64,000 nt of DNA from Prochlorococcus sp. scB245a_519A13 (GTDB lineage Bacteria > Cyanobacteriota > Cyanobacteriia > PCC-6307 > Cyanobiaceae). Below, piece by piece: positions 1-64,000 of this stretch. The notes beneath the pieces were generated by a model that did no database searches, was not told the origin of the DNA, and saw only the letters and a program-made list of their open reading frames with translations. The DNA lies in the NCBI GenBank assembly GCA_000634415.1, contig JFNH01000004.1, positions 1 to 64,000 on the forward strand, in the 5' to 3' direction. Every line of letters begins with the position of its first letter. Position 1 is the first letter of the stretch. The position numbers and the translations under genes were made by a program.

Positions 1-753
1 AAAAACTAAATTAACTGCTGGGGTGTATGGATTATTGTTAGTTAAAAGACTTTTTCTATAGGATTTTAAATTTAAATAAAATTTTGGTAAATTAGATTTT
101 TCTGCAGCTTCCCATGCTTTTTGGCTCATGGCTATAAAGCTTAGCCCCGGAGGTATCATATATCCTTTTTGTGATCCTGAAGCAACGATATCCAATTTCC
201 ATTCATCTACTGGAACATTGCAAGCTCCAAGACTTGTAACGCAGTCAACAATTGATAAAGCTGTGTTGTGTGCACGAATATATGAACTAATAGTTTCTAA
301 ATCATTAATCACACCTGTTGAGGTTTCAGAATGAGTCAAAATAACGGCCTTTATTTCTTTTTGTTTATCTTCCTCTAATACCTTTTTAAATTCTTCTGGA
401 TCAAGTGGAGTTCCCCATTCGGAATCAATTTTTATTACTTCCAGACCAAATTCTTTAGCAACTTTTACCCATCTTTCGCCAAATTTTCCATTTTCTCCAC
501 AAATTACTTTATCTCCTCTACTTAAGGTATTTATAATTCCAGCCTCCATTGCTGCAGTCCCACTACCAGTGATTGTTAGAACATCATTTTGAGTTTGATG
601 AAGCCACTGTAAATTTTTAGTTGTACTCTCTACGAGATCTTGAAATTCTTTAGTGCGATGGCCTATTGGATGTTTGCTTAATGCTTGTAAAACTTTTTCA
701 GGTACTGGTGTAGGTCCAGGAATCATCAATGATAATTTTTGTTGTATGGCCAC
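1..753 (-). CDS. class V aminotransferase (alanine/serine-glyoxylate aminotransferase-like), C-terminus outside window
   Basis: Minus-strand translation from GTG at 753 reads VAIQQKLSLMIPGPTPVPEKVLQALSKHPIGHR..., the typical N-terminus of the family; it is open to the window edge. Confidence 0.85.
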   Translation of the reverse strand, partial: MAIQQKLSLMIPGPTPVPEKVLQALSKHPIGHRTKEFQDLVESTTKNLQWLHQTQNDVLTITGSGTAAMEAGIINTLSRGDKVICGENGKFGERWVKVAKEFGLEVIKIDSEWGTPLDPEEFKKVLEEDKQKEIKAVILTHSETSTGVINDLETISSYIRAHNTALSIVDCVTSLGACNVPVDEWKLDIVASGSQKGYMIPPGLSFIAMSQKAWEAAEKSNLPKFYLNLKSYRKSLLTNNNPYTPAVNLVF

Positions 754-813
754 TTTTTATTAAATAGGTCATTCTTAGATTAGTTCTCATTAAATATTTT
801 TCAATTACTTGAT

Positions 814-1926
814 TTGAAAAAAGGATTTTCTTTACCTTTGTGGGTTGCTGGAGCTGCTAGGTCAGCATTAAATAAACTAGTAGGGTTACCATTTAAGAAT
901 TATGAACTAATAAAAATTCCTAATGAAAAAAAAGAAATAGAAATTGAGATTCATTCTGTTGGTTTACTTCAAGATGATTCGCATGCATTAGGAATTACCT
1001 TTGCAAAGTCTGGCTTAGCTCTCGATATTACACAAAACTTAGAGATATGGACAATAGCCTCTTTAGAAAAAATTTCTTTGAACAATCCTGTGCAAACAAT
1101 TCCAATAAATATTATTGCAGGATCTGGTGTAGGCATAAAACAAGACACATCAGAGATATGCCTTTCTAATTTTGCCAAAGAAGTTTTATATGAAAATTTG
1201 TTAGATAGTATTCCTGCTGGCTTTAATTTGAAATTAGAAATTATTTTCCCAAATGGGGAGTATTTAGCAGAAAGAACTAGTAATAAGTCATTTGGTATTG
1301 TTGATGGATTATCTATTATTGGTACTTCTGCTGAAACTTATTCGAGTGCTTCACCTGATCAATTAGAAGAGGCTAAAAATAATCTAGCAAAGTTAATTCA
1401 AAATGATTTTAAAGGGGAAGTTATATTTGTTATTGGTGAAAATGGGTTAAATTTGGCCAAAACTCATAATGTTAATTTGCCAATTATCAAAATTGGAAAT
1501 TGGATAGGACCGTTATTAGTTGATGCTGCAATAAAAAAAGTCAAAACTGTAATTCTTTTTGGTTATCACGGGAAATTAATTAAATTAGCAGGCGGTATTT
1601 TTCATACACATAATCATTTGGCTGATGCAAGAATTGAGATTCTTATTTATTTAGCCGTTCAAGAAAAGTTACCACCTGAAATAATAGTTGAATTATCTCA
1701 GTTAGATAATCTTGAGAATGCATTACAACTTCTTGAAAGATTTAATAAATCTTTAGCTGATAAATTATTTAAGAATTTATCAAATACGATCGAAAAGCGT
1801 TCATTTAATTATGTAAATAGGTATGTAAAAACCAATATGGAAATCGCATCAATCATTTTTGATAGAAAAAGGAAAATTAGGTGGGCTGGAATAAATGGCA
1901 ATAAGTATTTTTCTTATTTTCAATGA
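814..1926 (+). CDS. cbiD: cobalt-precorrin-5B C1-methyltransferase CbiD
   Basis: 370 aa ORF; GSGVGIKQ..., IIGTSAETYSSAS, LFGYHGKLIKLAGGIFHTHNHLADAR motifs; TTG start. Confidence 0.85.
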   Translation: MKKGFSLPLWVAGAARSALNKLVGLPFKNYELIKIPNEKKEIEIEIHSVGLLQDDSHALGITFAKSGLALDITQNLEIWTIASLEKISLNNPVQTIPINIIAGSGVGIKQDTSEICLSNFAKEVLYENLLDSIPAGFNLKLEIIFPNGEYLAERTSNKSFGIVDGLSIIGTSAETYSSASPDQLEEAKNNLAKLIQNDFKGEVIFVIGENGLNLAKTHNVNLPIIKIGNWIGPLLVDAAIKKVKTVILFGYHGKLIKLAGGIFHTHNHLADARIEILIYLAVQEKLPPEIIVELSQLDNLENALQLLERFNKSLADKLFKNLSNTIEKRSFNYVNRYVKTNMEIASIIFDRKRKIRWAGINGNKYFSYFQ

Positions 1927-1980
1927 GATTAATTTGTGATTCATTATGCTTTTGTAATTAAATTGAGTTAACTTTTATAC

Positions 1981-3567
1981 ATGAGTCAAACAATTTTAAA
2001 AAAAGAACGAGACCCATCAATATTAATTTTGGATTTCGGATCTCAATATTCTGAATTGATTGCAAGAAGAATTAGAGAAACTAATGTTTTTTCTCTTGTA
2101 GTAAGCAATTACATTTCAATTGAGGAAATTAAAAGTATTAACCCTAAAGGGATTATTTTGAGTGGAGGCCCAAATTCTGTATATGAACACAATGCGCCTA
2201 ATTGTAATGAAAAAATTTTTCATTTAGGAATTCCTATTCTTGGCATATGCTATGGAATGCAATTAATGGTCAAAGAACTTGGAGGATCTGTTATTTCAGC
2301 AACCAAAAGAGCTGAATATGGTAGAGCACCAATAAATATAGACCAAGAATCTGACCTCCTTTCTGATGTAGAAGATAAATCTATTATGTGGATGAGTCAT
2401 GGCGATTCTATTAATTGTTTGCCTGATGGATTTAATAAAATTGCTCATACCGAGAATACACTCCATGCAGCAATTGCAAATGATGTAAAGAAATTATTTG
2501 GCGTACAATTTCATCCTGAAGTTATTCATTCAGAGTTTGGGATGACGGTAATTAAAAATTTCGTTTATAAAATTTCTTGTTGTGCGGCTGATTGGACAAC
2601 TGAAACCTATATAGAGGAAACTATTCCCAGGATAAGAGAGAAAGTTGGTAATAAAAAAGTTTTGCTTGCCTTATCTGGAGGAGTTGATTCTTCAACTCTT
2701 GCATTTCTTCTCAATAAAGCTATTGGAAATCAGCTTACATGCATGTTTATAGACCAAGGTTTCATGAGAAAAGGTGAACCAGAATTTTTAATGGATTTTT
2801 TTGATAAGAAATTTCAGATAAAAGTTGAATATATTAATGCAAGGGAAAGGTTTATTGCCAAATTAAAAGATATTACTGATCCAGAACAAAAAAGAAAAAT
2901 TATAGGTGAAGAATTTATTAGAGTATTTGAGGAAGAGAGCAATAGATTGGGACCTTTTCAGTATTTAGCCCAAGGTACTCTTTATCCTGATGTTATTGAA
3001 AGTGCTGGGACTAATATTGATCCTAAAACTGGAGAAAGAATAGCTGTAAAAATAAAGAGTCATCATAATGTGGGTGGTTTGCCAAAAGATTTACAATTTA
3101 AATTAGTTGAGCCATTAAGAAAACTTTTTAAGGATGAAGTCCGAAAAGTGGGAGCTGCTTTAGGTTTGCCGGATGAAATTATAAAAAGGCATCCATTCCC
3201 AGGACCAGGATTAGCTATAAGAATTTTGGGAGAGGTGAATAATGAAAAACTTGATTGTTTAAGAGATGCAGACTGGATAGTAAGAGATGAAATTAAAAAA
3301 GCAGGTCTTTACAATGATATTTGGCAAGCTTTTGCGGTATTGCTACCAGTAAAAACAGTAGGAGTTATGGGAGATAAAAGGACTTATGCCTGGCCAATAG
3401 TTTTGCGTTGTGTATCTAGTGAAGATGGTATGACTGCAGATTGGTCAAAAATTCCTTTTCAGATTTTGGAGAGGATTGCAAATAGAATCGTAAACGAAGT
3501 AAGTTCAGTTAATAGAGTTGTTTATGATATTACAAGCAAACCTCCTGGAACCATCGAGTGGGAGTAA
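1981..3567 (+). CDS. guaA: GMP synthase (glutamine-hydrolysing)
   Basis: Class I amidotransferase (GICYGMQ) and ATP-PPase (LSGGVDSS); ends KPPGTIEWE. Confidence 0.97.
3547..3567 (+). repeat. att-like direct repeat, guaA side
   Basis: GGAACCATCGAGTGGGAGTAA; 18/21 identical to 11330-11350, with 12 nt exact (GAGTGGGAGTAA). Confidence 0.8.
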
Positions 3568-3604
3568 AAAATTGGCTAAAACCTAGTTATAGTCTGAATA
3601 ACTA

Positions 3605-3625
3605 GGTTTCACGTGGGTTTCACGT
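3605..3625 (+). repeat. 11-nt-period repeat GGTTTCACGTGGGTTTCACGTGG (putative recombinase arm site)
   Basis: TTTCAC at 3607 and 3618. Confidence 0.65.
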
Positions 3626-3666
3626 GGAATATTTTTAACCTATTTGCAATGCTTTTCGATAGCCAT

Positions 3667-3687
3667 GTTTCACGTGGGTTTCACTTG
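3667..3687 (+). repeat. 11-nt-period repeat GTTTCACGTGGGTTTCACTTGG (putative recombinase arm site)
   Basis: TTTCAC at 3668 and 3679. Confidence 0.65.
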
Positions 3688-3775
3688 GTAGAAAAAATTA
3701 ATCTCTACAGAGAAATCTTGAAAGGATATAATTCTCTACAATTTGATGTGCTTAATGAAGTTACTTTTTTTAAGT

Positions 3776-6700
3776 TTATATCGAATTAATTGCCATCCAT
3801 GCTATTAGTTTTATTTCTGATTTATCAATAGGATTTAATCTTTTAGGAGGTATAAACCCTTCTAAACCAGAGCTAATAATTTTTTTTGTAAGAAATTCTG
3901 CTTTGTGAATCCCATCCAGTTCTTCTGTGAACCAGATCTTTAGTTCTTTTTCGTCTCTTCTTGACCAAGGCGATTCGAGAATATTCAAAGCCTTTTCAAT
4001 TTCTTTTTGAGGAATATTTTTGGGGATATTTGTTCTTATGAATTCTGCGATGTTTCTATTAAGAGGTCTCACCTGCGGCTGAAGATTAAGCGGGTCAGTT
4101 TCAAAAGTCCAGGATTTGTAAATGTGATCTTTGGCAATTAACCATAAATCGTATGCTGAGTCTTCCGTTATTTTATTCATTACCGTTTCTGAATCAGGTG
4201 AACATTCAATCAACCTAAGACATCGCCCAATTTCAAAATCAATTATTGGTTCAGCATTTTCTGAATTTTCAATAGTGCGTTCTTTAACTTCCCATTTTTT
4301 AGATGTATGAACAAACCTAAGGTATGTTCTCTCACCAACTTTCGCGCAAAAGAACATACCTTGTTCCTTCCCTTTTAATATTCCAGATCCAACTTTCCAG
4401 GGCATTTGTTTAATTTCATCACCACGATTTTTAATCTCTTTTCGCAAAGTTTGTCTATATTCTTCACCACTCTGTACTCCATTTTTAGTTCCCCCTCTTT
4501 CGTATAAAGAAGGATCTTCCTCTAAGAGTTTTTGTATTTCTTCTCTTGTTTCAGTAAAATTTCTATCTATGCTGTTAGCTTGTGCAATGGGCGAATATAC
4601 CCCTACAGAAGCTGCAGCCATTGCAATTTTTCGTGCAATTTTTTCTTCTAGGCCTAAAAGTGCATCTAGCCTATCAACTGGAAAAATTGTCCGCATAAAA
4701 ACTCTGCTATGTTCACTTCCAATTCGATCGATTCTTCCATGTCTTTGAACTAATCTCATAGGATTCCAGGGAAGATCATAATTTATAATGTGCCTTGCCT
4801 GTTGCAGATTGACTCCTTCCGCCAAGACATCGGTACTAATCAAAATATCAATTGTGTCATTTGATCCTTCTATTCCAGCAGTTCTTGGTGCAAATCTTGC
4901 GGCAGCTGTAGATTTGTCAAGGCTTTGAGGACCTTTTTTACCTGTAATTGTTTCTATTCGATCCAAGTAACATTCTAGTTCTCTATTATTTTTAACAACC
5001 TCATTTAGGTAGTTTTTTATCCATAAAACAGTATCTGCGAAGAAAGAAAAAATAATTATTTTTCGTTTATTAATCTCATCTTGTTCTGAAACCGATGTTG
5101 ATTTTGCTTCACTAGCTATAGAAGAAAGTTCTTGTACTAATATTTTTAGTTTGGGGTCATTATGAATTGTTATTTTTTCTAATAAGCTATGGATTTTTAG
5201 TAATTTTTGGAGATCATCATTTACATAATTTTTTAACTTATCAATTTCATAAAGTTTCTGATCACTTTTCATTAAATTAATTTTTAGCAATTCTTCGAAG
5301 TCCTCATCGTCAGTGCCCAGAGAATCTCGTAGAAATTCAGTTCCAACAATAAATCCTTGTTCGACAGCTTTCAAAAAGTTTTTGTGTTGTTCAATGAGCC
5401 TTTTAATTGATAATTTAAATGCACCTGTGGAGGACTCAAATCTTTTTAGTAATCCGCTCAAAAGTAGACCTGTTACGGTCATTGATGTATTGGCTTCCTC
5501 ATTTTCATTCTTATTTTTTAAAAAATCATCTGTTCTGTATCTAGCGAAAGATATACATTCTGGATTGTCAGGATCAAGATATTTTTCTATTAAGTCAAAT
5601 AAACCTGGCATCAAACTTTCAAGTTCGTATCTAACAGTAATTGCCTTGGGCTCTGGAAAAACGATAGGTTGAAGCTTGCCGTTGTACTCTATGTGATCAT
5701 TACCATAATATTTTTTGATAAATCTCCTTGTTCTTTTTACTGTTGTTGCATCAACGATAGGGTAGAGAGTATCAGGTGAAAGATTTGTTGGATCAGTGCG
5801 CATAGCATCTTCAAACCTTCTTCTTATTGATAAGATCCCTTTGTCAGCTAATAAAGAGTCTTGTTTGAGGAAAAATAAAGTCAAATTATATAAATCCCAT
5901 AGTGAATTATTCACTGGAGTAGCAGTTAGCATCAAAATATCTTTTCTTGGGCCATATAGTAATTTTCTTAGAGCACCTGCCCTAAATTGAGAATCAGGAT
6001 TTCTGTAATTATGTGCCTCATCAATAATTATCAGTTGATATTCATCTATTTTCCTTTTTAAATTTTCAGAATCTGAATTTGGTCTGTGAATAGGGTGATA
6101 TAGCTGTTTATCTTGCGCAATTTCTTCGAAAGAGAGAGTTTCGATATAAAGTGAGTAATCATTTGTAAATTTGTCCCATGATGAATCTCTTAAGGCAGCG
6201 GGGCAAATTAATAAAGCTCGTTGCCTTTTTCTCATATATTCTTTGAGAATTTCAGCAGCTATAAATGTTTTTCCAAGACCCACTTCATCGGCAATAATAG
6301 CTCCCCCAGTTTCTTTAATTAATCGTAAAGCTCTTGCTACGCCATGTTGTTGAAATGTAGTAAGAGGTAGCCCTCCATCTGATTTAAAATCTTCATTTAT
6401 TTCATCACCATAAAGTTCCCACAAAACCCTAAGAAAAATTTCATAAGGTGTTTTTGGTTCAAATATTTCCTCAAAGAATGATGCAAGATCAAAAAAAGTA
6501 GATTGCTCCCAAATGTTGTCAAACCATTGATTAGCTTTGATTAATGTGTTCTTATCAAATTTGGCTAAGTTTAATTCTAAATTTGAAGATAAACCAGAAC
6601 CAGTTAAATTAGAAGATCCTGCAATTAATGCATCCAAATAATTTTCGCTAATGGAGTGATCATGATTAAAAATATAAGCTTTAGCATGTAAAAAATTTAT

Positions 6701-7114
6701 CTCATATCTTTTAACTTCTATCTTTCCTTCTTTTAATAATTCAACGAATATTTTTAGTTGATTATAACTATCTCTTGAGAAAGGGACATTATCTCTTTCT
6801 TGTCTAAGGTTATCTTCTTGCTTCTTAAGATTGTCGCGAAATTTTTTTGCGATAAATTTATCTTCTGATTCTCCTAGTTTTTTTTTCCACTTTTCTTGCT
6901 CGTCTAGTGGATCAGTACCTAGTAATATTTTTACTTCAGGAACGCCCTTGAAAATGCTTGCAATTTTAAAAAAACCTGCAGGACTAAAATAAGCCGTGGC
7001 TATTTTTATATTTTTAATTTTAACTTTGTCTTCTTTTGTTTTAATAAAATGCTTTAAAGCATTTGCCAGGGTATTGCTACCAATATTATCAATAAAATCT
7101 GGGTCTTCTTTCAT
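3776..7114 (-). CDS. PLD-domain plus SNF2/DEAD-box helicase protein (restriction/defence type)
   Basis: 1112 aa; N-terminal PLD-like region (HAKAYIF...AGSSNLTGSGL); Walker A DEVGLGKT, DEAH box IIDEAHNYRN, motif VI VQRHGRIDRIGS. Confidence 0.85.
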   Translation of the reverse strand: MKEDPDFIDNIGSNTLANALKHFIKTKEDKVKIKNIKIATAYFSPAGFFKIASIFKGVPEVKILLGTDPLDEQEKWKKKLGESEDKFIAKKFRDNLKKQEDNLRQERDNVPFSRDSYNQLKIFVELLKEGKIEVKRYEINFLHAKAYIFNHDHSISENYLDALIAGSSNLTGSGLSSNLELNLAKFDKNTLIKANQWFDNIWEQSTFFDLASFFEEIFEPKTPYEIFLRVLWELYGDEINEDFKSDGGLPLTTFQQHGVARALRLIKETGGAIIADEVGLGKTFIAAEILKEYMRKRQRALLICPAALRDSSWDKFTNDYSLYIETLSFEEIAQDKQLYHPIHRPNSDSENLKRKIDEYQLIIIDEAHNYRNPDSQFRAGALRKLLYGPRKDILMLTATPVNNSLWDLYNLTLFFLKQDSLLADKGILSIRRRFEDAMRTDPTNLSPDTLYPIVDATTVKRTRRFIKKYYGNDHIEYNGKLQPIVFPEPKAITVRYELESLMPGLFDLIEKYLDPDNPECISFARYRTDDFLKNKNENEEANTSMTVTGLLLSGLLKRFESSTGAFKLSIKRLIEQHKNFLKAVEQGFIVGTEFLRDSLGTDDEDFEELLKINLMKSDQKLYEIDKLKNYVNDDLQKLLKIHSLLEKITIHNDPKLKILVQELSSIASEAKSTSVSEQDEINKRKIIIFSFFADTVLWIKNYLNEVVKNNRELECYLDRIETITGKKGPQSLDKSTAAARFAPRTAGIEGSNDTIDILISTDVLAEGVNLQQARHIINYDLPWNPMRLVQRHGRIDRIGSEHSRVFMRTIFPVDRLDALLGLEEKIARKIAMAAASVGVYSPIAQANSIDRNFTETREEIQKLLEEDPSLYERGGTKNGVQSGEEYRQTLRKEIKNRGDEIKQMPWKVGSGILKGKEQGMFFCAKVGERTYLRFVHTSKKWEVKERTIENSENAEPIIDFEIGRCLRLIECSPDSETVMNKITEDSAYDLWLIAKDHIYKSWTFETDPLNLQPQVRPLNRNIAEFIRTNIPKNIPQKEIEKALNILESPWSRRDEKELKIWFTEELDGIHKAEFLTKKIISSGLEGFIPPKRLNPIDKSEIKLIAWMAINSI

Positions 7115-7117
7115 TAT

Positions 7118-10100
7118 TTATATCCTTGATATCCATTTTTTATAATGCTTTATGACTTGATTCATTCTAAATTCGTAATTCCAACCTTCATGAAAAGTTT
7201 TGAAGATATGAATTATGTCATTTTCTTTTAGTGAATACAAAATGCAAGCCAAAGCATCTAATTCATAAATATATTCTTTTTTTAAAGAACTTTCTAAGGG
7301 TCCATAGTCTGTTTTAACTTCTTTTGCCCAATTGATATATCTATCATCTATAAATGCTAATCTTCCTGCCAACTCAATAACTCTCTTTTTTAGAGGATTT
7401 GAATCTAAAGGGCGAGGAATCGGAAGTGGGTTAATTAAGAAAAAATTGAAGTTCATTTCAACGAACATTCGGGAAAACCAATCAAGTGGAATTGATGAAA
7501 GTATTCCCAGCAAAAAGATTTGGTCATTTATTGATCCATTAGGCCAGATTAGATACTGAGCACCATCTTGAAGAAAAACTTCTGGGGGTACTAAAGATGC
7601 AATCATAGTTCTTGAATTAGTACGATTGGTAGACTTTCTGATTGCAATTCTTGGATTCATTGGTGCTAGCGTTTTTTTATCTTCGATATAATCTTTACTA
7701 AATTCTGAATGTACACCTTTACTACCTTTCCAAGAACGTTTTCTTTTTTCATAAAGCCAGGCTAACGCCTTATCTTTTTTTGCATAACCATAGACTTTTC
7801 CAGTCTCTGGATTCCATAAATCAAATGATTCACCTTTATATACAGGCCAATATCCAGATTCTAAACAATCCATTTCTAAGTTCATCAAATACTTCTGATT
7901 AGTAGAATCCATTTCTCTATCTGGCCTAGCTCTCCATTCTTGTTTGGAAGAATAATCTAGACGTGGGCTTTTTCTGATTTGGTGAAAAATATCAATAGAT
8001 TCTATTTCAGGGAATATTGGAATAGATGCTGTATCTGTCCAAGTTAAAAACTCCTTCCTTGAGAATGGTTTCGTTGAATGATTTACTCCTTCTGAGAATT
8101 TTGCATATGAATTGAAGGGACCTAATAGGTAAATGCCATCTAAATTTTTTGATTTGCATATAGATAATAATGAAATAGACCATTGAGCATGAATATCAAA
8201 AATCCATCTTCCCTTATTAATTAAGGTAACAACTTTTAAGGATTGAGCCTTGTTAAATAATTCTTTTCTAAATTCTGAAGCGCCTTTTAAAGCCATTGCT
8301 GATCTAGGCATTACGATACCTATTAATCCATTTTTTTTTGAACAAATATTCCAAAATCTCCAAGCAAATGCCTTATATAGATCTGGGTCTCCTGATCCAA
8401 GACCTGGATAATTACCAGATAAAATGTTTTGCCGATATTTTGCTGTTTTTTCTTGTTCTTCAGATAATAATTTTACTAAGTCTTTTCTTTCTATTTCAAT
8501 ATCTTTTCTCCAAACAGCAAAATCTTTTTGTGAAAGAGATCTGATGCCAGGAAAATGTTGTGCCCAAAATTTTTGCTCTTCAATTTTAATTGTTTCCCAT
8601 GGTGGATTACCAAGAATAACATTGAAACCTTTTGATTTTCCAAGAAATACTTCTGGAAATGCAATTGGAAAATGAATTACATCAAGGGGTTCTAAAATGT
8701 CTTCGGCTAATTTAAGCGTATCTGAATCTTTAATATTTAATCTTTCTTCTTTCCAATTTTCAAATAAGAAACCCTTAATACTTGATTCATTAGATATTGC
8801 TTGAGCGGTAATTAAGTCACAAAGCGCTTTACATTCTCTAATTTTTTCAAATGATTCATTCATTAAAGCTCTACCTTCATTTATATCTCCGAGAGAAGCA
8901 TCAGATATAATTGCAAGTTTTTTGAGAGGTTCAGCTGCTTTCTGGAGAAGCTCATCAGCATTTATTTGAAATAGTGTGCCTTGACCTCTATTTAGTTTTT
9001 CATGAAGCAAATCAATAGAGTCAACTCCAATGAGAGCATTACCAAAAACTAAATTATGATCTAATAAAGATAATGGAAGGCCAGGCACGAAGGTGTGAAT
9101 CCAAATTGATAAGCGCGAAAGCTGAACAGTTATTGGATTTAAGTCAATTCCGTAAATACATCTCTTTGCAATCATTCTCCGTAATAATTGACTTTCATCA
9201 ATAACGACTGTCTCAGCTAAATCACCTAATTGTTTTTTTGCCACTTCTCTTAAATTGCTAAGTTCTCTTTTAATACCTGGAATAGGATTATCTTCAAGCC
9301 AAAGTGCAAATCGTTTTTCAATTTTATCAATTGCTGCTACGAGAAAATGACCTGAACCCATTGCTATATCAGCAACTCTAAAATCAAATAATTGTTCTGC
9401 TTGTTCTGCTTCGCTTAATAATGAAATTTCTTGAAGATGGAAATCTAAGGCAGGTTCTAGGGAGGTATTAAGAAGATGATCGACTACAAAATCTGGAGTG
9501 TAATAACTCCCTGAAGATTTTCTGGCTCCTGAGTGATTATGTAAATAAATCTCCCCTTTTTTGACTTCTAATTTTTCTTTTACGAGGCATGGAACAAAAT
9601 TTCCTTTTTTATCAACTGAGAGATTTTCTGTAGCGATTGATAACTCTGATTCTAAAAGGCCTTCATAAATTGTTCCAAATTCTCGTACACTTAGTGATCT
9701 GAAATCTAAAGGAAGATAAATATTTTTTTCAGTATTAGTTATTAATATATTCCTTAAAGCCTCTTCATAATATTTATTGTTTAGTTTTATTTTTGACAAC
9801 TCATAACCTGCTTTGGAAATAGATTCATTACTAGAAAAGATTGTTCCACCATATGCAGGTAAACCTAATTCTTTATTACCTTGTTCAACTGCGCTCCATA
9901 AAATGTAAGTATCCTTCCAATGATTAAAACCATCATTGATTGAGATACTGTCGGAAATATTTTTTGCTAATTCAGTAGCTTTTTCCTTGAGTGAAATAGA
10001 TCGATAAATCTCATTATTTTTGTAAGGAAGAAGATCTCTATCTTCGCCATATGCAATGAAAAGCAGTCTAAAAAGAACTGTTAATGTCATTTCATAAGTT

Positions 10101-11134
10101 AGTTCTATATCTTCTTTTGATGGATTTTTTAAATCTCTTGCTTTAGAAATTCCTAATGCAAGCATAGGTACTACTTTGCTATAAATTCTCTCTCTTAAAT
10201 TTGTAGCAATATCAGCAGCAAATCTTTTTGACTCTTCAAGAATATTCTGGATAGTTCCATTTTTAATTAGAGCGTCTTTCGAAAATAAAAGCCAAATAAG
10301 ACCAATATAGGATGTTTTCATTAATGATATTTGACATTCAATGAAAGTTTCTGTTCTACTCCTGCCACCCACTCCAATACTTTTAGTGTTGTAAAGTCTC
10401 AATTTTTCTCCCTGAAGCATTAAAACCCATGAAAGATTATCTCTATCAGCTTTTGTAAGTGCATATGCAATTGGGGAAATATTATTGAAACGCTCAGATG
10501 CAACTTGAGGGATTTCATTATCTTCAAGAAAAACTGCAACTCCTACTGAATTTGAGTCTTCATTATTGATTAATAATTCAGTTAAATTATCTATTCTTTC
10601 TGTTTTGAAACCTAAAGACTTTATCATTTCTCTATCTGATTTTCTTATTAATTCCTTTGATTTTTTTATTGAATATTCCCAATCCTTTCTGAGTTTTGTT
10701 CCTTGAATAAGTTCATGATTAGAAAGAAAACTTTCATTTAAAAATCCAGGTAATTCAGTTTCCAAAGTAGGTATTGAATTAGTTAAATAATTAATTGCAG
10801 AATTTCTATCAGATTTAAGAAGTGAATTAGCACATAATCTTTCAACCTGTTCGATATCATTTAACTCATAAATTCTTGGTTTTTCGCCATTAGTTCCGCA
10901 AAGAACTACACCCTCTTGAAAAGATACAACTACTAAAACTGGGGTCGCCCTCCCTGCCCTTCTAAGGTTAAATGCTTTATGCACTAATGAATTGTTTGGC
11001 TTGTTATTTGAAGAAAAAACTGCGATTTCTAAAGCAAGATCTCCTTTCCCAATAAATAAATTTTCTGGATATAGCCCTCTAATATTAATATTTAAATCAA
11101 TAGGGATAAAATCATAACTTTCCAGAAAAGTCAT
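7118..11134 (-). CDS. Eco57I-like N6-adenine DNA methyltransferase / type IIG-like protein
   Basis: 1338 aa; SAM motif ADIAMGSGHFLVAAIDKIEKR, catalytic NPPW (VILGNPPWETIK); 3 nt from the helicase gene. Confidence 0.85.
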   Translation of the reverse strand: MTFLESYDFIPIDLNINIRGLYPENLFIGKGDLALEIAVFSSNNKPNNSLVHKAFNLRRAGRATPVLVVVSFQEGVVLCGTNGEKPRIYELNDIEQVERLCANSLLKSDRNSAINYLTNSIPTLETELPGFLNESFLSNHELIQGTKLRKDWEYSIKKSKELIRKSDREMIKSLGFKTERIDNLTELLINNEDSNSVGVAVFLEDNEIPQVASERFNNISPIAYALTKADRDNLSWVLMLQGEKLRLYNTKSIGVGGRSRTETFIECQISLMKTSYIGLIWLLFSKDALIKNGTIQNILEESKRFAADIATNLRERIYSKVVPMLALGISKARDLKNPSKEDIELTYEMTLTVLFRLLFIAYGEDRDLLPYKNNEIYRSISLKEKATELAKNISDSISINDGFNHWKDTYILWSAVEQGNKELGLPAYGGTIFSSNESISKAGYELSKIKLNNKYYEEALRNILITNTEKNIYLPLDFRSLSVREFGTIYEGLLESELSIATENLSVDKKGNFVPCLVKEKLEVKKGEIYLHNHSGARKSSGSYYTPDFVVDHLLNTSLEPALDFHLQEISLLSEAEQAEQLFDFRVADIAMGSGHFLVAAIDKIEKRFALWLEDNPIPGIKRELSNLREVAKKQLGDLAETVVIDESQLLRRMIAKRCIYGIDLNPITVQLSRLSIWIHTFVPGLPLSLLDHNLVFGNALIGVDSIDLLHEKLNRGQGTLFQINADELLQKAAEPLKKLAIISDASLGDINEGRALMNESFEKIRECKALCDLITAQAISNESSIKGFLFENWKEERLNIKDSDTLKLAEDILEPLDVIHFPIAFPEVFLGKSKGFNVILGNPPWETIKIEEQKFWAQHFPGIRSLSQKDFAVWRKDIEIERKDLVKLLSEEQEKTAKYRQNILSGNYPGLGSGDPDLYKAFAWRFWNICSKKNGLIGIVMPRSAMALKGASEFRKELFNKAQSLKVVTLINKGRWIFDIHAQWSISLLSICKSKNLDGIYLLGPFNSYAKFSEGVNHSTKPFSRKEFLTWTDTASIPIFPEIESIDIFHQIRKSPRLDYSSKQEWRARPDREMDSTNQKYLMNLEMDCLESGYWPVYKGESFDLWNPETGKVYGYAKKDKALAWLYEKRKRSWKGSKGVHSEFSKDYIEDKKTLAPMNPRIAIRKSTNRTNSRTMIASLVPPEVFLQDGAQYLIWPNGSINDQIFLLGILSSIPLDWFSRMFVEMNFNFFLINPLPIPRPLDSNPLKKRVIELAGRLAFIDDRYINWAKEVKTDYGPLESSLKKEYIYELDALACILYSLKENDIIHIFKTFHEGWNYEFRMNQVIKHYKKWISRI

Positions 11135-11240
11135 TAGTTATATGATTTTAGATATTTTGATTTCTTTAGAGTATTCTTGATACAAAATTTTTGCTTGTTA
11201 ATTTAGAGATTTTGAAACATAAGAAAAATTTTTCAAATTA

Positions 11241-11263
11241 GGTTTCACGTGGGTTTCACGTGG
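11241..11263 (+). repeat. 11-nt-period repeat GGTTTCACGTGGGTTTCACGTGG (putative recombinase arm site)
   Basis: TTTCAC at 11243 and 11254; same repeat as at 3605. Confidence 0.65.
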
Positions 11264-11329
11264 GAAAATACATGTTATAATACGCTCAAACCCGTTGCAA
11301 TATCTACGTTGTTGACTATGATTTTCTCA

Positions 11330-11350
11330 GGTACTATTGAGTGGGAGTAA
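11330..11350 (+). repeat. att-like direct repeat, distal (duplicated guaA 3' end)
   Basis: GGTACTATTGAGTGGGAGTAA encodes GTIEWE*; it is not part of an ORF here. Confidence 0.8.
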
Positions 11351-11417
11351 GTCTTCAAATTTTTCAAAAATATAAAGTTTTTTAAGCAAGAAATTTGTAA
11401 ATGAGATTTAAAAATTA

Positions 11418-12131
11418 ATGCCCGATATTATTAAATTAAGTCGATCTACAGTTGAGCGATATATTAGTTGCCCAAGATGTTGCGTCCTAGACAAAAAATA
11501 TAAAATAAAACCGCCATCATTACCATTCACTTTAAATATAGCTGTAGATAATTTATGTAAAAATGAATTTGATTATTATAGAAAAATTCAGGAGCCGCAT
11601 CCTTTATTTATTGAATATGGAATTGATGCTGTGCCTTACAAACACAAAGATTTAGAACGTTGGAGAAGTAATTTTCAAGGAATAAGATATAAGTCAATCG
11701 AACACAACTATGACTTTGGTGGAGCTGTAGATGATATTTGGCAGAAAAAAAATGGTCAGCTTATTATCGTTGATGTAAAAGCAACATCTAGAAATAATTT
11801 TGATTGGCTTGAGACTTTTAATAAATACGAATATGCAAAAGCTTATAAAAGACAGTTAGAAATGTATCAGTGGTTGTTTAAAAAAAACGGTTTTCAAGTG
11901 GCTAAAGAAGCTTATCTTTTATATTTTAATGGCAAGAAAAATCAAGAGTTTTTTAATAACCAATTAAATTTTGACGTACATCTAATTAAATTAGATTGTT
12001 CTACTTCATGGGTAGAAAATAAGATAATTGATACGGTTAATTTATTACGTTCGGATGATTTCCCCAAACCCTCATTAAATTGCGAATACTGTAATTATTT
12101 AAAGAAGCGTTGGCAGTTGTCGATAAATTAA
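11418..12131 (+). CDS. PD-(D/E)XK nuclease family protein (RecB/Cas4-like)
   Basis: 237 aa; FGGAVDDIW...LIIVDVKATS core with Y..Q motif (AYKRQLEMYQWL); flanking CPRCC and CEYCNYL cysteines reminiscent of an Fe-S nuclease. Confidence 0.65.
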   Translation: MPDIIKLSRSTVERYISCPRCCVLDKKYKIKPPSLPFTLNIAVDNLCKNEFDYYRKIQEPHPLFIEYGIDAVPYKHKDLERWRSNFQGIRYKSIEHNYDFGGAVDDIWQKKNGQLIIVDVKATSRNNFDWLETFNKYEYAKAYKRQLEMYQWLFKKNGFQVAKEAYLLYFNGKKNQEFFNNQLNFDVHLIKLDCSTSWVENKIIDTVNLLRSDDFPKPSLNCEYCNYLKKRWQLSIN

Positions 12132-12211
12132 TGTTAATGGGATAACTTTTTATATTTCTGGAAAAATAGTGAATAAAAGATAATCTTTAATTAGATTATT
12201 AATTTAGACTT

Positions 12212-12820
12212 TTGATAAAATCGAAAAATTCTGAAAGAAAGATAACTAATCATCTGCAACAAGATGTAGTCAAGTTATCTGGTAAAACAATTTTTATTAA
12301 TCCTTTTTTATATTGGCGGAGATTCGATGAAAACACTAACAGATGGCTTAGAGAACCTGGTCAAATGTCAGAGGATCAAATCTCACCAAACAGGAAACGT
12401 TTTTATCCAGAAATAGAGTGGGATGATTTAAGTCATGAGCAAAAGCTCATAAAAGATGCAACTGTTGAGATGTTTTTAAAAACTCTTGAATTGATAAGTA
12501 CATTTCATCCCTATCTTAGTGCTGGACAATTATTAGAAGTGGAGAGAAAAATGGCGATCATTAAAAAGATTCCTTTCGAAAAGTGGGTAACAAAATCTTT
12601 CGCCAAAAAAGCGAGATTGCTAGAAAATGAAAAAAGAAAATTCCAAAGAGAAAGATTTTATAGTAGCTGGAGGGAGTGGTTCAGTCTAGAAAATACTCAA
12701 CAAGCCATTTTGCCGTTAATCGTCACGATATTTATTTCTTCATTTATTGGATGGTCTTTAGGGATTTCAAAGAATAGCTGTAATCCTTATTTTGAACAAA
12801 ATATAGAACAATTAAATTAA
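12212..12820 (+). CDS. conserved hypothetical protein with C-terminal TM segment
   Basis: 202 aa ORF, start TTG; hydrophobic ILPLIVTIFISSFIGWSLGI near the C-terminus. Confidence 0.6.
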   Translation: MIKSKNSERKITNHLQQDVVKLSGKTIFINPFLYWRRFDENTNRWLREPGQMSEDQISPNRKRFYPEIEWDDLSHEQKLIKDATVEMFLKTLELISTFHPYLSAGQLLEVERKMAIIKKIPFEKWVTKSFAKKARLLENEKRKFQRERFYSSWREWFSLENTQQAILPLIVTIFISSFIGWSLGISKNSCNPYFEQNIEQLN

Positions 12821-12927
12821 TTTCTTTTTGATCTTTTTAAGTATCTAAGTAAATAAAATTTTGAAAAAATAATTTTATTATTTAGAATTCTATTAATTGA
12901 AATAATTACTTAAAAAGTAAAAGTTTT

Positions 12928-13071
12928 ATGAGTGAAAATTTAAATTCAAATAATATTGAAAATGATGACTTTCATCCTATTAATGAAGATAGTGATTATA
13001 AAGATTTAATAAATAGACTTAATGAGATAAAGTCAACCATCGCTTCAATAGAAAAAACAATATTTAAATAA
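12928..13071 (+). CDS. small hypothetical protein (47 aa)
   Basis: ATG...TAA reads MSENLNSNNIENDDFHPINEDSDYKDLINRLNEIKSTIASIEKTIFK; sits in the gap before PBP2. Confidence 0.55.
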   Translation: MSENLNSNNIENDDFHPINEDSDYKDLINRLNEIKSTIASIEKTIFK

Positions 13072-13081
13072 ATCTATATCT

Positions 13082-14872
13082 TTGATAAAAACAAGTCCTA
13101 ATAAAAAACTTATTTCATTAAAGAGACAACCTTTAGTCTTACTTATTTTTTCTTCCATATCATTTTTATTGATTCTATTTAGGTTAATTTTTTTACAACT
13201 TTTAAATTATGAATCTTTTAAGAAGATGTCAGATGAGAATAGGATCAGACTTATTGCGTCTCAGCCAATACGTGGAAGAATACTAGACAAAAATGGTTAT
13301 GTTTTAGCAGATAGTAGAGTTAAATATTCTTTGATAATAAAGCCTCAATCTGTTAATAAAACCAATTGGGAAAAACATAAATCAAGTATTTCCAAATTGT
13401 TAAATATTGATACTAATGCAATTCAAAAAAAATACTCTGATGGTCTAAAAAATCAGAAACTTTCAGTAACTATTCTTGATGATTTAAATGTAGATCAATT
13501 AATAAAATTCAAGGAAAATGAAGCTAATTTTAATAGTTTTGAAATAGCTAGCAAATTAATTAGGAATTATCCTTATAAATCTCTTGCTGCCCATGTAATT
13601 GGTTATACTCAGCCAATTACTGAATCAGAATATAAATTCTTATCTAAGAAGGGTTATAAATTAAATGACTTAATAGGAAGAACGGGAATTGAATATGTTT
13701 ATGAAGATTTTATAAGAGGTGAATGGGGTGGAGAAATGGTTGAAGTAAATTCATCAGGAAAATTTCAGAGATCACTGGGTATAAGACCTCCAGTTCAAGG
13801 TAATGATATTGAACTTACAATTGACTTAAATCTGCAATTAGTTGCAGAGGAAGTTCTTAAAGACAAAAAAGCTGGAGCGATAGTAGTGATGGATCCAAGA
13901 GATGGTGCAATAAGAGCGATGGTAAGTAGGCCTAATTTTGATTTGAATTTTTTTTCAAAGGATTTCAAGCCTGAAAAAGAATACGATAATATATTTAATT
14001 CTCCTGAAAAACCTCTTTTTAATAGAGCATTAAATGCTTATGATCCAGGAAGTGTTTGGAAAATTGTAACTGCTTTAGCCGGCTTGGAAAGTGGAAAATT
14101 TCCTAGAGATACTGTGTTAGATACGAAACCATGTATAACTTATGGGAGTCAATGTTTTAGAGAGCACAATGATTTAGGCTTTGGGGTAATAGGTTATGAA
14201 GATGCTTTAAGAGTTTCCAGTAATACATTTTTTTATCAAGTAGGTTATGGCGCAGGAGTTGATGAAATTTATAAGATCTCCCGAAAGCTTGGTTTTAATT
14301 CTTTAACTGGAATTGAAATTTCTGAACAAGAAAATACAGGATTAGTGGCTAGTAGTGAATGGGCTAAAGAAGGTAGAGGATGGGGGCAACCAGGAACAAC
14401 CCCCTGGGTTCCAGAAGATATTGCAAGTATGTCTATCGGACAATTTGTCGTTCAAGTAACTCCAATTCAAATAGCTAGAGCTTATGCTGCTATTGCAAAT
14501 GGAGGTTATTTAGTTACTCCACATTTGACTAAAAAAGATGAAGAAAGTCTTTTAGATAAAAAACGTATTCCAATTGATATTGACCCACAAAATATTCAAT
14601 TGATAAAGAGTGGTCTCCGGAAAGTAGTAGAGTCTGGCACAGGAGTATCAATTAATTATGGAGTTTCAAATTTACCTCCAGTGTCAGGTAAAACAGGAAC
14701 TGCTGAAGATGGTGAAGGTGGCTCAGATCATGCTTGGTTCGTTTGCTTTACACCCTCTGAAAATAGCGAATTACTTGTAGTTGCTTTTGCACAGAATACT
14801 CCTGGTGGTGGATCTGTTCACGCCCTGCCAATGGCAAGAGAAATTTTAAAAGTTTGGAATCAGAAAAAATGA
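13082..14872 (+). CDS. mrdA: penicillin-binding protein 2 (peptidoglycan transpeptidase)
   Basis: N-terminal TM, RGRILDKNGYVLADS, transpeptidase motifs (GSVWKI, SNT, KTGTAE). Confidence 0.9.
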   Translation: MIKTSPNKKLISLKRQPLVLLIFSSISFLLILFRLIFLQLLNYESFKKMSDENRIRLIASQPIRGRILDKNGYVLADSRVKYSLIIKPQSVNKTNWEKHKSSISKLLNIDTNAIQKKYSDGLKNQKLSVTILDDLNVDQLIKFKENEANFNSFEIASKLIRNYPYKSLAAHVIGYTQPITESEYKFLSKKGYKLNDLIGRTGIEYVYEDFIRGEWGGEMVEVNSSGKFQRSLGIRPPVQGNDIELTIDLNLQLVAEEVLKDKKAGAIVVMDPRDGAIRAMVSRPNFDLNFFSKDFKPEKEYDNIFNSPEKPLFNRALNAYDPGSVWKIVTALAGLESGKFPRDTVLDTKPCITYGSQCFREHNDLGFGVIGYEDALRVSSNTFFYQVGYGAGVDEIYKISRKLGFNSLTGIEISEQENTGLVASSEWAKEGRGWGQPGTTPWVPEDIASMSIGQFVVQVTPIQIARAYAAIANGGYLVTPHLTKKDEESLLDKKRIPIDIDPQNIQLIKSGLRKVVESGTGVSINYGVSNLPPVSGKTGTAEDGEGGSDHAWFVCFTPSENSELLVVAFAQNTPGGGSVHALPMAREILKVWNQKK

Positions 14873-14896
14873 GATTAATTTTTAGCTATTAAAAGT

Positions 14897-15421
14897 TTAT
14901 GTTTTTAATTTTTTCATTTGTAAAAGTCTTTGAATAATATCTTCAATAGTTTTTGTATCTATAGGTTTACTATATGACGACAAAAGTTGTCTCCCTAATA
15001 CTTGACTTCCTAAATGCACTAATTGAATTCGTAATGAGGTCAGTAGTTCTAACCCTATGCCACCAGAAAATGTTGCAATTGCAATAGGTTGACCATTAAA
15101 TAAATTTCTAAAGTCATCTCCCGAAATAGATAGCCATGCTATGAAGTTGGAGAGAATGGGAGGTATAGATCCATTATATTCAGGCGCACAAATCACCCAC
15201 CTTTCAATCTCGAAAAGCTTTTTTTTTAATTCTTCTATTTCATTTGGAATATTTTCTTTGCTGTGAATTCTTGGATTAAATAATGGAATATCAAGAGTAG
15301 TAAGATCTAAAATTTCAGAACTTATTTTCAGTTCATTACTTTTTTCAAGAAATTTTTCAGAAAGTTCTAGATTTTTACCACAACTAGCCGTAATGATTAT
15401 TAGATCTTTTGTTTCAGTCAT
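14897..15421 (-). CDS. NADPH-dependent FMN reductase-like flavoprotein
   Basis: 174 aa; WVICAPEYNGSIPPILSNFIAWLS motif. Confidence 0.8.
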   Translation of the reverse strand: MTETKDLIIITASCGKNLELSEKFLEKSNELKISSEILDLTTLDIPLFNPRIHSKENIPNEIEELKKKLFEIERWVICAPEYNGSIPPILSNFIAWLSISGDDFRNLFNGQPIAIATFSGGIGLELLTSLRIQLVHLGSQVLGRQLLSSYSKPIDTKTIEDIIQRLLQMKKLKT

Positions 15422-15438
15422 AAATTAGATAAATTAAT

Positions 15439-17241
15439 TTAATAGTTAGCACCTGTTTTGCGGTGATGAACTGCCGTTAGACTATCGGATTTTAGTATAT
15501 TACCGTGTCGTACTTCGGCGTAAATTACCCAATGATCTCCACATTCCATTCTCTCTTTTACAGAAGCATCTAACCATGCTAGCGATTCAGGAATTATTAT
15601 CTGTTCATTAGGAGTTAGTTCAATATCTATTCCTTCAAATCTATCTTCTCCAGGTGCAAAGGGCTTTGTGAATCTTTTCAAAGGTTCTTTAAAATCTTTT
15701 TCACTAAGAATATTTAATGCGAATGAATCTCCTACTTGTAGAAGAGACTCTACTGATCTATCTTTTGCTACTGCAATACTTAACCCAGGCGGAGAAAAAC
15801 TTGCTTGACTTACCCAAGATGCAAGCATGGCTCCTTTAATATTATTCTCATCTTTGCCTTTAGAGGCTGTCAGAACACAAAGTGAACCAATAACTCTTCC
15901 AAGAGCTTGTAGCTTTGGATCCGTTTTGCTTGTAATCATTCCAGTATCAGATTTTCTGGGTTTTTTCTTTGCTTTTTTTATAATTTTTCTTCCAAAGTGA
16001 GTTCCTATTTCTTCTAATTCTTTAATCTTTGGTTTATTTGGACTGAATTTAATCCTAATAGGGTCAAAACTAAACTTAAAACCACCGTCTTTTAATTTTG
16101 TTTCAAGTAAATCTATAGCTTCGCCGCTCCAGCCAAAACTACCAAAAATTCCCACTGGCTTATCTCTATTACCCTCTGATAATAATGTTCCTAGCGCACT
16201 TACTATTGGAGTTGGGGCATGCCCACCTAGTGTTGGTGATCCTATTAAATATCCATCTGCGTTTTTGATAGATTTTATAAGTACATCATTTGGTGTAAAT
16301 TCACAATTTATACTTTCAACTTCGACAGAAGTTCTATTTATCCCTTTAGCCAATGCATCACCTATTGAAGCTGTATTGCCATATGCACTTGCATATATCA
16401 GAGCGATCTTAGGATTATTTGTTGAGAGATTTTCACCCCATCTAATGTAGTCATTTAAGAAGCTTTTTAAGCTATATTCGATAGCGGGACCATGTAATGG
16501 TGCAATAGTTTTAATATCGTAATCTGCAATTTTTTCAGTTATTGATATTACTTGATTAGACATTGGCGCCATTAAGCAATCATAAAAATGTTTCCTATCA
16601 ATTTCTGTACTAACTCGATTTGTTTCAGACCAATCTGAAGAAGCAATGTGAGCAGAAAAAATTTTTTCACTTAGAAGGATTTCTTGATTACGTTCATAAA
16701 TTATTAGGCCTCCAGGCCAACGTGCTGTTGGAATAGGAATTAACTCTAGTGAAATGTTATCTAATTCTAAATTTTGCTCCTTTTTGACTATGTTTATTTT
16801 AGGTAATTGAATTTCAATGAAGTCTTTTAAGTTAGGATTTCTTTGATTCCAAAGTTCGCTAATAAGTTTATAACCTGGATTAGAGCAAGTAATAGTTGTG
16901 TTTTTAAATTGGGTACTTATATTCTTTATAGTTTCAATAATTTGGGGGTTAATATGACCAGAAATGAAGTTGATTTTACCTAATTTAAATTGATCACAAA
17001 ACCTAGAAATTACTTTATTAAACGAATCTAAATATTGTTTCTCAGGTGGATGAATAATAAAAAGTTCCTCATCACTTCTAATGAAAAAAGTGTTAAAAGA
17101 GGTTCCTTTTTCAAGGTTAAATTCAAGTTCAAATCTTTCTTTATTTTGGTCTAAGAATCTTACACAATAAAAATTTTCGCTAATTTCAAATTCTGATAAG
17201 TTTTGATTTTCTGCAAATAAGCCTATATTAATATCTGACAT
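15439..17241 (-). CDS. flv1: flavodiiron protein, Flv1-like
   Basis: Beta-lactamase-like, flavodoxin and flavin-reductase domains; SGHINPQ replaces the canonical HxExDH ligands. Confidence 0.85.
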   Translation of the reverse strand: MSDINIGLFAENQNLSEFEISENFYCVRFLDQNKERFELEFNLEKGTSFNTFFIRSDEELFIIHPPEKQYLDSFNKVISRFCDQFKLGKINFISGHINPQIIETIKNISTQFKNTTITCSNPGYKLISELWNQRNPNLKDFIEIQLPKINIVKKEQNLELDNISLELIPIPTARWPGGLIIYERNQEILLSEKIFSAHIASSDWSETNRVSTEIDRKHFYDCLMAPMSNQVISITEKIADYDIKTIAPLHGPAIEYSLKSFLNDYIRWGENLSTNNPKIALIYASAYGNTASIGDALAKGINRTSVEVESINCEFTPNDVLIKSIKNADGYLIGSPTLGGHAPTPIVSALGTLLSEGNRDKPVGIFGSFGWSGEAIDLLETKLKDGGFKFSFDPIRIKFSPNKPKIKELEEIGTHFGRKIIKKAKKKPRKSDTGMITSKTDPKLQALGRVIGSLCVLTASKGKDENNIKGAMLASWVSQASFSPPGLSIAVAKDRSVESLLQVGDSFALNILSEKDFKEPLKRFTKPFAPGEDRFEGIDIELTPNEQIIIPESLAWLDASVKERMECGDHWVIYAEVRHGNILKSDSLTAVHHRKTGANY

Positions 17242-17257
17242 TTTAAAGACTTATTTT

Positions 17258-19033
17258 CTAATAGTGATTAGCAACTTTTCTGTGATGAACTGCTGTCTTA
17301 CATGATAAGTCAGAAACATTGCCATTTTCAACAACTCCGTAAATTATCCAATGGTCTGGAGTCTCTAGTCTGGAACTAACTTTGCAATCTAAAAAGGCGA
17401 GTGAATCTGAGAGAACTGGTCCACCTTCCGCGATGTTGCTAATTACATCTACATCTGCAAATCTATCAGCTCCAGGAGCAAATCTTTTTAAAAAATGTCT
17501 GAACATTTTTTGATAGTTATCTTCTCTCAGAATATTCACAACAAAACCTTTCCCAACTTGCATATATGATTCAATAGCTCTATCTTTTGCTACTGCAACT
17601 GTAATACCTGGTGGAGAAAAGCTTGCTTGACTAACCCAGCTTGCGACCATTGCACTTTGTCTAAATGTAGAACCTTCGCCTTGGCTTGCTGTAACTACAT
17701 ATAATCCTCCACTTAATCTCCCTAACGCTTTATCTAAATTTGAATCAAGGCTCTTCATAGAGGCAATATTCTTCTTTTTATTGATCAATTGACCCAAGTC
17801 AGTTCCAGCTTCTTCGAATTGTTGGTAAACAATGGGATCTGGAATATTTTTAACTCTTAAGGGAGAGAAAGCTTCTTTTTGACCAAGTTCCCTTAATTTA
17901 TTTGCTAAGGAATCTATAGGTTCATCATTTCCGCCAAATGCATCATAAACTGCAGTAAATTGTTTTGGTTTTAGTGCTGCAAATAAAGTACCGAGAGATT
18001 CTTTTAATTCATTATCTGAGTCTACTGGCCATGTGGGAATGACTACTGCTTTTGATTCGGAAATTAAACTTGTTAATTCTTGCGGGTCAGAAGATCTTAA
18101 ATCAATTAACTGAACCTGAGCATCTGCTTTGCTTATTCCATGAGATATCGCTTGACTTAGTCGATCACAATAACCATAGTCGCTTATGTAGCATACTGAC
18201 ACGAAATCATTGCCTTTACTTTTATTACTACTCCATTCAAGATATTTTCCTTTCCAAAAATTGACCTGATTATGGAGCAAAGGCCCATGACCAACAGCTA
18301 TTGTTTTTAATTCAGGTAGTTTATCTATCCTTTTAATTGCCTGCATAACGCTTCTAGCGTTTGGACCCATAAGGCAATCGTAATAAAAACGGAAATCATC
18401 GTATATTTCTTTTTGATCTGTGTCAAAAAATTCGTCAGAACAGTAATGGAGTCCAAATGCATCGCATGTATAGAGAACATTTGTGCTGTGATCATATGAA
18501 AATATGGTATCTGGCCAATGTAAATTTGGTGCACTTATAAATTCAATATTATGTTCTAAACCACTATTAGGATTAGTTCCGATATTTAAAAACTCTCCAC
18601 TCTTAACCTCTAGACGTTTAAAGGGAATATGTATTTGGTCTTCAATAAATTTAAGTGCTAATTTTGATCCAACTACTGTGATATTTTGGTTTAATTCTAA
18701 AAGTTTACCTATTAAACCAGAATGATCAGGTTCTGTATGGCTAGTAATTAGATAATCAACTTCTTGCGGATTTACCTTTTTCAGTAATTCTTCAAACCAT
18801 AATTCTTCGAACTTTGCGTGACTAGTATCAATAATTGCTAGTTTCTCGCCTCTAATAATAAAACTATTGTAAGTAGTTCCATTTCTTAAACCAAATTCAA
18901 TATCAAATCTACTGCGATCCCAATCCAAAGATCTTATGGCACAAGAATCATCAGCAAAGTTTTGAGATTGAACCGTCAACTTGTTATTAGTTTGTGCCAA
19001 TTTAGAATTACTTGTCTGGGCAGAGGCTATCAT
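17258..19033 (-). CDS. flv3: flavodiiron protein, Flv3-like
   Basis: Same architecture with canonical TSHTEPDHSG diiron motif; adjacent to flv1. Confidence 0.85.
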   Translation of the reverse strand: MIASAQTSNSKLAQTNNKLTVQSQNFADDSCAIRSLDWDRSRFDIEFGLRNGTTYNSFIIRGEKLAIIDTSHAKFEELWFEELLKKVNPQEVDYLITSHTEPDHSGLIGKLLELNQNITVVGSKLALKFIEDQIHIPFKRLEVKSGEFLNIGTNPNSGLEHNIEFISAPNLHWPDTIFSYDHSTNVLYTCDAFGLHYCSDEFFDTDQKEIYDDFRFYYDCLMGPNARSVMQAIKRIDKLPELKTIAVGHGPLLHNQVNFWKGKYLEWSSNKSKGNDFVSVCYISDYGYCDRLSQAISHGISKADAQVQLIDLRSSDPQELTSLISESKAVVIPTWPVDSDNELKESLGTLFAALKPKQFTAVYDAFGGNDEPIDSLANKLRELGQKEAFSPLRVKNIPDPIVYQQFEEAGTDLGQLINKKKNIASMKSLDSNLDKALGRLSGGLYVVTASQGEGSTFRQSAMVASWVSQASFSPPGITVAVAKDRAIESYMQVGKGFVVNILREDNYQKMFRHFLKRFAPGADRFADVDVISNIAEGGPVLSDSLAFLDCKVSSRLETPDHWIIYGVVENGNVSDLSCKTAVHHRKVANHY

Positions 19034-19152
19034 AGAACAATTAGCTTTATAAATTAACTTTAGTTATATAGAATATAAATTCGCGTGATTATTTTTGCGA
19101 AATAACCGAAATTACGCTTTTCTTTAATTTTTAATCTTCTTATTTTGGATAA

Positions 19153-21814
19153 ATGACATCTCAACTAATTAAAAAAATAGTTACTGGAGATGAGATAAGA
19201 AATGCTTTTTTAAAATTTTATAGTGAAAAATTACATAAAATCATTCCAAGTGCATCTTTGATTCCAGATGACCCTACGGTTATGCTCACAATTGCTGGAA
19301 TGCTACCTTTTAAACCAGTTTTTTTAGGTTTAAAAGAAAGACCATCAAAAAGGGCTACATCTAGCCAAAAGTGCATCAGAACAAACGATATAGAAAACGT
19401 TGGAGTTACAGCTAGACACCACACTTTTTTTGAAATGCTTGGTAATTTCTCTTTTGGAGATTATTTTAAAAGAGAGGCTATTCAATGGGCTTGGGAATTA
19501 GTTACTAATATTTATCAACTTTCTGTTGAAAATATAATTGTGAGTGTTTTTCACGAAGACGAAGAGTCTGCAAAAATTTGGAGAGATGAAATTGGTATTC
19601 ATCCAGATAGGATAGTCAAACTAGGTGAGGAAGATAATTTTTGGTCATCTGGCAAAACAGGTCCATGTGGACCTTGTTCAGAACTTTATTATGATTTTCA
19701 TCCTGAAAAGGGTCTGCAGAATATTGATTTAGAAGATGGAGATCGTTTTATTGAATTTTATAATCTTGTTTTTATGCAATATAATCGTGATCCTAATGGA
19801 AAATTGACAGATTTAAAATTTAAAAATATTGATACAGGAATGGGTCTTGAAAGGATGGCCCAAATACTACAAAAAAAAGCAAAATAATTATGAGACAGAT
19901 TTGATTTTTCCTATTATTCAAAAAATTTGTGAGATTGCAAATATTGATTATTTTTCTTCAGATGATAAAAACAAAATTTCTTTAAAAATCATTGGTGATC
20001 ATACAAGAGCTGTTATTCATTTAATTTCTGATGGAGTATCAGCAAGTAATCTCGGTAGGGGATATATATTAAGAAGGCTTATTAGAAGAATGGTCAGACA
20101 TGGCAGATTATTAGGTATAACAAATGAATTTTTACCTCATATTGCTACTGTCGGAATTAACTTAATGCAAAATAATTATCCTGATTTAAAAAATAATAAT
20201 GATTTAATTTTGAATGAGATAAAAATTGAAGAAATAAGATTTAGGGAAACTCTTGAAAGAGGAGAGAAATTGCTAGATGAGTTAATTTCTTCAGGGCAGA
20301 AATTAATTTCTGGTTTTAAAGCTTTTGAACTTTATGATACTTATGGATTTCCTCTAGAACTTACTGTAGAAATTGCTGAAGAACATAGTATCAGTGTAGA
20401 TGTAAAGGGTTTTGAAGAAGAAATGAATGTACAAAAAGAGAGAGCTAAAGCTGCTTCAAGTAATATTGATTTGACATTAGAGGGATCATTAGAGCGAGAA
20501 ATAGATGTTTTTAACAAAACTGTTTTTAATGGTTATGAGTCACTCCTTTCGGAAGCTGAAGTAAAGGGTATATTCTTGGATTCAACATTAGTTAAGGAAG
20601 CAAGTGAAGGTCAGAAAGTTTTAATTGTTCTTGATCAGACAACTTTTTATGGAGAATCTGGCGGGCAAGTTGGTGATATTGGAACGATATTTTCAAACGA
20701 TGTTGAGGTCTTGGTTGATAATGTCATGCGAAAGAAAAATGTTTTTTTACATTATGGAACGATCAAAAAAGGAAAATTAACTATTGGACAAAAAGTTAAG
20801 ACTAATGTTAGCTCTTCTAATAGAGCTAAGGCTGCTGCAAATCATACAGCTACTCATTTATTACAATCTGCACTTAAATCAGTTATTAATGAAAGTGTTG
20901 GACAAAAAGGTTCATTAGTAGCCTTTAATAAATTACGATTTGATTTTAATTCTTCTAATCCTATTTCTAAAGATCAAATTTCAAAGATTGAGACTTTAGT
21001 TAACTCTTGGATTATGGAAAATCATGCCCTAGAAATAAAAAATATGTCTAAGAGTGAGGCTCTTGAAAAGGGCGCAGTCGCCATGTTTGGAGAAAAATAT
21101 GATGATGTAGTGCGCGTTGTTAATGTACCAGGAGTTTCAATGGAACTTTGTGGTGGCACACATGTAAAAACTACATCCGAATTAGGTTCTTTCAAAATAA
21201 TTAGTGAGGAAGGAATCTCAGCTGGAGTCAGAAGAATCGAAGCATTATCAGGCCAATCAGCATTAGACTATTTCAGTGATAGAAATGCATTAGTAAACCA
21301 ACTAAGTGATTTGTTAAAAGCAAATCCTAATCAACTTTTTGAAAGGGTTAATAATTTGCAAGCAGAGCTTATTAATAAGAATAAAGAGATACAAAAAATG
21401 AAAGATGAAATTGCATATTTTAAATACTCTTCTATAAAATCATCCGCAGAAATAGTAAATTCTTTTTCAATTTTAGTAAATCAGATTGATGGCTTAGATG
21501 GAAATTCTTTGCAATCTGCAGCACTTAATTTAACTTCTCATTTGGGAAATAAAGCAATAGTGATTCTTGGGGGAATACCAAATCCAGAAAATAGAAAGTT
21601 GTTATTTGTAGTTTCTTTAGGTGATGAAGCAGTAAAAATAGGATTGCATGCAGGTAAATTAATTAATGAGATTGCAAGAATTTGTTCGGGAGGTGGAGGA
21701 GGAAAGCCTAACTTTGCTCAAGCAGGTGCTAAAGATATTGATAAGTTAAGTGATGCTTTAGATTATGCTAAAAATTATTTGCAAAAAACATTAGCTAGTC
21801 ATTCTGATAAATAA
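19153..21814 (+). CDS. alaS: alanyl-tRNA synthetase, frameshifted at about 19871-19878 into two ORFs (19153-19887 and 19829-21814)
   Basis: The N-terminal ORF ends LQKKAK*; removing one A from the A8 run gives [19 protein letters not shown], joining the second ORF. Confidence 0.9.
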
Positions 21815-23745
21815 CTACTTTTTCTGAGACTAATTTCGATTTGATCCATTAATTTCCTTGCTTCTTCAATAGTTAATTTTTTTTGATCAATTGCTGATTC
21901 AGTATTAATTCTTATAGATTCAACTAAAGAAGCTGAACTGTAATCTAATAATTGTAAAATTTCAGATTTACTGTCCTCTTTAATAATATTTCTGACCTTA
22001 TATGAATTATCTTGATTTATGTCTATATGAACAACGTTGGTACTGCCAAATAAATTGTGTAAGTTTCCTAATGCTTCTTGATAGGCTCCAGTCATAAAAA
22101 TTCCAATTAGGTAATCTTTATCTTCTTCTGGCTTATGCAAATTTAGTAGTGATTTAATTTTTCCATTATCAATAAAATTATTTAGTTTCCCATCTGAATC
22201 ACAAGTTAAATCTGCAAAGTTGCCTTTGCAGAACGGCTCCTCTAAGTGCCTATGTATTGGTACTATTGGAAAAATCTGATTTATTGCCCAGCTATCAGGA
22301 ATAGATTTAAATATAGATAAATTTGCATAATAAGTTGATGCAAGAGTTTCTGTAATTTCAGATAAATCAGGGTGATTGATTTCATCATTATTCAGGTTAT
22401 TAGAAATTTCTTTTGCGCAAGCCCAAGTAAGTTCTTCGGCATAAGCTCTTTCTGCCAAACTTAAAAATCCTAATCTAAAAGCGACTAAGCAATCTTCTTT
22501 AAACTTTTTTGCATCATTCCATAGTTCAATTATTTGAGATAAATTTATTTTTTTATTTTTAAGTTTTTTTAATTCATAGAAAGTATCAAGTAAATTTGAA
22601 ATTATTAATTGTTGATTTTTTTTATCAAAAATTTGTAGTTTGGAACTGACATGGCTTGTTCCTAAGACATTAAAAATCAAAACTGAACAATGACTAATTA
22701 TTGCTCTTCCACTTTCTGAGATTATTGTTGGATGCTTGATATTATTTAATTCACATGAATCTTTAATAGTTGCAATTACATCGTTAGCATAATTTTGAAG
22801 AGAATAATTAGTAGAGGTGTTGGAGGAGGTTTTAGTTCCATCAAAATCTATTCCTAATCCTCCCCCAACGTCGATATATTGCATTGGGGCTCCTAGTTTG
22901 CATAGTTCAACATATATTTGACTCGCTTCTTGTAATGCGTCTTTGATCACAGCAATATCACTTATTTGACTGCCTATATGAAAATGGAGCAATTTCATTT
23001 CGTTGATAAGATTTGCTTCTTTTAGTTCTTTTATTGTCAACATAATTTCTGGGATTGATAATCCAAATTTGGAATTATCCCCAATAGATTTACTCCACCT
23101 ACCACTACTTTTACTTGATAACTTTGCTCTAATTCCTATCAATGGAGTTGCGTTAAGTTCTTTAACTGCTTGAATAATTCTTTTTACTTCATCTCGTTGT
23201 TCAACAACTATTATTGGATTTTTGCCGAGTTTTCTGGCCAAAGTAGCAATCTCAATATATTTCTTATCTTTATATCCGTTGCATATTAATAATGAATTTT
23301 GGTTTTCAAGAAGTGCAAGGCCAATTAATAGTTCTGATTTACTTCCTACTTCTAAACCAAAATTCCATTGGCTACCAAACTCTATTATCTTTTCTAGGAC
23401 ATTTTTCTGTTGATTACATTTGACAGGAAAAACGCCTTGATAAATGTTCTTATATTTATAGGTTTTTATTGCTTTTAAGAAAGAGTTATGTAATGCATTT
23501 AAGCGATCTTTTAAGATATCATTAAATCTTATGATTAATGGAGGATTTATTTCTCTACTCTTAAGTTCTTTGACAAGCTTAAAAAGATCAATCTTATTTT
23601 CAGATTTTATATCTTTAGTTACTGATATATTTCCTTTGGAATTTATAGAAAAATACTTATCTCCCCATTTGTCTATGTTATAAGTCGAAATACTATCTTC
23701 AATCGTCCAAATATTCTTTAATTTTTTCGGCTCAAAATTGGTCAA
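21799..23745 (-). CDS. speA: biosynthetic arginine decarboxylase
   Basis: 648 aa; PLP-binding [28 protein letters not shown] motifs. Confidence 0.93.
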
Positions 23746-23867
23746 TTTATTTCTTAGTGATTAATAAATGTTTTTGAAAAGGACTCAAAACAATATCTTT
23801 TATTTTAATGATTACTTGCCAAGTTACCACCTAAAAGTTGAATATACATAGAGTGATTATTAACTAA

Positions 23868-24326
23868 ATGACCAAAGAGAGAACCTTTATTGCAATTAAA
23901 CCGGATGGAGTTCAAAGAGGATATGTTTCTGAGATTATTGGCAGGTTTGAAAAAAAAGGATTTAAATTGGTTGGATTAAAGCAATTAATTCCTTCAAAAG
24001 AACTTGCTCAAAATCATTATGGAGTACATAGAGAAAGACCTTTTTTTGGTGATTTAGTAGACTTTATTTCAAGTGGTCCTGTTGTAGCAATGGTGTGGGC
24101 AGGCGAAGGAGTTATCTTGAGTGCTAGAAAACTAATAGGTGCAACAAAACCTCTGGAAGCAGAGCCCGGAACAATTAGAGGTGATTTAGCTATTGATATT
24201 GGGAGGAATATCATTCATGGTTCTGATGGAGAAGATACAGCAAAATTTGAAATTGATCTATGGTTTAACGAAGAGGAATTATGTGAGTGGGAAACTTCTG
24301 ATTCGAAATGGCGATCTGAAAATTAA
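23868..24326 (+). CDS. ndk: nucleoside diphosphate kinase
   Basis: [15 protein letters not shown]...NIIHGSD. Confidence 0.97.
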
Positions 24327-24329
24327 AAT

Positions 24330-25439
24330 TTAAATTGCAAATCTATCTAAACTAAATTTTTCTAAAAAGCTTTTTTCTATTTCTTTGAGATTTTTATTTT
24401 GAACTATTTTCAAAAGAAGATCACTTGTTATTGCAGAAAATAAAACTCCATTTCTGTAATGTCCTGTAGCTATAAAAAGATTTTCAATTTTTGATTTTCC
24501 AATTATTGGTTTTAGATCTGGTGTGCAAGGTCTAAATCCCCACCAATGTTCCATTTGTGGCCAATTAATAGCTTCTGGCAATAAGGAGCGAATGCCTTCT
24601 TGCAGTTGTTTTATTCCACTAGGAGTATTACCCTGATTAAATTTTGAATCTTTTTCAACTGTCGCTCCAACTATAATGAGTCCATCATCACGGGGAACTA
24701 GATAAGTTTTTGGACCAAAAATAACTCTTTTCAAAAAATTTGTTGGACCTTGTATCGATAGCATTTGTCCCTTTACAGGAAAGACTGGAATCTTATTAAA
24801 AATTTTTTTACTCCAAGCACCGCTGCATATGATTGCTTTTTCGCAGTTAATTTTTTTTATTTCCCCAGTGGCAGATAAAACTGTTGCACCTGTAATTTTG
24901 TTTTTTTCGAATGTCAAATCATCTACTTCTGATCCCTCTTGAAATTCGACTCCATGCAATGAGCATGCTCTCTCAAGAGCACGCATAAGTCTTCTTCGGT
25001 TGTCTATTTGACCATCTTGTTCAAAAAGTAAACCATGTTTCCAAGTAGAATTCATGCCATTAATTTCTATTTGGAGATCTTTGTGATTTAAATATTTTCC
25101 ATATTCATAAGTGGGAAATTCTTCAAGATCTTCTTTGTTTTTAAAAGGAACTACTATTCCACATTTTTTTAAACCGCATTTAATATTGCTATCTTGTTCA
25201 ATACTTTTTATCCACTTTGGAATTAGATTTTGACTTTCTTGGCCAAATTTTAGTAATTCATCTTCGAGCCCTTCGGCGTGAGTAGCTAACATTCCTGCAG
25301 CAACAAATCCAGCTGATTCATTTCTGTTTTTGCTTAAAACTAAAACTTTGAAGTTATTTCTAGAAAATTCATAAGCAATAGATAAACCTAAAAGTCCACC
25401 GCCAATGATTAATATTGAATTTTTGGTTTCTTGTGCCAT
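24330..25439 (-). CDS. FAD-dependent glycine/D-amino-acid oxidase family (ThiO-like)
   Basis: SILIIGGGLLGLSIAYEF Rossmann motif; DAO family C-terminus FIATGHYRNGVLFS. Confidence 0.8.
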   Translation of the reverse strand: MAQETKNSILIIGGGLLGLSIAYEFSRNNFKVLVLSKNRNESAGFVAAGMLATHAEGLEDELLKFGQESQNLIPKWIKSIEQDSNIKCGLKKCGIVVPFKNKEDLEEFPTYEYGKYLNHKDLQIEINGMNSTWKHGLLFEQDGQIDNRRRLMRALERACSLHGVEFQEGSEVDDLTFEKNKITGATVLSATGEIKKINCEKAIICSGAWSKKIFNKIPVFPVKGQMLSIQGPTNFLKRVIFGPKTYLVPRDDGLIIVGATVEKDSKFNQGNTPSGIKQLQEGIRSLLPEAINWPQMEHWWGFRPCTPDLKPIIGKSKIENLFIATGHYRNGVLFSAITSDLLLKIVQNKNLKEIEKSFLEKFSLDRFAI

Positions 25440-25518
25440 TTAAAAATTAATATTTTTATTTGTGTTTTGGTCCTCTTTTCCTTTATATCCAATAATATTA
25501 ATAAAGAGACTTTTAATA

Positions 25519-26991
25519 ATGAACAATTTGGAATCTTGGGAAGCTGTGATTGGTTTGGAAACTCATGTACAGCTTAATACGAAAAGTAAAATATTTACAT
25601 CTGCGTCAACAGCTTTTGGTGATGAACCTAATACGCATATAGATCCTGTAGTTTGTGGGTTACCAGGAACTCTTCCAGTTTTAAATGAGACTGTTCTTGA
25701 GTATGCTGTAAAAACTTCGTTAGCATTAAATTTAAACGTTGCAGAACATTGTAAATTTGATAGAAAACAATATTTTTATCCTGATCTGCCTAAAAATTAT
25801 CAAATTTCACAATTTGATGAGCCACTAGCTGAAAATGGCTGGTTAGAAGTTGAAATAATTGAAAAGGACAAAGAACCTTATATCAAAAAAATTGGTATAG
25901 AAAGACTACATATGGAAGAAGACGCTGGAAAACTAGTCCATTCAGGAAGTGATAGATTAGCTGGCTCTAAGTATTCTTTAGTTGATTACAATCGTGCCGG
26001 AATAGCACTTTGTGAGATTGTCAGTAAACCAGATATTAGATCAGGTAAAGAGGCATCTGAATATGCTTCAGAGATTAGAAGAACAGTTAGATATCTAGGG
26101 GTATCAGACGGAAATATGCAAGAGGGTTCATTACGCTGTGATGTCAATATTTCAGTTAGAAAAGGACCAAATGCTCCTTTTGGTACCAAAGTGGAAATAA
26201 AAAATATGAATTCATTTTCTGCTATTCAAAAGGCTTGTGATTATGAAATAGCCAGACAAATAGAAGTTTATGAAAATGGAGGAAAAATTTTCCAAGAAAC
26301 AAGGTTATGGGACGAAGCTAAGCAATTAACGAAAAGTATGAGATTAAAAGAAGGTAGCAGTGACTATAGATATTTTCCTGATCCTGATTTAGGTCCAATT
26401 GAAATAACAAAAGCCCAACAAGAAATATGGTTTAAAGAACTACCAGAATTACCATCAAAGAAAAGAAATAAATACGTAAGTCAATTTGGATTGTCTGCAT
26501 ATGATGCAAGGGTAATTTCTGATGAAATAAGCATGGCAAACTTTTTTGAAGAAACAGTAGCAAATGGTGCTGAGGCCAAACTAGCTTCAAATTGGGTAAC
26601 AAGTGATATTGTGGGCTATTTAAAATCAAACAAACTAACTTTTAGTGAATTAAAGCTTAGTCCTGAAAATCTTGCTGAAATGATTAACATGATTTCAAAA
26701 AATATAATTAGTGGAAAAATTGCAAAAGAAATTTTACCTGAACTTATTCAAAAAAATATTTCTCCAAAAAAATTAGTTGAAGAAAAAGGGTTGGCCATGA
26801 TATCTGATCCTTCAAGCATTTTACCAATAATTAATGAACTTATAAATGAACATCCAAATGAAGTTCAAGCATTTAAAAATGGCAAAACTAAGTTACTTGG
26901 TTTTTTTGTTGGTCAACTTATGAAAAGAACAAAAGGTAAAGCTGACCCTAAACTTGCAAATAAACTTCTAATGGAAAAATTAAATAGCTAA
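25519..26991 (+). CDS. gatB: aspartyl/glutamyl-tRNA amidotransferase subunit B
   Basis: MNNLESWEAVIGLETHVQL; the ORF track start at 25462 is probably too early. Confidence 0.95.
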   Translation: MNNLESWEAVIGLETHVQLNTKSKIFTSASTAFGDEPNTHIDPVVCGLPGTLPVLNETVLEYAVKTSLALNLNVAEHCKFDRKQYFYPDLPKNYQISQFDEPLAENGWLEVEIIEKDKEPYIKKIGIERLHMEEDAGKLVHSGSDRLAGSKYSLVDYNRAGIALCEIVSKPDIRSGKEASEYASEIRRTVRYLGVSDGNMQEGSLRCDVNISVRKGPNAPFGTKVEIKNMNSFSAIQKACDYEIARQIEVYENGGKIFQETRLWDEAKQLTKSMRLKEGSSDYRYFPDPDLGPIEITKAQQEIWFKELPELPSKKRNKYVSQFGLSAYDARVISDEISMANFFEETVANGAEAKLASNWVTSDIVGYLKSNKLTFSELKLSPENLAEMINMISKNIISGKIAKEILPELIQKNISPKKLVEEKGLAMISDPSSILPIINELINEHPNEVQAFKNGKTKLLGFFVGQLMKRTKGKADPKLANKLLMEKLNS

Positions 26992-26994
26992 AGC

Positions 26995-27612
26995 CTAAAG
27001 AAGCTCTTTTATCGTATTTATCCATTTATTTTGAGCATCCGAATTATCTAAAATAATATCTGATAATTTTCTTTTTTCTTCAAAACTTAATTGAAAATTT
27101 ATCAATTCATATGCTTCTTTTTCGCTAATTTTATCTCTAGTGATAAGTCTGTTTTTTTGAAGTTCTTTAGGACATTTAACTAACCATATTTCAGTACAGA
27201 TATCTTCAAATTTGGCTTCAAACAATAATGGAATAACCAATACTATAGTTTGATTATTTCGGTATTGACTGCATTCTTTTATCATTCTTTCTTTAATTAA
27301 AGGGTGAAGTAGTTTTTCAATCCATTCCTTGCTTGCTGAATGTTTAAAAATAATGTTCCTTAAAAGTTTTCTGTTTATTTTCCTTTCTGAATTGCTTTTA
27401 TTATCAATAATTTTATTTCCAAAATAATCTAGAATTTTCTTATATCCATATGTGTTTGGTTTGATTAATTCTCTTGAAAAATCATCTGCATCTAATATTG
27501 GTATGTTTTTATGTTTTTTAATGTAATTAGTTATGGTTGTCTTCCCACTTGCAATACCTCCTGTTAAACCAATCCTTCTTTGGTTGTTTTTTAATTTTTG
27601 AAGAATATCCAT
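26995..27612 (-). CDS. coaE: dephospho-CoA kinase
   Basis: RIGLTGGIASGKTT P-loop, DADDFSRELI. Confidence 0.92.
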   Translation of the reverse strand: MDILQKLKNNQRRIGLTGGIASGKTTITNYIKKHKNIPILDADDFSRELIKPNTYGYKKILDYFGNKIIDNKSNSERKINRKLLRNIIFKHSASKEWIEKLLHPLIKERMIKECSQYRNNQTIVLVIPLLFEAKFEDICTEIWLVKCPKELQKNRLITRDKISEKEAYELINFQLSFEEKRKLSDIILDNSDAQNKWINTIKELL

Positions 27613-27687
27613 ATAATTAATAATAATCTAATTATTTAGTTTCTTTAGTATTAAAGAGTAGTTAGTATGGAATAAATACCAAAAAGT

Positions 27688-28926
27688 TTGAGCCAGTTAG
27701 ATTCCAATTGGTCTTTTGTTGATGACAGTAAGTTAACACCCAAGGGGTTTCTTTTTGCTGGGATATCTGCTGGTTTAAAAGCTTCTAATAAAAAAGATTT
27801 AGCACTAATACTCGCTCCAAAAGGAAGTATTTTTACTGGGATGTTTACCCAATCAATAGTTCGAGCTTCTTGTGTGGATATTTGTGAGGAAAGGATTAAA
27901 ACAACTTCAGGTTTTGTAAGAGCAATACTAATTAATTCTGGTCAAGCAAATGCATGTACAGGAAATCTTGGCATTCAACATTTTCAAATTGCTACAGGAA
28001 AGATTGCGGAACTTTTAGGAATAAAAGAAGAAGAAGTTTTAATGTGCTCAACTGGCGTAATTGGTGTTCCAATACAAATAAATGATTTAGTAAAAAATTT
28101 ACCGAATTTAGTATGTGATTTAAAGAGTAATAATTTTGAAAATGCAGCAGAAGCAATTTTAACTACTGATTTGACTTTGAAAAAAGTGTCAATAGAGACG
28201 ATTATTCAAGGTAGAAAAATAAAAATAGCAGGATTTGCAAAAGGTTCAGGAATGATTTACCCCAACATGGCTACAATGCTTGCTTTCCTAACCTGTGATG
28301 CGGGTATTCAAAAAGAAGAATGGGACAAAATGATTGCTATTGCGGTTCAAAAATCTTTTAATGCAATATCAGTTGATGGAGAGACAAGCACAAATGATTC
28401 TTTTGTTGGAATAAATGCAGGAGAGAAAATTGAAAAAAGGTTTTTTCCAATTATCCAACAAGGGCTTGATATTGTATGTCAGAACTTGGCAAAAAATATT
28501 GCAAGGGACGGAGAGGGAGCAAATTGTTTATTAGAAGTTTTGGTTCAAGGAGCAAAAAATACAGATGATGCAATTATGCTCGCGAAATCTATTTGTAATT
28601 CGGCCTTGGTAAAAACTGCGATACATGGTTGTGATCCGAATTGGGGACGAATCATTTCTGCTGCAGGTAATGCTGGAGTTAAATTTAATTTAAATGACGT
28701 TGACTTGTATATAGGAAACGCTCAGATTTTGGAAAACGGCAAGTTAAATAAATATGATCCACAAAAAGTCAAAGACTATATTAAGTCTAGAATGAAAGGT
28801 AGATATTTAGTAGATGATATTGTGAAAATTATGATTAATCTAAATTCTGGCGAATCGAAAGGCACATCTTGGGGGTGCGATCTTTCTAAAAAATATGTTG
28901 AAATAAATAGCGAATATACAACTTAG
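27688..28926 (+). CDS. argJ: bifunctional glutamate N-acetyltransferase / amino-acid acetyltransferase
   Basis: SGQANACTG, KGSGMIYPNMATMLAFLTCDA; ends KKYVEINSEYTT; TTG start. Confidence 0.95.
   Translation: MSQLDSNWSFVDDSKLTPKGFLFAGISAGLKASNKKDLALILAPKGSIFTGMFTQSIVRASCVDICEERIKTTSGFVRAILINSGQANACTGNLGIQHFQIATGKIAELLGIKEEEVLMCSTGVIGVPIQINDLVKNLPNLVCDLKSNNFENAAEAILTTDLTLKKVSIETIIQGRKIKIAGFAKGSGMIYPNMATMLAFLTCDAGIQKEEWDKMIAIAVQKSFNAISVDGETSTNDSFVGINAGEKIEKRFFPIIQQGLDIVCQNLAKNIARDGEGANCLLEVLVQGAKNTDDAIMLAKSICNSALVKTAIHGCDPNWGRIISAAGNAGVKFNLNDVDLYIGNAQILENGKLNKYDPQKVKDYIKSRMKGRYLVDDIVKIMINLNSGESKGTSWGCDLSKKYVEINSEYTT
28894..28926 (+). repeat. att-like direct repeat (argJ 3' end)
   Basis: tatgttgaaataaatagcgaatatacaacttag; 26/33 identical to 37937-37969. 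Confidence 0.75.
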
Positions 28927-28973
28927 GGTATGGTTGCAGTGATAGCAATAGATCTAAAGACTGCTAAACGTTT

Positions 28974-28990
28974 GTTCACAGCGTGTTCAC
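28974..28990 (+). repeat. 11-nt-period GTTCAC pair (putative recombinase arm site)
   Basis: GTTCACAGCGTGTTCAC. Confidence 0.55.
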
Positions 28991-28996
28991 AGTCAA

Positions 28997-29464
28997 TTAA
29001 GATTTAATTTTTAGTCCTTTATCTAAATTCCTAAATTCACATTTTTTAAAAATTGTTGTAGGTATTTTTTTATAAGGGATGTGTACATAAGAAGAATCTA
29101 TTATCATTTTCCCTGACATATCGTTGAAATTGACTTCAATAAAAATATCCCTTACAACACCATTACTTAAAAAAGTTCTAGAAGATTGTGATGTAAACAA
29201 ACCAGATTTAAGACTAGAAGAACTTTCCATAATGAATTTACTAGTTTTAATTTTTTCATTAAAAGGAATTATGGTATTGCTCGGTATTTCATCAAATACT
29301 TCCTCCATTCTTCTGTAACGCTGACCAGTTTTTATATCTACAAGTAATGAAAGACCGATAGGTCCCTCACAATATAATTCTTTTATATTTGATTTTTTAG
29401 AAATAAAACCGCTAGTTAAAAATGATAAAGAAATTAAAAGCGGTGCAATTAGTAAGCGTTTCAT
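28997..29464 (-). CDS. hypothetical secreted/membrane-anchored protein
   Basis: ORF from internal ATG at 29464 gives MKRLLIAPLLISLSFLTSGF signal-peptide-like N-terminus. Confidence 0.6.
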   Translation of the reverse strand: MKRLLIAPLLISLSFLTSGFISKKSNIKELYCEGPIGLSLLVDIKTGQRYRRMEEVFDEIPSNTIIPFNEKIKTSKFIMESSSSLKSGLFTSQSSRTFLSNGVVRDIFIEVNFNDMSGKMIIDSSYVHIPYKKIPTTIFKKCEFRNLDKGLKIKS

Positions 29465-29516
29465 TAAAACTATAAAAATAAAATAATGTTCAGCATCTTC
29501 CAACAAATAATCATAA

Positions 29517-30683
29517 TTATTGCTCCTTTATTCTTATTTGATCACCATCAAATTGATTTGCTAAATCTCTAAAATATCTTTCATCTTTAAAAGACCAATT
29601 TTTATATTTTCTTAAATAAACACCGCCACATTTTTTTTCGTAACTAACACCCCAGAAGTCTTCAAAATCTGAAGGATTCTCAAAACACTCATCTTTCTCC
29701 CAAGACTGCCCGGAAAGTTTTCTGATATTTGGAAGTCCACCATCAATATAACTTTGATAAGTATCATAATTTTCAAAGTTATCTTGTTCTTTTAATGGTA
29801 ATTCCATATAAACTTCCCAACCTATAAAAAGAAGAGTTTCCTTATTTTCATTATCGTCTTCTAAATAATTATGTTTTTTTTCTGTTAATTTGCTTTCATT
29901 ATAAACTTTTTGTTCTAATGCATTTTTATTATTTGGATTGATTTCTAGCACTTTGGATAAATAATAATTTGCACTTTTGTAATCAAATAGCAATGATTTT
30001 GCAGTGCCAATGTTTAAAAACAACTCTTCTTTACTTTTCGTTGTGTTCAACTTAATTAAAATTAGAAAATCATCTATGGCATTTTTATAATCATCTAAAA
30101 AAAATAATCTGAATTTTCCTCTCCAATAAAATGCATCTTCATTGCTTGGATTTAATTCAATTAATTTTGAAAGATCATCACAAGCATTTGCATGTAAATT
30201 TAATATTCCAAAAGACATACTACGCGAAAAATATGCATCTTGGTCTTCTGGATTAGATTTAATTGCTTCTGTAAAATCATTTATCGCTCCTTGATTATCT
30301 TTAATTTTTGCCTTTGCAACACCTCTCCAATAAAATGCCCTTTCAAAATTAGCATTTATTTCAATTACGTTTGTTAAATCTTCAATCGCACCATTAAAGT
30401 CATTCGATAAAACTTTTAAATAACCCATAAAATTTATAGCATCTAAATTAGATGGATCTAAGTTAATTGCTTTTGAAAGATCATCGATTGCATTTGGATC
30501 ATTTCCTAATAAGTAATGAGCAATGCCTCTTTTACAAAAAACTTGACTTAATTTTGGTGTTAATTCTATTACTTGAGTATATAAATTAATTGACCTTTGA
30601 TATTCTTTTAATGCAAATTCATCATCTGCTAACTCCCATAATGAGTTAATAACCTTTTCAATTTTCAATTCTAAGTTATCCAA
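29517..30683 (-). CDS. TPR-repeat protein
   Basis: 388 aa with repeated AIDDLSKAINLDPSNLDA-type 34-residue units. Confidence 0.85.
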   Translation of the reverse strand: MDNLELKIEKVINSLWELADDEFALKEYQRSINLYTQVIELTPKLSQVFCKRGIAHYLLGNDPNAIDDLSKAINLDPSNLDAINFMGYLKVLSNDFNGAIEDLTNVIEINANFERAFYWRGVAKAKIKDNQGAINDFTEAIKSNPEDQDAYFSRSMSFGILNLHANACDDLSKLIELNPSNEDAFYWRGKFRLFFLDDYKNAIDDFLILIKLNTTKSKEELFLNIGTAKSLLFDYKSANYYLSKVLEINPNNKNALEQKVYNESKLTEKKHNYLEDDNENKETLLFIGWEVYMELPLKEQDNFENYDTYQSYIDGGLPNIRKLSGQSWEKDECFENPSDFEDFWGVSYEKKCGGVYLRKYKNWSFKDERYFRDLANQFDGDQIRIKEQ

Positions 30684-30834
30684 TTTGCAGATAAATTTTA
30701 AGGTTATTAAACTAATTTATCTTAATTTAAGATTTTTAATACTTTTTAAAATTATTTTTTAAAATTCGGGCAAAAACATCCCTTTCTAAAACAAATTTGA
30801 ATAATTAGTGTAATATTTCTGTAAAAATAAAAAA

Positions 30835-31389
30835 ATGAGCAATTCAAACTCTGTAATTGATGAAGCAATTGATAAAGCAAAAGAATTTCTCAAAAAAAAC
30901 CTTGTTGAGATTGAAAAAAGAGATGATCTTTCTCAAAGTCAAAAAGCAAATAGGATAATCAACTTATTTGCAGGTGTATGCGCTGGTATAGCAATACAAC
31001 CAATTCCGTTTGCAGATATCTTCGTTTTAACTCCAATACAAGTTTTAATGGGTGAAAGATTAGCGGCAATTTGGGGTGTCCCAGTAACCGAATCTTCAAT
31101 CAGTGCTGTAATAAAAGATATTTTAAAAGTTGGGGGCATGGGTTTACTTTCACAGCAGTTAGCAATAGCAGCATATAAAACCTTCTTACCATTTATGGGA
31201 GCAGTTACTACTGTTCCTTTGGTCTATGGTCTAACTTATGCTATTGGAACAGTTTTATCTGAAATGTATAAACGACGATCCAAAGGAGAGTCAAAACTTT
31301 CAGACGAAGAATTGCGTAAAATTTGGAACGAATCCAGAAAAAAAGGCAAAGAAAAATATAAGAAAGGAGATGAGATTGATATTAAATAA
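30835..31389 (+). CDS. DUF697/YcjF-like membrane protein
   Basis: 184 aa; AGVCAGIAIQPIPFADIFVLTPIQVLMGERLAAIWGV...GGMGLLSQQ pattern. Confidence 0.65.
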   Translation: MSNSNSVIDEAIDKAKEFLKKNLVEIEKRDDLSQSQKANRIINLFAGVCAGIAIQPIPFADIFVLTPIQVLMGERLAAIWGVPVTESSISAVIKDILKVGGMGLLSQQLAIAAYKTFLPFMGAVTTVPLVYGLTYAIGTVLSEMYKRRSKGESKLSDEELRKIWNESRKKGKEKYKKGDEIDIK

Positions 31390-31413
31390 TTTTTAAAAGA
31401 GGAAAATTATCAA

Positions 31414-32244
31414 ATGAAAGATAAATTAAAGAAATTAACAAATTATGTAAGAAATAACTTTGATGAAGGTGCAATATTAACTTCTATAATTTCAATTGCA
31501 GCAAACGGGGGTGGGAAAAACCTCACATCTAATGAATCAATAATTCTTGCCGCATTAAGAAGATCAGCAAAAAAGTTTGAAGATGCCTCTGTAGAGGAAA
31601 TTGGAGAAATTTTAGATTCTTATGATGAAAATCAGATCCCAGGTTTAGTAAATAATGTCAAGGGAATTTTGTTTGAACTTGAATTTGTTGAGATAGAAAA
31701 TAATGATGGAGATTCTATTTTTGCTTATCAGTTTGAGCAAACAAATTATCCAACTTATGATATCCAATTAATTGATGAACAAACTGGAGCGATTGAAGAA
31801 GTACAACTGAAAGCAACTAGTAGTGCTTCATATGTTAAAAATTGGATGGATGAACATGGCGAAAATATTGTAGTTACTGATGAAGTTGCCGAAGAATTGG
31901 GGTTGGATGTTGTTGGTATTAATAATGAAGAACTAGAAGTAAGAGTGGAAGATTTTATAGACAAAATGAAAGATGTCGATGAAAATTCCATTACTCCAAT
32001 GCTTGGAAATATTGGCACAATAAGTCTTGCTATATCTCTAGTTTTTCTAGTTAAAAAATGGATGAGTGGTGAAATAAAAAAAGAGGAGTTTTTGAAAACA
32101 TCTGCATTAATAACAGGTAAGAAAGTTGTTAAGTTTTCAATAATTGCAATGGCGTTGACGATACCTGGAATTAATTTTATTACTGCAGTAGGACTAGCAA
32201 CTAGTTTAATTGTTCAAGGTAAAAGAACCTTTGATCGTGTCTGA
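31414..32244 (+). CDS. hypothetical protein with possible Mrr-like QxK nuclease motif and C-terminal hydrophobic segments
   Basis: 276 aa; FELEFVE...PTYDIQLID...EEVQLKATSS followed by IGTISLAISLVFLV and IIAMALTIPGINFITAVGLA. Confidence 0.5.
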   Translation: MKDKLKKLTNYVRNNFDEGAILTSIISIAANGGGKNLTSNESIILAALRRSAKKFEDASVEEIGEILDSYDENQIPGLVNNVKGILFELEFVEIENNDGDSIFAYQFEQTNYPTYDIQLIDEQTGAIEEVQLKATSSASYVKNWMDEHGENIVVTDEVAEELGLDVVGINNEELEVRVEDFIDKMKDVDENSITPMLGNIGTISLAISLVFLVKKWMSGEIKKEEFLKTSALITGKKVVKFSIIAMALTIPGINFITAVGLATSLIVQGKRTFDRV

Positions 32245-32326
32245 GATGATTTATCTTAATTACTAAATACGATTCTATATGATAGTGGAGCGCTAGAATT
32301 TATATTAGATATAATTAGAAATCCTC

Positions 32327-32905
32327 TTGGATTCAACAGAATATTATCTTGGTTTAAAAGATGAATCAGGAAAATTAATTGAATTAATATCATTTTCTGG
32401 AAAAATTAACGGTGATGGGAAAACTATGGAAGTATTCTTCTTACCATCAAGGGATAAAAAAGATATTGATATTTTAGAAGCAAGATCCTTTTGGCAAGAT
32501 AAAATAAAAAAAGGATTCTCAAAAATTGATTCAAAATTAGCAATAGCATTTTCTGCAAAATTAAATACAAATAAAGAAAGATATCAGGGACAAAATTTTG
32601 GAGTTGATAGAACAAAAGAAGAATTAAAAGAGGGAGTAGAAGAAATAATTAATTCCAAAAGAAATTCAAGAACTACAAGCGAAACAATCACAAGGGTTTT
32701 ATTTAATCAAGACTGTGAGTATAGTTTCACTTCTTTTTCAAAAAAAGATGATACCGTAACTGTGAAGTATTTAGAATACGAAACTGATGCTTCTGAAATC
32801 ACAGAATATCAAAAAGAAGATGCTAGAAAACTTTGGAGAAAATTAAAAGAAGAGCACTTTGATGATTTACCACCATCTCTAACCAAAGTTGTTAATTGTG
32901 ATTAA
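32327..32905 (+). CDS. hypothetical protein
   Basis: 192 aa ORF, same strand as the two preceding genes. Confidence 0.55.
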   Translation: MDSTEYYLGLKDESGKLIELISFSGKINGDGKTMEVFFLPSRDKKDIDILEARSFWQDKIKKGFSKIDSKLAIAFSAKLNTNKERYQGQNFGVDRTKEELKEGVEEIINSKRNSRTTSETITRVLFNQDCEYSFTSFSKKDDTVTVKYLEYETDASEITEYQKEDARKLWRKLKEEHFDDLPPSLTKVVNCD

Positions 32906-33113
32906 ACCTTAAAGAAAATTTCAATGATTGATTTTCAGAATCAGGGTCGTGATTGTTATGTAAACTTGTGTAAACCATTATTCATTTTTGACATAAAACT
33001 CTTATAGATACTCTGTATCCATTCATCCAACGGGTTTAGGTTATCAGGTCTTTAAGGATGCTTTAAGGGATTATTTAAGGAATCTTATATTTTAAATGTA
33101 TAAATAAATGTAG

Positions 33114-33407
33114 TTGAGCAATATAGTTCAAGACCGTAATACATCAGAAAGAGCAGTTCACACCATTACAAACCGAATAAAGATGCAACAAGTTTTATAC
33201 ACCAGAGATGCCGTTAGGCAAACCACCGAAGGTGGTTTCCATAGAGTCCTTCGTAAGAATGTCTCATACAACAAGTATGAAGATCATATTCAAAGAATTG
33301 AAAAAGAACTTATGAAGAAGCACCGATTAGGATATTCTGCCTTAGTTAAGTTTCTGATTCTCAAAGAAGGTCAACAGCAGTTTGGAATTCCATTCTTAGC
33401 ATCCTAA
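33114..33407 (+). CDS. small hypothetical basic protein
   Basis: 97 aa ORF (TTG start) preceded by TTTAAGG direct repeats. Confidence 0.5.
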   Translation: MSNIVQDRNTSERAVHTITNRIKMQQVLYTRDAVRQTTEGGFHRVLRKNVSYNKYEDHIQRIEKELMKKHRLGYSALVKFLILKEGQQQFGIPFLAS

Positions 33408-33509
33408 TGACTGTTATTGTGCCATATAAATTTTTATTGGTTAACTTTCAAAAAAACATTTTGCATTGATGCTTTCTTTTATAAAATAAATGTAATGGAA
33501 TTAATTTAA

Positions 33510-35897
33510 GTGAGTGAGTCGCAGAAAGATATTAGAACCTCGATGACCTTTTTTGAGGAAGGTAATAAACAGTATGATCTTGGAAATTATGAGAGTGCTT
33601 TAAATTGTTATTCAAAATCTATCTATATAGATTCAAATAACTTTAAGGTCTTTTTTAATAGAGGTCTGGCAAAAAGTTTTTTAAATGACTTTTATGGAGC
33701 GATTGAAGATTTCACAAAAGTAATTGAGTTAAATCCAAAAGATGATGATGCTTATACTCAAAGAGGAGAAGCAAAATTCTTCTTAGAGGATTATGAAGGA
33801 GCGATTGAAGATTTCACAAAAGTAATTGAGTTAAATCCAAAAGATGATGATGCTTATACTCAAAGAGGAGAAGCAAAATATAAACTTAATAGGTACGAAA
33901 GTGCTATGGATGATTTTTCAAAGTCAATAGAATTAAATCCTAAAAATGTTAATGCCTTTCTAAACCAAGGAGCAATTAAAACAGTAAAAAAAGATTTTAA
34001 TGGTGCAATTGAGGATTATTCAAAAGTAATCGAGTTTGATCCAAAAAACGAAAATGCCTTATTCAATAGGGGAGTAGTTAAATCATTTATCAAAGAAATT
34101 ACTGGTGCAATTGAAGATTATTCAAAAGTAATTGAGTTAAATCCAGAAAATAATCGTGCTTATATTGAAAGAGCACTTTTACATTATGATCTCAAGAATT
34201 TTACTGGTGCAATTGAGGATTATTCAAAAGTAATCGAGTTTGATCCAAAAAATGCAATTGCTTTTTTAAGTAGGGCGATTGTTAAATCAGTTATCAAAGA
34301 TATTTCTGGTGCAATTGAGGATTATTCAAAAGCAATTGAGTTAAATCCAGAAGATAATAGTGCTTATATTGAAAGAGGAAAGGCACAATATACTTTAGAG
34401 AATTTTAAAGGAGCGATTGAAGATTTCTCAAAAGCAATTGAGTTAAATCCAGAAGATATTAGTGCTTATATTGAAAGAGGGTTGGCAAAAGATTATATAG
34501 AGGATTTTCAAGGTGCTATTGATGATTACTTAAAAGCAATTGAGTTAAACCCAGAAGATGAAAGGTCATATCTTTTTAGAGGAGAATCAAAATATAAATT
34601 AAATGAATATCAAAGTGCCAATGAGGATTTTTCAAAAGTTATAGAATTAAATCCAAAAAATGAATTTGCTTTTTTTAATAGAGGAGTGGTTAAATCAGTC
34701 ATAAAAGACGTTACTGGTGCAATTGAGGATTATTCAAAAGCAATTGAAATTAATCCTCAAAAAGAAATCGCTTTTTTTGATAGAGGTGTTGCAAAAACGC
34801 GATTAAGTGATTATGAAGGTGCGATTGAAGATTTCTTAAAAGTTATTGAATTAAATCCCAAAGATGAGATTGCTTTGAGATACCTTGGAAAAGCGAAATA
34901 TGATCTTAATGATTATCAAGGTGCGATTGAAGATTTCACAAAAGTAATTGAGTTAAATCCTAAAATGAATCTTGCCTACCTGGGGAGAGGAAACGCAAAA
35001 TTCTTATTAGAGGATTATCAAGGTACAATTGAAGATTTTACAAAAGTAATTGAATTAAATCCTAAAAATGAATTTGCTTATTTTAGAAGAGGAGAAGCAA
35101 AATCTAAAATTAAAGAATACAAGGGTGCAATTGAAGATTTTACACAAGTAATTAAATTGAATCCTAAATATGAATTGGTTTTTTTTAAAAGAGGGTTGGC
35201 AAAAGATTATATAGAGGATTATCAAGGTGCAATTGAAGATTATTCCAAATCAATAGAATTAAATCCTAAATATGAAAATATTTTTTTTAATAGAGGGATG
35301 GCAAAAAATTATATAGAGGATTATCAAGGTGCAATTGAAGATTTCACAAAAGTAATTGAATATAATCCAAAGGATGAAAGTGGTTTCTTCAATAGAGGTG
35401 TCGCAAAAAGGGGTTTGGAAGATTATCAAGGTGCTATAGATGATTACTCAAAAGTAGTTGAATTAAATCCAAAAAATGAAATTGCTTTGAGAAATATAGG
35501 AAGAGCAAAAAATGCTTTGCGTGAATTCGATGAGTCAATTGGGTATTACTCAAAAGCAATTAAATTAAATCCAGAAAATGAAATTTATTATTTTGAAAGA
35601 GGAGAAGTGAAATTTATGCAAGAGTGTTATCGAATTGTTAACAAGGACAATACCAATAAGGATGATTATCAAGGTGCTATGGAGGATTATTCAAAAGTAA
35701 TAGAATTAAATCCTTATAATTACAGGGCATTTTTAATGAGAGGAAATTTAAAAGGACGCCTTTACGATTATCACGGGGCGATTGAAGATTATTCTCAGGT
35801 ATTGAAAATTGATCCAGAAAACAAGGAGGCACTTAAGAAAAGATCTGATTTATATAAAGAATTATCTGAAATTGATATAGATAAAATTAAAGATTAA
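33510..35897 (+). CDS. large TPR-repeat protein
   Basis: 795 aa, about 20 consecutive 34-aa TPR units (GAIEDFTKVIELNPKNE...); GTG start. Confidence 0.9.
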   Translation: MSESQKDIRTSMTFFEEGNKQYDLGNYESALNCYSKSIYIDSNNFKVFFNRGLAKSFLNDFYGAIEDFTKVIELNPKDDDAYTQRGEAKFFLEDYEGAIEDFTKVIELNPKDDDAYTQRGEAKYKLNRYESAMDDFSKSIELNPKNVNAFLNQGAIKTVKKDFNGAIEDYSKVIEFDPKNENALFNRGVVKSFIKEITGAIEDYSKVIELNPENNRAYIERALLHYDLKNFTGAIEDYSKVIEFDPKNAIAFLSRAIVKSVIKDISGAIEDYSKAIELNPEDNSAYIERGKAQYTLENFKGAIEDFSKAIELNPEDISAYIERGLAKDYIEDFQGAIDDYLKAIELNPEDERSYLFRGESKYKLNEYQSANEDFSKVIELNPKNEFAFFNRGVVKSVIKDVTGAIEDYSKAIEINPQKEIAFFDRGVAKTRLSDYEGAIEDFLKVIELNPKDEIALRYLGKAKYDLNDYQGAIEDFTKVIELNPKMNLAYLGRGNAKFLLEDYQGTIEDFTKVIELNPKNEFAYFRRGEAKSKIKEYKGAIEDFTQVIKLNPKYELVFFKRGLAKDYIEDYQGAIEDYSKSIELNPKYENIFFNRGMAKNYIEDYQGAIEDFTKVIEYNPKDESGFFNRGVAKRGLEDYQGAIDDYSKVVELNPKNEIALRNIGRAKNALREFDESIGYYSKAIKLNPENEIYYFERGEVKFMQECYRIVNKDNTNKDDYQGAMEDYSKVIELNPYNYRAFLMRGNLKGRLYDYHGAIEDYSQVLKIDPENKEALKKRSDLYKELSEIDIDKIKD
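33696..33879 (+). repeat. 82-nt exact repeat at 102-nt spacing inside the TPR gene
   Basis: 33696-33777 is identical to 33798-33879. Confidence 0.85.
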
Positions 35898-35956
35898 TTC
35901 ATATCGTTCTAACAGATTGATGATAAATGTCACTGCGGGAAAGTTCCAATATCCTT

Positions 35957-36214
35957 TTATTTACTTTGACTTTTCTTTTTGTACATGTTCCTTAGTTCAA
36001 CATAGTTTTTTAAACAAAGGTCTACATACATCGGGAACTTTGCAGCAGATATTTTATTTTTCTTGTAATTTTGACCATCTTTGATTGATAGGAACCTATC
36101 TGCCCACCTTAGGCAGTATGTCTTCTCTTCAGTCAGTTCTGTTTCAACTGAATATAAAGGAACTGATAATGAGCAGAATAAAGTTACTAATAAAATTCCA
36201 GGTGGTTGTCTCAT
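35957..36214 (-). CDS. small secreted hypothetical protein
   Basis: 85 aa; signal peptide-like N-terminus MRQPPGILLVTLFCSLSVPLYS; ATGA overlap with the integrase stop. Confidence 0.5.
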   Translation of the reverse strand: MRQPPGILLVTLFCSLSVPLYSVETELTEEKTYCLRWADRFLSIKDGQNYKKNKISAAKFPMYVDLCLKNYVELRNMYKKKSQSK

Positions 36215-37794
36215 AAGACCTTTGAAAATTCTTTTATAGATGAATCAAATTTTTTAAATGGTGGTTCATAATCTTTTATTGTTACTACACCTTTGAGATA
36301 TCTGTGATGACCTTTATCCAATTTGTCTAGGATTTCTGGACTCAAATTATCGTGATGATAATAATGTTTTCTAATGTACTCAGGTGAAGTATCACAAAAT
36401 GCAGAAACCTCATGAAGTTCCATACCATCACTTTGGAGCATGAAAGTGATAAATGAATGGCGAAAACTATACCAAGATATCTTTTTACCACTTCTTATAT
36501 TCATTGCTTTATTGACTAGTGGTTTACCATCCTCATGAAGTTTTCTTCTATCTGCTAAACCCGCTTCTATCATCATGTCTACCAGTGCTTCTTGCCATAT
36601 TCTTTCACTCCACTCTTCTCCAGTTTTTTGATTGCAAAAAATTAGATCATCAGGTTTTGTATAGTTGCTGATCTTCTTAAGTTGATCATAAATCTCGGTG
36701 ATTCGAGCAGGAATCTCAAAATATTCATTAGTTTTGTTTATTTGTGATGGTACTTTTACTTGCTTATAAAATTTTGAACTTCGCTCCGATCTTTCTGTAA
36801 TCTCTACTATATTTGACCATTTAAGTTGCTTTATAACACCAAATCTTAAACCAGTTTCTAACGCAATTCTCATTGCAAGATATACCATTTTTCTGTGCTT
36901 TATTTGATGTTTTGCTCTATTTGATGTTCCATCACCAAAGATTACACTTTTGAGAATAGGTTTTCCATCCAAAATATCAAAACCATACAGATCTCCATTG
37001 TGATCAAATTTAGAAATACCATGTTGATAATATTTTTCTCCTACTTTTAGTAGTGCTGATATTTCTTCTCTTTCAAACATTGAACGTCTTGTATCCTGGG
37101 TTTCTGCGGTAGTCACAGTCATATTTTCCTTTGGTTTTAAAGGTAACTGATTACGATTGATCCATCTCTGACGCACTCCAATAATTGAATATGCTCTGAT
37201 TATGTTGAATATCTCTCTTACAATTGTTTGTTTTCTTGGTAATGCTTTTCCATGTCTATCACACTTGTTGATAGTTCTTCTTCGGTAGTTGAAGTAACCT
37301 TCAAGATGATTGATATCCATAAGATGAATTGATGAATTATCTGACCTACCGAGTCCCCACTCTTTATCTTTAATAAATTGCAAATAATGTTGCATTTCAA
37401 ATGACATCCTTCGCCAAGTTTTTTCAGTAATAGTTCCTTCTTCTGGATTATTTAGTGGATTGATTCTTTTTTTTTCTTTTTCAATATATGTTTCAATCAT
37501 CCTTCTGATCGATAAAGTTTTAGTTTTTTCTCCACGATCAGTTTTATTTTTTAATTCAAAGAAAGTTTTAGTTCCTATTCTCTCAGCATCATTAAATCCA
37601 TCAATTGTAGGACTTGGATATCTTCCATCAGTCTCAAGAAGAGTGATCCAATGTCTACTCTTTGTTTTTTTATTAATGAAATACAAACTCCATTTATCAT
37701 TACGAGTTTTATCTCTAAAGATGTAAGCATTTCCTTCTTCACATCCTTTTAAAAAGTGCTTGTTTTGCACCCTGCCATTTACCTTAAATACCAT
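36211..37794 (-). CDS. tyrosine recombinase / phage-type integrase
   Basis: 527 aa; ALETGLRFGVIKQLKW (Arg I), SWYSFRHSFITFML (box II), CDTSPEYIRKHYYHH (catalytic Tyr). Confidence 0.88.
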   Translation of the reverse strand: MVFKVNGRVQNKHFLKGCEEGNAYIFRDKTRNDKWSLYFINKKTKSRHWITLLETDGRYPSPTIDGFNDAERIGTKTFFELKNKTDRGEKTKTLSIRRMIETYIEKEKKRINPLNNPEEGTITEKTWRRMSFEMQHYLQFIKDKEWGLGRSDNSSIHLMDINHLEGYFNYRRRTINKCDRHGKALPRKQTIVREIFNIIRAYSIIGVRQRWINRNQLPLKPKENMTVTTAETQDTRRSMFEREEISALLKVGEKYYQHGISKFDHNGDLYGFDILDGKPILKSVIFGDGTSNRAKHQIKHRKMVYLAMRIALETGLRFGVIKQLKWSNIVEITERSERSSKFYKQVKVPSQINKTNEYFEIPARITEIYDQLKKISNYTKPDDLIFCNQKTGEEWSERIWQEALVDMMIEAGLADRRKLHEDGKPLVNKAMNIRSGKKISWYSFRHSFITFMLQSDGMELHEVSAFCDTSPEYIRKHYYHHDNLSPEILDKLDKGHHRYLKGVVTIKDYEPPFKKFDSSIKEFSKVL

Positions 37795-37801
37795 GATTCC
37801 C

Positions 37802-37818
37802 GTTCACTATATGTTCAC
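37802..37818 (+). repeat. 11-nt-period GTTCAC pair (putative recombinase arm site)
   Basis: GTTCACTATATGTTCAC. Confidence 0.55.
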
Positions 37819-37862
37819 GCTTGCAAAGTCTGATCTACGTTATTACTAGAATTTTACGTCTT

Positions 37863-37879
37863 GCTCACCCTTTGTTCAC
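37863..37879 (+). repeat. 11-nt-period GCTCAC/GTTCAC pair (putative recombinase arm site)
   Basis: GCTCACCCTTTGTTCAC. Confidence 0.5.
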
Positions 37880-37936
37880 ACTCCTATTATAGCACAAAAA
37901 CCCAGTTATTGCAACCTATTACAGGGATTTAGAGAG

Positions 37937-37969
37937 TATGTAGAAATAAACTCGGAATATACTACTTAA
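37937..37969 (+). repeat. att-like direct repeat, distal (duplicated argJ 3' end)
   Basis: tatgtagaaataaactcggaatatactacttaa encodes YVEINSEYTT*. Confidence 0.75.
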
Positions 37970-38204
37970 GTTTTAGTAAATCTAATGGTAGATATTCATT
38001 AATATAAAGAAACAGTATTGTTAAAGTTCCAATTACAGAGCCTATAAAACCTCCAAAAAAATTAACTAATAATCCAGATTGTTTAATTATTGCTTCTTCG
38101 TTTTTTTCTTCTTCAAAATTAGGAGAATCAACTACTTTTAAGCGCTGATTGGTTGTTGGTTGTTTAAGTTGTTGGTGTCGGATGAGGGCTTCGAAATCAG
38201 GCAT
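37962..38204 (-). CDS. small membrane protein
   Basis: 80 aa with one TM (FFGGFIGSVIGTLTILFLYI); overlaps the 3' end of the ParA-like gene. Confidence 0.5.
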   Translation of the reverse strand: MPDFEALIRHQQLKQPTTNQRLKVVDSPNFEEEKNEEAIIKQSGLLVNFFGGFIGSVIGTLTILFLYINEYLPLDLLKLK

Positions 38205-38809
38205 GGAATTTGTGAGGCAATTGAACAGTAAGCAGACCAGCCCGTCATTCGACGAGGATCTGATCTACCTAAATCGTCTACAGCTTCAAATACAGCATTG
38301 CCCGAGGCTTCTGCTTTATCAAATGCTGAAAGTAAGGGTATAAATGTATCAAAAACATATAAACCAAAATTTTCTAGAGCTGCTTTGGCTTGTTGCGCTG
38401 CTTTTTGCTGTCTAAAATCAACTTTTACTATTACTACAGCATGGTTAACTTTTAAGTTGCTTAATAAATTAGCTAGTTCAACAGTTAATTCTACTGATCT
38501 TGCTTTTGCAGTTGTAGGTAAAATAACTAAATCTGAGCCATACGCTAAGTGTTTAAGTTCTTCTTGATCACTGCTAGCCTGGCCATCAGTTATTACAATT
38601 TCTGATGATCTTGATGCTTTAGCAGCTGAACTGACGGGGAAGACTGGAAATGGAAGATTGCCTCTTGATGCGTATGCCAAAGCAGATCTATTCTTGTCGG
38701 CATCGACTATGCAAACTTTTTTGCCTTTAGAATGCCAAACACTAGCAAGGTGAATACTTGTACAGGTTTTGGCTACCCCTCCTTTTTGTCCGCAAACGGT
38801 AATGAACAA
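38138..38809 (-). CDS. ParA/MinD-family ATPase
   Basis: MFITVCGQKGGVAKTCTSIHLA deviant Walker A; VCIVDADKNRSA. Confidence 0.88.
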   Translation of the reverse strand: MFITVCGQKGGVAKTCTSIHLASVWHSKGKKVCIVDADKNRSALAYASRGNLPFPVFPVSSAAKASRSSEIVITDGQASSDQEELKHLAYGSDLVILPTTAKARSVELTVELANLLSNLKVNHAVVIVKVDFRQQKAAQQAKAALENFGLYVFDTFIPLLSAFDKAEASGNAVFEAVDDLGRSDPRRMTGWSAYCSIASQIPCLISKPSSDTNNLNNQQPISA

Positions 38810-38959
38810 TTTTTTTTTTAATTTCTCTTACTTTGGAGAATAATTTCTTAATGTCAAGAGAAATTGATTTTTTAATGCTTTAAAACTTATTTTTTGAAAT
38901 ATTTTAAAGAAGTTAATATTTTTAGATAACCTTATAAAGTTCCTTATTTAAATTGGCTA

Positions 38960-39922
38960 GTGAAGAAAAGAATTGGATTAGGTACGTGGTCTTGGGGGAA
39001 TAAGCTTTTCTGGAATTACCAATCTACAAATGACGATGATTTACGTGAGACATATTATGAAGCGTTACGAAGAGGTTTCGATCTAATTGATACTGCAGAT
39101 TCTTACGGTACTGGAAATCTTCAGGGTAGAAGTGAATTGTTGATAGGAAAATTTTTACTAAATACTCCTTCAGCAAAGAAAAAAAGAATTCAAGTAGCAA
39201 CCAAACTTGCACCTTATCCCTGGAGAATAGGTAACAGAGGTTTTAATAAACCTTTTTTGAACAGTTTAAAAAGACTTAATAACAAATTAGATATAGTGCA
39301 ATTACATTGGTCAACTGCAAAATACAATCCTTGGCAGGAATTAGGTCTGTTGAATAATCTTTGTGATTTAAAAGATGAAGGCTTTGATTTTCAAATAGGC
39401 TTATCAAATATAGGCCCTAAAAGATTGATGAAATTAATTAATTTCTTAGCAAAAAGAGATCAGAACCTAAAGAGTGTTCAAATACAGTTTTCTTTGCTTG
39501 CTCCCGATTTAGGAAAACAATATCAGGTGAAAAAAATTTGTGACGAAAATAATATTGATTTCTTTGCTTATAGTCCTTTGTCCTTTGGAATACTTTGTAT
39601 TGATCCAGATAAAGAACAGAAAAAAGAAAAAAGTTTTATTCGCAATGCATTATTTGAAAACTATAAAAAACCAACATATGAATTGCGGAGGTGTTTAAAA
39701 AGAATTGCGAATCAAAGATCAGTTTCCCAAGCGCAAGTAGCAATTAATTGGTGTTGTTATCAAGGAGCTATTCCGCTCGTTGGAATGCGAAAAAAATCTC
39801 AAGTTATAGATGTATCGAATGTATTCAAGTGGAATTTAAATAAAAGTGAATTTAAAGTACTTCAGGAATTGTCAAAAAAATGTTTAAAAAAAATGCCTAA
39901 AAATCCTTTTTCAAGTATTTAA
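38960..39922 (+). CDS. aldo/keto reductase
   Basis: GLGTWSWGN, DLIDTADSYG, IQVATKLAP, DIVQLHW motifs. Confidence 0.9.
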   Translation: MKKRIGLGTWSWGNKLFWNYQSTNDDDLRETYYEALRRGFDLIDTADSYGTGNLQGRSELLIGKFLLNTPSAKKKRIQVATKLAPYPWRIGNRGFNKPFLNSLKRLNNKLDIVQLHWSTAKYNPWQELGLLNNLCDLKDEGFDFQIGLSNIGPKRLMKLINFLAKRDQNLKSVQIQFSLLAPDLGKQYQVKKICDENNIDFFAYSPLSFGILCIDPDKEQKKEKSFIRNALFENYKKPTYELRRCLKRIANQRSVSQAQVAINWCCYQGAIPLVGMRKKSQVIDVSNVFKWNLNKSEFKVLQELSKKCLKKMPKNPFSSI

Positions 39923-39930
39923 TTAAATTT

Positions 39931-40068
39931 TTAGCTAGATATTTTCTTATTTTTTTTTATTTGACAACCATTATTCCATATTTCATTGGGAAATTTTTCG
40001 CCAGTGAATCTAATAACTCTTGGTTTGAGATTTATTATCAAGTCATTCAGTTTTTTATTAGATTCCAT
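39931..40068 (-). CDS. small hypothetical protein (45 aa)
   Basis: Minus-strand ATG at 40068 reads MESNKKLNDLIINLKPRVIRFTGEKFPNEIWNNGCQIKKNKKISS. Confidence 0.45.
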   Translation of the reverse strand: MESNKKLNDLIINLKPRVIRFTGEKFPNEIWNNGCQIKKNKKISS

Positions 40069-40229
40069 TTTGCAAGATTCGATTTTTTAATAAGATAAAT
40101 TAATTTAAAACTTATCTTCTCAGTATTTATACTTATAAAATTAAAAAAATTCTTTTTAATACAAGCATTTGCAGCAATATTTACACACTAATAAATAATC
40201 TATTACAACTTCTTAGTTATTTAAAAAAA

Positions 40230-40505
40230 GTGGAGTCCTTCCAGACTCCTCGTATCATTTGGTTGATAAGGCTGATATAACCCCATCTCCTTTAGGATCA
40301 AGCAGCAACTGGTGCTGTTTGACGGGAGAAACTAACGATTTTGTTAGCATTTGTGTTTTTGCTCTAACCGAGCCGGCTTCAGTCACCTTCCTTATGCCCC
40401 GTCGAAACCATTACAACCCCAAATAGTGGAGTTGAGCGGAATCGAACCGCTGTCCGAAACATCGGTTGAGATCACCTAGTCCAATTGGACATTTATATTC
40501 TGACA
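40230..40505 (-). ncRNA. ssrA: permuted two-piece tmRNA (acceptor piece about 40427-40505, coding piece about 40230-40420)
   Basis: GGGGTTG (5' of coding piece) pairs with CAACTCC preceding the A (3' of acceptor piece); T-arm GGTTCGATTCC; tag ORF 40298-40348 encodes ANKIVSFSRQTAPVAA*; GGAGTC/GACTCC hairpin at the 3' end. Confidence 0.93.
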
Positions 40506-40550
40506 GGCAAAATGGTTATTGAATAGTTTTTTTACTAAGTTTTATCGTAT

Positions 40551-41675
40551 ATGAATGTAGTGGCATCGTCTCCGGAGGGACTAGAGAAATCTTTAGCAAA
40601 AGAAATTTCAAATTTAGGTGGCTTTAATATTAATACTTATAAAAGATTTATTAATTTTGAATGTGATTTTGAAACTTTTTATAGAGTTCATTTCTATTCC
40701 AGATTAGCTTTTCGTTTTTATAGAGAAATTGCAAGTTTTAATTGCTATGACAAGCAATCTTTATATGCGGGGGTAAGAGATTCATTTGATTGGTTAAATT
40801 GGTTGCACTTTGATAAAACGTTTAATGTTCAAGTAACTGGGAGAACATCTTCTTTACGTCATACTCATTTCACTGCTCTTGAAGTAAAAAATTCTATAAC
40901 TGATTTGCAACAGGCAGTTTGGAATAAAAGATCAAATATTTCTCTAGATAATCCTGACTTTATAATTCATCTGCATTTAAATAATAATAAAGCAATTCTC
41001 AGTCTTCAAAGCAGCGTAGAAAGCTTACACAAAAGAGGCTATAGACCGGCAATTGGAAATGCTCCATTAAAAGAAAATTTAGCTTCTGGATTGATAAATA
41101 TGACTCAATGGAATGGTGAAGTTCCATTAATAGATTTTATGTGTGGCTCGGGAACTTTTTTAATTGAGGCAGTCAACCAATTCCTTGGAGTTCCAATAAA
41201 TATTGATCAAGTATATCTTTTTGAGAATTGGTTGGACTTTAGGAAAGATATTTATCTTAATGAAAAAAATAAGGCAAAAAATAAAATTATAAATTATGAA
41301 AAATTACCAACAATAATAGGTTGTGAAATTAATAAAAAGGTTTTTGAGCAGGCGAATCTAAACATATCATTAGCTGGACTCGAAAATTATATTGAGCTTA
41401 TAAATAATGATTTTTTGGCACTTCAATTAAGTTGCAAACCTGGGATAATCATTTGTAATCCTCCATACGGCAAAAAATTAGGCGATGAAAATGAATTGAT
41501 TTGTTTATATAAACAAATGGGAATCTTCCTAAAGAATAATTTTTCAGGTTGGGAATTTTGGCTGCTAAGTGGAAATCCAAAACTAACAAAATATTTGAAA
41601 ATGAAATCTTCATTGAAAATTCCCGTTAGTAATGGGGGAATAGATTGTAGATGGATAAAGTATTTAATAAGGTAA
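40551..41675 (+). CDS. THUMP-domain class I SAM rRNA methyltransferase (RlmL-like)
   Basis: FMCGSGTFLIEAV SAM motif and IICNPPYGKKLG. Confidence 0.85.
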   Translation: MNVVASSPEGLEKSLAKEISNLGGFNINTYKRFINFECDFETFYRVHFYSRLAFRFYREIASFNCYDKQSLYAGVRDSFDWLNWLHFDKTFNVQVTGRTSSLRHTHFTALEVKNSITDLQQAVWNKRSNISLDNPDFIIHLHLNNNKAILSLQSSVESLHKRGYRPAIGNAPLKENLASGLINMTQWNGEVPLIDFMCGSGTFLIEAVNQFLGVPINIDQVYLFENWLDFRKDIYLNEKNKAKNKIINYEKLPTIIGCEINKKVFEQANLNISLAGLENYIELINNDFLALQLSCKPGIIICNPPYGKKLGDENELICLYKQMGIFLKNNFSGWEFWLLSGNPKLTKYLKMKSSLKIPVSNGGIDCRWIKYLIR

Positions 41676-41676
41676 T

Positions 41677-42063
41677 TTATTTTTTGCCTAAAACGGCCTT
41701 TGTTGTCTTGCCTAAACCCTCAAATGTTTGAGGAAGATAAGGTCCTTTGGCTAATTTTCCTCCAAGCTTCAAACTTAAGCCAGCAAGAAATAAATCGATA
41801 AATGTTATGAGTAATAAATTATATTCAATATTCCAGTTATTATATTTGGTTAGAAAAAGATAAAAAATAATATGGATGCAAATTAGTACTAATAATAATA
41901 ATGTGCTGCCAATTGCCAAAAATATTCCACCACTAATTAATCTTCTTTTTTCTCTATCCACTTCTTGAAGAGCTATTCTTACATGCAAATCCATCACTGA
42001 ACTTGCTATAGCCGAAATTCTAGAAGCTGTATTCGCAAAGTTTTTATTTTTTGGTTTTTCCAT
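41677..42063 (-). CDS. phage holin/DUF1469-like membrane protein
   Basis: 128 aa; two hydrophobic segments, VRIALQEVDREKRRLISGGIF pattern. Confidence 0.6.
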   Translation of the reverse strand: MEKPKNKNFANTASRISAIASSVMDLHVRIALQEVDREKRRLISGGIFLAIGSTLLLLVLICIHIIFYLFLTKYNNWNIEYNLLLITFIDLFLAGLSLKLGGKLAKGPYLPQTFEGLGKTTKAVLGKK

Positions 42064-42064
42064 A

Positions 42065-42526
42065 TTATTTTCTGCCGCTGTTTAGGAGAGTTCCTATTAG
42101 TAAACCAATACCAGCCGCAATAGCAATAGATAATAGTGGTTTTTTTCTTATTGGACTTTCTATTTTGGGTCTAAGTGTATTATTCAGTTCTTCTAATAAT
42201 TCTTCTAATTGACTTTCTATAGGCTCAATTTTTTCTGATATTTCCCAATTGTTTTCTTTTATAGAATCAATGATTTCAAATAGTTGGTTTTTTATTCCAA
42301 TTGCTGAGGTCCCACTATGGCTAGCTATTACTTCAACTAAATCATCAATACTCCCTTTTGTGGCTTCAAGGGTTTTTTGTGCAATGTTAGGCCATTTTTC
42401 TTTTATTAAAGGTATTAAACTGTCAATTCTTTCAAGTAACCATTTTTCCGAGATAACTTCTTTTTCAGGAAGATCAGAGTTATCTTTTTTTTCTTCTACT
42501 TCTTGGGGAGGATGGTAAGTCTCCAT
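42065..42526 (-). CDS. DUF883-like membrane-anchored hypothetical protein
   Basis: 153 aa; KKPLLSIAIAAGIGLLIGTLLNSGRK C-terminus. Confidence 0.6.
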   Translation of the reverse strand: METYHPPQEVEEKKDNSDLPEKEVISEKWLLERIDSLIPLIKEKWPNIAQKTLEATKGSIDDLVEVIASHSGTSAIGIKNQLFEIIDSIKENNWEISEKIEPIESQLEELLEELNNTLRPKIESPIRKKPLLSIAIAAGIGLLIGTLLNSGRK

Positions 42527-42714
42527 TATTTAAACTTATTTATTTTAAGATTAGACCCTATTTTCTTAATTTGGAACCCTTATCTAAAGAATTGTGCGAT
42601 TTATGTAGAATAAAAACATATAAAAGTTTATTTACATTTTATTTATCTACTCTGTTCTGTAAGAAGGTTTTGTTAAGCTATTACTGAATTTATTAAATCA
42701 GTTTAAATTTCATC

Positions 42715-42852
42715 ATGGATATTACATTTGCATCATTAATTTTTGCATCTCGCACAATCCCTACAGACTTTGGATTAGTAGCTGCAGCTATTGCAGGAGC
42801 TGGAAGTTTGCTATTCATTGCCTTAAGATTTGTTCCTGATGCAAGTAATTAA
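42715..42852 (+). CDS. small single-TM protein (45 aa), unassigned
   Basis: MDITFASLIFASRTIPTDFGLVAAAIAGAGSLLFIALRFVPDASN; absent from the ORF track because of its size. Confidence 0.6.
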   Translation: MDITFASLIFASRTIPTDFGLVAAAIAGAGSLLFIALRFVPDASN

Positions 42853-42935
42853 ATAACAGGAACCATCTATAAGAAAATATATCTTTATCTCAACTTTGTT
42901 TTGAAAATAGATTTGATTTATTTATCAACTAGATA

Positions 42936-43298
42936 ATGAATAAATGGGTTTTGCTTGAACATAAAGTTTATTCTGCTAACTCTTTAGATGTTCATTATGA
43001 TTTTCTTGTTGAAAATGGAATAGATTGTTTAACTTGGAAATTTTTAAAACTACCTCTATTAAATCAAGCTTCAATAGAAATTTATAAGCAGCCAAATCAT
43101 CGACTTGTATGGCTATCCAGGATAGAACACGAACTTTCTGATAAAAGAGGCTTTGTAAAAAGAATTGATCATGGAATATTTAAAAACGTTTCTGATAAAT
43201 TTGACTCTGAATATTATAGATTCATTTTGGATGGTGAACTTCTTTATGGTTTGTTTGAAATTTCGGCAAATTCATGCCGAATGAGCAAAAATTTTTAA
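42936..43298 (+). CDS. LigD 3'-phosphoesterase (PE)-domain-like protein
   Basis: WVLLEHKV...HYDFLVENGIDCLTWKF...EHELSDKRGFVKRIDHGIF...FILDGELLYGLFEI resembles the LigD PE domain layout. Confidence 0.55.
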   Translation: MNKWVLLEHKVYSANSLDVHYDFLVENGIDCLTWKFLKLPLLNQASIEIYKQPNHRLVWLSRIEHELSDKRGFVKRIDHGIFKNVSDKFDSEYYRFILDGELLYGLFEISANSCRMSKNF

Positions 43299-43374
43299 TA
43301 CTCATTTATAAATAAACGTAATATTTCTATTGAGAATTTTTGCAAATTAGTTATTCTTATTTAGCTATTGAGAC

Positions 43375-46300
43375 TTGAGATTGGTACATATCAATCAGGT
43401 CGAGTTTGAAAATTTTAAATCTTTTGGGGGAAATGTAAAAATTCCTCTTGAAGAAGGTTTTACTGTGGTTACGGGTCCTAACGGATCTGGTAAAAGTAAT
43501 ATTTTAGATGGAATTTTATTCTGTTTAGGTCTAGCTAATAGTAGAGGGATGAGGGCTGAAAGATTACCAGATCTAATAAATAACTCTAAAGTTAAAGAGG
43601 GTAAGTCATCAGAAACATCTGTATCGGTAAAATTTAATATTCAAGATTGGTCTCCCAGAGAGGACCTTCCGCCTTTGGAACTAGAAGAAGAAGAAATTGC
43701 CCTTAATAAAGGTCAAAAAGAATGGTTAGTTTCTAGAAAATTAAGGCTTATGCCAGGTGGCTCTTATGCTTCTACTTATACTTCTGATGGAAAACAATGC
43801 ACCTTGCAACAAATACAGAGAATATTAAGGGATATTAGTGTTGATCCTGAGGGCAGCAATGTTGTTATGCAGGGTGATGTAACAAGAATTGTGTCAATGA
43901 ATAATAAGGAGAGGAGAAATCTTATTGATGAATTAGCAGGAGTCGCACTTTTTGATACAAGAATAGAACAAACTAATGCAAAATTAAATGACGTTTTCGA
44001 AAGACAAGAAAGATGTGAAATTTTAGAAAATGAATTGCAATCTAGTAAAAATAAGCTTGAAAAAGAATGTGAAAAAGCAAAGCGATATAAAGAGTTCAAG
44101 GCAAAACTATTACAAATAATGGAACTTGAGAAAGTTCTTATTTTTGAAAAACAAGTAAAGCATGTTGAAGCTATAGAAAAAAAAGAAAGTGAAATTGAAA
44201 AAAATAAAATTTTATTTAATAAACAAAAAGAATCTATTAGTAAAGAAATATCAGTCTTAGAAGATGCTTTGAAAATACTTGTTGATGAGCTTAAGGAGAA
44301 AGGAGAGGATAAATTAATAAAAGTGAATTCTGATATTGGAAGTATTAATTCTAGCTTGAGAGAACTTGATAGGATATCAAGTCTGAATAAAGAAGAAGGT
44401 ATTAAATTACAAAAGCAGAGAGATGAAATTGCAATTTCTAAGAGGAATATCGAGTCAGAAAAGATGAGGCAACAAAATTTCGATGATAATTTGTTAAATC
44501 AATTGAAATTGCAAATTGATGATCTCACTTTAAAACACAAATTATCCAGAAAAAAACTTTCTGATGCGGCTGGAGAATCTGGAGAATTCTCAAAACAAAG
44601 TATCAAATTAAATGCTGAGCTTGAAAGTATAAAAAATCAAATTAATCCTTTGGAAATAAAAAAAAGGAAAATTGAAGAAGAAACTATTCAAAATAATATT
44701 CAAAAAGATGAGATATTGTCTCAGATCGACTCCTTAGAATTAGAAAAGCAGAAACTTTTAGAAAGAAATCAAAGAAAAAAAGAGACATGCGATATAAAGA
44801 ATAAAAACTTGTCAAGTAATAGTTCAGAAATTAATTCTTTAAAAAATGAAATTGATTTATTAATTAAAACTAAATCAAGGCTAAACAATGAGCAATTAAG
44901 GCTTGAAAAGGATATATCTAGATTCGAAAGCAGGAAGGAAGCTTTAAACGAATCTAGAGGTTCATATGCACTCAGAATTCTCTTAGAAGCCGGGTTAGAG
45001 GGTATTCATGGTTATGTAGCTCAACTTGGACAAGTCAGTGAGAAAAATAGATATGCATTGGAAATTGCTGCTGGAAACAGATTAGGACAAATTGTTGTTG
45101 ATAATGACCATATTGCTGCTAAAGCAATTGAAATCCTTAAAAAGAAGAAAGCGGGAAGATTAACTTTCTTACCTTTAAATAGAATTAAAAATCAAAAAAA
45201 GAATTATGCGATTTCAAGATTTGATAATAACTCGGAGAATGGCTTTATTGATAAAGCTATTAATCTAATTACTTTTGATGAAGTCTATTCAGATGTTTTT
45301 CGATATGTTTTTGGCGATACTTTGGTTTTTTCAGACTTATCTTCAGCTAGATTATCTACACAAAAAAATAGGTTAGTTACCTTAAGTGGTGAATTATTAG
45401 AAGCAAGTGGTGCTATCACAGGAGGCAGTAAGTTAAATAAAGATTTGGCTTATAGGTTTGGAATTAACAATGATATTGATGAATCCAGTCCTATAAAAGA
45501 AAGATTATTAGTTATCGAAGAAGCTTTAAAAGAGTCAAATAATGATTTGATAATAAAGAATAATAGACTTAGTAAATTAAATTTTAACCGTAGTCAAATA
45601 ATTCAGGATTGTGCCTCATTTAATAAAGAAATTGAAGTAAATCAAGATTCTTTTAAGGCTGTCTCGCAAAGAATTGAGGATTGCAAATCGAGATTACATA
45701 AACTTGATAATGCTAATAATTTATTAGTTAAAGAGTTACATCATTTAAAAAATGAATTGCAGCCTTATCATGACAAGTTTGATCAATTACAAACCATTCA
45801 AAAGGTAAATTATGAAAATAATCAGAAATCATCATTAATAGATTTTAATAAAGACTTTAATAATCTTGATAAAAAACTTGAATTTCTTATTAAGGATAGA
45901 GATACATTATTAGATAAAAAGAATCAATTTGCTTTAAATAAAGAGCGTATAAACAATTCATTAAAAATTACATTACTACAAGAAAAAAACTTGCAGGAAT
46001 CTATTCAACAACTCGCAATTGCTCATAGTGAATGGATAGAAAAAAGAGATGAATTTAAAAAAGAGCTTTTAGATCTCGATAATAAAAAAAATTCTTTAGA
46101 GAAGGATTTAGGTTTATTGAGAAGGAAAAGAGATGAACTAAACTCTTCAATTTCAAATAAAAGGCAAGAATATAATAACTTTCTGTTGAAGCTTGAATAT
46201 CTTGAAAGAGATATGAATTCTCTTAAAGAAGAGATGAGGAGCGAGAAAATAAAATTAGAAAACTATAAAAAAGATCTACCTAATCCTTCCCCGGAGTTTG

Positions 46301-46965
46301 GAGAATATGAAGGGAGGAGTCTTGAATCTTTGCAATCAGAAATTTCGATCATCAATGCAAAATTACAAAGTTTAGAACCTGTTAATATGTTGGCTCTTGA
46401 CGAACTAGAAGAATTAATTGAGAGATTAAATGGTTTGCGAGAAAAATTAGAAATTCTCTCTAACGAAAGATCTGAATTATTGCTGAGAATAGAAACTGTA
46501 TCTACGATGCGTCAGGAGGCTTTTATGCAAGCATTTATAGAAGTTGATAAACATTTTAGAGAAATTTTTACAAATTTATCTGATGGAGATGGATTTCTTC
46601 AACTTGAAAATCCTAATTCGCCTTTAGAAGGAGGATTAACTTTAGTGGCTCATCCCAAAGGAAAAAATGTCAGAAGATTAGCCTCCATGTCAGGTGGTGA
46701 AAAATCGTTAACTGCTTTAAGTTTTTTATTTGCTTTGCAAAAGTATAAACCTTCACCTTTTTATGCATTGGATGAGGTTGATAGTTTTTTAGATGGTATT
46801 AATGTTGAAAGGTTGTCAAAACTAATATCGAATCAGTCATCAAATGCTCAATTTATAGTCGTAAGTCATAGAAGACCTATGATTAGTGCGTCTGAACGAA
46901 CAATTGGAGTTGCGCAAGCAAGAGGTGCTAATACTCAAGTTATTGGGTTACCAAATGCTGCATAA
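43375..46965 (+). CDS. smc: chromosome segregation protein SMC
   Basis: GPNGSGKSNILDG Walker A, coiled coils and hinge, LASMSGGEKSLTALSFLFA signature, ALDEVDSFLD Walker B. Confidence 0.95.
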   Translation: MRLVHINQVEFENFKSFGGNVKIPLEEGFTVVTGPNGSGKSNILDGILFCLGLANSRGMRAERLPDLINNSKVKEGKSSETSVSVKFNIQDWSPREDLPPLELEEEEIALNKGQKEWLVSRKLRLMPGGSYASTYTSDGKQCTLQQIQRILRDISVDPEGSNVVMQGDVTRIVSMNNKERRNLIDELAGVALFDTRIEQTNAKLNDVFERQERCEILENELQSSKNKLEKECEKAKRYKEFKAKLLQIMELEKVLIFEKQVKHVEAIEKKESEIEKNKILFNKQKESISKEISVLEDALKILVDELKEKGEDKLIKVNSDIGSINSSLRELDRISSLNKEEGIKLQKQRDEIAISKRNIESEKMRQQNFDDNLLNQLKLQIDDLTLKHKLSRKKLSDAAGESGEFSKQSIKLNAELESIKNQINPLEIKKRKIEEETIQNNIQKDEILSQIDSLELEKQKLLERNQRKKETCDIKNKNLSSNSSEINSLKNEIDLLIKTKSRLNNEQLRLEKDISRFESRKEALNESRGSYALRILLEAGLEGIHGYVAQLGQVSEKNRYALEIAAGNRLGQIVVDNDHIAAKAIEILKKKKAGRLTFLPLNRIKNQKKNYAISRFDNNSENGFIDKAINLITFDEVYSDVFRYVFGDTLVFSDLSSARLSTQKNRLVTLSGELLEASGAITGGSKLNKDLAYRFGINNDIDESSPIKERLLVIEEALKESNNDLIIKNNRLSKLNFNRSQIIQDCASFNKEIEVNQDSFKAVSQRIEDCKSRLHKLDNANNLLVKELHHLKNELQPYHDKFDQLQTIQKVNYENNQKSSLIDFNKDFNNLDKKLEFLIKDRDTLLDKKNQFALNKERINNSLKITLLQEKNLQESIQQLAIAHSEWIEKRDEFKKELLDLDNKKNSLEKDLGLLRRKRDELNSSISNKRQEYNNFLLKLEYLERDMNSLKEEMRSEKIKLENYKKDLPNPSPEFGEYEGRSLESLQSEISIINAKLQSLEPVNMLALDELEELIERLNGLREKLEILSNERSELLLRIETVSTMRQEAFMQAFIEVDKHFREIFTNLSDGDGFLQLENPNSPLEGGLTLVAHPKGKNVRRLASMSGGEKSLTALSFLFALQKYKPSPFYALDEVDSFLDGINVERLSKLISNQSSNAQFIVVSHRRPMISASERTIGVAQARGANTQVIGLPNAA

Positions 46966-47010
46966 ACACACTTTTTTAAATTTATACGTCAGAATGATAA
47001 AAAGAAATTT

Positions 47011-48042
47011 ATGAGCTTGTCTAACACATCTGCTAATAAGAATCTCCCTAACTCAGTTCCTAGAGAACGTTTATGGTTAAGGTCAGAATTAATGGGAACA
47101 CAAGTGATAACTACTGATACTGGGAGGCGGCTTGGCGTAGTTGGCGAAGTTGTTGTTGATATCGATAGAAGAGAGGTGGTCGCTTTGGGACTAAGAGATA
47201 ATCCACTTACGAGATTTTTACCAGGCTTGCCTAAATGGATGCCTTTAGTAAGTATAAAGCAAGTGGGAGATGTGATATTAGTTGACTCCCTAGATTCTTT
47301 GAATGAGAATTTTTCTCCAGAAAGATATGGGAAGGTTATTAATTGTCAAGTAATTACAGAATCTGGACAACTTTTAGGAAGAGTTCTTGGCTTTTCTTTT
47401 GATATTGAGACTGGGGATTTGATATCTCTTGTTATGGGTGCTGTTGGTGTTCCACTTTTAGGTGAGGGAGTTTTAAGTACTTGGGAAATACCGGTTGAGG
47501 AAATTGTAAGTAGTGGTACCGATAGGATTATTGTTTATGAAGGTGCGGAAGAGAAATTGAAGCAATTAAGTAGTGGACTACTTGAGAAACTCGGAGTCGG
47601 GGGTTCTTCATGGGATGAAAGGGAAGTAAATGGATACTCAGCAAATCTTGTACCTGTTGAGAATCAGTTACTTTCAGGTTCTGAATCAGAACAGCAAAAC
47701 AATATGGTCGAGGAATATGAACAAGATGATTATGAAGCTGATTATGAAGATGAACTTGAATATATTGAGATAAAAGGTTCTGCAGAGGAAATAAATAACA
47801 GAAAAAAGCTATACATGGATAATGATGATTCTGATCAGATCGAGAATCAAAATATTGTTAATCAAATAGATGAAAAAAACAATATTGATTCTAAGCAAAA
47901 GAAACAATCAATTACTAATTTAGCTTCGAAAAGACCAATTCAAAATGCAACCGAAACTGTTGATATTGAACCACTAGATGAACAAAATTTAGTTCAAGAT
48001 AATAAAAAATCAGAAAAGTTTGAAATTGATGATCCCTGGTAA
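47011..48042 (+). CDS. PRC-barrel domain protein
   Basis: Two PRC-barrel-like units (LMGTQVITTDTGRRLGVVGEVVVD; GKVINCQVITESGQLLGRVLGFSFD). Confidence 0.8.
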   Translation: MSLSNTSANKNLPNSVPRERLWLRSELMGTQVITTDTGRRLGVVGEVVVDIDRREVVALGLRDNPLTRFLPGLPKWMPLVSIKQVGDVILVDSLDSLNENFSPERYGKVINCQVITESGQLLGRVLGFSFDIETGDLISLVMGAVGVPLLGEGVLSTWEIPVEEIVSSGTDRIIVYEGAEEKLKQLSSGLLEKLGVGGSSWDEREVNGYSANLVPVENQLLSGSESEQQNNMVEEYEQDDYEADYEDELEYIEIKGSAEEINNRKKLYMDNDDSDQIENQNIVNQIDEKNNIDSKQKKQSITNLASKRPIQNATETVDIEPLDEQNLVQDNKKSEKFEIDDPW

Positions 48043-48045
48043 TTG

Positions 48046-49332
48046 TTAAAGTATTTTTATTGCATTAAAAATTATAGAAGCAAGTTTTTTTGCAGCACCT
48101 TTATCGCCTCTTTCTTTGTTTAGAGCATCTCTTATATTTTTTAATTGATCTCTATTTTTCATAAGAAATAATACTTCTCTTGCAATTTTTATTGGCGAAA
48201 TATTACCAATTCTTTCAGGCACAATCATTCTTTTGGCTTTAATATTTGGCCAAGCAAAAAACTTCTTTTTTTTAAAATAGAAATTTTTAATTATAAAAGT
48301 TAGGAACCTATTTATGAATGAAATTTTTCCAATTAATCCAAAAATACCATCCCAGGCATTCATCATATTTAAATGTTGAGTTGGCAGAACAACTAACATT
48401 GGAAGACTAATTGCTGCTAATTCTGCTGTATTTGCTCCAACAGTTGTAATTGCAAGATCACATTCTTTTAATATTTCATAGCAAGGATGTTTCTTGATTA
48501 GATAAATCTTTGTATTTTTTGATGTTTCAATTACACAATCAAAAGGAGAGTCTTTGAGGTTTGTAATTGTTTTGATTTTTGATGAGTAATATTTAGCAAT
48601 CGGATTTTTGTTGCTTTGAAAAAATAAATATTCACTTTTATCAGTAGTTGGGGCAATAGGAATTATAAAATTTATATTTTGATTTTCTTCAGCGATATGA
48701 TCTGCAACTTCTAGGAAGAAAGGAATTCCAACAGAAAGTTTTGCTTTCTTAGAACCAGGCAACAATGCAATATGGTGTTTTTCTTTTTTTCTTAATGATA
48801 TTTCGCTATTAAGTTTGATATCTGCCATCAAATCGCCAATCACTTTACATTTATATTGATATCTTTTAGGTATTAACTCTTTTACTTTTAAATTCATAGC
48901 AGCAATTTCGTTGGTCCATTTAGGCCATCGCGAAACCCATTCAGCATATGTGATATTTAAATAACCTAATCTTTTAGCTAATAAAATGCTCCATAATTGA
49001 TCCCCACCAAGGAAAATAACCACTCCTTTTTTTGGCCACCTAGCAAAAGAATATGGCTTTATTAATAATTTCCAAAAACTTTTGGGCTTTGTTATTAATT
49101 CGAATTTATTCCATGAATTTGCAACTAAAAATTCCTTACCAGTGGCGTTTGGGCAAGGAACAAGGACTAACCTAAGAGTGAAATCGTGTTTATCGTCATC
49201 ATATATTGATTTATTTAGTTTGTTAAGCTCATCCACTACAGGATTAACCCATGTAGTTAATTCACCAGGACCATTGGAGACTAAGACTACTGCAACTGAT
49301 TTTTTTTTCATTGCAGTTAAACCAGAATACAT
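48046..49332 (-). CDS. LpxB-related glycosyltransferase-like protein
   Basis: VVLVSNGPGELTTWVNPVV..., IALLPGSKKAKL...; true start likely MYSGLTAMKKKS at 49332, because the longer ORF runs through a tRNA. Confidence 0.7.
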   Translation of the reverse strand: MYSGLTAMKKKSVAVVLVSNGPGELTTWVNPVVDELNKLNKSIYDDDKHDFTLRLVLVPCPNATGKEFLVANSWNKFELITKPKSFWKLLIKPYSFARWPKKGVVIFLGGDQLWSILLAKRLGYLNITYAEWVSRWPKWTNEIAAMNLKVKELIPKRYQYKCKVIGDLMADIKLNSEISLRKKEKHHIALLPGSKKAKLSVGIPFFLEVADHIAEENQNINFIIPIAPTTDKSEYLFFQSNKNPIAKYYSSKIKTITNLKDSPFDCVIETSKNTKIYLIKKHPCYEILKECDLAITTVGANTAELAAISLPMLVVLPTQHLNMMNAWDGIFGLIGKISFINRFLTFIIKNFYFKKKKFFAWPNIKAKRMIVPERIGNISPIKIAREVLFLMKNRDQLKNIRDALNKERGDKGAAKKLASIIFNAIKIL

Positions 49333-49337
49333 TAAAT

Positions 49338-49418
49338 GCGGACGGCGAGACTTGAACTCGCAAGGCCGAAGCCACACGCTCCTTAGACGTGCGCGTCTAC
49401 CAATTCCGCCACGTCCGC
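49338..49418 (-). tRNA. tRNA-Leu, anticodon read as AAG
   Basis: GCGGACGTGGCGGAATTGGTAGACGCGCACGTCTAAGGAGCGTGTGGCTTCGGCCTTGCGAGTTCAAGTCTCGCCGTCCGC; 7-bp acceptor stem, long variable arm, loop CTAAGGA. Confidence 0.93.
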
Positions 49419-49677
49419 AAAGGGTTTTGAGCAACCGGAGGATAACTAAACCTTAAAAATATCATACATTATTGGCTGAAATAAGCATGTAGTTCGAAAA
49501 GAGTTTTTTTGAATAAGATGAATAATTTTTCTATTGCATAAAACAAATATTTATACATATTTAACGTTTGAGGTTGTATTGTAAAAAATGTCCTCTGATC
49601 TCTAAAAAATTTGTTGAATACTTTGGCAAATACTTTTTTTCTTAAGTCATTTCATTTCTTCAATATTTATTTTCATA

Positions 49678-51027
49678 ATGGTTGAAAAAGTTTTAATTGC
49701 TAATCGTGGAGAAATAGCTTTACGAATTGTTAGAAGTTGTAGAGAACTAGGTATTGCAACCGTTGCAGTTTTTAGCACTGTAGATAAAAAAGCTTTGCAT
49801 GTTCAGCTTGCTGATGAGGCGGTTTGTGTTGGAGATTCATTAAGTAATAAGAGTTATTTAAATATTCCAAATATACTTGCTGCTGCTACATCGAGAGGAG
49901 TTGATGCTATTCATCCTGGTTATGGATTTCTTGCGGAAAATGATAAATTTGCTGAGATGTGTAATGATCACGGCATAGTTTTTATTGGCCCATCTCCAAA
50001 AGCTATTAGATCTATGGGAGATAAATCTACAGCTAAAGAAACTATGGAAGCAGTTGGAGTTCCAACAGTACCTGGTAGTAAAGGCTTGTTATCAAATGTT
50101 GATGAGGCTTATAAATTGGCAGATGATATTGGCTATCCGGTAATTATTAAAGCCACTGCTGGAGGAGGTGGAAGAGGTATGCGGTTGGTTGAAAACTCTG
50201 ATAATCTCGAAAAAATGTTTAAAGCAGCTCAAGGTGAAGCAGAAGCAGCTTTTGGTAATGATGGTTTATATATGGAGAAATTTATAAAGAAGCCAAGACA
50301 TGTAGAAATTCAAATTTTGGCTGACAGGTCGGGTAATGTTGTTCATTTAGGAGAGCGAGATTGTTCAGTTCAAAGAAGACATCAGAAGTTACTAGAGGAG
50401 TCTCCTAGTCCTGCAATTAATACTGAGCTAAGAAAAAAAATGGGGAACGCAGCTATTGCTGCTGCAAAAAGTATCGGTTACGAAGGGGCGGGGACAGTTG
50501 AATTTTTAGTTGATGATGATGATAATTTTTATTTTATGGAGATGAATACTAGGATTCAAGTTGAACATCCTGTTACTGAAATGGTTACAGGAGTTGATTT
50601 AATAGCTGAGCAAATTAAAATCGCAAGCGGAGCAAACTTGGAATTTAAACAGGATGATATCCAGTTAAACGGTCATGCCATTGAATGTAGAATCAATGCT
50701 GAAGATCCTTCTCACAATTTCCGACCATCACCCGGCAAAATAACTGGGTGGCTTCCTCCTGGTGGCCCTGGTGTAAGGGTCGATAGTCATGTCTATACAG
50801 GCTATGAAATCCCTCCTTTCTATGACTCATTAATTGGCAAATTAATAGTCTGGGGAAAAGATCGTAATACTGCAATTAAACGTATGAATAGGGCTTTAAA
50901 TGAATGTGCAGTAACTGGTATTCCTACAACAATTAACTTTCATCTAACCTTACTGAATAAATCTAAATTTAAACAGGGTAAGATACATACTAAATATGTA
51001 GAAGAAGAATTATTGCCAAATTACTGA
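49678..51027 (+). CDS. accC: acetyl-CoA carboxylase biotin carboxylase subunit
   Basis: [55 protein letters not shown]. Confidence 0.97.
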
Positions 51028-51045
51028 GAATTAATTAAAAGATTT

Positions 51046-51360
51046 CTATGAAATATTTGTATGCAATGCAAGTTTTATAAGCCCTTGCTGACCGACTAAT
51101 ATTTCTCTTAAAAAGCTTATAATTCCGATCCAAATTACGGGTCCAACATCAACGCCTCCAATAGGAGGAATTAGTTTTCTTGTTAAATTAAGAATAGAGC
51201 TTGATGGTATTGAAACCAATAACCATAAACCTTTACTTAAATCAATTTTTGGGTACCAAGTAAGTATTAATCTTATTAGGAAAACTATAGTTAGATATGA
51301 AAGAGAAATTCCTAAACTAATGTCTAAAATTTGAAGAGAGTTTACAAGCAAGGAAATCAC
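51046..51360 (-). CDS. YggT family protein
   Basis: 104 aa; LILTWYPKIDL...RKLIPPIGGVDVGPVIWI. Confidence 0.85.
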   Translation of the reverse strand: MISLLVNSLQILDISLGISLSYLTIVFLIRLILTWYPKIDLSKGLWLLVSIPSSSILNLTRKLIPPIGGVDVGPVIWIGIISFLREILVGQQGLIKLALHTNIS

Positions 51361-51440
51361 AATTATTTAATTCATCTTAATAAATAACCCATTGAAACGT
51401 ATTTAATTCGTATTATAAATTGAGAATTTAATATTTAAAA

Positions 51441-51626
51441 GTGTTTCAAATCTCAAATTTATTACTAGCCGCAGATTTTTCTGCTGAAGTTGCAAATAAT
51501 TCCGCAGTGGGAATGATAGGTAGTTTTATTGCTGCTGCGTTACTTATCGTTATTCCAGCCAGTGCATTTTTGATTTTTGTCAGCCAGAAAGATTCCCTCG
51601 ATCGTACTTCTGCTGGAAGACGCTAG
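51441..51626 (+). CDS. psbX: photosystem II protein PsbX
   Basis: 61 aa single TM protein [53 protein letters not shown]. Confidence 0.85.
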
Positions 51627-51704
51627 TTTTTGTAAAAGTTTTAAGTACACTATATATAGGGGATATAAGTATCCCTTTAAAAAATAAATTTTTGGAGAAA
51701 GAAT

Positions 51705-52634
51705 GTGGTCAATGCTAGTCTCAATTGGGCCAGTATTGTTGGTATAGTTCTCGCGGTATGTGGAGGGGGCCTTTATTTTTTGAGGTCCTTTAAACCTGCC
51801 TTGGCGCGGGATTATGATGTTTTCTTCGCAGCAATTGGACTATTGTGCGGAGGAATATTATTTTTTCAAGGCTGGAGGTTAGATCCTATCCTTCAGTTTG
51901 GTCAGTTTTTATTAGCAGGAACTACAGTTTTTTTCGCATATGAAAGTGTGCGATTGAGGGGAGTTGCTACTGATCAAGCAAGAAGGTCATCTTATTTTGA
52001 TGATGATCCTATTTCTGAAGTTCCAAGAAATTCTAGAGGTCGATTTAATGACGATTATGATAGGTTTGAAGAATCGGAAAGACCATCTAGAAGATTTCAA
52101 CCTCAAGAAGATGAATTCGAAGAAGACCTTACAGAGGGGAGATCTCGTAGGAGGAATGTTTCAAGAGCCATACCCTCTGCCGCAGCAAGTAGAAGTAGGC
52201 CATCTACAAGGGAAATAAGTCAGTTTGAAAATGACGAGCCTATAAGAAGGAGAAGAAAGACTTCTGAAGATAGAAATAGGAAACAACCAGAAACAAATAA
52301 CTTTGGTGAAAGAAGAAATTTATCTCGCGATGAAGTTAAAACAGGGTCAAGACCCAGAATGAATCGTACAGTTTCTAGACAAGATAATACCTCTTCTCCT
52401 GCTGATTCTTCTCCATTAAGAAAGAAACCTACTAGATCCCCTATTAGGCAGCAAACTTCAACAGCTCAAGTAGAAGATGCTTCATTTAAAGATGCTAATC
52501 AAGCTAAAAAAACACGTGAGACTCGTAGAGTAAGCTCTTCAGCTAGATCAAGTTCCAAAAATCAAAGTAGTAGATATAACGTTGGAACTAACAAGAAAAA
52601 ACCTAGAGATAACAGTTCTAGATTTGATGATTAA
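51705..52634 (+). CDS. ycf66: Ycf66-family protein
   Basis: N-terminal TM region plus long Arg/Ser-rich tail; downstream of psbX. Confidence 0.8.
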   Translation: MVNASLNWASIVGIVLAVCGGGLYFLRSFKPALARDYDVFFAAIGLLCGGILFFQGWRLDPILQFGQFLLAGTTVFFAYESVRLRGVATDQARRSSYFDDDPISEVPRNSRGRFNDDYDRFEESERPSRRFQPQEDEFEEDLTEGRSRRRNVSRAIPSAAASRSRPSTREISQFENDEPIRRRRKTSEDRNRKQPETNNFGERRNLSRDEVKTGSRPRMNRTVSRQDNTSSPADSSPLRKKPTRSPIRQQTSTAQVEDASFKDANQAKKTRETRRVSSSARSSSKNQSSRYNVGTNKKKPRDNSSRFDD

Positions 52635-52910
52635 TTATAGGATTCCTGCCCATTTTAAAAACGATTGTTTACTAAATAGTTCAATTAATATTATTGAAAG
52701 AAAGCCAATCATTGCAAATCTTCCATTAGTTTTTTCAGAATAACTACTCCATCCAAATTTATATTCATCTTTAATTTCTATCGATTTCTCATCTAATTGA
52801 TCATCTCCAATTTGTTCATTGATATAATTAGGATCTTTCTGCTGCTCTATAAAACTCTCATTCTCTGGATTAGTGACTTCTGAGTTAGTTTGTTCTTCTT
52901 TCGAATTCAT
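52635..52910 (-). CDS. high-light-inducible (Hli/Scp) chlorophyll-binding-like protein
   Basis: FGWSSYSEKTNGRFAMIGFLSIILIE motif. Confidence 0.9.
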   Translation of the reverse strand: MNSKEEQTNSEVTNPENESFIEQQKDPNYINEQIGDDQLDEKSIEIKDEYKFGWSSYSEKTNGRFAMIGFLSIILIELFSKQSFLKWAGIL

Positions 52911-52918
52911 TTTTTTTG

Positions 52919-54901
52919 TTAATCCTTAAAATTATACTTATCAGACGTCAATAATTTCCAGTCTCCCTGTCCATTTAATTCTAAAATATTCTCGTGAAAA
53001 TCTTTCAAGCTAGGTCTATGTCCAACACTAATAAGAGAAAGTTCTCTTTCCTTAAGTAAACCATATAGTTTTTTTTCAGTGTTAATATCTAAAGCACTTG
53101 TTGCTTCATCAAGTACTGCAAATCTTGGAGAATTTAGTAAGAGTCTTGCAAAAGCCAATCTTTGTTGCTCGCCTAGAGAAAGGATTCTTGGCCAATCTTG
53201 TTTAATATCAAGATTAGGATACCGATCCACTAAAGTTTTTAAATTTACTTCATGAAGTACAGAAGTAAGATGTTCATCACTAAATTTCTTTACTTCTGTG
53301 GGATAACATAATTGTTCCCTTAAAGAACCAAGTAGCATATATGGTTTTTGAGGTATGAATAATAATTCCCCAATTTTTGGTTTTTTAATTACTCCCTGAT
53401 CGGGTTCCCATAAACCACTAATCATTCTTAGTAAAGATGTTTTTCCGCACCCAGATGGTCCTACTACCAAAAGTGATTGATTATTGTCGATGCTCAAATT
53501 TAAATTTTTAATTATTGTTTTATTTGATCCTGGTGGGCAAAGGTCAGCATTATTAATAAGAATTGAAGGGTAATCTGAAATAACGTTTTGATTGTTTGTT
53601 GGGTTGGTTTGACTAATGGATTCAACTTTTGATTGGAATCCTTCTAATCTGCCAATACCAGCAGTAAATTTTGCAAGTTCTTCGATTTGATTAACAATGA
53701 AAAATAACGAACCTTCAACCATTCCAAATGCAAAGCTTGCCTGAATAAAGCGTCCATAATCAATTTCACCTTTAAAGTAAGGGATTGCCATTATTAAATA
53801 TGGAAAGAAATTTCCAGCATAATTAATGGATCTTCTCATGACGTCTATTATTACTCTCCATATAATCAGTAAATTAAAGTTTCTCACCACTTCTCCTAAG
53901 CGTCTTTCAGTTTCACTGCGCTCAGGATTCTCCCCAGAGTAAAAGGCTATTGATTCAGCATTATCTCTAATATGTACCAAGCCATATCGAAAATCTGCTT
54001 CGTATCTGAGTTGATCAAAGTCAATTTTTACAAGATTTTTTCCAGCAATTAAGAGGATAGAAGTTGCAAATGCGGCGTAACCAAATAAAGAAAAAGTAAG
54101 CGTTGTACTAATACTCCATAAAATAAGAATATTAAGTGAAAATGTTAGTAGGGCATCAAAAATACCTAATGTAAAAGAGAGACTTTGCCCGGTAAAAGCT
54201 CGGGTATCATCTGTGATTCTTTGATCAGGATTATCTACATCGGTTTGTTCTTCATCATTGGGATTTAACTGGTAATAAGCTTTATTAGTCATATAATCTT
54301 TGACTAGACTTTTTGAAAGCCATTCTCTCCAAATTATCCCTAACTTATATGTAAAAAATATTTGGGAAACCCGTATTGGTAGAGCCACAGCGAAACAACA
54401 AGCGTAAATTCCCAATATCCGATAAAATCCATCTTCTTGTTTTTCCACTAAAGCATTTGTTAAATCTCTTGCAATGAATCCAATACCTGCGTTTATTCCG
54501 TTTACAGCTAAAAGCATTAATACAATTATCGCGAGGAATAACCAATGTAACCATCTACGATTTTTTAATTGACGTCTTAAGCTAAAAAAGCTGCCTGATC
54601 CAATAAGAAATAAAGCAGAGAAAAGCAATCCCCAGCTTCCAGACCAAATTGAGTTGACAGTACTTACTACACCACCGAAATACTTTTCAAGAAAAATTGG
54701 TTGAAAGCTTTCAAAAAAGTTGATTATTCCTGTAAGACCAACAAGTACTACTCCACCAACACAAAATAAAAGTGAAATCAAAAGCCATATGAATTGAAAC
54801 CCATTACATTGATCTATAGGAAGAAAAAACGGCTGAGATAACCTCCTTAATTTTTGTAATTGGTAAAGTATTTTAGATTGATTATTAACTGCTTTATTCA
54901 T
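52919..54901 (-). CDS. ABC transporter, fused permease/ATPase (SbmA/YddA-like)
   Basis: N-terminal TM domain, GPSGCGKTSLLR, LSLGEQQRLAFARLLL, FAVLDEATSALD. Confidence 0.88.
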   Translation of the reverse strand: MNKAVNNQSKILYQLQKLRRLSQPFFLPIDQCNGFQFIWLLISLLFCVGGVVLVGLTGIINFFESFQPIFLEKYFGGVVSTVNSIWSGSWGLLFSALFLIGSGSFFSLRRQLKNRRWLHWLFLAIIVLMLLAVNGINAGIGFIARDLTNALVEKQEDGFYRILGIYACCFAVALPIRVSQIFFTYKLGIIWREWLSKSLVKDYMTNKAYYQLNPNDEEQTDVDNPDQRITDDTRAFTGQSLSFTLGIFDALLTFSLNILILWSISTTLTFSLFGYAAFATSILLIAGKNLVKIDFDQLRYEADFRYGLVHIRDNAESIAFYSGENPERSETERRLGEVVRNFNLLIIWRVIIDVMRRSINYAGNFFPYLIMAIPYFKGEIDYGRFIQASFAFGMVEGSLFFIVNQIEELAKFTAGIGRLEGFQSKVESISQTNPTNNQNVISDYPSILINNADLCPPGSNKTIIKNLNLSIDNNQSLLVVGPSGCGKTSLLRMISGLWEPDQGVIKKPKIGELLFIPQKPYMLLGSLREQLCYPTEVKKFSDEHLTSVLHEVNLKTLVDRYPNLDIKQDWPRILSLGEQQRLAFARLLLNSPRFAVLDEATSALDINTEKKLYGLLKERELSLISVGHRPSLKDFHENILELNGQGDWKLLTSDKYNFKD

Positions 54902-54943
54902 TACTCTACTAGTTTTATAAAATAAATTATAACTTTAAGCAGT

Positions 54944-55222
54944 CTATTGACCAAAGCCAATAAATGAAAGTGCCCAGTCAGGTAAATTTAAGTAATTCAA
55001 AATTGTTATGTCAAATTCATGAACTTTTGGAAAAGATTTATCTAATATCAACCATAAAAGAAAAGGTAGATTAAATAAAATTTGTAATTGCCATTTATAA
55101 GTTAAAACTCTCCAAATTTTTATTAACTTAGTTTTGAGTGAATCATCTAGTTCTTCCCAATTTTTTAAGATTAAATTGAACAAATTTTTGGGTTTTGTAT
55201 TTAAGGAATCTGGAGTATTCAT
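54944..55222 (-). CDS. hypothetical protein
   Basis: 92 aa ORF in a tight minus-strand run. Confidence 0.6.
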   Translation of the reverse strand: MNTPDSLNTKPKNLFNLILKNWEELDDSLKTKLIKIWRVLTYKWQLQILFNLPFLLWLILDKSFPKVHEFDITILNYLNLPDWALSFIGFGQ

Positions 55223-55269
55223 TTTGTTTTTTAATTATTTATAACCTATTAATATTGCTTTCGAGAGTT

Positions 55270-55611
55270 TTAACCTGGGGGCCAATTCATTTTTCTTCCG
55301 GATAAAAAATGAATATGCAAATGAAAAACTGTTTGTCCCGATTCTGCTCCAGTATTAATTACTGTCCTCCAATTAGTTAAATTTTTCGATTTAGCTATTT
55401 TGCTACCCACAAAAAGTAAATGCCCTAATAAATTTGCATCTTCTTCTATACAATCCAATAAACTAATAATTGGCTTTTTTGGAATCACTAGAAAATGTAC
55501 TGGGGCTTGCGCTTGGATATCATTAAACCCAATACAAAATTCATCTTCATAAAGCTTATCGCAGGGAATTTCTTCATTAATTATTTTTTGAAATATTGTT
55601 GTTTCAGTCAT
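55270..55611 (-). CDS. HIT family protein
   Basis: TIFQKIINEEIPCDKLYED...GQTVFHLHIHFLSGR. Confidence 0.93.
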   Translation of the reverse strand: MTETTIFQKIINEEIPCDKLYEDEFCIGFNDIQAQAPVHFLVIPKKPIISLLDCIEEDANLLGHLLFVGSKIAKSKNLTNWRTVINTGAESGQTVFHLHIHFLSGRKMNWPPG

Positions 55612-55615
55612 TAAA

Positions 55616-56221
55616 TTAATTAATTGAGATAACGTCTTTTTCGTTAAACCCTTCTTTTAAAAGTTCTTTGTTCAAATCATCTTTTGATGTAACTCTATCT
55701 ACAAATAATATTCCATTTAAGTGATCCATTTCGTGTTGAATACACCTCGCTAGAAGTCCATCTGCTTTCATTTTACGTGGACGTCCCATTTCATCTCTAA
55801 ATTTTAATTTTATAGTTGATGGTCTTACTACATTTAAATAGACGCCAGGTATACTCAAGCAGCCTTCTTCGTATGAATTAAGGGTTGTTCCAAAATCTGT
55901 AATTTCTGGATTGATTAATATTAAAGGTTCTGCCGCTGAATCTTCAAAATTTACGTCTATTACAAGAAGCTCTTTGTTGATTCCAATTTGAGGTGCGGCA
56001 AGTCCAATTCCTTTAGCTGCATACATGCTTTGAAGCATTTCTCTAGCAAGTTTTCTAATCGATTCGTCAACTTTAGTTATTCTTTTGGAATTTTGTCTTA
56101 ATTCATCATCACCAAGTTTATAAATGTTTAGAGATGGCTTACCTGATTGTTCTTTTGCAATTTTTTCTGCGTTTCCATTTGTTCTTGATTTTTTTGCAAG
56201 TTGTGAAAAATGGTTTGCCAC
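55616..56221 (-). CDS. def: peptide deformylase
   Basis: GIGLAAPQIG, EEGCLSIPG, QHEMDHLNG motifs. Confidence 0.95.
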   Translation of the reverse strand: MANHFSQLAKKSRTNGNAEKIAKEQSGKPSLNIYKLGDDELRQNSKRITKVDESIRKLAREMLQSMYAAKGIGLAAPQIGINKELLVIDVNFEDSAAEPLILINPEITDFGTTLNSYEEGCLSIPGVYLNVVRPSTIKLKFRDEMGRPRKMKADGLLARCIQHEMDHLNGILFVDRVTSKDDLNKELLKEGFNEKDVISIN

Positions 56222-56302
56222 GTTAAAAAAGAAGGTTTTTACTTAAGAGTTTAGCTATAAAAATACTAGCACTTTAATTTGCATTCTTTATAGTTTTTTT
56301 AA

Positions 56303-58228
56303 ATGAGTAATGATGATCAGTTAAAAGTTAGGCAAACTGTATCTAAACAAAAATCTTTTAAGGAATTAACTATTGTTAGGAATATCATTTTTTGGATTGA
56401 TCTTGTTGGTGAAGGTCAAAATGAAAATGCTATTTTTGCAAGTCCATTTAATGAAAAAGAGGCGTTTCCTCAGAAATTAACAAGTAAAAAATATAATATT
56501 AAAAATAACTTTCATGGATATGGTGGTAAATCTTATAAATGTATATATTTAAAAAATAATTTTTATTTGATATGGATAGATCAGATTACCAAAGCAGTAT
56601 GGTTTCAAATTTTTAAAGAAGTAGCATCAAATTGTAGAATTCAAAATAAATATCTTGATTCAGTTCAAGAACCTAGACAATTATCTAAATCAATTGATGG
56701 AAATTTCGATGCTTCATTTATCATTTCTGAAAAAAGTCTTTTGTATGGTATTTGCGAAATAAATAATAAAGATTATTTATTTTCGTTAAATTTAAAAAAA
56801 ACTAAACAAGATATTCATCGAATAAAAAAATTTAAAAATTTTGCTGGAGAGCTATCTTCTAATATTTCTGCTAACTTACTTTCTTGGATAGAATGGGATT
56901 CTCCATTCATGCCCTGGGAGAAAAATGATCTATTTTTTGCACAAATAAATTTAGATGGAGAGATAACAAAAATAAAAAAATTCTCAGATAAGCTGATTAA
57001 TGCCGAAAAAAACGTCTCTTTTTTTCAACCTTATTGGATAAGTGAAACTCTTTTAGTATGTTCTGAAGATAGTTCTGGATGGTGGAACTTATTGTTTTTA
57101 GATGTAAGTGAAATTGACAATATTTTTATTAAGAAAAGAGTAGAGAGAAATTTGATTGAATATGGAGCACCACAATGGGTAACTGGAATTACATTCTTTT
57201 CAGGGAATATAAAAAATTTATTTTGTTTAGCAAAAAAAGAAAATAGTTTAATAGTAGAAGAATATAAAGATCTTGAATTTGTTAAAGAATTTTCTACTCC
57301 TTTTACCTCCATAAGTGATTTCAGTGTTTTTCGGAAAAAAGTTCTTTTAAAAGGTTATGGTTATGATTTTTTAGGAATTGTATTTGAAATTGATTTTGCA
57401 AAAAAAGTTTTATCAAATTTTTCTGAGCAGATATTTTTTGATCATATAAAAGATTGTTCAAAACCTGAAACATTTTGGTTTAAAGGTTTTGAAGCTCAAT
57501 CTACTCATTCTTTTCTTTATAGGCCGCTTGTTGAAAATTTTAGAAAGCCACCGCTCCTTGTTAGAGCACATAGTGGACCAACTTCATGTTTTGATGGATC
57601 ATATAATTCTGAAGTTCAATATTGGACTTCGAAGGGATTTTTTGTTGCTGAAGTTAATTATGGAGGATCATCAGGATTTGGTAAAGCATATAGAGAGAGG
57701 TTGAATTATAAATGGGGTATTGTTGATTCTTATGATTGCAAAGCACTAGCTCTTGAATTGATTAAATCAAATCAAGTTGATAGTGAAAAAGTAGTAATTT
57801 TTGGGAATAGTGCTGGTGGGTTAACTGCCCTGAATTGTTTATTATATGGGTCTATTTTTACAGGAGCAATTTGTAAATATCCTGTTATTGATTTGAAGGA
57901 TATGCATTACAACACTCATAGGTTTGAAAAAGATTATTTAAATTCTTTGGTAGGAAATTATGAAAAAAATCATGATGATTATATAAATAGATCGCCGATA
58001 AATTACATTAACAAAATAAAAAAACCTATCTTATTGTTTCATGGAAAAGAAGATCAAGTTATTTCTTATAAACAAACTTTAAAAATTCAAGAAATTTTGA
58101 TCAGTAATAATAACTTTTCAGAAGTTGTGTTGTTTGAAAATGAGGGGCATGGGTTTAAAAATATTGAAAATAAAGAAAAAGTAATGCAAAAATCTCAGGA
58201 ATTTTTAAAAAATATTTTGAATATTTAA
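56303..58228 (+). CDS. S9 family prolyl oligopeptidase
   Basis: GNSAGGLTAL nucleophile motif, HGKEDQVI, NEGHGF. Confidence 0.9.
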   Translation: MSNDDQLKVRQTVSKQKSFKELTIVRNIIFWIDLVGEGQNENAIFASPFNEKEAFPQKLTSKKYNIKNNFHGYGGKSYKCIYLKNNFYLIWIDQITKAVWFQIFKEVASNCRIQNKYLDSVQEPRQLSKSIDGNFDASFIISEKSLLYGICEINNKDYLFSLNLKKTKQDIHRIKKFKNFAGELSSNISANLLSWIEWDSPFMPWEKNDLFFAQINLDGEITKIKKFSDKLINAEKNVSFFQPYWISETLLVCSEDSSGWWNLLFLDVSEIDNIFIKKRVERNLIEYGAPQWVTGITFFSGNIKNLFCLAKKENSLIVEEYKDLEFVKEFSTPFTSISDFSVFRKKVLLKGYGYDFLGIVFEIDFAKKVLSNFSEQIFFDHIKDCSKPETFWFKGFEAQSTHSFLYRPLVENFRKPPLLVRAHSGPTSCFDGSYNSEVQYWTSKGFFVAEVNYGGSSGFGKAYRERLNYKWGIVDSYDCKALALELIKSNQVDSEKVVIFGNSAGGLTALNCLLYGSIFTGAICKYPVIDLKDMHYNTHRFEKDYLNSLVGNYEKNHDDYINRSPINYINKIKKPILLFHGKEDQVISYKQTLKIQEILISNNNFSEVVLFENEGHGFKNIENKEKVMQKSQEFLKNILNI

Positions 58229-59478
58229 GAATTGATTTTTAGAAAATTAATAGTATCTTTTAATTTTTCTATAAAAATATCAATTTCCTCCTTACTGGTT
58301 GTGAAATTCATGCTAATTCTAGCCGTAGATTTAATTCCAATGTATCTGTGAAGAGGTTGACAGCAATGATGCCCACTTCTGATGCAAATTCCTTTTGAAT
58401 CAAGAATTTCAGCAATATCGTTTGAATGTATATTTTTCACATAAAAGGTGGCAAGTGATGCTCTGTCTGGATCTATTACGGGCGATGGACCAATAATTTC
58501 AACATTTTCAATTTCATTTAATTTTGCAAATAAATATTTAGTAATAGACCTTTCATATTCATGAATTTCATTCAGTCCAATAGCGTTTATATAATTAATT
58601 GCTTCTGCAAGACCTATTGCTTCTGCAATGGCTGGAGTTCCAGCTTCAAATTTATGTGGTAACTCTGCCCAAGTACTTGTCTCTTCAAAAACATCCTGAA
58701 TCATTTCGCCACCTCCAAAGAGAGGAGGAATTTTTTCTAGAATTTCTTTTCTTGACCAAAGGAAGCCAATACCTGTAGGGCCGCAAAGTTTATGTCCTGA
58801 TCCTGCTAAAAAATCTATATCAAGATCAATCACATCTAGTTTTTGATGGGCCAAACTTTGACATGCATCTATTAAAACTAAAGAACCTTTTTGTTTAGCT
58901 AATTTAGTGATCTCTTTGATTGGATTACAGCAACCCAGTGTATTACTTACATGTACTATGCTAACAAGCTTAGTTCTAGATGTTAGTTTTGATTTAAAAT
59001 CATCTATATCTAATTTCCCATTTTTATCTATACCTATAAATTTTAATTTACATTTATTTTTTGCTGCAACCATTTGCCATGGAACAATATTGCTATGATG
59101 TTCCATTATTGATAAGAGAATTTCATCGTCCTCTCTTAATAAAGATTCGCCCCATGATCTAGCTACCAGATTGATTGCCTCAGTAGCATTTCTCGTGAAA
59201 ATAATTTCTTTTGTTGAATTCGCTTTAATATATTTGCTAATTAAATATCTTGCATTTTCAAATTCTTCTGTCGCTTTAGCACTTAATTGATGCGCGCCTC
59301 TATGTACATTGGCATTAAAGTTTCTATAATATTCATTAATTTTTTCTAAGACCTGTATTGGTTTTTGAGTGGTTGCAGCATGGTCTAAATAAATAATTTG
59401 CTCACTACTTTTTAAGTTCTTATTTAAAAGAGGAAAGTCTTTCTTCGTTATTTCAGGAAAATTTTGAATTGTTTTCAT
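58225..59478 (-). CDS. sufS: cysteine desulfurase SufS
   Basis: IYLDHAATTQKP, GSGHKLCGPTGIGFL, RSGHHCCQP. Confidence 0.95.
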   Translation of the reverse strand: MKTIQNFPEITKKDFPLLNKNLKSSEQIIYLDHAATTQKPIQVLEKINEYYRNFNANVHRGAHQLSAKATEEFENARYLISKYIKANSTKEIIFTRNATEAINLVARSWGESLLREDDEILLSIMEHHSNIVPWQMVAAKNKCKLKFIGIDKNGKLDIDDFKSKLTSRTKLVSIVHVSNTLGCCNPIKEITKLAKQKGSLVLIDACQSLAHQKLDVIDLDIDFLAGSGHKLCGPTGIGFLWSRKEILEKIPPLFGGGEMIQDVFEETSTWAELPHKFEAGTPAIAEAIGLAEAINYINAIGLNEIHEYERSITKYLFAKLNEIENVEIIGPSPVIDPDRASLATFYVKNIHSNDIAEILDSKGICIRSGHHCCQPLHRYIGIKSTARISMNFTTSKEEIDIFIEKLKDTINFLKINS

Positions 59479-60695
59479 TAATTTTCATTTAAAAGTTTAT
59501 CAAGCAAATCCCATCTATCTTGTGAAACGGGAATAAATGAAATTATTTCTTGAAAGTAAGAACTTAATTGTAGTTTACTTGCTTCTGTTAATGTGATCCC
59601 TCTTGTTCGCATATAAAAAAGTTCTTCTTCATTTAATTGTGAAATTGTAGCTCCATGTTTGCATTTGACATCATCAGCAATTATTTCTAATTGAGGTTTG
59701 GTATCTATTTGTGCAAGATTTGATAAAAGTAAATTTCTGCTTAATTGAGAAGCATCAGTTTTCTGGGCAATTTTCGGAACTATTATTGAACCTTCAAATA
59801 TCGCATGTGATTTATCGTCAGCAAGAGATTTATTGATTTGATCTAGAAATCCATTTGGACCATGAAAGTCTATTTTTGTAAAAGTAGAAATTTGTTCATC
59901 TTTTTTTGTTATTTGCATACCCTTGATATTAGTTTTAGCGTTCCCTTTAGATTGTTTAATACGAATTTCAAATCTTGCGTAATTAAACTTGAAATGTAAA
60001 GATCCTAAATTGTATTCGCTATTGTTTTGTTGAATTACATTGAGAGAATTTAATAAATTGGATTTGTTTTCACCGTAAGAAACAACACCATGGTTTATGG
60101 AACTATTTTCTTCTAAACAAAGGAACGTTGATTGAGATAATGATGAGTTGTCTTTACCAAGATTTACTTGTAATAAATCAATATCACAATTCTTTTCTAA
60201 AAATATTACCAGGGTTTTTGCGTTTAAAGAATTACTTGATGCGTGACTAAAGATTTCAATAGGAGGGATTTCTGATCCATTTATTTTTAATCCCAAGATA
60301 TTCTTTGTACAGTTTAATGACAGATTTAGTAAGTCACTCCAATTTTCGTTTTGATCAAAATAAGATATCTGTTCCTTGATATATTTAACTAATTTATCCT
60401 CACTTATTTGCTTTATTGAAAAATTTTCTTCTATAAAATTAGTTTGGCAATTATCTCCTATTACTAACCTAATAGTACTTTGAGAAGTTTTTGGAAAAGG
60501 GATATCAAATATTGGATCTTTTTCATTAACCGAGTAGTTTAAAAAGTTTGAAAATTTTGATTTATTTGAAAGTCTCCATTGCTCACTTTTAGGATTAGGT
60601 AGGGGGCTTGATTGTAATTTATTTAAACAGATTTTTTGTATTTCTGTTAAATTATCAATCGATTTATTGGTTTTTATTTTTTCAATAATTTCCAT
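59478..60695 (-). CDS. sufD: Fe-S cluster assembly protein SufD
   Basis: SufBD C-terminal family: CKHGATISQLNEEELFYMRTRGI. Confidence 0.92.
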   Translation of the reverse strand: MEIIEKIKTNKSIDNLTEIQKICLNKLQSSPLPNPKSEQWRLSNKSKFSNFLNYSVNEKDPIFDIPFPKTSQSTIRLVIGDNCQTNFIEENFSIKQISEDKLVKYIKEQISYFDQNENWSDLLNLSLNCTKNILGLKINGSEIPPIEIFSHASSNSLNAKTLVIFLEKNCDIDLLQVNLGKDNSSLSQSTFLCLEENSSINHGVVSYGENKSNLLNSLNVIQQNNSEYNLGSLHFKFNYARFEIRIKQSKGNAKTNIKGMQITKKDEQISTFTKIDFHGPNGFLDQINKSLADDKSHAIFEGSIIVPKIAQKTDASQLSRNLLLSNLAQIDTKPQLEIIADDVKCKHGATISQLNEEELFYMRTRGITLTEASKLQLSSYFQEIISFIPVSQDRWDLLDKLLNEN

Positions 60696-60699
60696 TTTT

Positions 60700-61485
60700 T
60701 TAGGTCTCTTTTATAAAGTTATCAGTCCATTCATACCCTTTTTCCTCAAGCTTTAGAGCAAGATTACTATCACCAGTTTTTATGATTTGTCCGTCTGACA
60801 TAACATGGACATAATTTGGTTTAATTTCATCTAATAATCTTTGATAGTGGGTAATCAGTATAATTCCAGTTTGTGCATTAGATATTTTTTTAATTCCTGA
60901 TGCCACTATTCTTAAAGCATCAATATCTAGACCAGAATCGGTCTCATCTAATATTGCTATCTTTGGCTCAAGTAAAGCCATTTGCAGAATTTCATTTCTT
61001 TTTTTTTCACCTCCGGAAAATCCTTGATTTACACTCCTTGATAGGAATGCATGATCCATTTTCACAATTTCTAGTTTTTCTTTAACTAATTCTTCAAAAT
61101 CAAAAGTATCTAATTCTTCTTTATTTAGGAATTTTCTTCTAGCATTAGTTGAAACTCTAAGAAACTCAAGATTACTTACACCTGGAATTTCAATTGGATA
61201 TTGAAAACCAAGAAAAATACCTGATTGAGCTCTATCTTCAGGTTCTAGAGAATTGATGTTTTCACCTAAAAATTTTATGTCGCCATTTGTAATGTTATAA
61301 GAGGGATGCCCTGCAATGATTTTCGAAAGAGTACTTTTGCCACACCCATTTCTTCCCATAATAGCGTGGATTTCTCCAGGATAGACAGTAAGTGAAACCC
61401 CTTTTAAAATTGGAAGATTATCAGTAGATGCAGAGAGATTTTCAACTTCTAAAATTGGATCTGATTCTTTCATTTTATTTTGCAT
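60700..61485 (-). CDS. sufC: Fe-S assembly ATPase SufC
   Basis: [34 protein letters not shown]. Confidence 0.96.
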
Positions 61486-61506
61486 TTCAGTTTAGAAATT
61501 GATTCA

Positions 61507-62949
61507 TTAACCTACTGATCCCTCTAGTTTAAGTGCAAGTAACTTATCTGCTTCAGCAGCAAATTCCATAGGTAATTGATTAAATACATCTCTGCAAAAA
61601 CCGCTGACCATCATAGATACTGCCTCCTCAAATTCTATACCTCTGCTTTGGAGATAAAAAAGTTGATCTTCTGAGATTCTACATGTGCTTGCTTCATGTT
61701 CAATTTCAGAATTGGGTTGTTGAGATTTGATGTAAGGGAATGTATTTGCAGAAGCTTGATCCCCTATTAACATTGAATCACATTGACTGTAATTTCTTGA
61801 TCCTGTAGCTTTTGTTCCCATTTTGACAAGACCTCTGTAGCTATTTATTGATTTACCTGCACTAATGCCTTTGCTAACAATAGTTGATTTGGTCTTAGGA
61901 CCAATATGGATCATTTTTGTACCAGTATCTGCTTGCTGAAGATTATTGGTGAGTGCCACTGAATAAAATTCTCCTACAGATTCTTCTCCTAAAAGAAGAC
62001 AGCTAGGATATTTCCATGTAATTGCAGACCCTGTTTCAACTTGAGACCAACTAATTTTACTTCTCTTACCTAAACATTTTCCTCTCTTGGTGACAAAATT
62101 AAAAATTCCGCCAATACCTTCTTCATCACCAGCATACCAATTTTGTACTGTTGAATATTTTATTGAGGCGTCGTCTAATGCTATAAGCTCTACAACTGCT
62201 GCATGAAGGGTATTTGTATCAAACATTGGAGCTGTACAACCTTCTAGATAACTTACAGAACTTGATTCTTCAGCAATGATCAGTGTTCTTTCGAATTGTC
62301 CTGAATCTCCACTATTAATCCTGAAGTAGGAAGATAGATCCATAGGGCAGGTAACACCTTTCGGGATATAAACAAAAGAACCATCACTAAAAACAGCAGA
62401 ATTTAGTGCTGCAAAATAATTATCACTAGCTGGAACTACTGTACCTAAATATTTTTCAATCAAATCCGAGTGATTTTTTACTGCTTCACTAATTGAGCAA
62501 AATATGACTCCATGTTCAGCAAGTTCTTCTCTGAAAGTTGTGGCTATCGAAACACTATCAAAGACAGCGTCCACTGCTACATTGGTGAGTTTTTTTTGCT
62601 CCGTGAGAGGTATACCCAATTTGTCAAAAGTCTCAAGAAGTTTGGGATCGACTTCATCTAAACTTGAAATTTTCTCTTTTTGCTTAGGAGCAGAGTAATA
62701 TATTATATCTTGATAATCAATTTTTTTATATCCTAATGCTGCCCAATCAGGCTCTTTCATTTTTTGCCATTTTTTAAAGGCTTTTAATCTAAAATCAAGA
62801 AGAAATTTTGGCTCTTCTTTTTTCTGTGAAATTAATCTTACGATATCTTCATTTAATCCCTTTGCTATTTTTTCAGTTTCAATATCAGTAACGAAACCAT
62901 ATTTGTAAGGCTCTTTTACTACATCTTTAACTAAATTTTCGTTGACCAT
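61507..62949 (-). CDS. sufB: Fe-S cluster assembly protein SufB
   Basis: [42 protein letters not shown]. Confidence 0.97.
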
Positions 62950-63044
62950 GTTATCAAAAATAACTTATTACAATTAGCTTTATATACTCTAACGAAAGAT
63001 ACCCCCAATATTGAGTTTTTTCCCTTTATTAAAACTAAAAATTA

Positions 63045-63398
63045 ATGTCTAATCATCTTGATCCCTCGTCTAACCCATTAAACATAGAAACTATACAAGA
63101 AATTGATAATCTTGATCTAACTATAATGCAGAAACATCATTTAAGAATACTCGCTCATTGCCTCCAGATTTTAAAAATTATCAATGTAGATAATAGTTTT
63201 GAACATCAAAATAAAAATCCCCTGAGAGAATGGTGTGATAACCAATCCAAAAAATTTGATGATAAAAAATTTAGTAATCTTTTTTATGAGCAGTTAGAAT
63301 CTACTTCGAAAAAATTAAGTACCTTTTCAAAAAAAATAGGAAAAAGTATTGAGGATTTAGAGATAGATGATTTATTACCTCTAGTTGAACAACGCTGA
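63045..63398 (+). CDS. conserved hypothetical protein
   Basis: 117 aa ORF with ATG, divergent from sufB. Confidence 0.65.
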   Translation: MSNHLDPSSNPLNIETIQEIDNLDLTIMQKHHLRILAHCLQILKIINVDNSFEHQNKNPLREWCDNQSKKFDDKKFSNLFYEQLESTSKKLSTFSKKIGKSIEDLEIDDLLPLVEQR

Positions 63399-63682
63399 AT
63401 CCCCTTTTAGTTGATCCCGAAGAAAAAATATATTTTTGTTGAGTCGTTAACAAATGCAGGTAATAAAATTTAAAAAAAAAGAAAATTAATTTACATTTAA
63501 AAAAAATTTGAAAATTAATTAATTGCTTTAATACCAACTGTTTTGAAGAGAAATATCAATTTTGAGAATTCTTCAGGAGTCAGAGGATCCTGACGACATG
63601 CCAAAAAGACACACAATTCCAAAAAAAAAAGAACATACTGATCCCAAACAAAAACGGAGAATTTAAAGTGGCTGATGGGATC

Positions 63683-64000
63683 ATGAATAAAGTTCAATTA
63701 CTCTCACTAACCCTCAGACAATTACGTCAAGAAGCAAGTAAATTATCGGTTCCGCTGTACAGTCGCAAAACAAAAGCCGTTTTAGTTGATTTAATACTTA
63801 AATATCAAGAAAAATCTACAAAAAAAACTTACACTGCAGCTCCCCAGTCAAAAACTGAAGAAACTTCTGAGTCCAATGCTTTCAACAGTAGTGAAGAAGT
63901 TAAAACAAATGTAGTTTTCCTACCCCGCGATCCAGATTGGGCTTATGTATTTTGGCAAATATCTGATGCAGATAGAGAAAAAGCGCAATCTTTGGGAGCC
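63683..64000 (+). CDS. DUF4912-like protein with Rho N-terminal-like region, truncated by window edge
   Basis: MNKVQLLSLTLRQLRQEASKLSVPLYSRKTKAVLVDLIL...FLPRDPDWAYVFWQIS; open to 64000 (a GTG start at 63668 is possible). Confidence 0.7.
   Translation, partial: MNKVQLLSLTLRQLRQEASKLSVPLYSRKTKAVLVDLILKYQEKSTKKTYTAAPQSKTEETSESNAFNSSEEVKTNVVFLPRDPDWAYVFWQISDADREKAQSLGA

Follow-up and report, generated by a model that had tools for sequence, protein, structure and literature searches.

Two adjacent genes, here called A and B, form a real and conserved two-gene unit on a mobile element of Prochlorococcus sp. scB245a_519A13, and their sequences and surroundings suggest that the pair is probably an antiviral module. 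The window, that is, the whole stretch of DNA analysed, comprises 64,000 nucleotides (contig JFNH01000004.1, positions 1 to 64,000). In the preferred reading, to which we assign a probability of roughly 0.55 from sequence, structure models and analogy, the pair would act as a membrane-tethered nuclease module that cuts entering DNA. B is already a catalogued PADLOC candidate (PDC-M72B), and its pairing with a DUF697 protein is not described in the literature searched on PDC-M72 and on DUF697 in defence, with bioRxiv preprints outside the search. The genes concerned are listed below.

30835-31389, forward strand: gene A, 184 aa, a DUF697 protein with three borderline hydrophobic stretches (residues 41-59, 62-80 and 123-141)
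31414-32244, forward strand: gene B, 276 aa, a predicted PD-(D/E)XK nuclease with C-terminal hydrophobic helices, of the PADLOC PDC-M72B family
32327-32905, forward strand: C, a putative gene, 192 aa, an orphan open reading frame with a TTG start

An earlier note, made from the sequence, had described three consecutive genes on the same strand, and all three open reading frames are found at these coordinates and on this strand. Its assignment of the first gene to DUF697 is borne out by the score of A against PF05128, which is 31.1 bits over a match covering residues 31-99 only and exceeds the curated cut-off of 27.7. The hydrophobic stretches of A are borderline (1.4-1.7 on the Kyte-Doolittle scale), and a role as membrane anchor or sensor is proposed for it. 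Additionally, the paired A homologues conserve its PIPFADxxxLTPxQ motif. B finds no credible match in Pfam or NCBIfam and is matched by both PDC-M72B models of PADLOC (5.7e-28 and 1.6e-23); a search with the PADLOC models returned no match for A or C, and C has no credible family match. Identity to an independent Prochlorococcus pair, that of locus L027, is 69% for A and 82% for B. Both genes look like genes under purifying selection, since dN/dS against this pair is ~0.165 for A and ~0.104 for B, approximate values obtained at high dS. Scans for promoters and terminators found nothing beyond chance expectation.

The unit recurs in distant hosts. B and two plasmid homologues were used to scan GTDB genomes, which yielded 78 loci, and viral contigs, which yielded six; the latter were found with an alignment of the three sequences after a search with B alone had detected no relatives in these contigs. 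The 19 long-form B loci come from several phyla; in 16 of them A stands immediately upstream, and in another, the SAR86 genome L040, A and B are fused, giving 17 pairs including the fusion. The upstream arrangement, always on the same strand, is present in the window, in 14 genome contigs (L027-L039 and L091) and in the IMG/VR contig L105. Thirteen of the 17 pairs overlap or are separated by at most 4 nt, with the fusion counted apart. Hosts of the pair include cyanobacteria, Pseudomonadota, Desulfuromonadales, Bacteroidota, a Neomarinimicrobiota bacterium, and a Desulfovirgula-type firmicute; L035 comes from Halopseudomonas and L037 from Bacteroidota. Furthermore, the distance matrices of A and B are correlated (r = 0.86), a value as high being reached in none of 5000 permutations. 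The distribution of B is sporadic, as the window's own genome is the only carrier among 149 related genomes and among 386 genomes of the phylum. Relatives of A without B (L006, L116) and relatives of B without A also occur. The A homologue of L116 (3887-5096) has a C-terminal extension and is followed by an Excalibur-domain gene, with an integrase-like gene nearby. Upstream of a long-form B in the closely related alphaproteobacterial loci L041 and L042, two small hydrophobic genes (4320-4896) replace A.

The earlier note had expected all three genes to occur together. For A and B this is strongly the case, but C is absent from every related locus and lies outside the module: no homologue of it occurs in the 84 loci fetched with B, in the viral contigs or in phages, and related genomes offer one weak match interrupted by a stop. 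A three-gene cassette is thus rejected, and what had been taken for one is the A-B pair with C as an unrelated neighbour.

The positions on which the reading of B depends are the following.

31525-31971, forward strand: nuclease-like domain of B, residues 38-186, AlphaFold model with pLDDT 93.1 and pTM 0.88
31675-31677, forward strand: codon of E88 in the KGIxxE helix, invariant (65/65)
31759-31761, forward strand: codon of D116 in PTYD, invariant (65/65)
31804-31812, forward strand: codons of Q131-L132-K133 in EVQLK, with Q in 64/65 and K in 65/65
31996-32196, forward strand: segment of B from its first hydrophobic stretch (residues 195-213) to the end of its second (243-261), a probable membrane-associating tail

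B is predicted to be a PD-(D/E)XK-type nuclease. The PTYD and QxK motifs already noticed in the sequence prove to be real (D116 and Q131-x-K133), and the conserved E88, which had been missed, joins them. N81, K83, G84, and I85 are likewise invariant among the 65 homologues, and the third acidic position is occupied by Q, which gives the QxK form. Structure searches with whole B were diluted by its low-confidence ends, so the domain was modelled alone. Whole-protein and domain models agree on an a-b-b-b-a-b core (order H, E, E, E, H, E), in which helix 75-96 carries E88 and is followed by a strand and by another that starts just past D116; strand 127-133 then ends in Q131-x-K133 and leads to a helix and a last strand. 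In these models the E, D, Q, and K occupy the expected places of the PD-(D/E)XK core. PA endonuclease structures are the best PDB matches of the domain, and AvaII, SwaI, and DdmD follow lower in the ranking, all of them PD-(D/E)XK enzymes; E values are 0.026 or worse and TM scores do not exceed 0.41 among the matches listed. Many of the named matches near the top of a viral structure library are nucleases of the PD-(D/E)XK class, and the named matches include a restriction endonuclease, a VRR-NUC protein, and a nuclease. As no structure search with B returned a match reaching E 1e-3, the fold assignment draws on topology, residues, and the kind of matches together. The nuclease fold anticipated from the sequence is thus supported by a confident model and by the nature of the top PDB matches, though by none of them at E 1e-3. 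The label Mrr-like does not survive as a statement of membership, since neither Mrr_cat nor Mrr_cat_2 of Pfam matches B at E up to 1. Hydrophobic segments do follow the core, as had been observed, and they recur in the A-partnered homologues; this tail is probably membrane-associating.

The genomic surroundings support a role of the pair in conflict or defence. In L033 and L037 the pair sits within a BREX operon, 4 nt past pglX and before an AlkB-like oxygenase gene, and pglX is itself preceded by brxC (assigned by HMM in L033 and by eye in L037). The oxygenase genes lie at 5807-6427 in L033 and 5814-6428 in L037, and the L033 copy also matches the PADLOC model CARF_2OG. A type III CRISPR locus (L039) carries the pair between cas6/cas2 and Card1/Cas10, and in L091 it comes after cas1. 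DUF697 proteins also figure among the prevalent non-cas neighbours in a survey of Cas1 from hot springs. Moreover, a helicase-nuclease restriction gene lies near the pair in L031 and an N6-methylase in L027. In about 10 of the 16 related loci, the fetched flanks contain no recognised defence gene. Of the earlier suggestion of an undescribed conflict or defence module, the defence part thus gains support from embedding in BREX, CRISPR-Cas, and restriction loci, but "undescribed" was too strong for a unit that contains PDC-M72B.

The anatomy of the pair resembles the workings of known membrane-based systems. SNIPE works in a like manner, uniting a cytoplasmic nuclease with an anchor in the inner membrane, and it demonstrates that a membrane-bound nuclease can cleave phage DNA at injection (PMC13190303); tethering in SNIPE is reported to protect the host. 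SNIPE differs in that a single chain carries a GIY-YIG nuclease and DUF4041, neither of which is detected by Pfam search in A, B or C. Zorya and Kiwa likewise join a membrane sensor to a DNA-acting partner, which in Kiwa is non-cutting (PMC12904381), but no Zor or Kwa model of PADLOC matches any of the three proteins. A shares PF05128 with YcjF and other DUF697 proteins; unlike them it is short, has no GTPase domain, and is paired with a nuclease. In E. coli, infection with phiX174 induces YcjF together with the phage-shock response (PMC8125068), which by analogy makes a membrane-stress role for A plausible.

On these grounds the pair may be pictured as follows. The C-terminal hydrophobic helices of B would keep it, together with A, at the inner membrane, and the resting complex would be kept off the chromosome. 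Injection of phage DNA would disturb the membrane, A would then position or release B, and B would cleave the incoming DNA. In this scheme we infer catalysis, membrane location, contact between A and B, trigger, and DNA target. A wider idea is put forward only tentatively and is rather doubtful: DUF697 proteins might sense phage-induced membrane stress, and the module might link a sensor of this kind with a tethered nuclease of QxK type, adopted by BREX and type III CRISPR systems as a membrane-level first line. An antiviral function is suggested for DUF697, a widespread membrane domain with no known role.

A membrane partner, a nuclease, and embedding in defence loci would fit abortive infection equally well, with B as an indiscriminate nuclease or A as a pore that kills the infected cell once A senses membrane damage. 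The sequence does not distinguish this from direct defence, yet the hydrophobic tail is borne by the nuclease itself, which by analogy with SNIPE would favour local action, and we consider abortive infection unlikely. The Q at the third position, where D or E is expected, bears on another alternative, as it makes an inactive, DNA-binding-only B possible. B would then be a catalytically dead binder that stops entering DNA from being replicated or transcribed at the membrane, in the manner of KwaB of Kiwa, a system in which a membrane protein and a DNA-binding protein that does not cleave block phage (PMC12904381). The invariance of E88, D116, and K133 in 65 homologues is hard to explain without catalysis and argues against this proposal. 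QxK variants, moreover, occur among active Mrr-type nucleases, and a dead B is accordingly regarded as improbable.

The tethered-nuclease reading gains breadth from the other partners of B. PDC-M09A, a glycine-rich, membrane-like, candidate-defence domain, is present in 54 of the 58 other fusions or upstream partners, 33 of the 58 being single chains with B. A membrane partner is therefore a shared theme, and one nuclease family is combined with at least two predicted membrane partners. The PDC-M09A-linked B proteins, mainly from Rhodobacterales, possess the same nuclease domain and a membrane partner either fused to it (33 open reading frames) or encoded upstream; the difference lies in the partner, which is the glycine-rich PDC-M09A protein there and DUF697 in the A-B pair. 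Filing the pair as PDC-M72 was rejected because the PDC-M72A component is missing: PADLOC's partner for PDC-M72B is of ankyrin type and is not A, and its model (PDLC04783) finds nothing in the genome of the window, an assembly that is 67% complete. The PDC-M72A model matches repeat proteins in many genomes, and one relative appears by eye to be ankyrin-repeat-like. Payne et al. 2024 is reportedly a preprint on embedded defences. This preprint, cited in PMC13092281, could already describe the A-B pair. PDC-M72B, hitherto a catalogue entry of unknown function, becomes half of a two-gene unit that can be tested, whose conserved residues and partner are specified and of which a natural fusion exists. 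If the preferred reading is true, membrane-tethered nuclease defences would come in more than one nuclease fold, and their membrane partners would be interchangeable.

The pair is carried by a 9.04-kb element inserted at about 28926-37937, at the 3' end of argJ, as placed by alignment to two empty sites. The boundary features are given below.

28894-28926, forward strand: left direct repeat, the argJ 3' end, with 26/33 bases identical to the right copy
36211-37794, reverse strand: tyrosine recombinase (integrase) at the right end of the element
37937-37969, forward strand: right direct repeat, where the relatives' empty site joins

The mobile island postulated by the earlier note is hence delimited by repeats, empty-site alignment, and integrase. 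The distance from argJ to the downstream aldo/keto reductase gene is 10.03 kb here and 0.99-1.0 kb in 24 of 49 related genomes, whose site is empty; in 23 of the 49 the spacing is more than 1.6 kb, with insertions of different sizes, which makes the argJ 3' end a hot spot for integration in this genus. Were the preferred reading true, a candidate defence system would be added to the mobile islands of Prochlorococcus.

Residence on a mobile element, together with the close or overlapping arrangement of two genes, is also what a toxin-antitoxin or maintenance module would display, with B as toxin and A as its neutraliser. However, the supposed antitoxin resembles a membrane protein, and the position inside BREX and cas loci suggests accessory defence, so that such a module is very unlikely. 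A role outside defence, for instance in membrane-linked DNA uptake or repair, could be read from the CoiA-like gene near B in L031 and on a Yoonia plasmid and from the ordinary neighbours at several loci, but the sporadic occurrence of B and the presence of the pair on a mobile element and in defence loci leave it little credence.

Cargo at other argJ sites includes a restriction-type helicase-nuclease (L122, 698-3325) and a PD-(D/E)XK protein (L119, 2111-2965), which may mark the site as a defence hot spot. A ParA-like gene (38138-38809) lies beyond the right repeat, and counterparts of it occur at other argJ sites, which places it outside the element. Inside the element, A and B are flanked by two TPR-repeat proteins at 29517-30683 and 33510-35897, the larger of which has about 22 repeats.
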